Positions 1 through 64,000 of a DNA stretch of 64,000 nt are shown here, piece by piece. Origin of the DNA: Polytrichum commune (lineage: Eukaryota; Streptophyta; Polytrichopsida; Polytrichales; Polytrichaceae); the NCBI GenBank assembly GCA_950295325.1, contig OX485808.1:42431180-42495179 (forward strand). Direction: 5' to 3'. Both the position numbers and the translations under genes were made by a program. The notes under the pieces were generated by a model that saw nothing but the letters and a program-made list of their open reading frames with translations, ran no database searches and was not told the DNA's origin. Position 1 is the stretch's first letter, and every line of letters starts with the position of its first letter.

Positions 1-385
1 CAAAGCTTGTCAAATTGCTGAGGAGGCCCAAACATGGCTTGGAGTGCACCATAAAGCTTGCCAGATTGCTGAGGGAAAGGACGATGAAATTTATGATGGG
101 GTAAAGGGTGAGCAGAAGGGGGTTATAGATTAGATTGATAACTTAGGCCAAGGGGTTAGTTCATGCATGTGAGTGACCAAACCACTTCGAGAGGTATCAT
201 TACCATCCATAGGAGGTCCCGAACATGCGTGGGAGTTCAGAAATCTTGCCAGATTGCTGAGGAAAAGAAGAAGATTAGATTATGATGGGGTAAAGGATGA
301 GCAGCAGGAGGTTATAGATTAGAGGGGTTTGATGCATGTGAGCAAACCACTTGGGAAGTTGTTATTATTGACATTCCATAGGAAA
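1..385. repeat. diverged tandem duplication upstream of the first gene
   Basis: The phrase CTTGCCAGATTGCTGAGG or a close variant occurs near 8, 56 and 244. The stretch with ATGATGGGGTAAAGG followed by GGTTATAGATTAG occurs near 93 and again near 281. This indicates a unit of roughly 190 bp repeated with small changes. A GGTGA pentamer run at about 399-423 directly precedes the predicted start codon. No coding potential is seen here; it is probably promoter or 5' leader of the following gene. Confidence 0.6.
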
Positions 386-432
386 TTTAGCAAAGAAGAG
401 GTGAGGTGAGGTGAGGTGAGGTGCCATCAACG

Positions 433-3388
433 ATGAGGGAGGCTATGGCGGTGCAGGGGGGGTTAGCAGGAGGATTAGCAGATCCATCACGAGTTTGTAA
501 GAGAGTGACCGTAGTCTTATGTGCCATAGCCCATGTGGCAGTCACTCTTTATGTCTTGCGTGCCTTAGTAGGCCATTCTTCTTCGTCATCATCATCCCAA
601 CAGAATAGAGCGACATCTTCTTCTTCTTCTTCTCCTTCTTCATCATCGCCTTATGCAGATTCTGCGAATTGTCTGAGAACCTGGGGTATTAGCAATAGCT
701 ATGGCAAGCATATAGAGAACCTCAAGAAACTTCAAGAGGTGAAGCGGAGGGAGGCTAATGAATTTCGACGCCAATCTGCTCCTCATGAATTGATCCGGAG
801 AGTGAAAGAGATCGAAGCCGAGGTGGCCATCGACTCTCCCAACAAGGTATGAATACCCTCCACTTAGTGTAACAGCACTTTGTTTCCAATGGGATGGTTG
901 GTGTGGGATTATTCAAGTTCTTACTGCCATTGGTTCCAGAGCTTGAGAATTTCCTCCTTAGGTTTTCGTATGGTGCACTTCTTTTACCGGAACAAGGTAT
1001 GTCTAATTTGAATGGCTGTTGTTGTTAGTAGCATAAGGATATGGGTTGGGTTGGAGACATCATCATGCTGTAGGTAGTTGCACTTCCTCCTCCTCCTCCA
1101 CTTAGCAGAGCGCCTCTTTTTTGGATGGGTTGGTGGGAATTGGAGGAGTTTTGCTCTTGTGGTCAACTACAAAACTTTTTTTGCTGCCATTGTTTTCAGA
1201 GCTTTAGAAACGAGTCTTTAGGTTTCGTATGTTGGCATACCCTGTTTTCACCAGATCAAGGTATACCTACATTCAATGCTGCTGTTAGTCGCATAAGGAC
1301 GGATGAGTTGGAGAACATAATCCTGCAGAGGTGCAAGAATGGAATAAAGAATAGCGTAATCGAGGTCTAGACAATACTTAGGGATAAAGGTAGCCAGAAA
1401 ACTACAAAAAAATAAGTCAAGAGAAATAGGTAATCCAATTAGCTTTTCGTACTTGGTTCAACGCAATCAAAAACTAGACTAAAACATTTGACCAGGGGCC
1501 ATCATCCCCAACAATCTATCTGCATGGAAGAAGAGATATTTGTCTTTAGTTTCTGCTACTTACTGTACATCTCCAAAGGTAGTGGGAAGAAAAGGAGGAG
1601 ATTGCTTTGATGTTGCCACCTGATTGGATTCTGTGAGCTATGGTGCTGCTTGATTTTGGAGTGTGAGGATGCAGGTAGAAAAGAATCTGCAGATTTTTGT
1701 CTGAAATGGAACTTCAGTAGTAGCCATATTAGTTACCCTATTATTACAAGATATTTCCTTCTTTCTTGTTTTTCTTCATAACAGAAGAGTAGAATCCTCC
1801 GTGAACACAGCTTAAATGGGCCTGTTTACAACCAATTTTTTTTAATCTATTCAGCATCTCCTAGGTGGGAGAGATAGAGTTATAAAAGTATGCCATAATT
1901 TGAGACAAGTTCTTGTTAAGTTTTGCTGCCATTGGTTGGAGGCTCTTGTTTCTTACTTAGGTTTTGAACGCTGCGCTCCTGTCACCAGATCAAGGTATGC
2001 CTACTTTGAATGGCTGTTAGTAGCACAAGGAATCCAGCAATGATTTATAGGAAGTGTTTACTTCCTCTAATTTTTGCACAAGTACTTCAACATGGAGTAT
2101 TTACGTTTAAAATAGGATCACTGATAGGGCTACTTCTGAAGTTCCATTCTAGACAGGAAACTGCAGATTCTTGTCTATCTGCATCCTCACTCGTAAAAAT
2201 GGTGGTGGTATCTGCAAAAGAAACACCCATATTTCACACAGGCGTCACCCTCAAAGTTTAAGAGTTGTACTTTAACCATCAACCTCTAGAGGTGCCACCA
2301 TTTGGCTAATGCTGCATGTGATTTGTTTCAATTTCATTTTAGATTGTCATTGACTTCTTCCTTTTGATTGCTTTAAAGTGAGAACGTAACTTGAAGCTTT
2401 GGATTAGACATCTCTCTTCATTCTTAGTTTGTGGGTTACTAGCTAAATTTATCTACAGGTAAGTGTTGTCTGAAGCTTGATATACTTACAAAATGATCAT
2501 TTTTTTTTTTCTGCCTGCTGATGAGTAGAACCCGTGAACACTGTTCAATGGGCTTGTTCACAACTTTTTCCATTTGACATCTCCTCGGCAGGAGAGATCC
2601 AAGAGAGGAGTCGGTCCATTATTCTTGCTCCAATGGCTTTTGATTCCTCATGTAGGGTTTGAATGAAGGACATTCTATAATAGATCATTGAGGGTCAAAC
2701 CCATTTTGACATGCCAAGAAGTGCTAAAATGAGTGTCGCCCTCAATTCATTTAAGTTCAAACACTATTGTACCTCCAAGCATGCACCACAAGTGGAATTA
2801 AATTATTGAACTTGTAGGCAAAACAATCAATGGAAAATAAAAGGGATCAAATTTAGACGAGGATGCCTCTAGTATTTATTCTTATAATTTATATTTTCTA
2901 TTGCTCATGCGCAGGCGCCTGCGAACCCAATGCAAAAATCGGAGCAAGAGGAGTTGCAAGAGCAGGTGGAGATCGAAACAGAGCAACAGGGGGTACCCGC
3001 AGTTGAGGACGATGAATTAGGGGTGATTGAAAGACAACTACCTCCTCAATGCCACCCGGAACCTAACACAGATTTTGGTGGAGTGGCTGTCCGGTGGGGT
3101 TTAACCTACCACGTAAACTCGGCCGCCGAGTGCTGTAAAGCATGTTTATGGCATGCAGCGTATGCGAGGGTAGGCCAGTTAAAATGCAATGTCTGGGTTT
3201 TTTGTCCGGAAAAAAACGGATGTCCGTCCCCGGATGGCTATGACCACAAGTTTGGCGAGTGCTGGCTAAAACAAGCCAACCAACCGCAAGCGACTGTGCA
3301 GAATTATTCGCTTGTGATGCGGAATAAAAATTCGTCTCCGTTGCCAGTTTTGTGGATTTCTGGGGTCACCAATTCCAATGGCGGATGA
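433..3388 (+). CDS. membrane-anchored PAN/apple-like cysteine-rich protein
   Basis: Two exons are proposed: 433-846 and 2915-3388, joined in phase 0 (AACAAG/GT donor, GCGCAG acceptor), giving 295 aa. An in-frame GTG at 421 lies upstream; ATG 433 is preferred. The N-terminus has one hydrophobic segment at about residues 24-46 (VTVVLCAIAHVAVTLYVL), then a Ser-rich stretch, suggesting a type II membrane or secretory protein. The second exon holds an acidic linker and a Cys-rich block at about residues 185-265 with C-x20-CC-x2-C spacing, a CNVWVFCP motif and a final ECWLK. This resembles plant proteins with an apple/PAN-type fold of unknown function. The C-terminal LWISGV is also typical of that group as I recall it. 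No enzyme function is implied. The 2.07-kb intron carries repeated units; an extra small exon within it cannot be excluded. Confidence 0.7.
929..2040 (+). repeat. three copies of a ~115-bp unit inside the intron
   Basis: Units at about 929-1048, 1178-1307 and 1920-2035 share TTGCTGCCATTG, a TTAGGTTT block, a CCAGATCAAGGTATGCCTA-like block and a GCTGTTAGT..CATAAGGA tail. A weaker trace is near 2620-2670. Each copy includes a splice-donor-like AAGGTATG resembling the true donor at 846-852. They may be intron-internal duplications of an old exon-intron junction. Confidence 0.6.
2655..2872. repeat. dispersed repeat with foldback core (copy 1)
   Basis: This stretch is clearly related to 6755-6990. 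Shared blocks include GGTTTGAATGAAGGACATTC, TCATTGAGGGTCAAAC, GCATGCCAAGAGGTGCT-like sequence, a CAAACAC block and CAATGGAAAAT. It lies in the intron of the first gene, just before its second exon. Confidence 0.6.
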
Positions 3389-4756
3389 TATTACGATGGT
3401 ACCTACTACTACTGCTATGTAGGTTTTTTCTTCTTATTCTTGGGCTTGCACCCTTTTTTAAACAGATTCGGACCGATTTATGGGCAAGAGTGTATTATAG
3501 TTGATAGGAGTGAGTTTGTTTCCTGATGATACTGAAATGACGGAAAAACTAGTCTAGGTTCTGCCAATTATTGCATTTGGAAAGCGAATTAAGTAGGTAG
3601 CAGCGGAGTTCAGTAGCCTCCAATTTTTCATTTACATGTGTTGTTCTTTGAAGAAACAGAATCACCAACAGCCAACATGACATGCTGGCGGCTTTTAAAT
3701 GTCGCTTATCTCGTGTTATGCTTAACCTCTACTAGTATTAACGTTTGCAAGTAGTATGACCATGGACTGTATGTTTGATTGGTTGTGATTTGCAAATATG
3801 GAAGTTGGTGATATAAATTATGCTTCTGTAGTTCATGGATTTCAGGGTATCCAGGGGAAACGTAATTACTATTACATCATTGCCACACCTTAAGTTAAAT
3901 CTTAGACCTCATTTACATGCATATTATAAATGTATGATTCTCTGTTTGATGGTATTATGTAGCTCACATTTATGTGTATAAGGTATGCAAGCCTTAAATG
4001 GAAACTTCGAGCTCTGCACCTTCTTGCAGGATATGAAACATGCAATTAGTGATCCAAATAGTACCTGTAGCCATTTTCCTCATAATTTTCAGAACTCATA
4101 TGAATACCTTATTCATTGTTGAAGTGAGGATTCTCTTTCTTAAATGATCATATAGCTCCACACAATTATATTGTCTAGTGAGCCTAGAATGGTTGACAAA
4201 TTTTGAGTGCAGAATCCAATCTCTTTTAAACATATGTAGTTTTGGTGTCCTTAGATTCACACCTAAGCACACACCACTTAAATATAAGTCTTTCGATTCC
4301 ATAGATGAGTAACCAAATTAGGCTTGCTTAAGGTAGATGAGGCTAAAATGGGTACTTTCTCCAACCAACCCACTTATCCTAGGATATGAAGCAAGTGATG
4401 AGTAGGAGGTGGTTAGCAAATCCAAATCAAGGTTGTCACCACTTTCCTCAATCTTGAGAGCTCATATGTGTATCTTATTCATTATCAAAGTGAAGATTCT
4501 TGTGCTCATTTAATGGTCATGTAGCCCCCCCCCCCCCCTTTCCATTATGTTGGTTGTAGAGTCTAGAGTGGTTATCATACATTGAGTATGTAGTCCTATC
4601 TCTTTAAAATATTGTATTTTTGGTATCCATTCTTGGAGTCACACCAAAGCACATACTACTCAAATATAGGTGTCTTGATGGGAAAAATAAATGAAATGAG
4701 ATTGATTTTAAAGTCCAGGAGCTGAAAAGGCTAATGGGATTGAAAATACATTAGGA
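3389..4756. repeat. gene-free spacer with two copies of a ~320-bp dispersed repeat
   Basis: After the gene end no coding region is seen. About 3990-4330 and 4380-4690 are two copies, in the same orientation, of a family marked by GGATATGAA, CTTATTCATT, CTAGAATGGTTGACA and CACACCACTCAAATATAGGTG. A C-run lies at about 4526-4540. Other copies lie near 7630-7960, 8985-9300, 14630-14990 (inverted), 41340-41660, 51655-51810 and 56170-56300. No terminal inverted repeats were recognised, so its class is open (SINE-like or other non-autonomous element). Confidence 0.6.
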
Positions 4757-5101
4757 TCATTGCAAACCAGCCAATTCTCTAGAGTGGCGGAGTGTAGTAG
4801 CCTCCATGAGATAGAGGCTAATGTTAATTTGTTGGTCTAATTGAAAGAAAGACTTGAGTTTCCCTAGAACTATGTTCTCAAATAGTGATGGAAACTTATC
4901 TTTAATGGGGTTGTATAGGGGACATTCCAACATGAAATATGCCTCATTTTCAAATGCAATATAGGAGTAAAAGTGGCATAGTCTAGTATTTCTAGAGATA
5001 GGGATAATCATCCATTGTCTAGTTTCAATGGCAATTCTATGGTTAGAGGTGTGGTAGGCAACAATGAGCTTGCGTTGTGGTGGAGTCAATGGTTGCTTCA
5101 A
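4757..5101 (-). pseudogene. C-terminal scrap of a LINE-like reverse transcriptase
   Basis: The 114-codon reading frame contains RIAIETRQW, CHFYSYIAFENEAYFMLECPLY and a KFPSLFENI segment. This pattern (basic start, C-x-n-C with E-HFL-CPLY) is the usual tail of non-LTR retrotransposon RT proteins. No catalytic RT core or endonuclease is present nearby, so this is a remnant. The assignment rests on motif memory only. Confidence 0.45.
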
Positions 5102-6118
5102 TTACAAGTCACATTCATATTAAATAAATAAGGGTTGTCCTACCTTACATGATAGAGTAGAGGCGCCCATAACCGATTACTTTAAGAGATTTTATGCCAA
5201 TTATGGAGAAGTATAAGGCAGTGCAAACTTTTCCCGTGTAGGAAAGGTAGAAGTCAAAAGAATTGCAAAAAGAATTGGTGATTTTATTCCTTAAATTGAA
5301 ATTACCTTGAATTTTTGAAGCTAAAAGTTTGCCCGAATACTACCAATCTTTAGAGTCTACTATAACCGTTCATTTTAACTGCTCATTCCTCCTCACTTTA
5401 ACACACAAAACTAGGACATGTGTCATACCACTATTGGTTCTAACCTTATCAAAATTTAGTCCCAGCATTATCGAAATACCAATACCCTATACATTGCCAA
5501 TGGGGTGCTGATCAAGAATAGGCACCTCTACTGTACTTCATTTGGATCCTTGGCTGAAGGATGTTGTCAATGTAGGGAACTTAGAAACTAGTCCTAAGAA
5601 TTCCACTCAAGGGTGCTTCTCAATACTACGAGTGAAAAAATTGTAACTCAAGAGTATGCAGACAAAAGAATGGAGACAATAGTGTACTAACTATCCATAG
5701 ATGTAATCAAAAGGAGAATCATCTTCCAAAAAAATCAAAGACACAGATTGGAGGTACATGTATTTCTTGTCATGCAAATGATGAATCAAAAGAAAATGCA
5801 CAGAATAGTTGCTGTTTTGATTGGGCGCAGAATATATAAATACTTTTCCACATCCAGTCCGGTACATATTGCCGCGTACAAGTGACAAATGGCACTCAGT
5901 TTTTTAATTTTCTGTGTTGAAGCACCAAAGCTGTTTTTGCTAGAAGAAAAAAACTCATGATCATCCTTTGTTGTTCATAACATCTAATTCTACTAGCAGC
6001 TCTGCAAATCTTTGGAGCACAAGGAGAAATTTTAATGAGCTTTTAAAAACTGGTCTTCCACTCGGTCTGCTTTGGTGCTCCTGGAAGAGTGAAAATATCT
6101 TGTTTTGTCTTCGAATTT
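5102..6118. other. no gene recognised; 3' flank of the ABC transporter gene
   Basis: About 1 kb between the RT scrap and the stop codon of the minus-strand ABC transporter. It should contain that gene's 3' untranslated region at its right side. Only short, unconvincing reading frames are seen. Confidence 0.5.
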
Positions 6119-9100
6119 TTATACCATGTCAGTGTCAAGCCTCTCATACTTCCAACCGTATCCTGAATTGCTGCCATCCAAGTATAAAATAGCCGAGTGA
6201 TACCTGCAGCAAAAATATGGAAATCAATATATGTCAATTATGACGATTACTTGTACTAAGGAGCTACACTAAATAGTCCTATTAGTGTGGGTGGAGAATT
6301 AGCCTGAAAAGTATTTAATGTAGGCCACTCTTAATTGTCTAGTTGGGATGAAAATAAAGTGGGTTGAAAGATCCCGGGTCTTCCATAGAAGTCTCATTCT
6401 TTCTTGAGACTTCCGACCAACAGCTTACGTACAAAGAAAGGTCCACACTAATTTTAACTAGAGATTTTGGTGAGGGTTGAAAATCAACATGGCTCATGAG
6501 AATTAATGTGGGCTCTAGAAAATTACGGTAGCCCACACTAATAGGGCTCTTTAGTGTACATAGAAAACCTAAGAGAATTATGAGCAAATGATTCATATGC
6601 CGGGACACATTTTAGAGGTCATCTTGAGAGCCCAATTTTTCAATTCTCACAAACAATAGAGTTATCCTATCACTCTTAACATGACTTTTGGTTGGGAGTT
6701 GATTATTTTGCGCATGTTTGGTAAGTTTTTGGCGCACATTTGGAATAAGTGTGGAGGTTTGATTGAAGAACATTCTATATCAGTGGTTCATTGAGGGTCA
6801 AACTCCGTTTTGGCATGCCAAGAGGTGCTTAAATGAATTTGGCCCTCAGTGAACCTCACAAAATAGGTTGAGCTTTCTATCAAATTCAAACACCACCTCC
6901 ATTCATACACAACAAGTGGAAAGAAATAGTTGATATTATATGCAATATAACCAATGGAAAATCACAAGAGACCAACTCAAAATGAAAAGTGTCATTGAGT
7001 TAACTCTAATGCGTGATTGCTTAAGGAGTATTTAAAAAGGTGACCACAAAACTTAAATATATATGCATGCAGAGGGTCATAGATGAAGTCGTAATCACAG
7101 GAATATCATAGAAATTAAGATAAATGTTGAGAACAGTACTTTTTCAAAGCTGGCCGGTGGGCTATCGACAGCAGCGTGATACCACTCTCATGCAGTCTTT
7201 TGTACAAATTCTCTTCTCCATCCGCACTCACTGCTGATGTGCATTCATCCAGCACAGCGTACCTGCTCCATAGAGAACAAACTCCTATTAATAAAAACTA
7301 CACTAAATTTTCCTATTTGTGTGGGCCATAGTTGTTCTCTAAACCGATTAATTTCAAACCACGCCAAACCTTCAGTTTTAAATTAGTGTGAGCCCCATTA
7401 ATAGTTTTTATGAGAAGTTGATGTTTGAGTGGAAGTCTCCAGGAAGACTTAGCGGAAGACCCGGGATCTTAGGTCTACAATATTTCCACCATGACCAGAC
7501 AATTAGAATGGCCCACGTCAATTATTTCCAAATGAATTTCCCACCCACACTAACTAGCCTCTAAGCAGGCCTGTAACCCAGCTAAATCAGTCGATGAACG
7601 TGTTCAGAAAAATGACTAAGGCATGTGGTCCTATTGTGGGCACTTACAACTCCAGATAATTTTGGTCGTTGGATCAGATTGGGAATTGCCTCATCTGGTT
7701 AGCATTGGTTACAATAACCGGAACTGAGATGCATAAGTTCTAAGAGGTCAAAGTGAATAATCTCTCTTTTAAGCGATCATGGAAACCCTCCCAATTAAGT
7801 CAACTCTTAAACCTAGAATGGTTAACATAATCTGAGCACACAGTCCAATCTTATAGTAACACTAATTATTTTAGTGTCTGTTCATAACTATAAGGCCTTG
7901 CGGTGTACACTCAAATACAGGTGTCAGATTAAGACGAGTGACCAAATAAGGCCAACATACCTTACTGAGAAAAGAATGTCCTTAAAAGGAAGGCAAACGT
8001 ACCTGGGGTTCTGATAGAGCACACGAGCAACTGCTAAACGCTGTTTTTCACCTCCAGACAAAGTCTCTTCCCAGTTCTGCATGATACAGTTCAACAAACA
8101 AAATAAGGTACATCCTTATTTGAATTTTAGAAATTTAAGTAGGCAAGCAAACATCAACCATTACATCCTTCCTGCATCAAGATAGGCTTCACTAATCCGA
8201 AGGAACAGCTTATACCCTCGCTTTAACCCCTAAAGCCCCATGAGACGTTTTAGTCCAATTAGGAAAATTTGGAGGGGTGGATGGGATGCAAATGAAATCA
8301 TTTTCGCTCAAAATAATGATTGCAAGAGATGGCAAATGTATCTACTTGGGAGAAAATATAAAATAATCCAGAAGGAGCTATTCTTTTTATCTGCAAATAG
8401 CCATAATCAGCTCGCATGCTTTGATAAATCATAAACCTACATGTGCTTAGAACGCCCCAAAAGTTTTAACCTGAAGCTATTTAGTTAAAATAGAACTAAA
8501 AAGTGCTTGCATGGAGTTCATCAAGTTATCTGAAACCACCAACCATAATATATGTGACCTTTAGATAAGTATCAACAAGTTTGCTTCAAAATAAAATTTA
8601 CTTTCTAACCTTCCTGCCTACTTTTTATAGCACATGAACAATATGTGTTACTATGAACAAAGAGCTTGGAATTTTATGGGTTAAGAACCTCAAAAAGCCA
8701 CACCTGCATCTGGTCAAGACCATCGCCACGTTGGACAAGATAACCAATTTCAGTTGCGTCAAGTGCATCCAACACTCGGTCATCATCATGATGCTTCATG
8801 TGCTTCACGGTATTCAATGATGCTGAACTCGACCATTTTTTCCCCCTTGTAGCTCTTGAAACAGCCAATGGGGGTGATGGATATCGAACTTGATCTCGAA
8901 GAGTGCCCCTCACAATGTATGGTCTCTGCAACATCAGTTTGAAAACAAAGAAAGGTAAGTGGGATTTCAATAGATACTTGTCTCTCTGAACCCACTTCTT
9001 GTAGGATATGAAACACACAATTAGTGTGATGATAAGAAAATCCAAATCTTTCGTTTTTTTCATCATAATTTTTGGAGCCCTATGAATATCTTTATACATT

Positions 9101-12100
9101 ATCAAAGTGAACATTCTTGTGCTCATTAAATGGTCATCTAGGTCCCCCACAATATGTTGACTATTGAACCTAGAATGGTTAACAAAGTTTGAGCACACAA
9201 TCCAATCTTTTATGAACACATGTCTTTTCTGGTGTCCATTCTTAGATCCACACCTAACCACACACCACTCAAATATAGGTGTCCAAAGTTCGGGGGTGCT
9301 GGATTAACACTGGTCTACCTTAACTTGAGATCAAGCAAGCAAACAAACAAAACTACCCTTCCAAATGTTGCCCCATAAGAAAATTCGGGTTACTATAAAG
9401 CTTCCCGTGACTTCAAGGAACAGAAAATGATGTTGTACAGGCACTTGTTTCATATATTTTCTAAGAGCAGATCAAACAACCAATATCTGAAGACATCCTT
9501 AAGCCCTTAGTGGTTATAACCCTTATAGGTCCGAGAGGCCCATTCTGGGCCTGAAGGTACCATGCAGAGGGGTTTTAGATTGTTTCTTGATATTTTTTAC
9601 TACAAGTGTCAAAAGTGAACCTATCTAAATTAGCTCATTTATCATACGCATGATTCTAATGAGAGCATACATGTATGTACAATGAGGTATAGGGAGATTT
9701 GAGCTCATATAAATGACCTAGATTCAGATACACACCACATACATCTAATCACCATTGTCACATATGACTTTAATTTCCCTTCCTCTTTTTAATAGGTTGT
9801 GAAAAAGATTACTTCAATATCATAGACTACATAGAGCATTATTTCAGTACTTGTTGAGGGTTCGTACAAATTGTTACATATCCCTGCATAAGTCACCCCT
9901 GGACTTTTTGAGGGTTAAGGAAATAAGACCTGTGAAAGATAGAAAATCTCTCCTCGTGGTGGTCGACTGATTGTTCCGCTCTGAAGTGGCCAAAGTTCAG
10001 CAAGAACACGGAACAGTGATGATTTACCACTACATCACAAGTGCAGGTAAACATGTTAGTCCTTGCACAAGAAATGAAACATTATGTTGCACGTGAAAAA
10101 TGTGAGCAAAAACAGCTCTCTGAATCAACATACAACAACATTGTGTAAATTTGAATATAAATATACTTCATAAATCCTGCAAAATGCTTCTAGCCAGGTA
10201 TGACAATTAAACTCATATACACGATAGGATTGAAACGATATGACCATACCTTCCATTTGGACCCATAATTATCACCGACTCTCCTGCCAGTACCTCAAAA
10301 GATAGCTCTCGAACTAACAGTGTGCCATCTGGAGAGTAAAGAGTCACATTATTGAACCTAAAAACAAAACGTTCAAAAAAACTTGTTAGATAGTTTGGGA
10401 CTTGGCGGTGCTTCATGACAGGAAAGCAAAAATAAATTAAAATTGGAGTATGACAACAGTTGAAACATGACTGTAGGAAAGTACTACTTTAGATGAGTAA
10501 CTACAAAAGGGGGTACTTTGGGTTCAAATAAAGGTGTCTTCTGATACTATATGGGTCCACCAAATGTAGTACAAATTATCACTAACTTCACTCATTTCTA
10601 CATGATTCACATGTTAGAGATCAAGACATACTCAATGGAAGGTCCATATTTGAGGCGTGGTGGAGTATAAATTGCAGACTTGTTGGAATCATTACTCTCC
10701 ATCATCTTCTGCAAAGTATTGGCACGCTGCTCTCGGCCCTCCTTTGTGCTCAACTGCTTTACCTGTTACAAAAATGTCACAGCTTAGATTAACAAAAACA
10801 GATTATCATTATTTTCTGGATAATCTACTCTCTTGACTAATAATGCCAATAATGCTGCAAACTCTGCAGCTAAGTTCAGAGTAGAAATTATTGAGCACCA
10901 GAGAAAAAAAAGGACACTCACAGATTCGAGAAGTTCTGATACACGGGAGGTAAAACCAGCGAGTGCAGTCACCCGCTTATAAACTAAGACCAGCTGCCCA
11001 ATTGCAGACGACGTATTCTGGAGATCAAACAATAGATTCAATTCAGTATTTTCAATGATTGCACACATTACAAGATCCACATAACCATACCCATCATAAA
11101 ACTAACAATGAATTGAGTATAATATGTTTACACATATCCTCAGATTCACACTCAAAAGGCATCTCACACTCAAAAGGCACTATTAAAGCTTTTACCATCA
11201 TAAGACGCATTGAACGAATGTAATCACCAGTCAAATGTTTGCTGTCGGTTTGCTGTACAGGTAAAACACAGAAAACTGATGTAAGGATACATACAACATG
11301 CTGATCAAGCCCTTGATAGAAACTCCAAGTATCGTACAAAACTTCAAGGATTACATACACCACTCCAATATAGAGCTGGCACCAATATGACGTAGAAGGA
11401 TAGAACCAATTTTGGACTCCTATAAGGATAAATGCATGGTATTGATACACAATATCGATAATTGTATCATAGAACCTACCCGACTGGTATCAAAATTGTG
11501 ATACCAGTCAAATATTGATACTTGATGGGTATCACAAAATGAGAAAATCTTTGTGTGCCCGAGTTATCATTTGGGTCAATACCATCCTAAATACCATATT
11601 AATACTAAGGTAACATACCCTGGTTTGAACGTTCTTGAATAATATGTAGAGCAAATATTATCAAGTAAAAAATTACCCTAGAAAACTAATACCCTACTGG
11701 TACCATCTAAAAATGAAAAATCCTCATTAAATATACCCAAGTGGTATCAAGAAAAGGCAATACCAGTACAACACTAGTAGAACCATCCTGTTGTCAGAAA
11801 AGTCATAAAAAATAGTTCAAGAAAATGCACAGATAGTTCACCTGCTTGCTATAGTAAAGCGGTGCAGCATAGACACAGAGCCCCACAATAGAGGCAGTAT
11901 ATTTGATTGTGTACCCATCTGCCACCTACAATTGTAGAGACATTCAACATAAGAGGATACATTAGCAATCTCCTTCAAAGACCGTTAAGTTTTTGTTTGT
12001 CTGAAATTTACACTATGGGGAAAATGATAAGATTTTGCACATGGCTTCAAGTGACATCAATTCTTATTGGAGCTATGGTTAATATTTGAATGAGCCAACT

Positions 12101-15100
12101 TTTGAAGTGGTTAATGACGATAAAAACAGATCAACTTATTTCATGCTTAAGAGTAAGTTATTGAGCTTTTAGCACTTAATGTTCCAGTTTGCAAGAATTC
12201 ACCTGCTGCACAAATTTCTGGAAGGATGAGAGTCGAGAATGACGCATATATCGATTCAAATGATCATTGAGAATTAAACGCTCGGTATCTCCACCAGGTG
12301 GATCATTAAATGCTATCTCTTCTGCATTTGAGACAATCCTGTAGGGCAGGGCAGAGGATTTAGCTAACTCGAAATAATGGTCAAGATTCAAGAGCAATTG
12401 TGAGCTGGTAGATACATTCTGAGTTAGTCAAAGAAGACAACTAGGCATTAATAACCCAAGTCAGATTATGGTTTGTGTATTTTACTTTTTTACCTTTGAT
12501 GAGCATTTCTAAAGTTCCCAGCAAGAGCTGCCTCTTGTGCTGTCATTAACGCCAGAGGAGGGCTAATAGAACGTAGAAATGCGGAGGTCAATAGAAAATA
12601 TGCATAAAGAAGAAATTGTCCCTTGTATCTGCAGGACACATATCATAAAAGTGAAAGGTTTAGCAAAAGATATTATAGTGGAAAAAACACTTGTCGAAAA
12701 GTGGCAAGTCAATTTTCTACCTGAATAGAAACTCAATCTCCTCACTTATAGTCCCAGTAAAATGGCCTCCTTTTTTACATATCATATATTCAACAATAAA
12801 TATTTTCTAAGACCAGAGACATGGATGAGAAAACTTTGAGCTATTAAAACACTAATGAACCAAAGACAACACCATCATTCCAGTAGGCCTAAAACACGGA
12901 AACCATTATCACTTTATTGGCTGTCCCCCACCTAAGCAAAACCATAAGCTCATATTTCTTCTATGTAATGATTCAAATAGCATGTCTGAGAGCCTAAATT
13001 GAAAAAATAGTAAGGCGGCACAAAATTAACTTCATGGAGAAAATTAACTGGGAATTTTGGTGGTAGTTAGTCAAAGTTACCCTATAGTCCTGGCAAGAGA
13101 GCGTGTAAACAGGATAATATCCAACACAGGCTTGAACGTGTAAGAGAAAAGCTCGCTGATGGCAGAAGAAAATTTTTGTACATCTTCAGTAATACGCTGC
13201 AGCAAATTATAGGTAAATTAATTTGGGCAGTGTGAGATTAAAGCAGAACTTAGTTTGAAAGGTCAAATTGAATCAAGCACTAAATAAGCACAACCTAGTT
13301 CCCAAACCAACACAATCACACTCTTAAGTTTAAACCTTCAAATAACTTCATCAAACACAGCCAAGTGCTTTCAAAACAATACTTACTTGATCTGCATTTG
13401 AAAGGCCTCGCAAAGTGGATGCAACATAATACACACGGTTCGACAAGTAGCACTCGTGTAAATTCTCTGTAAGCTTTTGTTGGAAAGCCATACTAATGAG
13501 TGCCTGCAAACAGAAAATAAATAGCATAAAATTTACCATATAAAAAATGTAATTGAATGGCTGCATTATGAGATCAAAAATCTGTCCATATTAGGGTGAT
13601 AGATAAGAAAAACAAGGACAGAGAAAGACAAGAAGTTAAGTTCTTTTTTCTTTCTTTACCTGCATATATTTCAAGCCACTGTTGACTAACGCTGCAGGTA
13701 CTGCAGCCCATGCAAAAGCTGCAAGATTTGCTGCAAAAAGTGGCCAATCCTGTACAATGAAGGCATTATTTCTTGGAATTAGTCACATGCAGGTTGATAA
13801 GCTCTAGCAAAGGAATCCCCCCTTAAAAATTCCCAATCAAAATTACCCTTAGAGTCCCATCAAGATTCAAGACAATCAAAAAAGTCACCTTGTTGATAAC
13901 TGCCTGGCCTGAAACACCTTCCAGACTTGAAATATGATCTGTTCAACCACCAACATGAAGAAAGACCATTTCAAATGATCACGTTGTTGTGTGACTAATG
14001 AGCATGTAGTGCTTGTGCAAAAATACTCACTACATATCTAGCCTAGGTTTTATATTTTAAAATAATTAGTTAATTAGAAGTTTTGGTACAGAATAGTCAG
14101 TGAACATACCACTGCAATTAATCTCATTATCATTCTCCGAAAATAGGATAACCAAATAACATGTTTTGTAGTAAAGAATATACTAAAAGAAAAAATTAAA
14201 GAATAAGTAAGAACTTTGTATTCGTACCTGTCAAGAGTGTCCGGCTAACCAATAAGCAAGACTGTGCAATCACAAGCAGGGCCTCCTTCGACATGAGAGA
14301 TGGAACACATATTTGAAGAATTGCATGTAACCTGTTTGCAAATAGAGCATCCACTGCTACCTGTTCATTGGAAACAAAGAAGAACTTAAATACAACTGAC
14401 CTGCTTGAAATAAAGAAATCTTATATGTAAGTGGCCGTTTTGAAGTGGCAGCAAAAAGCCTGTCTGTTTTCATTGAATTTTAGTAATTTAAAGGTTAACC
14501 AATTCTTCATCAAATTGAGTGCTCACTCATAACCACTACTGTAGTAGCGTTCACTTTAAACTATAAAAGCCATATTTATCAGTTTCCAGTTCCAGTTGCT
14601 GGAAATAATAAGGTAGACAGCCCTTATTTGGTTACTTATCTTAATTGGACACCTATATTTGAGCGGTATGTGGTTAGGTGTGGCTCCAAGAACAGATACC
14701 AAAAACAGAGGTTTAAAAGAGATTGGACTACATGCTCAAAATATGATAACCATTCTAGGCTCAAAAATAAACATAATTGGGAGGCCCTACATGACCATTT
14801 GAAGAGCATGAGAATCTTCACCTTCACAATAAGATATCCATATCAGCTCCAAAAATAATGAGAAAACAGGCTACAGCCTCGTTTTGGGTTTGCTAACCAT
14901 CTCATATTATTAGTGTGCTTCATGTCCTAGAAGAGTTGGACTAGTCAGAAAAAAAGACCATTTTAGACCCATCTACCTTAAATGCTTTAGGTTAGGGTAG
15001 CTTCTCCTAAACAAAGTGAGTATTAATATCTGGTCCAATATCAAAATTGCCCTTGAACCAATTTATGCTCTTGATAATAAAGATTCTGCTTGAAAATTGC

Positions 15101-15415
15101 CCTAACCAGAAATGCGCTTGCTCCTTGTGATGCTGGATTGCAGCATGCCCAAGTAATTGCAATCACATGACAACGACAAGGAACAACATCTGAATTTTTT
15201 TTTTTTGATGAGCTCAAAAGTTCATAACCAACCTTAGGCTTTCGAGGCTGCAAAGATTGTTGAGCAGCTGATCTTGTGTGAGTTTCGCACAACGCATTCT
15301 GCTCTTTCTGATAAGATTTAATCCTTAGTTGTAATAATCTGCCGCCCACCAAGGCACCTCCCCCCAAAAACACTACCCCTACAACCCTTCGCTGCTGCTT
15401 GCTGAGTACCGCCAT
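6119..15415 (-). CDS. half-size ABC transporter, subfamily D (PMP70-like, peroxisomal type)
   Basis: Eighteen exons were assembled on the minus strand: 15233-15415, 14228-14360, 13889-13938, 13660-13749, 13387-13503, 13081-13196, 12494-12628, 12203-12338, 11842-11925, 11196-11252, 10922-11017, 10632-10762, 10250-10357, 9930-10029, 8704-8925, 8003-8076, 7140-7262, 6119-6203. All junctions are GT-AG and in frame; the sum is 2040 nt (679 aa), close to human PMP70 (659). Visible landmarks: N-terminal hydrophobic segment (residues 10-30), membrane domain with the ABCD EAA-like NAEEIAF motif, Walker A GPNGSGKS (475-482), Q-loop YLSQRPY, signature LSGGE (592-596), Walker B AVLDE (613-617), H-loop His646. 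ABCD proteins import acyl-CoA or acyl substrates into peroxisomes as dimers. A hydrophilic insert follows RYPSPP after the Q-loop. Angiosperms, as far as I recall, keep only full-size ABCD1 and a plastid ABCD2, so this half-size form is informative about lineage. Confidence 0.9.
6265..6558. mobile_element. MITE of the TA/CACTAAA family (in ABCD intron 17)
   Basis: The left end reads TACACTAAATAGTCCTATTA followed by GTGTGGG. The right end is its inverted counterpart (CCCACACTAATAGGGCTC then TTTAGTGTA). The roughly 28-bp terminal inverted repeats enclose about 240 bp with no coding capacity. A TA at each edge could be a target duplication, as in Tc1/mariner-type MITEs. Confidence 0.75.
6755..6990. 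repeat. dispersed repeat with foldback core (copy 2)
   Basis: This is homologous to 2655-2872. It contains GGTTCATTGAGGGTCAAAC near 6783 and an inverted counterpart GGCCCTCAGTGAACC near 6842-6856. The pair can form a hairpin of about 15 bp around a ~45-nt loop. It lies in ABCD intron 17. Confidence 0.6.
7299..7566. mobile_element. degenerate MITE of the TA/CACTAAA family (in ABCD intron 16)
   Basis: The left end TACACTAAATTTTCCTATTT plus GTGTGGGCC resembles that of 6265-6558. The right end has CCACCCACACTAACTAGCC, a degraded inverted copy. An internal GAAGACCCGGGATC block matches, inverted, the GATCCCGGGTCTTC block in 6265-6558, confirming common origin. Confidence 0.6.
7630..7960 (+). repeat. 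dispersed ~320-bp repeat, intronic copy
   Basis: Carries CCTAGAATGGTTAACA, the CACACAGTCCAATCT block and ACTCAAATACAGGTGTC, diagnostic of the dispersed family described at 3389-4756. It lies in ABCD intron 16. Confidence 0.55.
8985..9300 (+). repeat. dispersed ~320-bp repeat, intronic copy
   Basis: A well-preserved copy starting around GTAGGATATGAAACACACAA and ending ACTCAAATATAGGTGTCC. It lies in ABCD intron 14, immediately upstream of exon 15 in genome coordinates. The flanking exon reading frame is unaffected. Confidence 0.6.
14630..14990 (-). repeat. dispersed ~320-bp repeat, inverted intronic copy
   Basis: The same family in reverse orientation: GGACACCTATATTTGAG, GAGATTGGACTACATGCTC, AACCATTCTAGGCTC and TTTGCTAACCATCTCAT are reverse complements of the blocks in the other copies. 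It lies in ABCD intron 1. Confidence 0.6.
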
Positions 15416-16700
15416 TTTTCAAATTCAACCTTGAATTGAACTTCACTCCGAAATTCCTGCAGATTAAGAAACAAAAGAATAAAGAAAGTAGATGAAAACA
15501 CACATGGTGTATTACATCCTAATACATAACATTGCTTGAATTGATCGAATTGCCTGTTGCAAACAATTCCCTACTTATAGTTTCATTGATAGCACATTCA
15601 AAACCTATTAGAGCCTCAGGAAAGAAAAAGAAACCCTCAACTGCTATTATGATGCTGCCAACACATACTACTACACATGGAAGAACCATGCTCAGTGATC
15701 TGAAAACTTTGGGTTAAAGGAGCTCATCGGAGTGGTGGATAAATGTGTGCCACATTAATCACACCAAAAGAGACACGTAATACGCAAAAAAGAGAAGAAT
15801 ATTTTTTGTAGACAATTAACATGGAGTTACCAAATTCCTACTAACAGCTGAAACCGAGCTGCAAGTTCCAATGCATCCTCTGTGTGTCACCTACTTCTTC
15901 TGATAACTCCTACAATTCAGTGGTCGCAACAAACTTGGATTTGAGGTGACATGAGAGGGTTTAAGGGGCCGAGGAATGAACAACCCACAAGAAGAAATTA
16001 AAATTGAATGGATCGTTTACGAAAAGGTTAAAAAACAAAAAAACCAAAAAAACCAAAAAAAAACCAACTGATATACACGCATGAATGATGATATTCAGCC
16101 CAAAATAGAAAGAAAAGCAGACTTGCCTGAAAAATCTGTGGCAGCTCCCACTCCAAATTGCATTCCAGAGAACCGCCGTCTCATTCAATTTTGCACCCTA
16201 GATTCTCCCCAAGTTCCCCCAAAACACAACAAAACCCTCCAATTCCGGCCCACCCCCATCTAAACAAAATTCCCTCCTCCCCCCAGCACCTCCAGAGCCC
16301 TAGACTCACAAATCCGAGCTACTTCCACCACCGATCGTCCCCAGAAACCCCCACCAAAACTCCAGACCTGCTGTGGTGGTGTATCTGGTTTGGGAACCCA
16401 CAAAATCCACCGAACGGGAAACCGAAAGTAAAAGCAGGGGCGGCTACCCAACAAGGCGAAACAGCGAACCCAAGAACCTCGTCGCAGGGTGTTCCTCCGA
16501 GCTACCACGATCCCGGCACCGCACCCGGCGAAGAGAGAGAGGGCGACCGAAAGAGAGCGAGAGAGAGAGATGTTGAAGTTGAAATCGGAAGAAGAAGAAG
16601 AAGACGAAGAAGAAGTAGCTTTCCTTTCCTTCCTAGTGTTGTTATTGTTGTTGATCTTGTTGTTGTTGTTGTTTCCTTCCTTCCTTCCTCCCAATTTGTG
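15416..16700 (-). promoter_or_regulatory. 5' leader and probable promoter of the ABC transporter gene
   Basis: Upstream (minus strand) of the ATG at 15415 there is a short leader exon and a clear splice acceptor (TCTGCAG/GAATTTCGG at about 15457), so the 5' UTR is probably split. The stretch 16140-16700 is GC-richer with GA and GAAGAA runs (16545-16615) on the plus strand, i.e. CT-rich on the gene strand, as in many plant leaders. The transcription start cannot be placed. Confidence 0.45.
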
Positions 16701-17438
16701 TTGGCGATGTGTGGAGTGAATGTTTTGTGTTGGAGTTGCAGTTGGCGCCTCTCCTTGAGCGCAAAATGTTGAGGTGGTCCCCCCACCCTTGCGTTGGGTG
16801 CCACGTCACTTGCCTCCATTCCTCCACTTTTGGGTTATTGTGTGGCAAGGGAGATAAACTTACCATCTTTACCACTTCAAGGGTTAACCTTTTGAGCTAC
16901 ATTGGGTTAAAACCAAATGGTGTGTCTACACTACTAGGCAAAATGGCAATGCAATAAGAAAATCATCCCTTTTTCTCATTATGAAAAGAACTTGGAAGAA
17001 GTGGAGATGTCAAGTTCACATTTTGGGATTTATGTATTCTATTATTGGCACATACGGCTTGCACAGTAGGTGATGACATGGATTGACTTTATCTTGGCAT
17101 ATTATTTCAAGAGCAACACCCATGTAACTCGTTTGTTGGCTTTGTCCAGCGGGAAGAGACCCAGGGGTGGTCTTTGAAATGGGCCAAAGTTTGGCAACCA
17201 ACCATAATCAACCGCATATGGTGTTAGTAACTTGCTCTTCAAGTTGCAAGTGAATGGTGATGTAAAATGGTCTCTAAAATGAGCCAAAGTGTGGTCTTGG
17301 TCGGACGCCCAACCAGAATTGGCTACGTGTGCAAAATGATACTAGGGCAGAGCACTCATCTAGGTAGTTTTGGGTGTTTTGAATAGGTGCACTTTGAGAG
17401 GGTATGTGGACCTTATGTTTAGTCGTCTTAATCAGGCA

Positions 17439-17486
<48 letters not shown>

Positions 17487-18004
17487 ATTGGTAGGTTTAT
17501 GGCAAGGCTTGTAGTTAAGAAAGATGCTTCAAAAATACATGTGTTGGGATGAGATTGGACTTTGTGCTCAATAAATAAGTTGGATATAACTTAGATACCC
17601 TTCTCAGTTCAAATAGGTAGATGTGAACGTTGATTTCAGGTCGAGCAAGGATGAATGAAAAGCATCTTCATCTCTAAACTATTGTCCCTTTTCGAAGGTG
17701 TTGTGCATGAGGGGTGATCAACTAATCATTTTAACAATGAACTTTTGTACTTGGTCCTCAACATCACTACCCAAGTTGAAAACCCGATCCATTATACTAT
17801 ATTATAATATAGAATGTACATTTCTTTAAGAAAAAACATTTGACCTTATAAATGACATCAGAGGTTCCGAATTGGTCTAGAAGAAGTCACTTCATATGAA
17901 CTAACCACAAACATATGGGGTGATGTTTTTACAATATCCTCTTTACCTTGGTAATAGCGGTGGGGCCCAGATCAAAGAGGTGGCGTCTAGGCTTGGCATC
18001 GATT
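16701..18004. other. spacer without recognised gene; TA/TG microsatellite
   Basis: No coding region is supported. A TATA-then-(TG)n microsatellite occupies about 17438-17484. The part at 17490-17650 weakly resembles the dispersed family copy at 51655-51810 (ATGGCAAGGCTTG and GAGATT..GACT..GTGCT blocks). Confidence 0.5.
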
Positions 18005-18278
18005 CACTACACTGATTATCCCAATTAGTGTGTTTTACTATTTCGGAGTTACATAGTGCAATATCGTAAAAATCCATAAGGACCAGCGTTTCTTCTCTCT
18101 CTGCAATATCGTCTTACTCATAAATTCATTTTTTCCCCTAATGAGTGTTGCATAGGTTGTTTAGACATTATGAAACATAAATGACTTTGCATGGTAAAAA
18201 CCACATTCTTGTTAAATAGTTATAGCACTGCGTAACTCCGAATAGTAACACACACTAATTGGGATAATCAGTGTAGTG
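18005..18278. mobile_element. MITE with ~55-bp terminal inverted repeats
   Basis: The left end (CACTACACTGATTATCCCAA then TTAGTGTG) is matched by a nearly perfect inverted copy at the right end (TTGGGATAATCAGTGTAGTG). The pairing extends inward through the GGAGTTAC / GTAACTCC blocks. The interior is AT-rich and non-coding. It belongs to the same superfamily as the elements at 41858, 48264 and 55424. Confidence 0.8.
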
Positions 18279-18383
18279 AAGTAAGTTAGAGGTTATTGTA
18301 TGGTAAGACCCAATATAAAGGGCAATCTTTTGGAGTGCGTAATTATTGGTTACTACTAGATTTGTACAAGGTGCACATAGAAT

Positions 18384-18523
18384 CACACTTAACAACTAAA
18401 TATGATACTTAGTGTCATATGGTATTTTATGTCAGTATGGTAACTTCTCGGATAACACTTCTTATGAATATGTGAACAAATATTGTCATGGATGATGAAC
18501 GAGTTCATCCATTGGCCAAAACC
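18384..18523 (+). mobile_element. left half of a MITE split by the 18-kb transposon
   Basis: The sequence from about 18384 (CTAAATATGATACTTAGTG) to TTGGCCAAAACC matches 42780-42900 of the intact copy at 42768-43144, including TCATATGGTATTTTATGT, AACAAATATTGTCATGGATG and GAGTTCATC. The match stops exactly at the end of the 10-bp target duplication and resumes at 36839 on the far side of the large element. Confidence 0.8.
18514..18523 (+). repeat. target-site duplication, left copy
   Basis: GGCCAAAACC directly abuts the left end of the large transposon and is repeated at 36839-36848. The undisturbed MITE copy has the sequence once, in GTTGGCCAAAACCCTAC near 42890-42905. Ten bp is in the 8-11 bp range of MULE elements. 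Confidence 0.85.
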
Positions 18524-18581
18524 GGGAAACTCAAGTATGTGAGCGTAGAGCGGAGAGCGGAGAGCGGAGATTGGAGAGCGG
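18524..18581 (+). repeat. left terminal inverted repeat of the 18.3-kb transposon
   Basis: Starts GGGAAACTCAAGTATGTGAG and continues into repeated GAGCGGA units ending GATTGGAGAGCGG. It matches the reverse complement of 36787-36838 from position 12 inward almost base for base, and partly in the outer 11 bases. A further shared block, CCTATTTCCGTGG, lies at about 18626 (and inverted near 36650). Confidence 0.85.
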
Positions 18582-19524
18582 AAAATTTAGATTTTGTTGG
18601 GTAATTTTAGGAGAAGCAGTGCCTATTTCCGTGGAATTAGAGATAGTTTGAATTCTATATTTGGAAAGGTACCCCCATTCCCGTGGACATAATAACCCAG
18701 AATTGTTTGAGAAACCAACGGATCCTATAGGCGTGGAAGATTGCATTTGTTATCAAACATCTTATAGTATATGTTTTCAAATGTATCATATTAAATTAGG
18801 GCTGACGTCACCAAATTGAAATCAAAATACCATACACAAAATATTTTATTGGTCAACAAAATGTAGCCAACCTCAAGACTTACAAAAATGGGTAGTTAGT
18901 TAAAATAACTATATACTCTAGTTTAGGGCCATCTACACCCTATCTGCCGGGCATGTCCAATATGGGTAAAATGATCCAAAGAACATGCCATAAAACTCCG
19001 TCGCACCATAACAGCCTTCCAATTCAGTCCTTAGCTTAGCCAAAGACCTCAAAGACAAATCCCCCAAGTCCAACCTTAGAATCCTCTTGGAAATTTTTGA
19101 GGTGACGTGCCGGCTCTTTGAGAACAACATGAATTTCAATTTAAAAAGTTTGACGAGGTTATGTTCGCGTGCCAAACAAAACTTCCAATTGCTATATAGC
19201 AATTGGGATTGGAAGACGGCCAATGTGATTAGTGTGCACAACCATAAAATAAACCATCCACACTAATAGAAAGTATGGTCCCCCTATAACTAAGATCTCA
19301 CACTAAGAGCCGAGAGCTAGATTGTTTTGTGACTAGAAGTTAAGAGATCCGAACGATGAAGAAAAAATAAAGAATGCAATGCGGGTTGACATATGAATAT
19401 GAAATAATGGAGAGAAAGAATGAAACTTGCGCCGGATATCAAAAATAAAACCAACACACAACTTTTATTAAAGCCGGATAACAACAACAAACGGAGTTAT
19501 AATCTCCAAAACCAAAATGATAAA
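18582..19524. other. transposon subterminal region without clear gene
   Basis: Between the left end and the stop codon of the ParB-like gene. A 102-codon minus-strand frame at 18933-19241 has no recognisable motif. Sequence around 19190-19330 contains CACACTAATAG and CACACTAAG blocks reminiscent of MITE ends. The 3' untranslated region of the adjacent gene presumably lies at the right side. Confidence 0.4.
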
Positions 19525-22500
19525 CTAAGGGCTTGGAGAACATTCCCTATCACTCTCCTCACCCTCATTTGCTTCTAACAAGAAAAGATTTCGTGTTCCA
19601 CGCGAGAAATGACGAACGCGAGGAGGAGATGGGGACTCCGCCTTCGCAAAACAATCCGCCATTGCACTAGCATACGGGGGAAGCTCAAACGGCTTCGGAG
19701 GACTTGAAAACATGTCTCGACGAATGACTGCGACCTCCGCTGGCTCTCTAAACACCCAAGCAAAAGGATTAGAAACATGATGACACTAGAAAATGAGAAT
19801 TTGAAATCAAAGCAAACATGGCAAAATATAGAAAGCAAACTTACGCACAAAGAAATCCGAATGCCCTCTTGGTCATATTTTGAGGAGGATCAAAGATAGA
19901 TGTAGACGGTGCGGCAACTGAGCGAGATATACGCGCAGGCTGGGGATCGCGCATGGGGAGTAGGAGTGAATTGAAAATGACGGGGTCACTCTCAAGGGCC
20001 ACAATATGCCGCTCAAGGGAGCGACATGCTGTAATCGAACCACCTAAAGCAAAGAGAGGTAAAATGTTAGTATGAAAACTAGTCAAGGAAAAATAATGGA
20101 AAATTCAAAGTAAGGATGAAGTTGAAAAAGAAGGCGTACCTACACCACACTGCCAGTCCATAATAACATCATTCTTGTCGGTGAGAGTAGCGAGAAGGAT
20201 GGAAAAAAAAACAGGATGCTTCTCACGGGCACCTCGCCAAGGTACCCCATCACTGCGCATCGTCTGGCTCTTCTCATCGGTGAAGGTATTCAACCATCCA
20301 TCTCGTTGGAGGTTGTAACCATACTCTTGTATGGCCTCCTCCCGCACTCTAAGAACGGAGTTAACACGAACAAGAACTTTGATGTTGAACTTCCGAGTCT
20401 GCAACAATGAAAATAAAATTGAATTGAAATGAAATGGAATTGAAATTGAATTGAAATTGAAATGATAAGCAATACGGAAGGGGAAGAGAGGGAGACTTGC
20501 TTACCACTCCAGAGGGAACAACGGGAGATTGGAGGTCTAAATCATTCATTCCAAACCAATCTTCCGCGACGTAGAAGTCATAAGTGTGTGCCCAATCGAA
20601 AATACTCCTAGAAACACTGGCACTCGCACAATGGGCAAGAACAAGGACACCATGATCATAGAGGTTAGATTTCGCAAATGCAAAAAGACACTCATAGTAT
20701 GATTCATGGAGCTTGTTCCAAGCAGGAACATCGGTGGAGATGTTCGGCACCGGCAAATTTTCGGGAATGTCGGCGAAGAGCAAATCGAGGCCCTTGTGAG
20801 TTGTAGTCGAGGTGTTCACACGGGAATGACCTGCCCCAACCTGCAATTGAAACTTCATGAGAAAACAAGAAGGAAAGAAATAAACAAAGCAAAGGAAAAA
20901 AAATTGAGAATTGACGAAGGCAAGTATACAAACCTTGGCAATGAACTCTTGGATGCGGGTATATGCGGGGAGGGGACCTCCGGCAACCTCGGAATCCAGC
21001 ATTAGTTGAACCATGTCCACATTTTCGATGAGGGTAAGCGTGTTAGTGGCATCCGAAGAGGTGGCACTGGTATCCAAGAGAGCGGCCTTCCTCTTGCGAG
21101 GCAAAGAGAGGAGAGAAGTGCCACTATGAGATGGAGTGGCAAGAGATTGTGGATGAAATGCAGATGGAGTAACAGAAGGGGCAAGAGAGGGAGCAACGGA
21201 GGGAGCGATAGATGGACTGTGTGGAAGGGTGGGTGGCTCAACCGGGGTCTTAGAAGCAGACCGAGTGAGAATTTGGGAAGATGCTTGAGTGGCGGTCTTC
21301 TTTGCTCTGCCCTTTCTCCTTGGTGCCTTAGGAGGAGGAGGGGGAAGCTCAACGATGTCAGGGTCCTCCAAGGTAACAATGTTATTATCCAGAGCACTAC
21401 CCACAAGGCTAGCAAACAAAGCCTTCTCTTCCCCGGGGACAAATCCTGCAGCACAATCCAAGTACCATCCACCACCCTGCAAGTGCAATTCGGAAAACTT
21501 GTTTGTTTGCGCGGTCGTATACACGCAGAGGCTAGAAAAAATATTCACCCAGTCCGAGAGGTAGTCCGGCAAGGAAGATGAGGCCAATGCATTCTTCACA
21601 ACCAATTCTCTCATGATATACCTACATGACAAAACAAGAATGTAAGAAAACCAACAAAACGAGCAAGAAATGACATTAAGGAGAGGTGCAAAGTGGAGGA
21701 TAGATGTATTACCGATAGGCTACACGCTTGATAGCGAGAGCCCCCTCCTCGAACTCCAAGAGATTATCACCTTTGGCAAATGCGATGTCAGGCTTATCGC
21801 CGAGATAAGGCTTGAAGGCCTTGTCCCAAAGGACAATCCGCCAATGATCAACGTACTCACGAGGGCGCAAGATAGTTTCTGATGCGTCCCAATCAATGTC
21901 GACGGAGAGGCTCTCCTCTAAGATCTCAATTTCAACCGCGACTTCTTTCTCCAACTGCAGAGAAGGAGATGATTAGATATGAGATAAATGGAATAGAGGA
22001 AAATGAAAATGAAGAAGGCCGAGGAATGGATTTACTTGAGCCCAGAAGGACGCCTTGTGTAGCCAGTCGTCCAAAGCCCTCTCCCTCATAGGCTTGTCGA
22101 CGGGGAACTTGTTATCTAACCTTTCACGAAGGGGGGCGTTCCACCAGTGAAGCCACTTAGCTTTGAACGAAGCTTCGACCGGGCATGTGATAATTTTTTG
22201 CAATTTTTCAATTGTCATGTCCGTCGAAGAGAACTCATTAAAATGACGGTCAATCTGTGCACAAAATAAAAATGATTTGAGTTCAAAAGAGTAATAGAAT
22301 TGAAGAGTGATTTGGATGAATTGCGTTCAAGACTGATTTGAGTTCAAAAGAGTACCTCATGAAAGAAATCCTCTCCATTGTCAGGGTGTGCAACGGATAT
22401 GTACTTCTCAAAAGAACGGGCCCGAATACTTTTGATTGTCCTCTCCTGGGCCTTGGTCATAACATTCCAAATCTCAGTGGCCGACCTCTCCGCAACGGGT

Positions 22501-23725
22501 GTGGTCTCACGGTAATGCCTCACTGCAAGGTCTGCTTGAGCCGAAATGTCTCTCTGCAAGAAATGACCTTGTGAGTTCATATAATCGGTATGGAAATTAT
22601 CTATATTGGAAGCTCTAAATGATTGAATGCATAAAACCATACCTTGTAAAGAAACTTAACGAACACATCCGCGGTCAAGGTGTACCAAGTTGGGCGACTC
22701 TCCTTTATCTTCTCGCATGCTTTGTAGTCAGATGGCGATATAAGATCCTTGAAGGTGGACAACTCTAACCTCCCAAAAGTGCGGATTCGAAGGAGCTTGG
22801 CCGGAATGTTTGCCTTGACATAATCATGCTCGGTTGACCTGAGAAAAAATATGTGAGGAACGTGAGCTGAAAAGAATGGAAAAGAATTGAAACAAAAATG
22901 AAAAATAAATGAAAAAAATGAATGAGCTTACCAACTAATGTCGCTCATGGCATTGAGGAATATACCTGTGTATCCTCTAGGGTCAACAACAATGCAATCC
23001 ACCGAGATATGCCAACTCTTGTCATCGGCGTGGTGGTTATTGATGTGTCTCCACCAAGCGGTGACACGATGATTGCCTTCCCAGACGAAGAACATCTTCC
23101 CGGCGAAATGTGCAAGATCCGGATCCTCCTTGAGCTTGGCGTCAAATTCTGCGGAGGCCTCTTGCCAGAGAGGGCTCCAAGAGGCCATAATGCCAGGGGG
23201 AATGGGGAGGTCCACGGGAACGTCGTTGAAAGAAGACACGTAAAGAACCCGATCTCCCTCTCGGTATCCCATTACAAATTCACATTCCAAGCGCTGCACC
23301 TCAACCTCACTGATAGGACGGACAAGAGGGAGGGCTCTCAAGCGGCATAAAGGAATGGATAAGCGGGACTTACATGTTGGCTTAATCCGAAGGCGTTGGA
23401 TAACACCAATGGAGTCCTCCTTTTGTGATTTCCGAAGCTCAAGCTCACACACCACGGGATCCGTGTCGGCAACTGCTTGAACGGCATCTTCGCTCATTGC
23501 GAGAGCCTAACAAAAACACAAACAATAAAACCATGCTTAGAAAGCTAGAACTCAAAAAACTTGCTTAACAAATTATTCAACAACTATCCAACTCACCTCT
23601 ACTTGTAATGGGCCCTGCGAATTGAGACTCTCAACCTGCACAGCTTCAACTTCAACCGCGGGGGCCGCAAGAACAACATCCTCTCCAGATTGGGGTTGCG
23701 ATTGCGCAACCTGTGAAGAGTCCAT
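19525..23725 (-). CDS. ParB-like domain fused to a DNA methyltransferase-like domain
   Basis: Eleven exons: 23597-23725, 22932-23506, 22643-22838, 22356-22553, 22036-22254, 21713-21954, 20934-21621, 20505-20840, 20140-20398, 19845-20043, 19525-19747. All junctions are GT-AG and in frame; the total is 3264 nt (1087 aa). Residues ~90-235 look ParB-like: IPLCRLRALPLVRPISEVEV (the usual start) and VWEGNHRVTAW, with GNHR at 187-190 matching the ParB box II G-x-H-R. A Pro/Ser/Ala-rich linker spans roughly 610-700. The C-terminal part resembles a beta-order N4-cytosine/N6-adenine methyltransferase: motif IV-like LLFADIPE (773-776), then EKHPVFFSILLATLT, a SAM-binding-like DWQCGVGGS (942-950) and IVALESD. 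Motif IV should read (D/N/S)PP(Y/F); here it is DIPE, so catalysis is doubtful. It lies inside the transposon, next to the palindrome array, suggesting a DNA-binding or modification role for the element. Confidence 0.75.
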
Positions 23726-24613
23726 ATCCTAAGAACATGGAGAAAATGAGAATTTCACAAAGAAAAGTCAATAACTTCGTAACTATAAAGAAACAAATCC
23801 TCACAAAAACAATACAAGGCCGAGAGCAAACTACAAATGGAAATGGCCGAATGCTAAGTCAAGTGCTCAACTCTAGCACTAACCTACCTACGAATGAGAG
23901 GCCTCGGATCCGAGGCCTCTTTTCCTACCTCCTCCTTATGCACTACCCAAAAGAAAAAGGCCGAGAGAAATCTTATGTGAACATAGCAGTTTGACTTTTC
24001 AAGCACATACATTGTCTTCAAAATGAGGCCTCGGATCCGAGGCCTCTTCACAAACCTCCTACTCATGTAGTACCCAAAACAAGAAGGCCGAGAACAATCT
24101 TACACGAACATAACATTTTGATTTTTCTAGCATAAAATTGACACAAACATGAGGCCTCGGATCCGAGGCCTCTTCCCAAAACACATACTTATTCACTTCC
24201 CAAAACAAGAAGGCCGAGAGGATTCGAAAATGAACATAAGATTTTCATTTTTCAAGCACATACCTTGACACAAAAATGAGGCCTCGGATCCGAGGCCTCT
24301 TCACAAAGTACCTACTTATGCACTACCCAAAACAAGAGGGCCAAGCGCATTCAAAAATGAACATAACATTTTAACTTTTCATGCACATACCTTGACACAA
24401 AAATGAGGCCTCGGATCCGAGGCCTCTTCCGAATGCCCCTCCTTATGAAATACATACTACAGAAAATGGCCGAGAGAATTAAAAAATGAACCTAACATTT
24501 TCATTTTTCAAGCACACAACCTGACTCAAAAATGAGGCCTCGGATCCGAGGCCTCTTCCAAATGCCCCTCCTTGATGATTTTAAAACCTAACCAATTTAC
24601 TTGTTACATGGCT

Positions 24614-24631
24614 CACGGGTGTTCACCCGTG
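24614..24631. repeat. second palindrome type, CACGGGTG-TT-CACCCGTG (copy 1)
   Basis: Eight-bp arms around TT. Further copies are at 25008-25025 and 25078-25095, and a degenerate one near 28195-28212. Each sits in a ~70-bp module with CTAACCAA..TTACTTGTTACATGGCCCACGGG. This is a second, rarer palindromic site class inside the main array. Confidence 0.8.
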
Positions 24632-24652
24632 AGGTTCACATTTGATGATGTT

Positions 24653-24968
24653 CCAGGGGAGGTCACTCCATTGCCAAGTTGCATCACCAAAATGGGTCAA
24701 AATTTTCTCAAATTTTTTTGGGACGTAGATATACATGATATCTATTACGGAGTAAAATATCATGACCAAATTTGATGACCATATTTTTCTAGAAAACATA
24801 CCATTTCTACCTAGAATGACGCAGAATTCAACTAAAACAATTACTAGAAAAAATGAAGATGACAAAAAATTTCAAAAAAATATACAAAAGATATAATCAA
24901 TAGTTATGAATATAGAGAAAAAAAATCATAATTTTTAAAAATATTTCACATGGAGACATCTCCCCGTG
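24653..24968. mobile_element. hAT-like MITE nested in the palindrome array
   Basis: Ends are CCAGGGGAGGTCACTCC and its inverted counterpart ..CATCTCCCCGTG. Flanking 8-mers ATGATGTT (24645-24652) and ATGATGCT (24969-24976) look like a one-mismatch 8-bp target duplication. The interior is AT-rich and non-coding. It is homologous, in inverted orientation inside, to 38929-39324 and 55563-55972. It inserted into one of the 70-bp CACGGGTG modules. Confidence 0.75.
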
Positions 24969-26639
24969 ATGATGCTAAATCCTACCCAAGTTACCTGTTA
25001 CATGGCCCACGGGTGTTCACCCGTGGGGCACACATTTGATGATGTTAAAACCTAACCAAATTACTTGTTACATGGCCCACGGGTGTTCACCCGTGGGGCA
25101 CAAGGCAGAGAGCAAGGAACCAAAAAAGCAGGAAAGTTGACATTCTATTAGTTTGAGAAATCAAGAACCTCACCTCTCTCAAAACCCTACCTTTCACATA
25201 CTCAAACTTACACAAATAGGAGGCTTCGGATCCGAGGCCTCTTCCCCTAGCTGGTTCTTATGCACTACAGAAAACAAGACAAGACCGAGAGCAATTGATG
25301 TGCACATAACATTTTGATTTTTCAAGCACAAACCTACCCGAAATAAGAGGCCTCGGATCCGAGGCCTCTTCCTATGGCTCCCACTTATGCACTACACAAT
25401 AGAAGAAATGGCCGATAGCAAGGAATCAAGAAAGCAAGAAAGTTGACATTCCATTAGTTTGAGAAATCAAGAACCTCGCCTCTCTCAAAACCCTACCTCT
25501 CACATACTCAAACTTACACAAATATGAGGCCTCGGATCCGAGGCCTCTTCCCCTAGCTGCTTCTTATGCACTACACAAAACAAGACAAGGCCGAGAGCAA
25601 TTGATGTGCAAATAACATTTTGATTTTTAAAGCACAAACCTACCCACAAATAAGAGGCCTCGGATCCGAGGCCTCTTCCTATGGCTCCCACTTATGCACT
25701 ACACAATAGAAGAAATGGCCGATAGCAAGGAATCAAGAAAGCAAGAAAGTTGACATTCCATTAGTTTGAGAAATCAAGAACCTCGCCTCTCTCAAAACCC
25801 TACCTCTCACATACTCAAACTTACACAAACAAGAGGCCTCGGATCCGAGGCCTCTTCACAAACCTCCTACTCATGTAGTACCCAAAACAAGAAGGCCGAG
25901 AGTAATCTTACACGAACATAACATTTTGATTTTTCTTAAATAAAATTGACTCAAACATGAGGCCTGGGATCCGAGGCCTCTTCCCAAAACACATACTTAT
26001 TCACTACCCAAAACAAGAAGGCCAAGAGCATTCAAAAATGAACATGAGATTTTCATTTTTCAAGCACATACCTTGACACAAAAATGAGGCCTCGGATCCG
26101 AGGCGTCTTCACAAAGTACCTACTTATGCACTACCCAAAACAAGAAGGCCAAGAGCATTCAAAAATGAACATAAGATTTTCATTTTTCAAGCACATACCT
26201 TGACACAAAAATGAGGCCTCGGATCCGAGGCCTCTTCACAAAGTACCTACTTATGCACTACCCAAAACAAGAAGGCCAAGAGCATTCAAAAATGAACATA
26301 AGATTTTCATTTTTCAAGCACATACCTTGACACAAAAATGAGGCCTCGGATCCGAGGCCTCTTCACAAAGTACCTACTTATGCACTACCCAAAACAAGAA
26401 GGCCAAGAGCATTCAAAAATGAACATAAGATTTTCATTTTTCAAGCACATACCTTGACACAAAAATGAGGCCTCGGATCCGAGGCCTCTTCCGAATGCCC
26501 CTCCTTATGAAATACATACTACAGAAAATGGCCGAGAGAATTCAAAAATGAACCTAACATTTTGATTTTTCAAGCACAAACCTTGACACAAAAAAGAGGC
26601 CTCGGATCCGAGGCCTCTTCCCAAAGCTCCTACTTATGC

Positions 26640-26985
26640 ACTTAACAAAACACATTTCCCCCCCCCCCGCAGCTTCAGACCTCCATATCTTCCACGTGTG
26701 GTCTCCAAATCTAACAATCAACCACTCTATCGTCATCTACGTGAAATGTAGATGCCGATGGACACCTCACTTGCCCCATTTGGGCAAAAATCAAGGAAGT
26801 TATGCCTGTTTAAACATTCGCAGTCCCGGGAGCCACTCCCAGGGGACTGCTGATCGAGGGCACTAAAAGGAGGCCTCGGATCCGAGGCCTCATTTTCAAA
26901 CTAGTGTACATACTCAAAAACAAGCAAAGTGCCTCATTCATACAAGCTATACGTTGAATCAAAAAACCTCAAGTGGCCTCGGCTG
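26640..26985 (+). repeat. ~350-bp spacer block with hairpin (copy 1 of 2)
   Basis: This block replaces an ordinary spacer and recurs almost unchanged at 27120-27475. It begins after a C-run, contains CACGTGTGGTCTCC, TCATCTACGTGAAATGTAGATG (an inverted repeat of GATG/CTACG type) and a strong hairpin GCAGTCCCGGGAG-CCA-CTCCCAGGGGACTGC at about 26820-26850. Confidence 0.75.
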
Positions 26986-27119
26986 AGAGGCCTCGGATCC
27001 GAGGGCTCACACACAAAGTAATTTACGTACTCCAAACCAACCATAGTGCCTCATCCGTACACTAGTTTTGGAACACATAAAAGAGGCCTCGGATCCGAGG
27101 CCTCTTCTCCTAGCTTCTA

Positions 27120-27475
27120 CATATGCACTCAACAAAACACATTTCCCCCCCCCGGCAGCTTCAGACCTCCATATCTTCCACGTGTGGTCTCCGAATCTAA
27201 CAATCAACCACTCTATCGTCATCTACGTGAAATGTAGATGCCGATGGACACCTCACTTGCCCCATTTGGGCAAAAATCAAGGAAGTTATGCCTGTTTGAA
27301 CATTCGGAGTCCCGGGAGCCACTCCCTGGGGACTGCTGATCGAGGGCACTAAAAGGAGGCCTCGGATCCGAGGCCTCATTTTCAAACTAGTTTACATACT
27401 CAAAAACAAGCAAAGTGCCTCATTCATACAAGCTATACGTTGAATCAAAAAACCTCAAGTGGCCTCGGCCGAGAG
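27120..27475 (+). repeat. ~350-bp spacer block with hairpin (copy 2 of 2)
   Basis: Near-identical to 26640-26985. The hairpin arm at about 27306-27336 differs by two bases but keeps the stem in part. The duplication carries the flanking 22-bp palindromes with it, so it is a segmental duplication inside the array. Confidence 0.75.
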
Positions 27476-28310
27476 GCCTCCGATCCGAGGCCTTACACAC
27501 AAACTAGTTTACATACTCAAAACCAACCAAAGTGCCTCTTCCGTACACTTGTTTTGGAACACATAAGAGAGGCCTCGGATCTGAGGCCTCATTCACAAAC
27601 TAGTTTACATACTCAAAACAAACCAAAGTGCCTCATCCGTACACATGTTTTGGAACACATAAAAGAGGCCTCGGATCCGAGGCCTCATTCACAAACTAGT
27701 TTACATCCTCAAAAACAAGCAAAGTGCCTCATTCATACAAGTTATACTTTGAATCAAAAAACCTCAAGTGGCCTCGGCCGAGAGGCCTCGGATCCGAGGC
27801 CTTACACACAAACTAGTTTACATACTCAAAACCAACCAAAGTGCCTCTTCCGTACACTTGTTTTGGAACACATAAAAGAGGCCTCGGATCCGAGGCCTCA
27901 TTCACAAACTAGTTTACATACTCAAAACCAACCAAAGTGCCTCTTCTCTACACTTGTTTTGGAACACATAAAAGAGGCCTCGGATCCGAGGCCTCATTCA
28001 CAAACTAGTTTACATCCTCAAAAACAAGCAAAGTGCCTCATTCATACAAGTTATACTTTGAATCAAAAAACCTCAAGTGGCCTCGGCCGAGAAGCCTCGG
28101 ATCCGAGGCCTCACACACAAACTAGTTTACATACTCAGAACCAACCAAAGTGCCTCATAAAGACATGCCTAACCAAGTTACTTGTTACATGGCCCACGGG
28201 CGTTCGCCTGTGGGGCACAAGGCAGAGAGCAAGGAATCAAAAATGGAAGTAAGTTGACATTCCATTAGTTTGAGAAATCAAGAACCTCGCCTCTCTCAAA
28301 ACCCTACCTC

Positions 28311-30600
28311 TCACATACTCAAACTTACACAAATATGAGGCCTCGGATCCGAGGCCTCTTGCCCTAGCTCGTTCTTGTGCACTACACAAAACAAGACAAG
28401 GCCGAGAGCAATTGATGTGCACATAACATTTTGATTTTTCAAGCACAAACCTACCCACAAATAAGAGGCCTCGGATCCGAGGCCTCTTCCTATGGCTCCC
28501 ACTTATGCACTACACAATAGAAGAAATGGCCGAGAGCAAGGAATCAAGAAAGCAAGAAAGTTGACATTCCATTAGTTTGAGAAATCAAGAACCTCGCCTC
28601 TCTCAAAACCCTACCTCTCACATACTCAAACTTACACAAATAAGAGGCCTCGGATCCGAGGCCTCTTCCCCTAGCTCCTTCTTATGCACTACACAAAACG
28701 AGACAAGGCCGAGAGCAATCGATGTGGACAAAACATTTTGATTTTTCAAGCACAAACCTACCCACAAATAAGAGGCCTCGGATCCGAGGCCTCTTCCTAT
28801 GGCTCCCACTTATGCACTACACAATAGAAGAAATGGCCGAGAGCAAGGAATCAAGAAAGCAAGAAAGTTGACATTCTATTAGTTTGAGAAATCAAGAACC
28901 TCGCCTCTCTCAAAACCCTACCTCTCACATACTCAAACTTACACAAATAAGAGGCCTCGGATCCGAGGCCTCTTCCCCTAGCTCCTTCTTATGCACTACA
29001 CAAAACGAGACAAGGCCGAGAGCAATCGATGTGGACAAAACATTTTGATTTTTCAAGCACAAACCTACCCACAAATAAGAGGCCTCGGATCCGAGGCCTC
29101 TTCCTATGGCTCCCACTTATGCACTACACAATAGAAGAAATGGCCGAGAGCAAGGAATCAAGAAAGCAAGAAAGTTGACATTCCATTAGTTTGAGAAATC
29201 AAGAACCTCGCCTCTCTCAAAACCCTACCTCTCACATACTCAAACTTACACAAATAAGAGGCCTCGGATCCGAGGCCTCTTCCCCTAGCTCCTTCTTATG
29301 CACTACACAAAACGAGACAAGGCCGAGAGCAATCGATGTGGACAAAACATTTTGATTTTTCAAGCACAAACCTACCCACAAATAAGAGGCCTCGGATCCG
29401 AGGCCTCTTCCTATGGCTCCCACTTATGCACTACACAATAGAAGAAATGGCCGAGAGCAAGGAATCAAGAAAGCAAGAAAGTTGACATTCCATTAGTTTG
29501 AGAAATCAAGAACCTCGCCTCTCTCAAAACCCTACCTCTCACATACTCAAACTTACACAAATAAGAGGCCTCGGATCCGAGGCCTCTTCCCCTAGCTCCT
29601 TCTTATGCACTACACAAAACGAGACAAGGCCGAGAGCAATCGATGTGGACAAAACATTTTGATTTTTCAAGCACAAACCTACCCACAAATAAGAGGCCTC
29701 GGATCTGAGGCCTCTTCCTATGGCTCCCACTTATGCACTACACAATAGAAGAAATGGCCGAGAGCAAGGAATCAAGAAAGCAAGAAAGTTGACATTCCAT
29801 TAGTTTGAGAAATCAAGAACCTCACCTCTCTCAAAACCCTACCTCTCACATACTCAAACTTACACAAATAAGAGGCCTCGGATCCGAGGCCTCTTCCCCT
29901 AGCTCCTTCTTATGCACTACACAAAACAAGACAAGGCCGAGAGCAATTGATGTGCACATAACATTTTGATTTTTCAAGCACAAACCTACCCACAAATAAG
30001 AGGCCTCGGATCCGAGGCCTCTTCCTATGGCTCCCACTTATGCACTACACAATAGAAGAAATGGCCGAGAGCAAGGAATCAAGAAAGCAAGAAAGTTGAC
30101 ATTCCATTAGTTTGAGAAATCAAGAACCTCGCCTCTCTCAAAACCCTACCTCTCACATACTCAAACTTACACAAATAAGAGGCCTCGGATCCGAGGCCTC
30201 TTCCCCTAGCTCCTTCTTATGCACTACACAAAACGAGACAAGGCCGAGAGCAATCGATGTGGACAAAACATTTTGATTTTTCAAGCACAAACCTACCCAC
30301 AAATAAGAGGCCTCGGATCCGAGGCCTCTTCCTATGGCTCCCACTTATGCACTACACAATAGAAGAAATGGCCGAGAGCAAGGAATCAAGAAAGCAAGAA
30401 AGTTGACATTCTATTAGGTTGAGAAATCAAGAACCTCACCTCCCTCAAAACCCTACCTCTCACATACTCAAACTTACACAAATATGAGGCCTCGGATCCG
30501 AGGCCTCTTGCCCTAGCTCGTTCTTGTGCACTACACAAAACGAGACAAGGCCGAGAGCAACATGATGTGCACATAACCTTTTGATTTTTCAAGCACAAAC
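28311..30600 (+). repeat. 307-bp higher-order repeat, about 7.5 units
   Basis: Each 307-bp unit holds two 22-bp palindromes 128 bp apart and then 179 bp to the next. Unit starts (CATACTCAAACTTACAC) are at about 28311, 28618, 28925, 29232, 29539, 29846, 30153 and 30460. Units are near-identical, implying recent unequal exchange or amplification. Two older units lie near 25193-25500 and 25500-25800. Confidence 0.9.
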
Positions 30601-30673
30601 ATACCTTTCCTAACATGTTCCTAAACCCAAATCAAGACAAGGCCGAAAGCAAGTCAAGCTGATATTCCAAATA

Positions 30674-31694
30674 CTATGAGAAATCAAGGTGATAGAAAGC
30701 AAAAACGTTGGCGAACATAGCTTGGCCGAGATCCCGACACCTTACCAGAATTTGGAGTATGCCCTCCACTGAAGCCCCTATATTGGCGCCACTATCTTCC
30801 GAGGTCCCGTCCTCTGTCGGCGATATTGGAGTGCTTCTCGAATCTCCGAGGTTTACTTGCGCCATTCCTCTCCCGCGGCCACGCCCTCGCCTTGATGTTT
30901 GTTGTGTTCCGCCCGCCTTGCTTCGCAGAAATCTTGAAGCAGGGGTCACAACATCCACACTTAGGGTTTCTGCGCATGGGTCTCCTCCTTCAGCTCTTTC
31001 GCGGCCTCCCAACAAATTTGATTTCAGATCTTCCTTTGCCGCTTTCCTCTTGGACGCCTTCATTTTTTCTCTTGCTTGAATCGTTGGTTGTCCCGACATC
31101 GGTTCTCGCTCTTCTAACGCCTTCTCAATTTGTTGTGCTACCTCCTTGTTGTCTTCTTCATAGATATTTCCACTATCTCCACTCCCCCCCTCTTCCTATA
31201 TTTAAGATAAAACAATGTTTATAACAATGATGACAAACCATAATATCTAAAAGAAAAGTTGTTTCACAGTTGAATATGTTCTACCATTTTCATTATGTGC
31301 TCAAACAACTGAATATATGGAGAACCCGAAGAATACGTACGACACTTGTAGAGTTTGTCTCTTCGCGTGAGTCCTCTTGGATGCTGTCGTTTCCCAACTC
31401 CTCCACTTCTGCCATTGGTTGCGCTTTACTTCCGTCCGCCTCTTCTACAATCGGTGATAAATGAAAAGGCCGAATCCCACAGTCTAACCTCCACGAAGGT
31501 TTCCGCAGGTCCTTAATGCTTTGGCTCAAATCCTCGGGCGTCCCACGGCCCTCAATTGGCGCTTTCCTTGCCTGTGACTTTTGTGTCCTCACTGTCTTTC
31601 TCTTCTTATCAGTGTAATGTGTAGACGATCGCCTCCTCTTCTTTTTCTTAGATGGTTCCGTTGTCGGAGGTTGTGAATTGCCTATTTCCTTCAT
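30674..31694 (-). CDS. basic low-complexity accessory protein of the transposon
   Basis: Two exons, 31341-31694 and 30674-31195, in phase 0, give 291 aa. The N-terminal part has a strong nuclear-localisation-like run (KKKKRRR, then KKRK). The second exon is acidic at first (EEGGSGDSGNIYEEDNKE), then basic with GRGRGRG, a motif often seen in nucleic-acid-binding disordered tails. No known domain is recognised. It is transcribed divergently from the transposase and lies just beyond the palindrome array, so it is likely an element-encoded accessory factor. The 3' exon boundary is less certain than the start. Confidence 0.5.
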
Positions 31695-32013
31695 GTGTTC
31701 AACCCTCCCGCAATTCAGACCTATTCGCTCTATTTCCTTTCCACAACCTCACCACATCAAACTCACACATTGGAAAGAAAGTGAGCAATCGCATTCTTCT
31801 CAGTATATAATTGCAATACCTCCCGATGGGAGGCGCGCTTTACTATCTGACAACCATCTTTGTAATTAGGGGTATCTTTTTTTAGGATGCCTGACAGTTT
31901 TGTCTCCTTCCTGATATTCATGCGTATTTGTTTATAACTTCATCGTCATCACCATTCTCCTTCTCTATGCATCTTTGCATCTTTGTTCCTTCACGTTTGC
32001 TTTCTCTGCCTTC
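31695..32013. promoter_or_regulatory. divergent promoter region between accessory gene and transposase
   Basis: The 319 bp between the two divergent start codons must hold both leaders. AT-rich stretches lie around 31800-31960, and a pyrimidine-rich leader precedes the transposase ATG. No 22-bp palindrome lies within it. Exact elements cannot be assigned. Confidence 0.5.
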
Positions 32014-35000
32014 ATGGCTTCCACCTCAATTCTTCCTCCCGTCTCTGAGATGGCCGAACTTCGTTCACATGGCATCGGGGTCCCTATTATATTCCCCATT
32101 GGTGCACAAGGTATTGTTGTTGTCTCGGAGCTTCATCTTAGCATTAGGTTCTCTTTGAAAGCTAGTACAATATGGGTAGAGCGTGAGATCTACCATCCTG
32201 ATACTGGATTGCTCGTTCATACCTTCCATGAGACCTCCAAGATAACTGACAATGGCAATGTAGTGTGGGAGCTTGGCGCGGGAAAGTATAGGGTTTGTGG
32301 CTGGCCAGATTCTCAGATGGAAGTGTCAACAGAAATCCTTCCTCCTCTTCGATCATCCACTGTTGCCTTTAGCACACCCCCCGTAATAAGCGTCAAGACC
32401 GAGCCTGGTGTAGACAACGTTATAGACTTGTCTGATTCTTCGAGTGAAGATGTACCAGTGTATAAGGTTGCTGTCCATGATTCCCCTCATTTGTTTCCCT
32501 TTGCATCCTACATAACGCCTTCTCCATCTAGCTCTGTCCCTTCAACTCCTTCGGTCCCTACGTCTAAACCTCCTCAAACTATTGTTCAATGTCTTCGTCG
32601 TCTTGGCTCTATGCCCGGTAGTAAGAACGTCCTCAAGAAAATAGATTACGATAAAATCAAAATCCAAGAAGTTAATCACCTTCCCCCTCGTTTCGATGGC
32701 ACCCAGTTATTTGTCCTCCCTGCAGCAGAAGTCTCTTCATCTCAAACCAGGGCCAAGTCGTTGGACGGCATGGACAAGCAATATGATGGCCATGTTTGGA
32801 CTAAGACTCAAACCACCAACATTACAAACGACGTTGGCCTTGCATTTCGTTCCTCTACCTGTGTTGGCCATCTCCAATGCCAAAACCCGAGTTGTGATTA
32901 CCTTCAACGCGCCCATCGTACCTCTAAGGTCAATGACACAGAATTTGAAGGTTTCACTAAAGATCCTTTCCGTCTCTCTGGCATTGTGCCATCCGGATCT
33001 ACTCTTGTCTGCAGGATCTGTAAAGAGCCTCCCAAATGCATTGCACTATGCGAGGCCAAAATCTTCTACGTCCATGGGAAGGAGTCATCCCAAAGAGCCT
33101 GCATTCATCTCGGTTCTCATCAACATCCAGTGAAGGTTGGAGACTGCAGAGACAGTCGGAAGCGTATCAATGCACTTCTTGAGGAGCACGTTGAACGTAC
33201 GCCTCAAGCCACCCACAGCAAGATCGTCCTTGAAGCTAGCAAGGACATTGTTGGTGAGTTTCTCCTTTCTGGCGATAATGACACACACCGTCTCTTCTCT
33301 TTAAAAGAGCTTGAACCTGTTTTTGAGAGCTGTAGAGAGTTGAATTCCCCAAACCTTCGCTCTAAGGTTACCTCTTTCAAATATTTGCGGAGGTTTGGTG
33401 TTATGGATGGCATCGCAAAGCTCCGAGGCGTTAGCAATTGGGCCTACGTCCAACGGAACCAATTCCCAGGACAAGGTGACGATACAGACAAGGTGTTCGT
33501 CTTCAAGATGTCGGAGGTTGGTCCTGGAAGTGGAGTGGATTTGGTTCGTCGGATGCAACCGGGTGGGGACCTGGAGAGCGCGTGGATGATGTCCGATCAC
33601 GTGAAGCGGGTCAAAGGGTGGACCACCATGGCCGCTCATGTGTACAATGGGACTTATCAACGGGTCATGACCATTTCATGTTGTGATTTCCAATCGGAGG
33701 ATAAGGATGCCCAAGTTCTCTTCTGGCAGAACCTCAACCACGTCATGGCCCGACACGGTATCCCACATCCAAACTTTATAGGCTTCATGGCGGACAGTGC
33801 CCAAGCCAATTGGAACGCTGTTCGCATTGTATATGGTTCGGGGGATCCCAAAGTTCCAATGGAGGGTCGTGAGCGCACTTGTTTTTTCCATTGGAAACAA
33901 TCGCTCGAAAAACATACGAAATCGTATATAAAGCATGAGTTACAAGACCAACATAGACATCTTTGCCTTCAATATCGAAATGCGTCATCTATGGAAGAGG
34001 CTGAGACTAGGTACCTAGCTATCAAGGCTTGGTGGGCGTCATCGAATTGTACAAGTGAGGACGGTCTCAAGCATCTTCAGCTCTGGCTTGCTTTTTGGCA
34101 CTTCCGCTACCTTCAATGGGGTGGTTTCATGGAACTGGTACATCTCCTTCATAATTCATTATTGGTTTTTCTTGGATTCGATTTCCTCTCTCTGTACATT
34201 TATATTAATACTTGATTTCTCCAATCAGGAAAAGGTTTTAACCCAAGACCAATTGGCCGAGATGCCGTCGTGCAATCTTGCGGAGTCCGTCCACAACAAA
34301 TGGCTTCAAGCCTCCGGCAACAAGGGTGGAGATCTATACGTGGCTACGGTTGACGACTACATTCGCGCCTTCTTACAAGTTGTTGCATACTACCAGTTCC
34401 TTAAAGGTGGAATTGGCGGAGATGGTCCAAGCAAAGAAGAACTAAAGCTCAGGGGTGCTCAACGTCGAGCTCAGCGTACTGGCGACCCCACAGTGTTGCA
34501 GAAGGTCTTGCTTGACATGTCCGGTGGGGAAGAATTTTGCACTCGCGATCCACACCTTGAGGGCGCCGAGGTGTTTGGATCGCAGAAGCGAAGATCAGAC
34601 ACTCCAATTGGTGATGATGGCGAGACCCACCGCCCCGATACCGTGAACTTCTCTCGCCCTCCCCCCGGTAAGCGTGTCACTCGATCTCAACCAGAAACAC
34701 TACCCACTATCATTGAGGAGTCTTCCCCCTCTGTACAAGAGGTTCAAGTGCCTTCACCTGCAGGACTTGGTTTCCAGCGTGTCACTGCCGTACAAGAAAC
34801 CAAAGTAGATGTCTCTCTTTGGCATATTGCCCGCATACCCTATACGTCTGGGAAGTCTTGTTGGGCTAATCATGCGGGCACGAAGAAGAAGTGCACCGCA
34901 AGAATCGTCACTAATAATAAGAGCGTCCCTGCGCCGACCTACACCGGTATGTGGCATCATTACAAACTCCAATCTATGAAGCGCACGGACTTTGTCTTTT

Positions 35001-35686
35001 GCCCCGACGACATTGAGCGTTGCGTGAAGGGCCCTCGTCGGAAATGGGTCATGCCGTTCTCTGCTCATGACCAGAAGCCTCCTATTCCCCCAATCTGGCC
35101 CGTGAAGATTGGTACCAACCTCACCCGCTCGGATATCTTCGCCCTTGAGAACGCAGGTTTTCAACTCCCACCAAAGGAGCGCATCACACCGACTCAACTC
35201 TTCACCAACTCTGCTCCCCCGCTGGATATGTCTGGAATCCGTGTTCCAGAAAACCCCGACATGATCCCTCCGACAAGATTGTCCAAGCTTGTTCGGCGAT
35301 CCAGTAGCGCACCTTCGGCAAAGCAGAGGCAGATGGTGGCCTCTGCTGAAGCTATGCATGGTACCGTTATGAAGTTAACTATGATCCCTCAACCGGGATT
35401 TGGTTGCATTATCACACTGCAGTCCAAATCAGAACCCCAACCACCGATCTACCAAGTGACAGTCAGTTCTCTTCCAGAGTGCAACTGCGCATTTTTCTTG
35501 GATATGATTTCCAAGTTCAGCCGCAAACGAAATTCTTATTTGAATTGTAAGCATTTGTATTACATTTTCATCAAGGTTTCTAATTTGGATGCGGAAGTGA
35601 ATTTGTTCATTCACGCCCCGACATTTAGCTTCAACGAAGTCAAACTCATCCTCGAAGGGGGTCTTTTGACAAAGTCTACTTCTTAG
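32014..35686 (+). CDS. MULE-like transposase
   Basis: Two exons, 32014-34137 and 34229-35686 (GTACAT donor, CCAATCAG acceptor, phase 0), give 1193 aa. An in-frame ATG at 31975 is an alternative start. Residues ~300-400 form a Cys/His cluster (CQNPSCDYL, CRICKEPPKC) likely to bind zinc. The core holds TISCCDFQSED (D558), GFMADSAQANW (D594), the C-x2-H motif CFFH (623-626) and, after the intron, NLAESVHNKW (E727), fitting a MULE-type DDE/RNase-H fold; which residue is the first catalytic Asp is uncertain. The C-terminus has a SWIM-type C-x-C..C-x-H motif (CNC..CKH) and another Cys-rich patch (CWANHAGTKKKC). It should bind the element's ends and catalyse excision and insertion in the nucleus. 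No frameshift or stop was found. Confidence 0.8.
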
Positions 35687-35847
35687 GATTTATCTCAGCC
35701 TAGCAGTACTTTGGGCTATGATATATGTGTCCATTTCTGGACCTCTTGTGAAGCAATAATTGATTGATATAATAAAGGTATAATCTCAATGATTATTTTT
35801 ATTTGCTTCAAAATTTTGTATTACAATGCTTCCTATGTCTATCAACT

Positions 35848-36336
35848 CTATTTCCGTTTTGCATACTTCTTAGATGATTGCGAGGGAGGTGGACCCGGTC
35901 GAAGCAAATCCATATAAGAAATTGTCTTATCTCTCTTTCGATCCTTCAGCGGAAGATGATGCGGCGTCATTCCTCTCATCCGTTCGCGAAATGAAAGAGA
36001 CTTCGAAGATTCCCCTTCCACCTTCACCTCCTCCTCCGTTTCGTTCGATTTGTCTTCATCTAAATCAACATCCTTCTCCGGCACATCTTCCTGCCTTTTT
36101 TCCTTTTTCTCATATTGTTTTTGCTCCTCCTGCACCCTCCACCTCCATGCTTGTGTAGACTGCGAAAATGGAGTCAGCTCGTAGTCATCACTACTTTGAT
36201 TTCCAGCAGCAAACTCAAATTCCGGCGATGGATTAAATGGAATATGAGGATCTCCTAGACTTCTAATTTCCTTCTCCCATCCTAATCCAGCAAACATGTC
36301 TCTCTCATCTCCCATTGTGTGCAACTGTATATACAA
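35848..36336 (-). CDS. small charged accessory protein of the transposon
   Basis: A single reading frame of 162 codons; an internal start (MGDERD) at 36315 is equally plausible. The protein is hydrophilic: an aromatic/acidic N-terminal half (GLGWEKEIRSLGDPHIPF), a highly acidic middle (DVDLDEDKSNETEEEVKVEG) and a basic C-terminus (LKDRKRDK..SKKYAKRK). No family is recognised. It is convergent with the transposase (gap 161 bp) and lies inside the right end of the element. Confidence 0.5.
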   Translation of the reverse strand: MYIQLHTMGDERDMFAGLGWEKEIRSLGDPHIPFNPSPEFEFAAGNQSSDDYELTPFSQSTQAWRWRVQEEQKQYEKKEKRQEDVPEKDVDLDEDKSNETEEEVKVEGESSKSLSFRERMRGMTPHHLPLKDRKRDKTISYMDLLRPGPPPSQSSKKYAKRK

Positions 36337-36786
36337 TTATGTTGGGTATGAGTCCAATTTATAATCTATTCGGCCACAAACGATAATTGCTAAAGTCCAA
36401 GCTATAGAATAGACTCACATATAAGACAAAGAGAAAAGTGATGAATAAAAACCAAGCAAGTTTATTATTTTGATTCCTTTGTATATTGATTGACTCATTC
36501 TTCAATTATACCAATCTCAAAAAATCCATTTTCATTGATTTTTCTTGTAGTCATCATTGGTTTTAATAATTCAACCACCTCACGGTTTCCAAACTAAATG
36601 AGACCATTTCAAATTCAGGGTTTTTATTTTATTTTATGACCTATACATCCCACGGAAATAGGTCCAATTTTTTTACTATTATTGTCAAATTCTGGAATAT
36701 TCTTGGTATATTCTTGGCTATTTTGGAATATCCTAATTTTAGTCTGACAAGTTTACTATTTTTATTTCCTCTACGCTCTCCGCTCT

Positions 36787-36838
36787 CCGCTCTCCAAATC
36801 TCCGCTCTCCGCTCTACGCTCACATACAAGTGTCGTCC
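36787..36838 (-). repeat. right terminal inverted repeat of the 18.3-kb transposon
   Basis: Read from the right tip inward it starts GGACGACACTTGTATGTGAG and continues CGTAGAGCGGAGAGCGG, matching the left end at equal offsets. Inside it an additional partly inverted set of CTCTCCGC units extends to about 36770. Confidence 0.85.
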
Positions 36839-36995
36839 GGCCAAAACCCTACTTTCTCTTGTCAACCACTTGTGATGAAATGTTGTCATGGATGATTGAA
36901 ATTTGGATGAAAAATCACTTGGTAAGTGACAGTAATTGCAACACTGTAAATCTCTATAATCCCCCCCAAAAAAATTTACAAGGAATGACAAATAA
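36839..36995 (+). mobile_element. right half of the split MITE, starting with the right target duplication
   Basis: GGCCAAAACC (36839-36848) is the right copy of the target duplication. Following sequence (CTCTTGTCAACCACTTGTGATG, GACAGTAATTGCAACACTG, TTTACAAGGAATGACAAATAATG) matches 42893-43045 of the intact MITE. The far terminus of this copy is degraded or lost. Confidence 0.8.
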
Positions 36996-38928
36996 TGTCC
37001 AAATGTCATTTGCATATAATTTATCAAGTATATGTACATGTACCCTAAACCTCAGAGAGTGTTAGCTGCAATGTCATACTTCTTTTAAATAGAAATAAAT
37101 AAATAAAATTGCATGTCAAATGACATGCATAATTCTTTTTATTGTGTGTATAACAAGCATGTCAAATGCCCATCCAATAGCATGCGATGTGGAAAAAACT
37201 TGAAAATAAACAATAAAAAATTCAAGTAGAGTGTGGGAGGAGAGGGGAGGGAGAGGGTTTAATAATAACAAAAATCAAAAGAAAGAGGACAGGCTATCCT
37301 ACAATCATATAGATAATAACATCTTCTTTGCCCCTAAGAGGCCCTATGAGGATGTAAAATGTCCTTTAAGCACTTTGGAGTTGTACAGAGGTTGTGGGGC
37401 TGATCACACCAACCAATTCAAACACCATATGTCGACATCTCAGGTTGTAATAGAGTGAATAGTGGTGGGCCAACATTTGTTTCTGCACATAACCTCCACC
37501 ACTTTCCCGGTTGGAACTGGACAGAAAGTTTGGTGCGGTCGGGGCAATATGTGTAACAACTACCATCTACCATGAGTGAATTCAATGTTCAACCTTCATA
37601 TATTTGATTTTGTTACAACACTATAAATCAAAAGATTCAAAAATTCATGGATTTTTTTATAAAAAAAAAGTCCATGTAAAAATGCACATGTCAAATGACA
37701 AGAAATACAACTTCCTTGATACTTTTGAATTCATGTATTTTTCATTGAAACAACATGGGTAGGAGAATATAAGGTTTACCAATTAGGTCGGACGTCCAAT
37801 TAGGGTTTTGTGCAAGCTAGTGTTCAAATGACAATTTAGCGAGTTCTCCAACCACAAGATCCACATTGGACAATGTTATAAGACCGAGCTACTAGGAGAT
37901 ACAATGGTTATCCCATGCTTCTCACTAGGTCCAACTACGCACCCAACCACGCATGCATGTTTTCCTATGGAAGACATTGCTTTGAATGGTTAGACCTCAA
38001 AAGAAGTCTCCAAATATTATGTTGGATACGTTGCCCATCGTTGCCCATGATTGATCCTTATACCTCCCACCCAACCCCCATAAATAACAATAGAATAATG
38101 TTGGTATTAGATAACAATATAATAAAGTTGTCATGTGCCATTAGGAAGTAGGTGTCTGTCTTTAATGTTGTACTTTTGGTCTTTCAACTCATCTTTATTG
38201 TTAGGTTGCACTTGTAATCATGGTCTCTGATAGATAAGCATGTCGGTCATTGGTTTGTCCGCTAGGATGCTTTAAGTTACTGGACTTTGGTTACCATTAC
38301 TGCTCGACTTTGATTTTCCTATAAATGTACATGTTCGATTGAGGAAAGTTGCAAAATACATTTGGATGAAAATGTGATTTGTCATCCAAATATGCAAACA
38401 ACAAAACTCACACTAATTTCTCACACTAAAATTTACTGTGGGCCACTTCAAATTATAATAATCATAAAAAATTAGTGTGGGTAATTGAGAATTACTGTGA
38501 CCCACATTAATTAAACAAAATAGTGTAGTTACATATGAACTGGTTGAAGTTCAAAACTGTAGAAAAGATACCAATCATTTTAAAGGAATGTATGGAATAT
38601 ACCTCAAATTAGTAAAGAAAGTCCAAAAGATCACAACACATAACCGGTTGGACTTGGCAACACTCGGATCTTGACTAACTATGCCCAAAAATCTGCCCGA
38701 TTTTCCAACCGGGCAGCTTTCTGTATGGAACATGTCTTATTACCTATGTGCATGCCACTAATGCTTTGCATGCACTTTTTGGATACTAAGTGATGACATG
38801 AGTGATGTGAGCCCCGGTAATAGTGTGATCCATGACACATGTAATTTATAAACAATATAATTCACCATACACACACATACACTCTAACCTCCGTAATATC
38901 AACCCCCTTAATGTCGCTTCTTCTCTTG
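36996..38928. other. gene-poor spacer with degraded MITE remnants
   Basis: No coding region is supported. A degenerate CACACTAA..TTAGTGTGGG pair at about 38405-38530 ends in a TAGTGTAGTTA motif and is a worn member of the TA/CACTAAA family. The rest shows nothing recognisable. Confidence 0.5.
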
Positions 38929-39324
38929 CACGGGGAGGTCACCACGTGCAGACAACGTTTGTTATCCCTATATTACGTGCCATAAATAATTTTAAATTTT
39001 ATGATATTTTTCCACATATACATAATCATTGATAGTATATTTGTATATTTTTTTGAATTTTTTCGTCATCTTCATTTTTTAGTAAATTTTTTAGTTCAAT
39101 TTTGCGTCATTCTAGTTAGAAACAATATTTTTATTTTTAAAAATAATCAAATTTTGTTTTTATTTGTTATTGTGTAATAGGGACCGTGTATATCTACTCA
39201 TGGGAAAAAAATTTGATAAAATTTTAACCCATTTTGGTGATGTTTTATGTAAAAAGTAGGATTTTTTACATGTAAAGTGTTTGCACGTAGTTGTTCAACT
39301 TTACAATGGAGTGACCTCCCCGTG
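38929..39324. mobile_element. hAT-like MITE with perfect 8-bp target duplication
   Basis: Ends CACGGGGAGGTCACCACGTG and, inverted, CAATGGAGTGACCTCCCCGTG. The 8-mer TTCTCTTG flanks both sides (38921-38928 and 39325-39332), the duplication size of hAT elements. The ~395-bp interior is AT-rich and non-coding. Confidence 0.85.
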
Positions 39325-39332
39325 TTCTCTTG

Positions 39333-40587
39333 TTTCTCAAGACCCTCGGGAACGTATTCTCTCAATTGAAATCTACCTCCTTGTTATCACATTTCCCTCA
39401 CATGTGTTACGGGTTTTGATATTAAAGTAAACCACCAAAGAATTCATATCACACGCTCGCACACGTCATGTTGTTAGCATAGTATTTATTGTCACTATTG
39501 TAATGTTGATTGTGCGTTATTTTTAAATGTCATATGCTAGACTAATTTTCTTTTAACACACATCCATGTTAACATTGCATAACTCCCTAATATTATGTGC
39601 ACTTTAGTTGCCACAAACATGATATCACAGAGTTTAGAGTGTACTCACATACATATGCACGTAACGTGTTTTTTCGGTGCTTCTTGTCAATCATGTAAGA
39701 ATGACATGCGGCAACAATTCAAAAGATAGTTAAGTGTTTAAGCCAAAGTATGAACTCCTTGTACATGTGCATTTTTGTTAAGTGTCTTCTAGATTTTGTC
39801 AGTTGAATGTTATGCAATCTTGGGGCATTAAATGGTGGTGGTGGTGGTGGGGAGGGGGGGGGGGATTATAGATTTTGAAGAAATCAACTACAAACAAGTA
39901 TTTAGATCATTGCAAAAAAATGGCAAATTTTGGACTTAATTGCTATCACACACCTACTTTATTATCTCCACTATTGTGCCAAATGTTTGAGCACATTATG
40001 TCCATGGTGTTTGGATACACAATCACTTGCATAATAACTACATGACAAGAACAAATAATAACATTTGGAACACGAGTGTTCACATTTTCAAAGGATGCTT
40101 GCTTGTTTCTAGACTCATCAAAAGTCCAAAATTGTCTAGACCCTGGTCGGAGATGACCATGAACTACCAGGTGATAGTGGAGAGATACCCATTTTCGAAT
40201 GGAGTGGTTGATGGTTTGATTCCTGCTATGAAATCTTCTCTTTACTTGACGGGAATAAAACTAGGTAGGCAGGTAGGAAGCCAAAAGCCCACACACCACA
40301 AAGTTGGCGATAAACCCCACCCTGCACCAAGAAGATTCTTAAGCAGGGTAGGACCAAGAGACTCAAATTCACGTCGGATTGCCCGACATTGGTTATTTAT
40401 TTATTTGTTTACGCCTAGATACCAATTTACACCATTTGTGATATTTAATATCACTTACCATTCAAAGTTGCGCAATGCTATAATTATCTAATGTATATTT
40501 ATTTATTTATTTGTTGACTTCAAAAGTCGTATTGATTGTTTGGACACCATGGAATGTTAGCATCTTTACTTGGTAGAAGCTTACATG
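39333..40587. other. no gene recognised; GGT/G-run low complexity
   Basis: A (GGT)n then poly-G run lies at about 39834-39864. The reading frame at 40027-40491 has no recognisable motif and is not accepted as a gene. Confidence 0.5.
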
Positions 40588-40647
40588 GTAGATCTATGTA
40601 ACTCCATATAGTAAGCGGCACTAATAGTAGGAGTTACATAGATCTAC
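40588..40647. repeat. 60-bp foldback element
   Basis: GTAGATCTATGTAACTCC at the left is exactly mirrored by GGAGTTACATAGATCTAC at the right, with ~24 bp between, including CACTAATAG. It looks like a deletion derivative of the TA/CACTAAA MITE family reduced to its subterminal repeats. Confidence 0.75.
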
Positions 40648-41339
40648 CGCTTTCCTACTATCTCGGGTCTACGAATTTGATTTCATAATTATACTTCTGA
40701 AAACATAATATTTGGTAAGGGCCTTTACTTCATTCATAGGATGGGGAAAGACACAATGAATTGTCTCGAGGATTTGCATGGAATTGAGTACATTCTTTTA
40801 CACATACCCAAGATTTGGCTTTTTTTTTTTTTTTTTTAAATGACTATGCAATTTGTCATTTTTTGTACTCAAACCCCTAAAAGATAGTTGTGGGGTTTGA
40901 AGATCAACATCCACATTTCCATTATAGTCTCACTCATGTTTTAGACTTGATCGGTTCATTTCTAGGAGTATGTACATAAAGACTACGTGCTTACATCTAT
41001 AAAGTTGAATGTAATATTAAGCTCTTGGATGTTCTTTTTTTACACATGCTTACAAAGTGGAAGAGTAATTGAAGATCTTTAAAAGGTGTACAAGGGGCTT
41101 TCCATCTTGGGGTTTGTGGAGGAAGAGAACATTGCATGGTAAAGAGAATGAAAAACAAACAACTTAGAACATGGGCGGGAAATAAAACATGGGAAGAGTG
41201 AGGTGCTCAACGACACACAACACGCTTGTACTTTACTAAGTCACAATCTATTGTGGTGCATATTGTTGGATTTAGGTTATGTGTGGGTTTTGGGGGATGC
41301 TCATTGCCTAAGGCAAACATGTGTTATACGAATACTTCT

Positions 41340-41660
41340 CTCTCTGCACCCCTTTCTCATAAACTATACGCAGTTCATGTGAGATGATTAGCAAATCCAA
41401 ATCGTGCCTATAGTCATCTATTTGCCTTGTAATTTGTGGAGCTCATACGAATATCTTATTCATTATCGAAGTGAAGATTCTCGTGCTCATATAGGCCCCC
41501 TCAATCATGTTGACTATCGGACCAAGGAATAGTCAACATATTTTGAACACGTTGTCTAATCCTTTTTAATCACATGTCTTCTCGATCCAAACCCTCTTAG
41601 ATTTAAACCTAATCAAATGTAGGTGTCCATGTTCTCGCTATGTTGGAATTACAAACATCT
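41340..41660 (+). repeat. dispersed ~320-bp repeat copy
   Basis: Carries GCAAATCCAAATC, CTTATTCATTATCGAAGTGA, AAGATTCTCGTGCTCAT and a worn CAAATGTAGGTGTCC end, diagnostic of the family at 3389-4756. The neighbouring 40648-41339 shows no gene and a T-run near 40820. Confidence 0.55.
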
Positions 41661-41857
41661 ACCTTTACCACTTCGTCTCAATTTTAGCTTAATGGAAGCG
41701 AAAATGTGTCAAAAGCATCTACCGCATTAAGAGACGAGCATCTTGTACTCCGAGGTAACTTAGCGCAACTTTGTCCGGAACGGCTTGATCACCTTTGCTA
41801 CATGCAAAATTAGAAGTTGGCCAATATATGTGTAATTAAAGTGCATTGAAGCCCCAA

Positions 41858-42072
41858 ACTACACAAAATATGATATTTAGTGTTTGGAGTTACATGTTCC
41901 TATATCTTTTCATTCTTAATGTATTTTTTTACCAAGTAAAGGTGCTAATGATCTATAGTCTCCAAACAACCAATTCAACCATGGTTGGTAAAAAATGAGA
42001 TGCATAGTAGACATTTATAATATTGCGTAATTCCAAATAGTAAGTAACACTAAATATCATATTTTGTGTAGT
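41858..42072. mobile_element. MITE of the TA/CACTAAA family
   Basis: Left ACTACACAAAATATGATATT and TTAGTG, right inverted AATATCATATTTTGTGTAGT; the pairing continues through GGAGTTAC / GTAATTCC. About 215 bp, non-coding. Confidence 0.8.
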
Positions 42073-42767
42073 TAGTTAGCCACATCATAAGACACAAAGC
42101 GCTTACAAAATTATGATGGTTCTTTTGAAGGCCGCAATCCCACATCCAATGGACGAGATTTTGAAAAACTCAAGAAGAAGAAGAAGAAGAAGAAAACCCT
42201 CTTCTTTGTTACAAATTGCTTGGAGCACATGATTTGATGGGATGAGCCCAACTACACTCGTGAGAATCTGGGGCCAAAATTGTTGCATGCCTCAACCCTT
42301 TTTTTAGGGGCCCATATTCCTTGGGGGGTTCACTGGCGAAAATCGTAGAACAACGTGCGATAAAAAATAGGGTCTAATATATTAATTGTAGATAAATTTT
42401 GTAAAAAACTTACATATAATATAGGGGGTTTTGAAATAATGAAAAAGGATTACATGTAAAATACCATCACACCTTTATTTTGAAAAATACCATACCTTAT
42501 AATCTTTTCTGCAAGGTAAATAGCCCCCCAATAAATAGGTCCCGAACGCACGTGTATGCAAAATATAAGAGGGAGTGAACCCCCCGAGCCATATTATCAT
42601 GAAAGTAGTTGGGGTTGTCCCACCAACTACATAAAATAACCGATTTTTGACCTTGCCGTTGACAACTTTAGGGTCTAGCTACACTTCCCGGTTAAGGCTT
42701 CAGTTAGACTAAGTAATCACGCAAAACAAGTTCCATTGTGCTTGCACCACCCATTTGAGAGAATTAG
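42073..42767. other. no gene recognised
   Basis: Contains a GAA/AAG run at about 42170-42195 and a G-rich GGGGGGTTCACTGGCG stretch near 42315. A 61-codon frame over the GAA run is not convincing. Confidence 0.5.
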
Positions 42768-43144
42768 CTACACTAAATACAATATTTAGTGTCATATGGT
42801 ATTTTATGTGGCTATGGTAACTTTTTGGATGACACTTTTTATGAATAAGTGAACAAATATTGTCATGGATGATAGATGAGTTCATCTGTTGGCCAAAACC
42901 CTACCTTCTCTTGTCAGCCACTTGTGATGAAGTATTGTCATGGATGATTGAGTTTTGGATGAGAAATGACTTGGTAAGTGACAGTAATGGTGATACTGTA
43001 AATCTATAATCCCCCAAACATTTACAAGGAATGACAAATAATGTTGGGTTAATATTTAGTGTTGGTGACACCATACCGTGGTTTACAATTAGTACTGAGC
43101 AAGACAATTAGAATTGGTGGCACTAAATACCATATTTAGTGTAG
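42768..43144 (+). mobile_element. intact MITE, the empty-site reference for the 18-kb insertion
   Basis: Begins CTACACTAAATACAATATTT and ends with the inverted ATATTTAGTGTAG. It contains GGCCAAAACC once, at about 42892-42901. The two halves at 18384-18523 and 36839-36995 align to it on either side of this 10-mer. A third, divergent relative is at 48528-48830. Confidence 0.8.
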
Positions 43145-44049
43145 TTGCAAGGGAGCTAACGTATATGAGAGAAAATCAACTTCACGCTTGCACCAGTTAG
43201 TTAATATTAAGGTCTAAATAAAAGGGATCAAAGCAGGAGTTAGCTAACTTGCTAAACCTTGTTCTAGTGAAGAAATCTTAACTCATCCATATCCCTATTG
43301 TTAACTAACTTTTACCACTGATAAGTCCAATTATTTTTCTTGAATGCTCAACTCTCATTATCCCCATCTCTTGTCCGTTCCGCTATGAGGTGGACCACAT
43401 TATTTCTTACACCATCCTAAATTAGCATACATTTTTAGATAACAACACGTTATTTGAATGACAATGGAATATAATAATGTCAACTTTATATTATTTATAT
43501 TGTTGATTTATAATTAGAATTAGAATGAAACACTATTGTGTGGGTCACAAAATCAAAACGTATCATAATTGATATTATGCTCAAAACTTGAGCAAGTAGA
43601 GCGTAACTTCAGTCGGTCAACCTTACCTTCTCTCTTAAATTGGTCCACCTTTGGTTAGTCATAATTGGGATGGGCATGCAATTGGTTAGCATAGTGTTAG
43701 CTAATTCTCCTAATTGAATGGTATGGCCAATTTGACCATGATTTCAATTAGCTAGAATTTTGGTCAACTAATCTTCACTAAACTAGGTGGTGTTGTTGGA
43801 CCCTTAGATGTTTATGAATGTTACTATCAACATGATAATAGATACATATTTTTTGAGTGGGTAGGAAGCAAAACTGTCCTACAAGATTGTAAGAAAACCT
43901 TGCATATCTTCATAAAACGAAGGTCAAAGGTTTTGGTGTTGGGGAACTTGTCACCAATTGAAAATGTGTAACGTCAAGGAGAGGTAGGCTAAAGTCGGCT
44001 ATGATGCTTACATCATAACCCAAACTAGTGGATGGTTTTTCACCCTTAA
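43145..44049. other. no gene recognised
   Basis: AT-rich spacer without supported reading frames, RNA genes or clear repeats. Confidence 0.5.
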
Positions 44050-45540
44050 CTTCTGTGAGCCAGGATCACCCCCACCCTTCAATGCGTCCCAGTCTGAGTG
44101 GGGGATTCCCTGTCACATGTCCCTCCCATGTCGAGAGCGCGTAGAACCTTAACTCCCTTCAACAATGAGTTAGTGCAATTAGCACCCCTCTTTATTAATC
44201 AAATCGTTATTTTATTAGACCTTTAGCATTGATAAATGCTAAGGTTGTTCACACACATGAAGGAAAACCTCCTTCCATCCTAAATCCTATCTTGCTACAA
44301 CCTAATTATAACTGGGCCCATCCTAAGCAACCCCCGGTTCAATTGGTAATTGCTGAATTTAATGTGTACTTCCCTCTGCCCTTCAGACCAGTAGTCTGTA
44401 ACCGAACCACAACCAGCTCGGGACCTTCGGCTCCCAGGCCCTCACTCCAACCAGCCACCTTGTAAGTGGACTTGCTTGTCCAGTCACCCTCCCCTGTTTC
44501 GATCTACCCTTGGCCGTAGCAGCTGCTGCCGAGGCCCCTGGTTGGTGTCCCAGTCCCCTCCTCTGCACTCCTCAGCTCGACCTGGATGTTCCCTCCTAAC
44601 ATCCCAGCCTGATTCATTAGCAGTAAACACCCTGCCTAGCTGCCGCTTGAGTTGGGTGCAGCTCGCCCAACGCTCCTGCTCCCTTTGCGCCTTCCTTCTC
44701 TCAACTCCTCCCTCAATCTGAGCTACATTCCCACCTGAAATGTGGACTCACAGCAGGTATTCCAGAACCACAGTCACTGCGCCTTAACCACCCACAACCC
44801 GAGACCTCGAAGCACCATACCGACCCTCAATCAGCATCCCCTTCAATCACAGTCCTTTCATTATTTTCCCACTTACACCCCCCTCGCATCTCAGTCCTTC
44901 CTTGGCCATCCGTCTTGGATTCGCTCCTCACACTCTAATTGTTTTGGTTGGATCCTTCCACCTTCGAGGCTAGGCATTTTCCACTTGAAGTGGCGCTTTC
45001 AGTGAACACAAATGCTTGTCAATCTTTACTAGCTGCAATGTCGATCCTCCCCAGCATCGCCACCCCTTCCAACCACATTAGGCAGCCTTAATCCTCTTCA
45101 ATGAGCCTGGAGTAAAATTTGCCTTCCAGCCAACCTTCTCCCATCCTTTCTTTTTTAGTTTTGTTGTGTCTGCTGGTAGATCAGCCAGTGGATAGCCATG
45201 TTCACCAATTTCGGCAAGGTCTCCCCATAGCTGCTCGCCGTAGCCTCCTCCCGGCCGGTCCAGAGAGAGAGCGAGAGCAGGCTCCCAACCGCCGCTCAAC
45301 CCAATCCAGGACCCCGGAAATTGCTAGGGGTCCAGTGTCCCCCTTCCCTATTCAAACACTACCGATCCTTATTTGGCTAATTTTAAGCCCAGCTCCTTAC
45401 TCCTACCCGTAACTTTTACCTTTATTCAAACCCATCTCATCCTAATCTCACCCCGCCCTCTAACCATCAAAGCCCTAAACACTAGTCTAAATTTTAAAAC
45501 ACACTTCAACCCAACCGCACTCTGTTTATGTTTTCAAAAG
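44050..45540. other. GC- and pyrimidine-rich island
   Basis: Base composition changes sharply to C-rich on the plus strand with CpG-bearing segments, unlike the AT-rich surroundings. Several overlapping frames are open because of composition, all Pro/Ser-rich and without known motifs. It could be a solo LTR or other insertion, or the leader of an unseen gene. No matching terminal repeats were found by eye. Confidence 0.35.
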
Positions 45541-48263
45541 TAAGTAATGAAAAATCAAATGCTAATTCATGGTTACTGCTAAACTTAAAAACACTTGGGA
45601 GCACGATATCGGGCTCACAACTTCCCAAGCTTATGAAAGGGTTGCTTTGAGTGCAATTCACTCAGTGTTGGTTGTGGAATTTTATGGACAAGTGTTGAGG
45701 GTAAAATGGGATTTATCTATAGGATTTTGAAACATGGGAGATGAGATATTTCAAGGGGAAAAGATGAGCATGAATCACCCTTTGGATGCTAAGATTATAG
45801 CGATTGAAGGAAGGGATGCACAAGAAAAGGCCATGTTTCATCACCCCAAAAAGACCTTTGACCAGTCAAAATCACCTAGAACAAATCGAGTTGAATGCTT
45901 ATGTGATCCACTAGATGGGAACAACTTAATAATTGAGAACCTTTGCAAAATTTTCATGCCAAACTGTGCAAACCATAATAAGCTAGCCACCTCGCATTTG
46001 GAGTATCTCAAACTGTCCCATATTTATAACCAAATGTATGCAAAGAATTCCTTAAAAATTAGAGAGTGAGTCGATGTGAGGACAAATGCCATATTTTACA
46101 AGACATCAACAAAATTTCACTTTTTATTAAAGTAAACACCATTGATGTTCATGCAAAGATTGCATTGAAGTGGCAATAATACATCAGAGTCCAACACCTC
46201 ACATGAGCTCCCAACACAACAAAAAAATGACCACTTCCCACTTTCACAATTTTTTTACACATTCCAATTATCTCCAAATTGCACCACTCATGTGTCTATG
46301 GGTACACATCCATGTTGGCTTCATGAATATAATTTTTTTGATTGTGGATGAATGAGTTAGGTGGATTAATGTAGGGAAAAAATCTTCCATCAACCCATTA
46401 GGGGTTAAATCTCCCGTGCAACATGAACACGTTCAACAACAACTAGGAAAACACATGCAAACTTCACCACTTTTTTTTGCCTCATGCCCTTTTAATAAGT
46501 AGGGCACGCTTGTTCATAATTTGCACTTCAAAAGCGAGAAGCATGATTTTCTTCTACATTGCACTATGAATTCAAAGGCTTAACACTACTTAGCTTAGCC
46601 ATGGCATTCTGTGGGCCATGGCTAAGCTGCGTGATGTTATGGGGACATCAAATATTACGTCTCTTTAACTTAGTCCGTCTTTCGAATGGTCAACATTCAC
46701 AACAATCATCTTAAAAGCCGATATATATATATATATATATATATATTTCTTTTTTTTGGAGACAAATGAAATCTTATTTCAATGCCAAACAACTGATACA
46801 TGCCACCGGGACCCATTGACAAGAGTGTGGCGGGCTCTCTTAAAAGCCAATACCAGTTCCTCTAGTTTCCCATTTACAAGTTATTTGGGTTTCCGTGAGG
46901 GAGAGGGCTTCAAGATACCAAGCCAAAGCTCGCAGGTCATGGATTGGATAACCAATGAGAGGAGAATGGACGACGAGCAACAAGAGCGACAAGTCTTCAA
47001 CCTATTCAAGATGGTCATCAATCATAACCGATCAGCTCATAGACATAAACTGAGATTTTTTTGGCTGATCTCGTACCTCCATGGATGAAAAATTGCAACA
47101 AATTTTGAGAACTTTTTGGCTCTTGGATGAGTGATCGCTTATGATATCAATTCAATTTCTTTTTGTCATGACACTCGATGAGCCTCATCTCAGAATAGAT
47201 ACCCCACTTGATCTTCGACAAAAGGCCAAGAAATGTACACTTTTGGAGGAGATCACAAAGACAACGTTGGCATGCGATCTGCCATGGCAGCAATTTCATT
47301 GGGATTAAGCTCGGGTTTCCATGGTTGTAAGGACGTGATGTATGTTAATCTGGCGAGTTTTTGCAAAATTTTGACTTCGAATATCAAAAAACGAAAGATT
47401 TTGTCAAAATATGGGCAGAAAAAAAACCCGCTAGTATTCCCAATACAAAATTGGATTAATGGATGAAAATAACCCAAAAAAATACTATCATGAGTGAATA
47501 TTAGGATGGTTGTGGGATTAGATCCAAGTGATTTCATGGAATATTTATGTTCCTACAACAAGGAATGCCACTAAGGGCCACTTCACACACGAGACTGAGA
47601 GCCCGTGACCATACATGTCAAGCACTCTCATTGGTGGAAAAGGCGGAGCCGGTCCAAGTTCGCTTCACACTACGCTTGAGGAGTATGTGAATGCAAGATG
47701 ATGGATGTAAAGTCTACATGGATTCCTACATGGCATCGAATGGATCATGTTTCATGGTCACTTGGACTATTTTCAAAAATCTTCTCTTGGAGGTAGGCCT
47801 AACACAAAACTGGGAGACCACGGCACTCCAAATGCTCACAACCGTTGATTTATTCTATTTTATCATGTGTGAGGACCCACATGAATAGAAATTCATTGAA
47901 ATAGTGTTTGGTTGAGGGCTCGGGCACATATGACTTCATACTACACTTGAGGGTCCATGACCACACTAAATGATTTTGGAGGTGTGTTGGGACGGCCTTC
48001 GGACGCTTTCTTTTGGGCTCTCACAATCTCATGGTCATGGCTCTTGGCTCATGTGTGAAGTGGCCCTAAGTTGGCTACTAGAATATTGAAATCAATAAAC
48101 AAACACTGGAGGGAACTAAAGGGGGGCCAAGATAGTGTGACCGTCCATTGTGTGTAGAGCCAAGAGCTTTCCTAGGCTTCATAACAACAATAAGAAGCTT
48201 CCGGAAGCCACTAGGCCGATCATGGGTTGCTAATTTGATTATGTCTGCTTAGCTCAATCTCAG
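45541..48263. other. no gene recognised; AT microsatellite
   Basis: An (AT)n run lies at about 46722-46746. Frames at 45734-46069 and 46756-47088 are open but show no family features. Parts near 47600 and 48050 share phrases about 'ACTTCACAC..GAG' that suggest old repeats, not genes. Confidence 0.4.
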
Positions 48264-48484
48264 TACACTAAATATGATATTTAGTGTGACTTACTATTGG
48301 GAATTACGCAATGCTATGTCTATTTACTGTACATTTCATATTTTACCAACAAATGTTAAATTGGTAGTTTGGACATTATAGAACATTGACAACTTTACTT
48401 GGTAAAAAAATATTTCAATAGTAAAAAGATATAACACCGTGTATATCCAAATAGTAAGTCACACTAAATATCATATTTGGTGTA
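48264..48484. mobile_element. MITE of the TA/CACTAAA family
   Basis: Left TACACTAAATATGATATTTA, right inverted AAATATCATATTTGGTGTA; the second pair GTGACTTACTATTGGGAATT / CCAAATAGTAAGTCAC extends the stem to about 45 bp. Interior ~130 bp, non-coding. Confidence 0.8.
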
Positions 48485-48527
48485 GGTTAACAGCAACTGC
48501 ATCATTGGGATTAACAAGAAGCAGTAT

Positions 48528-48830
48528 TAAATAAACTGTATTTAATGCCACATGGTAACTTATGCCAATGTGGTAACTTTTCTAATGACACTTCTTATGA
48601 ATAAGTTTACAAATACTATCATGGATGATTGGAATTTGGATGAAAATTTTGTTTAGTGAGTGATAGTAATTGCAACATTGTAAATCTATAATGCCCAAAG
48701 GTTATTACAAGGAATGACAAATAATGTTGGGTTTACATTTAGTGTTGGTGGCACTACATGGGCGGTTTACAATTTGTATTGAGCAAGACATATAGAATTG
48801 GTGACACTAAATGTCATCTTTAGCGTTGTG
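48528..48830 (+). mobile_element. divergent relative of the MITE at 42768
   Basis: Shares GATGACACTTCTTATGAATAAG-like, GTCATGGATGATTGG, TTACAAGGAATGACAAATAATG, TTAGTGTTGGTG and TGAGCAAGACA blocks with 42768-43144 but lacks the ~90 bp containing GGCCAAAACC. The ends are worn. Confidence 0.65.
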
Positions 48831-49679
48831 TCGCCTTCATCTTCAATATGTGTCTTTGTAGATTCATGTGAAGGAGTGAAAGCAACCTCATGCCCCCTTC
48901 CCACCCAACTTTACCAAATAACCAAAGTCTTTCTTAAAAACCGGGTAAAGTTCTCTCGGTTATAGCGGAGGTATCAAGCAGTCCCAATGCACCTTACAAG
49001 AACTTGCTCCCGAGTAGGTTTTAGTTAAGTGGTTTTCACACATGTTCATTATTTTATCTACCAAGCAATGACATGGTGGATAGTTTTTGTCCCATCCCCA
49101 AATGCCTTACTACTCATCTATCTTACCATCAGTTTTTGTTAATGAAGCTCTTTGTGCCCTCATAGCTAAGACTAAAAGCAACCAATCACAAGGGTGGGAG
49201 GCGACACTTTTAGAGGTCTTACATTCTTGCCTCATGTTTAGGTACCGATGGGAGGGTTGGGGCTTGAGGCTTAAAACCTCCACTTTAAAACCATGCCACA
49301 TCATTTGCCAACTAGGCTTGGGACTAGATAGTATTGACGGTGTGAAGGCCATGTTTTTAGAACCAACTTTTAGGCTTAGCTAAAGTCAAGTGGGAAGGGA
49401 TCATCATATTATTAATGGCCATCTTAACGTACACTGATTGTATGAATTTGAGAAAGTATGTTTATTATGTTCTAATAAGCCCGTTGCTTGCTCCCGACGT
49501 TATTCATGGGTATTGAGTCTCACGCACACTATTGGAGAAATAGTCTAAACTAGATGCTTAGAGGTCTCAAAGTGTCATGTCTGCTCATTGTCAACATAAG
49601 TAACCTTTAGAACTGAAAATTTACTTACATTATGATCTGTAGCGTAGCACATTGGGATACTTGATAGTTTTGCGTTTTA
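48831..49679. other. no gene recognised
   Basis: A 98-codon frame at 49087-49383 is open but has no recognisable domain or codon signature. Nothing else is seen. Confidence 0.4.
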
Positions 49680-49875
49680 GGATGCAAGGGGAAGATATTA
49701 TTGAACATAGTTATGGCTTGCAAGTGTCATGTGTTTACATTTTTGTATGCAAGGGGGAAGATATTATTGAGCACACTAATGGAAGGTGCTAGGTGTTTAC
49801 ATTCTAATATGCAACATTGAGATGATATTATTGAGCCACACTAATGGCAAGTGACATTTGTGGACTCTTTAATCA
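49680..49875 (+). repeat. three diverged tandem units of ~60 bp
   Basis: Each unit contains a GATATTATTGAG core followed by CACACTAATGG-like sequence, a GTGT segment and TTTACATT..ATGCAA. The cores start near 49694, 49758 and 49816. Confidence 0.55.
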
Positions 49876-52829
49876 ACTTATAGAACATTGTGTAAGAGAG
49901 GCGTGCACGTCACAACATTATTGAGGATACTCATGCTGAGATATTAGTAAGCGCACTTGAATGTCAAAGTCTCATGAGGTGACACTAATGATGAAGTTGT
50001 TGACCATTAGTGTAACCTAGCATACGCCTCAAACTAGGGTGGGTGACACTATTAGTACGCATGTGACACTAAATACCACAAACAACGAACTCGGTTTAAT
50101 CACAGACAAACTTCGGATGGGCTGAATGTCAGGAGAACATTAAGAAGATGTAAGAAATAATAACTGTGAAGTGCTCCCAAAGCTAAACGATTCTTATCTA
50201 TAGATGCCACGACCTATTCCAGAATGATGACCTGAAGTCGGCCATTCATATAAATGCATCGAGGATCATGAATGGATTCATTCAAGGATACATGATAATT
50301 CAATGGATTCATACAAGGATCGTTGCCACTTGTTCTTCGTCACAGTGGGGTAGATTTCAGGTATCCAAATCAAATGGCAACGACCTGTGTTCGTTGTAAA
50401 TTAGAGCATTTTACATTCTCAATGAGGATTGAACACTAAATGGTGATTAACATCCAGGGATAAGAGAAGCACTTTAAGCCATTCTGAATGATGGTGCTCC
50501 ACCTCGCATGATTTTTCAATGTCCGAATTTAGAGCAGTTGCAGCAACATTCTTCGTGGTGGCAGGTTTTCTGTAGAAAGTTCACCCAGTAATTGTCTCAG
50601 CTGTCTTCCCATCATCACTAATTGCACCTGTCTTGAGGTCTATTTCCAACACAGAATTACGTAGCATTTAATCCAAATCCAAAAGCTTTCGACCCACCTG
50701 TTGTTGCGACCAGTTTTTATCTATACATATTTACCCTTTTCCACAAAGTGCCATGGTCAGAAAAACAAACATCGGCAACAAACTCATAGGATGCACATTA
50801 CAAAAAATGTTCAGATCCCTGAAACCTATGCATCAGTATTGCAAGACACATATTTCTGCAAAAAACATACGTGACGGCCGGTCTTGATTCTTCATTTCTA
50901 TGAGTTACTTCAACATGGCCGCCGTGTAGGAGGTAGCAAATATTTCAGCCTGCACATGATGCATGAGATACTGCACCAATGTGTACCCTGAAAAAATAAT
51001 TTCCGAAATATAGTGCTCACCCGGCAGCAACATCAAGCCTCCGGAGTTGTGCACCATCGAGTCCAGAAGTTGCAGTGAACACACTGCTACATCACCCTGC
51101 AATTAGCCGTGGCACGGGGTGTCAAGGAGACAAATGAAACATTAATACTTCAACTCTCTTCAATTGATTCATCCAAGTCACTGTATGTGACCCTAAGACC
51201 CTGTGAGACTGCAGTTCTATGAGCCGCTTCAGAAAGATGTGCATCGAGTAAATGCAAATTACATAGGATAAGAATTCGACATCCTGTGGAGGATTCATGA
51301 AAATACCTGTGTCTAGTCACTACCAACAGTGTTATTTTGGAATGGAATACAAGGACACAAATGGACGTCACAGGATTGCTATGTTGATACTCATTCCTCA
51401 CGGGCAAATTTAACTAAGCCCAAATTGAATCCTGGAGTGGCCTGTATAGAGGTTTCCCAAAGAAGAGCCCACAATGCTCCCTTTTGATGAAGGAATTACA
51501 AATGCAAATACAAGAATAAGTCATAAATTCTCTACTGACAAAGTCGATTGATTGGGATGATCGCAATAGTACCGCTTGCATGCTGATCACTCAGAGTGTA
51601 GACAGCAATGTGACCCCAGTCCGAATTACAGGCACAAATGGGGAGATGTACAATTATGTTTGAGTGGTAAGTTAATGGCAAGGCTTGCACATAAAGAAAA
51701 GACCCCTGCTATGATGAGATTCGACTATGTGCTGGATTTATAGACACCATTCTACGTTCGACACTTAACACAACTGGGAGGGCCTATGTGATCGGGTGAA
51801 GAGACAGACAACGTTTTATTATCAACTCCAATTCTGAAACCTGTAATGACAATCTTTGTGATTTGCAATTGCTAACGAGATTAGACAATTTCCAATTCTA
51901 TCTAGTGGGCGAAAATTGTCTCTGGAGTTGGGAGTGTCCACAACAGGACCACATACCTTTGTTGTCTTCATTCAGAATGACGAATCAGTTGTGTTTCTAA
52001 ATATACTCCACGAATGTCATTGACTTGTTTAATAAGTACATGGATCCGCAACATCAGGAACATCTTTTAACCAATTTCAGCGCTCACTTCACTGCGGCAT
52101 GCACATACAGTAGCCCAATGATCCTTGTGTGGTCTCTCCCACACCCTTTCAACTTCCAGGACCTCTGTCTTGGAATGCGGCTGTTACTCAATTGAGTTCC
52201 TCTGCAGTTGATGAGCATTGATGAACATGCAGCTGCAATCTTTTCTCTTGCACTTTGTCCTGCACAGAGTCTATATTGCAGTCCCGAACAGGAAAGTAAA
52301 GTCACCATGGCCAACCCACAATGCAAGCGGTGACACCTACTACCTCAGTCTCCATGTTGTCCTCAAGGAACCCATGGTAATAAACCTCCAGCTGTTCTTT
52401 GATATTTCTGAATGAGAAACGCAAATTCTTCAATCGTCATGTTTCCCATCGATACCTATGATTTGGGGTCGCTGGTTCTGGAATGAGATTCCAAATTTTT
52501 TCCACATCTTGGATTTTAAAACCCTCTCCAACAGGGTGGCCACTCCAGCAGTGGTGTCCTATCTGTCCTATCTTACACCTTGGTATACTATAAATACACA
52601 CGATTTAAACCGGAAATTGACGAAGTGCGGATGGGAGGAGAAAGATCTTCATATTCCTTCATGTCTTCCTCATGTAACTCTACTCCACTGTTGAAGTGCC
52701 ACAGTATTGAAAATCCCCGCACATCACCAATACCGGCTCCAGTAGCTGCGATCCCTGAAGCATACGCATGTCTTCCTCATGTAGCTCTACTCCATGTCGC
52801 ATAGATCTAGCTCCTTCAGGCTTGTGAGC
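49876..52829. other. no intact gene; worn repeats and possible pseudogene debris
   Basis: Short frames at 50905-51102 and 51150-51407 (minus) have no assignable family. A copy of the dispersed repeat lies near 51655-51810. A phrase TCTTCCTCATGTAACTCTAC occurs near 52667 and again, slightly changed, near 52771, and continues on the minus strand from the LRR remnant next door, so the right part may be its decayed 3' region. Confidence 0.4.
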
Positions 52830-53945
52830 TTATTCATGCTTGAAGTCAACCGACATAGCGATGCACCTCCACAAATTGAGTTGTTAATTTCAGTGTAGGT
52901 AAATTTGCCAAGCCTTGCAAACTAGTCAGTTGCCTATTATGAGAAGCCTTTGATAACTTGTAATTGCTCCAATCTACTGAGGTTTGGTATCCTCTGATAT
53001 GCCCAACCAAGATATACTCAAGTTACAAAGGCACTGAAGCCCAGTAAGACTAGGCAGCTTTGAAATTCGTGCGCTCCATTCTAAGCTTAAAAATTTCACA
53101 CCAACCAAGCTGTCCAATCCTGGAACTTCGTCCATGTCCCGGTGAGAACAACGCAGTGTACGAAGACTAATTAGACTACACAGCTTCGAACGTTGCTCAT
53201 TTCCCTCAAACTTTAATGATTGTATACCAACCAAGCAGTCTAGTCCACAAACTTCAATCAAACCTGGGCGCGCGCGCACACAAACACATATATTGAGCGA
53301 TTGTAGGCTGGACCCTAATTCTACAGCAAACCCCTGCAAAATTTTCAATCACTTCACTCCGTAATGCTCCACTTCCTGCAGGGACGTACAATTCCTCAAA
53401 TCCAGGCATGATGCAAAAAACTTCATAGAGCTTCAATGTTATCAAGTTTGTGCACAAAGCAAGTACGTCCCGCTCGAACAAAAACAAAATCATAGCGGTG
53501 ACCAGACACTCGCAGAACTTTAAGTGATGCTGGTAGTTGTCCCACTTTTGGTAGCTTATTTTCAATACCCTCCCCATCAAAATCTTCACAAGTTATCCTG
53601 AAAAAAGTCAGGGATTTCAGCCCTTCCAATCCCTCAATTGACTCCAATGCAGAATGTACATCTAAGCTTCTCAAGCGAACGAGGTCATTCAGATTCAAAA
53701 CTCCAGCTCTTTCAGAGAAAATATGCAGCTCCAAGACCACAAGATTCGTGCAATATTTCCATTCGATCCTCCCTACATTCATGATGGGTTTTCTGAAATA
53801 CAAAGCCGTGTCAACCTCTCTCCACAACACCTTGGCTCATCCTCAAGCTCTTTGGGAAGTGCGTCCTGAGCATAAATCCACCTCCGCTTCTCCATGTCCA
53901 CGGGCTTTTCATTTCCCTTTCGATTCCAATTCTGCAAATTGACGA
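52830..53945 (-). pseudogene. frameshifted leucine-rich-repeat (NLR-type) pseudogene
   Basis: On the minus strand LRR-like segments appear in three frames: LVVLELHIFSERAGVLNLNDLVRLRSLDVHSALESI (around 53740-53630), ALCTNLITLKLYEVF (around 53460), and SLQSLNICVC..LVGIQSLKFEGNEQRSKLCSLISLRTLRC..LVGVKFLSLEW (53320-53050). Continuity needs at least two frameshifts, near 53490 and 53345, and another near 53828 where an upstream segment (MEKRRWIYAQDALPKELEDE) is in a different frame. A CG/CA microsatellite at 53268-53290 interrupts the repeats. The layout resembles the LRR end of plant NB-ARC proteins; no P-loop is seen. Decay rather than unusual splicing is the likeliest reading. Confidence 0.6.
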
Positions 53946-55423
53946 TAGAGATCCTGCACGCTAACTCTCCCAGAGCTCATATCTGCATCAACAAGGCACT
54001 ATCCACCAAATGTTGCAACTGCAATTACATCATGAAACTATCACAAAGAAATTCAACAAACACATGTTTCACTCTTCACATCAATCTTCCAAATCATTGA
54101 ATCAACATAAGAACCCCCACGTACTAGTCATGCTTGACCATCATGTATACACTTCACCATTCTAGTTCAACCTATCTCCACAAACTTGATTGTGGTATTC
54201 TATAGATATAAGCATGTGCATGTCATTTTGTTTGGTCAACCTTGAAGGAGCTGCAATGTGGGAATTAGGATGTCAATTTGTTCAAGATATAAAACGTTGA
54301 GGATATATCAACATCCTATTATGTGAGTATTAAGTTAATTATTCTAGTATGGTCTTGAGGCATCATAGAGGGAATTGACTTCATACCTAATCTTGAATCA
54401 CGTCCTCCTCATTGTGAACAAGGCACGACCACTACAATCCATCCAAACAATTGAATCCCTACAGCCCTTCCAAAAACATAGTTTAGGGCCCTTCTATAGA
54501 TTAGGGACATAGTTTTAAAACTATGTTCCTAATTAGGAACATAGTCCCTAACTAATTCTTGCTCCCATTGAGGCAATTATCAAAATTGCTTCTAAGAATG
54601 ATGACCAAAGGATTCACCAATTCTCGCAAAATAATTGACTTTTTGTAAGTCCTTTCATCCAAAATGAAGGCCTTTTATCTCCAAGATATTTTTAGAAAAA
54701 TATCCAAGGCTTTCAATGATAATGGTTGATAATGTGAACCTTGACTTTCACCCTTGCCAAAGTATCAACTCATGATACTACATCTTTTGTATTTTCAAAC
54801 TTCTTTCCTTTTGTAGCATAGTGCAAAAACACATTTTTGGCATCATCCTTGTCAAGCTTAGGCATCTCAAAAAACATGCATTTTCATCTATGTCAAGACT
54901 TATAAGAGTTTTTTAAAATCAGGATGTTACAGTCACCCAACTTCCCTCAACAAAAGGTGCTTGAAGAAACAAGTTTGCTTGCTCCAAAGAATTGAAATCA
55001 TCCCAAACATTGTCTATGGTTAGGAAGGTCTTTTACTTCTAAATCTTATCAAAACACGAGTAAATAACACACATTCTTTAGGCTTTGGGTCCAACGTTTG
55101 TACTATACTATAATGAAATATGTGAACAAGAGAGCCATTAATTGACCAAAAAAAACATCAAGGAACACATAGAGGCGTAGAGTGAAATTTCTAACACCAT
55201 GATGAAAATTAACACAACATCTCATTATCTAGTCCTTGACTCCATCCTATTTAGCATCCTAACTTGCTTATATTGCACATGTCAATGCAGTCAACTCGTT
55301 TTTCAAAAACTCGTGAAGTTGAAGGGCTTGAAGTTTCAATTCTAAAAAGCATGTAAAGTAAGGTATTATTTGGTTCTTTTTTCATGTTCTCCAACTTCTA
55401 TTGATTAGATTTACACAACGAAA
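53946..55423. other. no gene recognised; short foldback
   Basis: AT-rich spacer. A local inverted repeat reads TTAGGGACATAGTTTTAAAA then CTATGTTCCTAATTAGG, with a third related unit ATAGTCCCTAACTA, at about 54480-54555. Confidence 0.45.
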
Positions 55424-56060
55424 CTACACCAAATTGTCCTACTAGTGTGGGTTACCATTTGGAGTTATGCATCGCTATAACATTTTACTAAGCGTAAGTT
55501 TTTTATACTCAAGCTACATAAATAGTCAGAATGCACATCGCAGAACATGAGATAAATAACTTCACGGGGAGGTCACTTCATTGTCAAGTTGACACCACGT
55601 GCGGACAAAGTTTGCTACCCCTATATTACATGCCATATATAATTTTAAAATTTATGATATTTTTTCTACATATACATAACCATTGATAGTATCTTTTGTA
55701 TTGTTTTTTGAAATTCTTAGTCATCTTTATTTTTTTTTAGTAATTGTTTTAGTTCAATTCTGTGTCATTCTAGTTAGAAACGGTATGTTTTATGAAAAAA
55801 AAAATCATCAAATTTAGTTACCACTTTTAACCATGTCATAGGTATTGTGTATATCTACTCATGAAAAAAATTTGATAAAATTTTGACCCATTTTGGTGGT
55901 GCAACTTACCAAAAGAAGATTTTTTTTGGTTGCACGTGGTGTTCAACTTGACAATGGAGTGATCTCCCCATGGATAACTTATTTGGATAATGTTAGTAAG
56001 AAGTTATAGCAACACGTACCTCCAAATGGTAACCCACACTAATAGAACAATTTAGTGTAG
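55424..56060. mobile_element. MITE of the TA/CACTAAA family carrying a nested insertion
   Basis: Left CTACACCAAATTGTCCTACT and AGTGTGGGTTACCATTTGGA; right inverted TCCAAATGGTAACCCACACT and AGTGTAG. The ~57-bp ends pair almost completely. Between them sits the hAT-like element 55563-55972, so the host MITE is only about 220 bp without it. Confidence 0.85.
55563..55972. mobile_element. hAT-like MITE nested in another MITE
   Basis: Ends CACGGGGAGGTCACTTCATT and inverted AATGGAGTGATCTCCCCATG. Flanking octamers AATAACTT (55555-55562) and GATAACTT (55973-55980) form an 8-bp duplication with one mismatch. Homologous to 38929-39324 and 24653-24968. Confidence 0.8.
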
Positions 56061-58328
56061 TGTTGCATCAACACAAATCGGATTGAAATTTGAAGTTCCC
56101 TTGATTCAATTACGGTTATCGGAAGTGCATGTTTGTTGACTTCTTAATGGAATACATTATAGGTCCTCCTCATTGCATTCCCCAATGAATGCACCACGTA
56201 TTAATATAATTTGAAGATGTAGTCCAATCTCTCTTAAACATGTGTCTTTATGGTAATTGTTCTTCAATCCTCATTGAACCACACACCTATGAAATAGGTA
56301 TAGGGGTCCAATAAAGGAAAGCAACCGAATAAATTCCACATTCCTCAGGGGCTCAATAGACGACATATATGCACAACTTCTATGATCATGGCCACGTCTT
56401 GCAATCATTTTCTTTATGTGTTGGGGAGTTTAGAAGTTTATTAGTACATTATCTTATGTCAAGAGCTTTAAACTAAAAACACACTCATATGTGATACACT
56501 CTAACCTCCCTTATATCACACATGTGGCAACCAAAGTGCATGTGATATTAAGGAGGTATGTAGTGTTAACATGGATGTGTGATATTAGAGAATTAGTGTA
56601 GCATGTGACATTATGAAATAACACAAAGTCAACACTGCAATAATGACAATTTTTACAATGATGACAACGTGATGCATGTGAGCGTGTGGTTTGAAATCCT
56701 TGGTGGATGACTTTATTGTAAGACCCTTGAAATATGGGAGGGAAATGTGACAACAAGGAGGGATATGTCAACTGAGAACATTTGTTCCCTAGGGTTTCGG
56801 GAGAAGCAATGACATTGAGGAGGACAATACTTGGAGGTCAAGGTGTATCGATGATCAAAATACAGAGTATGTGTTTGTATCCAAAGACACTCGAGCTAGG
56901 TATTGGAACCTAAATCTTCAATAACATCAAGATATTCAAACGATCCAAAAAGTGCATTTGGAAAATACGTTAATTTCAAATTGAATTGATTTTGACATAA
57001 TAAGCTAAACATGGAAGTGTGTAGCTTGAATACATGTTTTTGTGCATGAAGTGGCCTAATTTGGGCCTCTTGGACGCTCAAGGGTTAAATGTCTTGCAAT
57101 CATTGGGTGGCAACTAGAGAGGTCGTCATATGGTGCTTGGTGATACATGACAAGTCATGAAGACGACTCTCATAAACATGGCGCACCAATAAAATTGTCA
57201 CTCTAAAACAGATGTTTATTAGAGTGCTTCCATGATGACATCAGAGTTTACATCCATCAACAATCTATCGTTGTACTCGTGGGATATTCGCATGAGTCAC
57301 AGGATCTTGAAGCAGTTGTGTGGACGATTTGTTTTTTTGTCTTAATCCTTCAGAAAATTGGAAAATTGTCTTCTACATCTCAAACAGAACAATTTAAAGA
57401 AGGCAATCAATCCAACATTCTCCTCATTTGTTAAAAAAATTCAAATTCTTCCATCATTGCAAAGTAAGTCATTCAGAAGTGTTTGCCCTGAGTTGATATT
57501 GTGTGTTTTTCCCCAAAACAAATTCCAATTCAGGTTGACAGGGTCGGTGCACTTGAGTAGCAGAACTTTGGGAACACCGTGAAATCATCCAAGGAGTACA
57601 CATGCAGATCAAGGAGCAGAGCAACAGCTTCTTACTGCTCCTATCAATTAGCACAACCTCAACAAATTGTGCAGAGTCTCTTGACAGATAACAAATCTCT
57701 CCAAGATGCGCCTTACATTTCTAGTTTGAAGTATCATTACAACGGCATTTCTGCATCCTTCTTGAGGAAAGACCTAAGAGAAGACCCCGGCGGAGAATCA
57801 ACTTCCATCATTTTCCTAATTTTTCTTCCCAGTTGCTGTTTATTGGTCTAACTTTCTGATAAATAAATGTGAATCTTGTCCAAAATGCCTCAGCGTGCAT
57901 TAGTCAGCACTTTGTTCTCCGAGTTTCGGCCGCCATTAACCATTAATAACAGTATTGCACAGGGCTAATGTAAGGAGTCCGCAGCAGCCAATGACGGAAC
58001 GAATGATATGCGGAGATGCAAGCTATAAGAAGTATTAACAATCTATAATAGTTCACAAAGTGCATCGAAAAAGATGGTGAAAGGCCCCGAAGCCGCCTCG
58101 AGAACTAAGGGAAACTTTCTGATCCAACTTGCCGACACAAATTCAACTGAGAGATTCAATGCTTGCCCCTCTCACTGGGAAGCCGCTTTTGGACTTCATG
58201 TTACAGATGGCGGTCATTACTAGAGACTCCCGGGGCTCCTCTAAAGGGAGAGATGAATGAAGCTGCCAATAAATTTTGGTGGTGGTAGATGATATGTACG
58301 GGAGAAGATAAGTTTTAATTTCTGGCTA
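56061..58328. other. spacer; possible plus-strand terminal exon at 57579-57851
   Basis: A worn dispersed-repeat copy is near 56170-56300. A plus-strand frame ending at 57851 finishes with a hydrophobic tail (STSIIFLIFLPSCCLLV), followed by AATAAATG at about 57861. This could be the last exon of a small secreted or GPI-anchored protein, but upstream exons were not found. 58000-58328 is probably the 3' untranslated region of the receptor kinase. Confidence 0.3.
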
Positions 58329-61300
58329 CTACCGTCCGCGCCCTTCGTGGTCGGAGATGGGGGAGTTGTAAAAATTGCTGAGATCGCTGGGGCAGCTTGA
58401 CAATGTGTCAGCTTGCAGCATCTGCACCACCTGGTCCATGGTGGGGCGCTCCTCCGGAGTGGGACAAATGCATTGCAGTGCAATCTGTAGAATGGAGTCG
58501 ACCCGCTCTTGCGACACCTCCACAAAGCAATGGGGTTCAACGAGCTCCTCTATCCGACTACTTCTAATGCAAGATGTTGCCTGTAACACCCCAAGCAATG
58601 TGATTAGGTTAGCTTTCCAGCCATTCAACATAGAAGGATTGTGGCTGCATCGTGTCAGATTATGTCTTGCAGCAGGTTCAATCTCCAATTATCTGACCAA
58701 GCTGATTGGGACTAATTTTCTAGGGACCTCAAATGACTCGTGATCTCAGTACCTGCGTGAATGGACAAGTATAGAACTCATCCAAAAGACCAAATTCAAC
58801 TTTGAAGTCAGGTATTCCAGCCACTCAACATGGGGAGATTTTCATTCATCATGTCAGACAAGGTCTATCAGCTGATACTTGCAACAGGTTCAACAGTCCC
58901 TAACCATTACCTGAACAAGCTGACCGGGACAAATTTTTTGGCCTACCTTTTCTGAGCGCTCATAGCCCGGCTGAATGGACTGGTAAATAACTCACCCAAA
59001 CCAAAAGACCAAACTCAACCCTTCAAAGCAATGTGATTAGATTATGTTTTCAGCCTTTGAACATAGAAGGATTGTTGCTTCATCATGTCTGTCAGCTGAT
59101 GCATGCAGCAGGTTCAAGCTGTTCCTTACAAATCTCCAATTCCTGAACAAGCTGACGGGGACAAAGTTTCTAGGGACCTCAAATGATTTGGACAGATAGG
59201 TATATATGACTCACCCAAGACACCAAATTTAACCCTTTCTTGATGAGCGAAGGGTCAGTGGGTCGCTTCCCACTAATTAGCTCCAACAGCATCACGCCAT
59301 AGCTGTAGACATCACCCTTGTCTGTTGCACGCCCACTTTGCATGTACTCTGCACAGGGACAATGGATGCATCAGGATTTTTCTTTAACTATCCCCCCCTT
59401 TTGATTGTTTCCACAACGCTGTACTGTCATTATATTCATCATCAGCAGCAGCAAAATAAAACTGAAGATCGGGCCTACTCCTACTCGACCAGTGACTTGT
59501 GAAATACACATTTTAGTTTCCGCCTTGTAATACTACCTGGTGCCAAATAACCGAATGTTCCAGCCACAATTGTGGTGACATGAGAGGAATCATCCTCCAG
59601 TAGCTTTGCCAACCCAAAATCAGACACATGAGGCTCCATATCATCATCCAACAGGACATTGCTGGACTTGATGTCCCGGTGAATGATACGGGGGCAACAG
59701 TCATGGTGCAAATAAGCCAGTCCTCGGGCTGCACCGATGGCTATCTTCATCCGTGCATTCCACGTGAGCCGTGGCTCTGTTGGCGACCTCTCTGCAATCA
59801 AGCCATAATAACCCTCTCAGTTACACTCTTGGTTCAAGATCTCTGCAAGCCATGTCTGGATGAGATGAGTCTCTGTCGGTTCTAAGAATACTGCTGACAA
59901 ATGGAGCACCTTCTGATGTTGTTATTAAAATAAGGATATCACAGACAACGAAAATCAGCAAACCCAAGGAAGTTGTTTCATACCATGTAAGTTTTCATCA
60001 AGGCTTCCTCCAGGCAAGTAGTCGTATATCAAGAGATTGGCAAGAGGGGCAGTGCAATAACCACGTAGGTTCACCAGATTCCGGTGCTTAAAGCTTCCCA
60101 GAATCTCCAGCTCTCTTTCGAACAATCGTTCAGAGCCCATCCCTTGCTTCCCAATTCTCTTGACAGCAAACATGCTGCCATCACCCATTACCAACTTATA
60201 CACAGTCCCAAAGCCACCTGAACCAATGATGTCTGGATCACCCAGATTCTCTATCCGTTTCATGACTTCATCCTTCGTGTAAGGCAAGTCACTGTGAAAC
60301 ATCACCAGTCTTGAGCCTGCAATGACAACATGATGAGTTTAGGATCATCATCTTCGCATTTGACATACACAAACGATCAATTCCAGGACATTCCATTGCT
60401 GTCAGAAGCCTTGTCCCAAAAATACTTAACACCCAAGTAGACTCCAAGAGATATGGCAGAGGCCGGGCAAATCAAAAGAGAAAGCTCAGGGAAAGAAGAA
60501 AGACCATCAATATTGCTGGCTTGGTCGACTTGGTGCAGGTTACTGCAACGCTTCTTGTAGATGAAAAACCCTGCGAGGGTTATCACAGCCACCAGAAGAG
60601 CAATTCCCACAGTGGACATGGCGCTGATGAGCAGACCATTGGTATAGCCGGATGATCTCCCAGTTTTTTTGGATCCACTCGGCAATCCTGCAATGTGAAT
60701 TTGCCTCAAAATCAGTGGTGGATATGACCCTTCCTTCTAGCAGCCAAACATGAGTTCCTTCTATAACTAAGACTTCTTCTCGTTACCACACTTCACAAGC
60801 ATATATGTCGTGAAGGATACCTGATAAAGGCAGTGGCCGACCTGAGGATGGGGATGGAGCTGGAGAGAATCGAGGAGCCAACCCTTTCGGGATGGCAACA
60901 CCGGGAGGGATAGCGGGAGGGATGTTACTCACAGGGATGCTCTCACATTCCACATTCACTTGAGGGCCACATAGTCCCGGATTGTGTGCAAAGCTGGAAA
61001 ATGATTGACAGTTTATATTAGTTCGAAGTTAAGTACAATGCATCCTCAGGATTAGAAAGAGACAAGAGGCCCAGTCTATGCACATGACTTATCTGGTGAT
61101 GTAAGGTAGGGTTGGACAACTTACGAGACACTGCTAAAATTCTTCAAAATTCCAGCTGTAGGAATCCTGCCCACAAGGAAGTTGGCAGAGACGTTTCTGT
61201 ACACAAGGGGGCACTGTCAGGTTTTGCTTGAAGATGGTTACATGCCAAGTTGCTGAATATACTGAATGATACCTAATTATACTGGAAAGAGGAATGAAGA

Positions 61301-63043
61301 ATTGTAAGGAATAGAAAACCGACCAACAAGTTTTCAAGTCCCAGGTACCAGATGCACAACAGATTGAAGTAGCTTAATATGAGATCACGTGAAGAGCTTG
61401 GAAAGCACAATAAAAGACTGTACGATACTGACACCATGCTATTGAGTAAGCTAATGAGTTAAAAAGTTCTACATGCACAAAATGTGAAGAGGAAACTTAA
61501 GACCATGGTCGTGAGCTTACAGAACGGTAAGACGGGAGAGGCTTCCAAGGGACTGCGGAATGCTGCCTGTCAATCCGTTACTGGATACATCCCTGCACGG
61601 TATGTCGTGTTTGCTTCAACATTAATATAGGAATAAAAACAAAAAAAAAAGTAGCATTCCTTGCCGGCAGAGAGAGCTTTGCCAAAGAGGGAAACCTACT
61701 GAGGATCTGACCAGCCAGTCACATTGAAATGAATGAGAAATGTTTTTTGCAGAGTCATCGGTCACGTACAAGACTGTAAGATGCGACAAATTCCCGAGCT
61801 CCTCTGGAATGGTGCCCGTGAGGAAATTGCCTCTCAAGTATCTGCATCAATGACACACCAGAAGGTTCACTAATCTGCTCAAAATCTTTCAGTGTGATAA
61901 TGCAAACCCTAGGAAGTTGTTCACTTAAAAGAGTGTCTCCTACTGTAGACTGTTGAGTTGGATAAACCTGATGCATGTCCTTCCTCACTAAGATCACTAG
62001 CTGCTGTGACACCAAAAGTGCAAGCAGAATAACGAATGAGAAACAATGAGGCTTGGGTTACTTACAAAGCCTTCAGATTAGTGCACTTGCTAATCTCCCT
62101 CGGAATAGGACCAAAGAAATTATTGCGATGGAGGCCCCTGCAAAGGTAGAGGTCAAAAGAGAGTGTAAGACGGACAAGAGCAGCAAGAGATGAAGAAACT
62201 CTGATTAGCTGTTCAAACATAGAAGGTGAAGATGGTGAAATATTTAAAGGAATATTGTGGAAGCTGAAACAGGGATGTTGCATGGACTTACAGCCTACGC
62301 AACTGGTCGAGCTTCCCAAGATCAGGTGAAATGAAGCCTCGTAAGTTCCGATAAGGGATGTTTCTGCAGAAACAGGAAGTTGTCTCAGAAACTAAATATA
62401 GTGAATGCAACATCACTGGTGTTGATGATTCTACAGATGCTCAAAATCAAAATTGCGAAGTTGTTCATAACAAGCACCAGAATAAATAAAAACTCGGGCA
62501 TCTATTTAAGGATAGCAAATGAATAAGTAGCCAGTATGGATATAATGTTTTCCAAGAAAGATCGCACTTACAGCTTGATAACTCGATTGGTTTCGGGAAG
62601 ACAGGTGACACCCCGCCATAGACATGGGTTAGCATCCGAAGCGTTCCAAGTGGCCAACTCGCCATTGGGTTCATACAAACCTCTTTTGAACGACAGCAGG
62701 GCCTCTCCTGTGTGCATCAAGTACATCTCTGTTCATCACTTGGAACTTGGAATTCTCCTTAAATACTTTGTCTGATTCTTTGTAAACAACTCTCACCACG
62801 TGCCCGGACCAGTTGAAGCAGAGAAGCTCTACACCATTTTTGGAAATATTACAAACACATTACCACCATGACCAAGACCACACTGACCATCACCACAGTT
62901 CAATCCTTCTTACGATTCTAATCACGTGCAAGTGGAGGTTGGAAACATTGTATACCATCCGGCGAGAGTGCGTAAGTTGGACTCTGGAGAAGCAAGATGG
63001 AGAGCAGAAAGCAGAGACCGTATGAGCTCAGAAAGTTTCTCAT
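58329..63043 (-). CDS. LRR receptor-like kinase, FEI1/FEI2 type (LRR-XIII)
   Basis: Thirteen exons: 62956-63043, 62572-62707, 62292-62363, 62066-62137, 61770-61841, 61521-61592, 61125-61196, 60821-60993, 60505-60687, 59984-60316, 59537-59791, 59215-59348, 58329-58580. All junctions are GT-AG and in frame; the total is 1914 nt (637 aa, versus about 590 in Arabidopsis FEI1). Five exons are exactly 72 nt, one LRR each. Order: signal peptide (1-25), N-cap [14 protein letters not shown] with PCLWRGVTC, LRRs to about residue 200, Pro-rich juxtamembrane region, transmembrane helix (271-295), kinase. Kinase landmarks: GSGGFG (345-350), Lys366, HRDIKSSN (462-469), DFG (482-484), APE restored across a splice. 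[12 protein letters not shown] before the kinase and [10 protein letters not shown] are FEI hallmarks. FEI kinases act at the plasma membrane in cell-wall signalling. The exon 9 donor (GATG/GTCTTT) is weak but gives the family-typical junction. Confidence 0.9.
58590..59225 (-). repeat. ~210-bp unit repeated three times in the last kinase intron
   Basis: Units at about 58590-58810, 58810-59020 and 59020-59225 share GCAATGTGATTAG, TTCAACATAGAAGGATTG, TCATCATGTCAG, TGCAGCAGGTTCAA, CTGAACAAGCTGAC and TAGGGACCTCAAATGA. Each ends in a block like CTCACCCAAAAGACCAAATT that copies the real exon 12 donor region. Confidence 0.7.
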
Positions 63044-64000
63044 GAGAACGCATTGGTGGGAATTTCTTTGAGAGGTGTTGTTATTGTTGTTGTTCTCCTC
63101 CACTGCCAGCTCCCCACCATCAACCCCGTGCTGTCTGTTGTCTAGCATTGCATAGTCATAGCCTGCATCAACATTCACGATTAGTCCATACAGCACTTCC
63201 TGCACAGTAGCACACCTCTTCCACGGAGTCTTTCCCAAGAATCTTGAGAATAGGTTAAAGAGTTCCCAGTTGGCAGTTGGCTGTCTTCACAAGCTAATTG
63301 GCCTAATTCTTCGTGTATCAACAAATCCAGGAAGTGAATGTGTGCTCAATGGGTTTCTTCGTAGCATGGATCTAAACCATCTATGCATCCTTGGGCTATG
63401 AATGAACGTAGGACAGAGGCTCACAACATTTTGTACTCGGCCGCAATCTCAAAGGCTCAGAAACTTCTGTAATTCTAGTGTGTGGAGTTATTTGGGCAGT
63501 GGAAAGTCCGTCAGTCAATCAGTCATAGCCTTGTTCCCTTTTGCCAGTGCAGTTTCCAGCAGCTCCCGGCTACTACCATAGCCAAGTAGTGCTGATGCAT
63601 AGAGCAAAAATCCTAAGGAAGAAATGCTTGTCTCTATGAGCGGAACTCATAGTGTACACCATGCGACCATGTAAGCCCACATATCGAATCCTGTACCTGT
63701 TGTGTTTCGTGAGTGCCACTTGCCAATGACCGCCTTGTTCCTGACTGGAATGCCAGGAACTGGAGAAGAAGACAGTACGTGAGCGAAATAAATTCTGTCA
63801 AGAATATACCAAAATGTCCAAGTTCCACCAAACCTGCTCTTAGTCCAAATTGGTGCACACGAACCTGTTGCAACCTGTATCAAAATCTTAAGAAGAAGAA
63901 GAAGAAGAAGAAGACGATGGTAAGCGTGATACCACAGGAACCCCACTTTCCAATAGCCCCTAAATTCAAGCCTACCAGCAAAATGGGTATTGCGTGGTTT
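63044..64000 (-). promoter_or_regulatory. 5' leader and upstream region of the receptor kinase
   Basis: The leader contains a GTT/AAC run (63078-63096) that is in frame with upstream Mets; the ATG at 63043 is preferred because it starts the signal peptide directly. A (GAA)n run lies at 63889-63915. No other gene is supported to the window end. Confidence 0.4.

Follow-up and report, generated by a model that had tools for sequence, protein, structure and literature searches.

Family-specific dyad arrays in a Mutator-like element of Polytrichum commune as candidate binding sites of its own accessory protein

A giant Mutator-like element of Polytrichum commune carries 43 copies of a 22-bp dyad inside a predicted intron of its accessory gene, and the sequence of this dyad changes in step with that gene among related elements of the same genome. 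We consider it fairly probable (roughly 0.6) that the array represents cognate sites bound by an accessory protein which the element itself encodes, whose specificity would reside in exons 2-6 and whose C-terminus has a methyltransferase fold, and that it serves self-recognition: that the tags change together with a methyltransferase-like gene among related elements suggests a protein which recognises its own kind by them. The window referred to below is the whole 64,000-nucleotide stretch of contig OX485808.1 that was analysed, with positions counted from its first letter.

Element architecture and gene model

The element is Mutator-like, as judged from its 10-bp target-site duplications and terminal inverted repeats. 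The duplications are perfect in the two copies checked (2/2), with TATATAAGGA flanking both sides of the second copy (contig C1, 14,989 bp), and their length falls within the 8-11 bp given for MULEs (PMC6446971, in part). The terminal inverted repeats form a 42-nt pair with 86% complementarity, which is short for this family. The features of the window copy are as follows.

18514..18523: left target-site duplication GGCCAAAACC, 10 bp, perfect
18524..36838: complete Mutator-like element, 18,315 bp; termini GGGAAACTCAAGTATGTG... and ...CACATACAAGTGTCGTCC common to another genomic copy, flanked by perfect 10-bp duplications
18524..18563, plus strand: left terminal inverted repeat, core, followed by GAGCGGA tandem repeats; inverted-repeat pair with the right end
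19525..19747, minus strand: exon 11 with stop codon (gene model)
19845..20840, minus strand: exons 8-10, N6/N4 DNA methyltransferase-like domain, motif I DWQCGVGG (Pfam, tblastn, PDB and hhalign matches)
20934..21621, minus strand: exon 7, with low-complexity linker (gene model)
21713..22838, minus strand: exons 3-6 (22838-22643, 22553-22356, 22254-22036, 21954-21713), swapped jointly with the array in recombinant L047
22932..23506, minus strand: exon 2, domain bearing a conserved GNHR motif and labelled "ParB-like"; lineage of this exon agrees with the site type
23597..23728, minus strand: exon 1 (gene model)
23729..30745, minus strand: predicted phase-0 intron holding the array; donor GTAAGG, acceptor TTAG (gene model)
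23898..30507: array of 43 dyad sites, consensus GAGGCCTCGG-AT-CCGAGGCCTC, 34 perfect
30746..31195, minus strand: exon B (gene model; 98.6% in copy C1a)
31341..31694, minus strand: exon A, predicted start codon, Lys/Arg-rich (gene model; 100% in copy C1a)
32014..35686, plus strand: transposase gene, divergent, resembling those of MULEs and ending in a SWIM-like CxC...CxH (both judged by eye); ORFs 31915-34215 and 34019-35686
36799..36838, minus strand: right terminal inverted repeat; inverted-repeat pair with the left end
36839..36848: right target-site duplication GGCCAAAACC, 10 bp, perfect

The predicted accessory protein comprises 1087 aa, or 1356 aa if exons A and B are included. Exon B ends at 30746 and exon 1 starts at 23728, in phase 0 on both sides of the predicted array-bearing intron of ~7 kb, and exon A was recovered upstream of the array, on the same strand, in the distant relative L088 with second-type sites (35% identity, E 1.35e-5). 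While a homology search with the spliced protein gave no match among 8000 scored candidates, single-exon queries matched 233 and 72 proteins, a combination that fits a database of unspliced predictions. For the transposase gene, 72 relatives were found at E <= 1, and the homologs carry no functional name; a Pfam scan of its translations gave no relevant match, the DDE-like and SWIM-like motifs being seen by eye only.

Conservation of the site array

The array of about 43 22-bp palindromes in the original prediction was confirmed by counting: at a threshold of two mismatches or fewer, the 22-mer GAGGCCTCGGATCCGAGGCCTC has 43 sites at 23898-30507, 34 of them perfect and nine with one or two mismatches, with four additional matches at 4-6 mismatches excluded as offset neighbours. 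These sites had been placed beside a ParB-like gene; the position is refined to the inside of its predicted intron. By the exon maps of this analysis the array sites fall within noncoding stretches of the element, and their spacers form blocks whose periods are ~127, 128+179 and 96 bp, alongside larger compound units. Genome-wide, the exact 22-mer (type I) occurs 1903 times and its backwards-read control 0 times.

Repeated transposase-binding motifs are known from other plant transposons, and the dyads might likewise attract the transposase that the element encodes, in transposition or in autoregulation. However, all 47 near-matches in the window (four mismatches or fewer) start at 23898-30486, leaving the terminal repeats and their vicinity without sites, and the recombinant L047 joins a window-like transposase fragment to type II sites, both of which make such a role improbable.

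Pooled over the 43 sites, off-consensus cells make up 1% at palindrome positions and 28-34% in the 20 bp on each side. Among 30 near copies of the element, varied cells number 29/3916 in palindromes vs 180/15567 in spacers. The slower change that had been expected of the palindromes is clear at non-CpG positions (G/C changes 13/2136 vs 104/5062, A/T changes 0/1068 vs 65/10031, both with shared ancestry uncorrected), but it does not extend to CpGs, which decay as fast in the palindromes as elsewhere (16/712 vs 11/474). Exon 2 looks to be under purifying selection in 30 copies, with off-consensus rates of 0.0082, 0.0047 and 0.0168 at codon positions 1, 2 and 3.

The strong tandem structure, the recent block duplications and the ordinary decay of palindrome CpGs would all suit neutral tandem repeats whose palindromes stay similar through unequal exchange and gene conversion. 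Such homogenisation would take the spacers along, yet the spacers diverge while the dyad stays; furthermore, the same dyad geometry is found in three site types despite unit lengths of 64 to about 307 bp, and non-CpG G/C and A/T changes are rarer in palindromes, so that we regard neutrality as very improbable. The proposal of selection on the site itself is supported instead, with three different dyad sites of one geometry among lineages. RNA hairpins of the intron were set aside by argument only, because many sites of L053 and L061 break the outer pairs and keep the half-site geometry.

Site types among genomic copies

Typing of 53 genomic copies, the window copy included, at four mismatches or fewer and with a free centre assigned 36 to type I, 12 to type II (ACCCTCTCGG-NN-CCGAGAGGGT), two to type III (AATCCCACGG-NN-CCGTGGGATT) and three to none of these; copies with two site types numbered 0/53. 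All three types are 10-2-10 dyads of 22 bp, with 10-bp half-sites and a 2-bp centre that varies (AT, AA, TT, GT). The half-sites GAGGCCTCGG, ACCCTCTCGG and AATCCCACGG differ pairwise at 5, 4 and 4 of 10 positions, each difference being mirrored in the other arm. With exact arms and a free centre, type II is found 1998 times and type III 85 times genome-wide, and each reversed control gives 0. On relatives with the gene and without palindromes, which the original prediction had counted against itself, three of 53 copies lack the three sites in the stretch seen, and one of these, L061, has its own asymmetric variant (AGGGTCTCGG-TT-CCGAGAGGTA), the others (L059 and L068) showing none of the three types in the 2.1 kb fetched.

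On a tree inferred from exon 2, which covers 33 of the 53 copies, the four site labels need three changes, the minimum, and 0/200 shuffles are as low. Type II requires two changes and does not occupy one side of a branch, as type III and the copies lacking a standard site fall among it. Since the array and exon 2 are adjacent, shared descent and block exchange account for part of this association.

Sites are also found outside the main array: intron 5 holds another array, of 12 sites in L070 and four in L069, and L075 has two sites past the last aligned exon. At a separate locus, L016, two sites occur without a long element match outside the array. A host factor that reads the array as an intronic enhancer or promoter would agree with a location close to where two divergent predicted genes begin. 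Such a reading predicts, however, neither a lineage-specific change of half the site within one genome nor extra sites in intron 5 and downstream of the gene, and appears decidedly improbable.

A natural recombinant

Segment-wise identities identify L047 as a natural recombinant, with window-like transposase and methyltransferase parts and with exons 2-6 and sites of the type II lineage. Its exons 2-6 share 56-72% identity with the window vs 76-89% with L048, while its exons 7b-10 are 78-88% identical to the window vs 39-64% to L048. The transposase fragment of L047 (residues 403-710) is 93% identical to the window, and the part available from L048 (residues 13-140), a different stretch from that compared in L047, is 55% identical. 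A search of L087 for the L048 transposase found none, and L088 holds part of a transposase. In this one recombinant lineage the site type, which is type II, tracks exons 2-6 and not the methyltransferase or transposase segments, and the proposed pairing of the site with the neighbouring gene is thereby supported.

The accessory protein

The ParB label of the protein's N-terminal part, assigned from sequence, is unproven. PF02195 matched 0/21 relatives and 9/9 phage ParB-domain proteins, the latter being a set found with a ParB consensus seed. A Pfam miss alone is not decisive, because SopB and P1 ParB, which are bona fide ParB-type proteins, also have no PF02195 match (and were left out of the ParB profile for that reason). 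In hhalign, exon 2 reached a probability of 0.35-0.73% against ParB_N, with the best piece at the GNHR motif, and 7/100 column shuffles scored as high; tblastn of the ParB-like part against phages returned three records, all unrelated, and tblastn of exon 2 against plasmids gave no match. The GNHR motif, the palindromic sites near the gene and the precedent of SopB and P1 ParB speak for a genuine ParB that binds the array as parS-like segregation sites. Against them stand the contrast between relatives and phage proteins in PF02195 matches, a profile score within the shuffle range, the chromosomal location, and the fact that no ParA was recognised among the few translations scanned with Pfam. 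The parS-like partition role in the original prediction is therefore unsupported, and we give it next to no probability.

The protein ends in an N6/N4-methyltransferase-like fold with a SAM-binding motif I, as several searches indicate. Of the C-terminal part, a 141-aa cut matched PF01555 at E 0.057 and one of 253 aa at E 0.14, in neither case reaching the curated cut-off, and the whole protein gave no match; PDB hits to the methyltransferase segment were weak. tblastn of this segment against phages gave 67 records at E up to 10 (best E 1e-3), the best 20 of the 67 all being annotated as methylases or methyltransferases, and hhalign to N6/N4 methyltransferases gave a probability of 96% over 61 columns, run with no shuffle control. 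Catalytic motif IV, located by eye outside the hhalign-aligned segment, is degenerate in the four copies read (4/4), with ADIPEN in the window and L047, ANVPEN in L048 and VDVPDN in L050, vs the expected [DNS]PP[YFW].

These observations bear on self-marking, in which the protein would bind the dyads and its methyltransferase domain would put 6mA or 4mC in or near them, as a badge against host silencing. The C-terminal fold with its motif I is in favour, and such a role has been proposed for a similar transposon protein of Ectocarpus (PMC12477816, in part). The DIPE, NVPE or DVPD at motif IV argues against it, as does the variable site centre: 64/86 type II sites lack the AT centre and no GATC is shared, which weakens the earlier suggestion of GATC as methylation target. 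In addition, L047 keeps its site type though its methyltransferase part resembles the other lineage. We consider self-marking rather unlikely.

Proposed function

Under our preferred reading of the array as cognate sites of the accessory protein, a dimer of this protein would bind each dyad, and the many closely spaced sites would allow it to distinguish members of its own family within a large genome. Once bound, the protein could preserve the element's capacity for expression, by displacing the silencing imposed by the host in the manner of Arabidopsis VANC, or by adding its own methyl mark; the former is favoured because motif IV, as read by eye, is degenerate in the four copies. By analogy, the function is probably anti-silencing as in Arabidopsis VANC, or else self-marking.

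It has been proposed that transposon proteins with ParB-like and methyltransferase parts bind and modify their own element, with target sites unnamed (PMC12477816, in part). Candidate target sites are now concrete, with three or more classes in one genome, and the natural segment swap points to the exons setting specificity; how a transposon recognises and protects only its own copies thereby becomes directly testable. Such element proteins may also yield new sequence-specific DNA-binding domains.

Comparison with known systems

Palindromic sites cluster near the gene in bacterial ParB-parS systems as they do here, but the present element differs in its lack of a recognisable ParB_N, in the absence of a ParA among the few translations scanned, in its far larger number of sites and in its location on a eukaryotic chromosome. 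Phage fusions such as that of Evtepia phage NatCom_11697 share the proposed order of ParB_N followed by N6_N4_Mtase, although that protein has 422 aa and both of its domains score above the Pfam cut-offs.

Proteins of this composition in green- and red-algal transposons are reportedly the subject of a 2011 chapter by Iyer et al. and of Petroll et al. 2025. The 21.5-kb Sola1-1_Ec32 of Ectocarpus encodes a ParB-like and N4/N6 methyltransferase protein of 1104 aa, and similar transposon proteins are cited there for green and red algae (PMC12477816, in part). Likened by description, it resembles the present case in protein size, in transcription opposite to the transposase and in being a giant DNA transposon. 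It differs in belonging to the Sola superfamily, whereas the element here is Mutator-like and its ParB part has no Pfam match, and the part of that paper drawn on here leaves site arrays and specificity classes unmentioned. The claim that the combination was undescribed is only partly right: the type of protein has been reported in algal transposons, and co-evolving site arrays were not found with such proteins in the open-licence literature.

The closest functional parallel may lie with VANC21 and VANC6 of the Arabidopsis VANDAL elements, which act in anti-silencing and whose motifs vary between related families along with the protein (PMC5735166, in part). We put forward, tentatively and at somewhat under even odds, that plant Mutator-like elements evolved a second, independent system of sequence-specific self-recognition and anti-silencing, convergent with VANC, in which a protein with a methyltransferase fold, perhaps descended from phage ParB-methyltransferases and with a decayed catalytic site, recognises family-specific 10-2-10 dyads amplified in the element's introns. 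An exchange that moves the specificity segment together with the array could give rise to new families, as suggested by L047. VANC proteins carry DUF1985/DUF287, whereas neither matched in the parts scanned here, the 1087-aa protein (exons 1-11) giving no Pfam family at E <= 5. In both cases an element-encoded protein is accompanied by arrays of motifs set within tandem repeats, which lie in introns and further noncoding stretches of its own family; the VANC motifs are 8-9 bp long, in a single orientation and not dyads, while those of the present element are 22-bp dyads (PMC5735166, in part, for VANC).

Site array, element and accessory gene

A scan of the window yields 43 sites within two mismatches of GAGGCCTCGGATCCGAGGCCTC, 34 of them perfect, at 23898-30507 in tandem blocks of several periods, as in the original prediction of some 43 palindromes. 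Its second claim, a near-constant palindrome amid diverging spacers, is likewise borne out: with the 43 sites pooled, 1% of palindrome cells depart from the consensus, as opposed to 28-47% in the flanks up to 60 bp away. Genome-wide (407.8 Mb) there are 1903 exact copies of the 22-mer (reversed control, 0). Some sites lie outside any recognisable element: locus L016 has two but shows no long match to the element beyond the array.

The array region holds other repeats. A shorter motif, GTGGCCTCGGC[CT]GAG, stands immediately before a site at four places (window 26973, 27459, 27768 and 28077), forming a compound inverted repeat. A second inverted repeat (about CACGGGTGTTCACCCGTG, with variants), unrelated to the sites and noted by eye, is present four times (24600-25110 and 28170-28220); three of the four belong to one repeat family (D11), and it resembles a small insertion that was later duplicated. 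Window 24682-24888 matches 39040-39242, outside the element, in inverted orientation (83-95% in three pieces), resembling a dispersed small repeat inserted into the array.

The window lies on a contig of 44.65 Mb (C6), and the features of the element are as follows.

Features of the element (window coordinates)
18524-36838: element enclosing the array, 18,315 bp, with terminal inverted repeats and a perfect 10-bp target-site duplication
32014-35686, plus strand: transposase gene, SWIM-like end placed by eye
35848-36336, minus strand: ORF of 162 aa beyond the transposase, on the opposite strand; possibly a third element gene
31694-31341, minus strand: predicted exon A, in-frame join across the array
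31195-30746, minus strand: predicted exon B, in-frame join across the array
23728 to 19525, minus strand: predicted 11-exon accessory gene with GT-AG introns, 1087 aa from the first ATG

A second copy (14,989 bp) also has a perfect 10-bp duplication, of different sequence. Together with the SWIM-like end, read by eye, these duplications suggest that the element is Mutator-like; Pfam gives no recognition of the transposase. The two element ends (window 18541-18582 and 36769-36821) carry tandem repeats of a seven-base unit, GAGCGGA / CTCTCCG, which are possible transposase sites.

Because exons A and B join in frame across the array (giving a predicted protein of 1356 aa), and a relative with sites of a second type likewise has exon A on the same strand, upstream of its array, the predicted gene model most simply puts the array in an intron. 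The sites found fall outside exons in all four exon-mapped copies (window, L047, L048, L050).

Constraint and lineage specificity of the sites

Across the 30 nearest copies, palindromes vary less than spacers overall (29/3916 versus 180/15567 off-consensus cells), as had been expected of a selected site. The difference is seen at non-CpG G/C (13/2136 versus 104/5062) and at A/T (0/1068 versus 65/10031), but not at CpG (16/712 versus 11/474); Fisher values for these classes ignore shared ancestry. Non-CpG positions of the palindrome show constraint, whereas its CpGs decay like those elsewhere, which methylation and silencing of most copies would account for. In these copies exon 2 varies across codon positions in the manner of a sequence under purifying selection.

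A genome search with exon 2 gave 1270 first-look candidates; all of the 150 scored matched. We examined 53: the 30 best (including the window copy), L015 and 22 hand-chosen for divergence. A type was called from at least two 22-mers within four mismatches of one of three patterns with free centre, and 4.0 and 3.9 kb of extra upstream sequence were included for L050 and L066, both type III. Type I, that of the window, was found in 36 copies, type II in 12 and type III in two; none of the 53 carries two types. With exact arms and free centre, the genome holds 1998 type II and 85 type III sites (controls, 0). Relatives with the gene but no palindromes, which the original prediction counted against itself, amount to three of 53 by standard site, the other 50 carrying type I, II or III. 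One of the three, L061, has 11 copies, within two mismatches, of an asymmetric variant, AGGGTCTCGG-TT-CCGAGAGGTA; the other two show none within 2.1 kb each.

On an exon-2 tree of 33 of the 53 copies (20 near copies omitted), the four labels can be placed with three changes, the smallest number possible. A branch with full support separates type I from all other copies, and another does so for type III; type II is not set apart in this way (2 changes), because type III and the copies lacking a standard site, themselves one weakly supported group (83/76), fall among it. The lineage contrast is the telling fact rather than copy number, since near copies cluster by descent. That the arrays act as a host enhancer is less likely.

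A natural recombinant, L047, separates the parts of the element. Its exons 2-6 are 76-89% identical to L048 and 56-72% to the window, whereas exons 7b-10 are 78-88% identical to the window and 39-64% to L048, exon 7a being intermediate; its divergent transposase is 93% identical to that of the window (residues 403-710), and the L048 transposase shows 55% identity in a comparison over residues 13-140 only. The sites of L047 are type II in both introns, and site type therefore tracks exons 2-6 in this one lineage, not the methyltransferase or the transposase; binding by the transposase is a less likely explanation of the sites. The array lies next to exons 2-6, and a joint exchange of the two might reflect their position.

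All three consensus sites consist of 10-bp half-sites around a 2-bp centre, which varies by locus (AT, AA, TT, GT). The inner bases C.CGG are common to the three types and the outer bases differ, every difference being mirrored in the opposite arm, as would be expected of sites read by a symmetric protein dimer. The length of the repeat unit, by contrast, is free to vary: 64 bp (type III), 118 bp (L055), about 139 bp (L048) and 96-307 bp (window). Type II elements have a second array in intron 5 (12 sites in L070, four in L069), and L075, with type II sites, has two past its last aligned exon. L053 has asymmetric sites, mostly GAGCCCTCGG-AT-CCGAGGCCTC; together with those of L061 they look as if half-sites changed one arm after the other. 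In L071, downstream of the type III copy L050, the intron that follows exon 2 exceeds that of the window by about 1 kb (the alignment of exon 3 begins near 1083), and a search there for type III sites found none.

Taken together, the most likely reading of the sequences is that the exon 2-6 region of the accessory protein binds the dyads, and that this binding would let the protein recognise copies of its own lineage.

Nature of the accessory protein

The gene had been called ParB-like, and exon 2 contains a GNHR motif reminiscent of the ParB_N signature; it is strongly conserved in 21 relatives, with invariant G, N and H and an almost invariant R. PF02195 matches 0 of these 21, and 7 of 100 column shuffles reach the profile-profile score of exon 2 against ParB_N. 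All nine phage ParB-domain proteins match PF02195, but these were retrieved with a ParB consensus; SopB and P1 ParB, true ParB-type proteins, do not match it. The idea is kept alive by phage proteins that join ParB_N and N6_N4_Mtase in the same domain order as is suggested for the element protein; ParB homology of exon 2 should be regarded as unproven. A parS-like partition role, as first proposed, is not favoured and ranks among the less likely explanations.

Exons 8-10 are methyltransferase-like by several comparisons: PF01555 (E 0.057 with a cut of 141 aa and 0.14 with one of 253 aa; no match with the whole protein), weak PDB matches (DpnA, E 0.007; a cytosine-N4 methyltransferase, 0.29; CcrM, 0.41), and hhalign against six phage methyltransferases (probability 96%). 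A tblastn search of phages with an E limit of 10 gave 67 records, the best at 1e-3, and 20 of 20 among the matches listed are annotated methylases or methyltransferases. The main rival to lineage recognition by binding is self-marking, also put forward originally, in which the accessory protein itself places the methyl mark. Motif I is retained; the stretch assigned by eye to motif IV is DIPE (window, L047), NVPE (L048) or DVPD (L050), which makes catalysis doubtful.

Comparison with known systems

The pairing had been thought undescribed, which holds in part. According to one report, a ParB-like plus methyltransferase protein is encoded opposite the transposase in a giant algal transposon, similar ones from green and red algae are also cited, and such proteins are suggested to bind and modify their own transposon (PMC12477816). 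That type of protein is already known; lineage-specific dyad arrays paired with it did not turn up in searches of open-licence papers. In Arabidopsis VANDAL elements, arrays of motifs lie in noncoding tandem repeats and are bound by VANC proteins, which strip silencing marks in a sequence-specific manner; motif and protein change together (PMC5735166). The moss elements are alike in their intronic arrays, lineage-specific motifs and element-encoded partner, but differ in that the protein is another one and the sites are dyads, whereas VANC motifs are one-directional.
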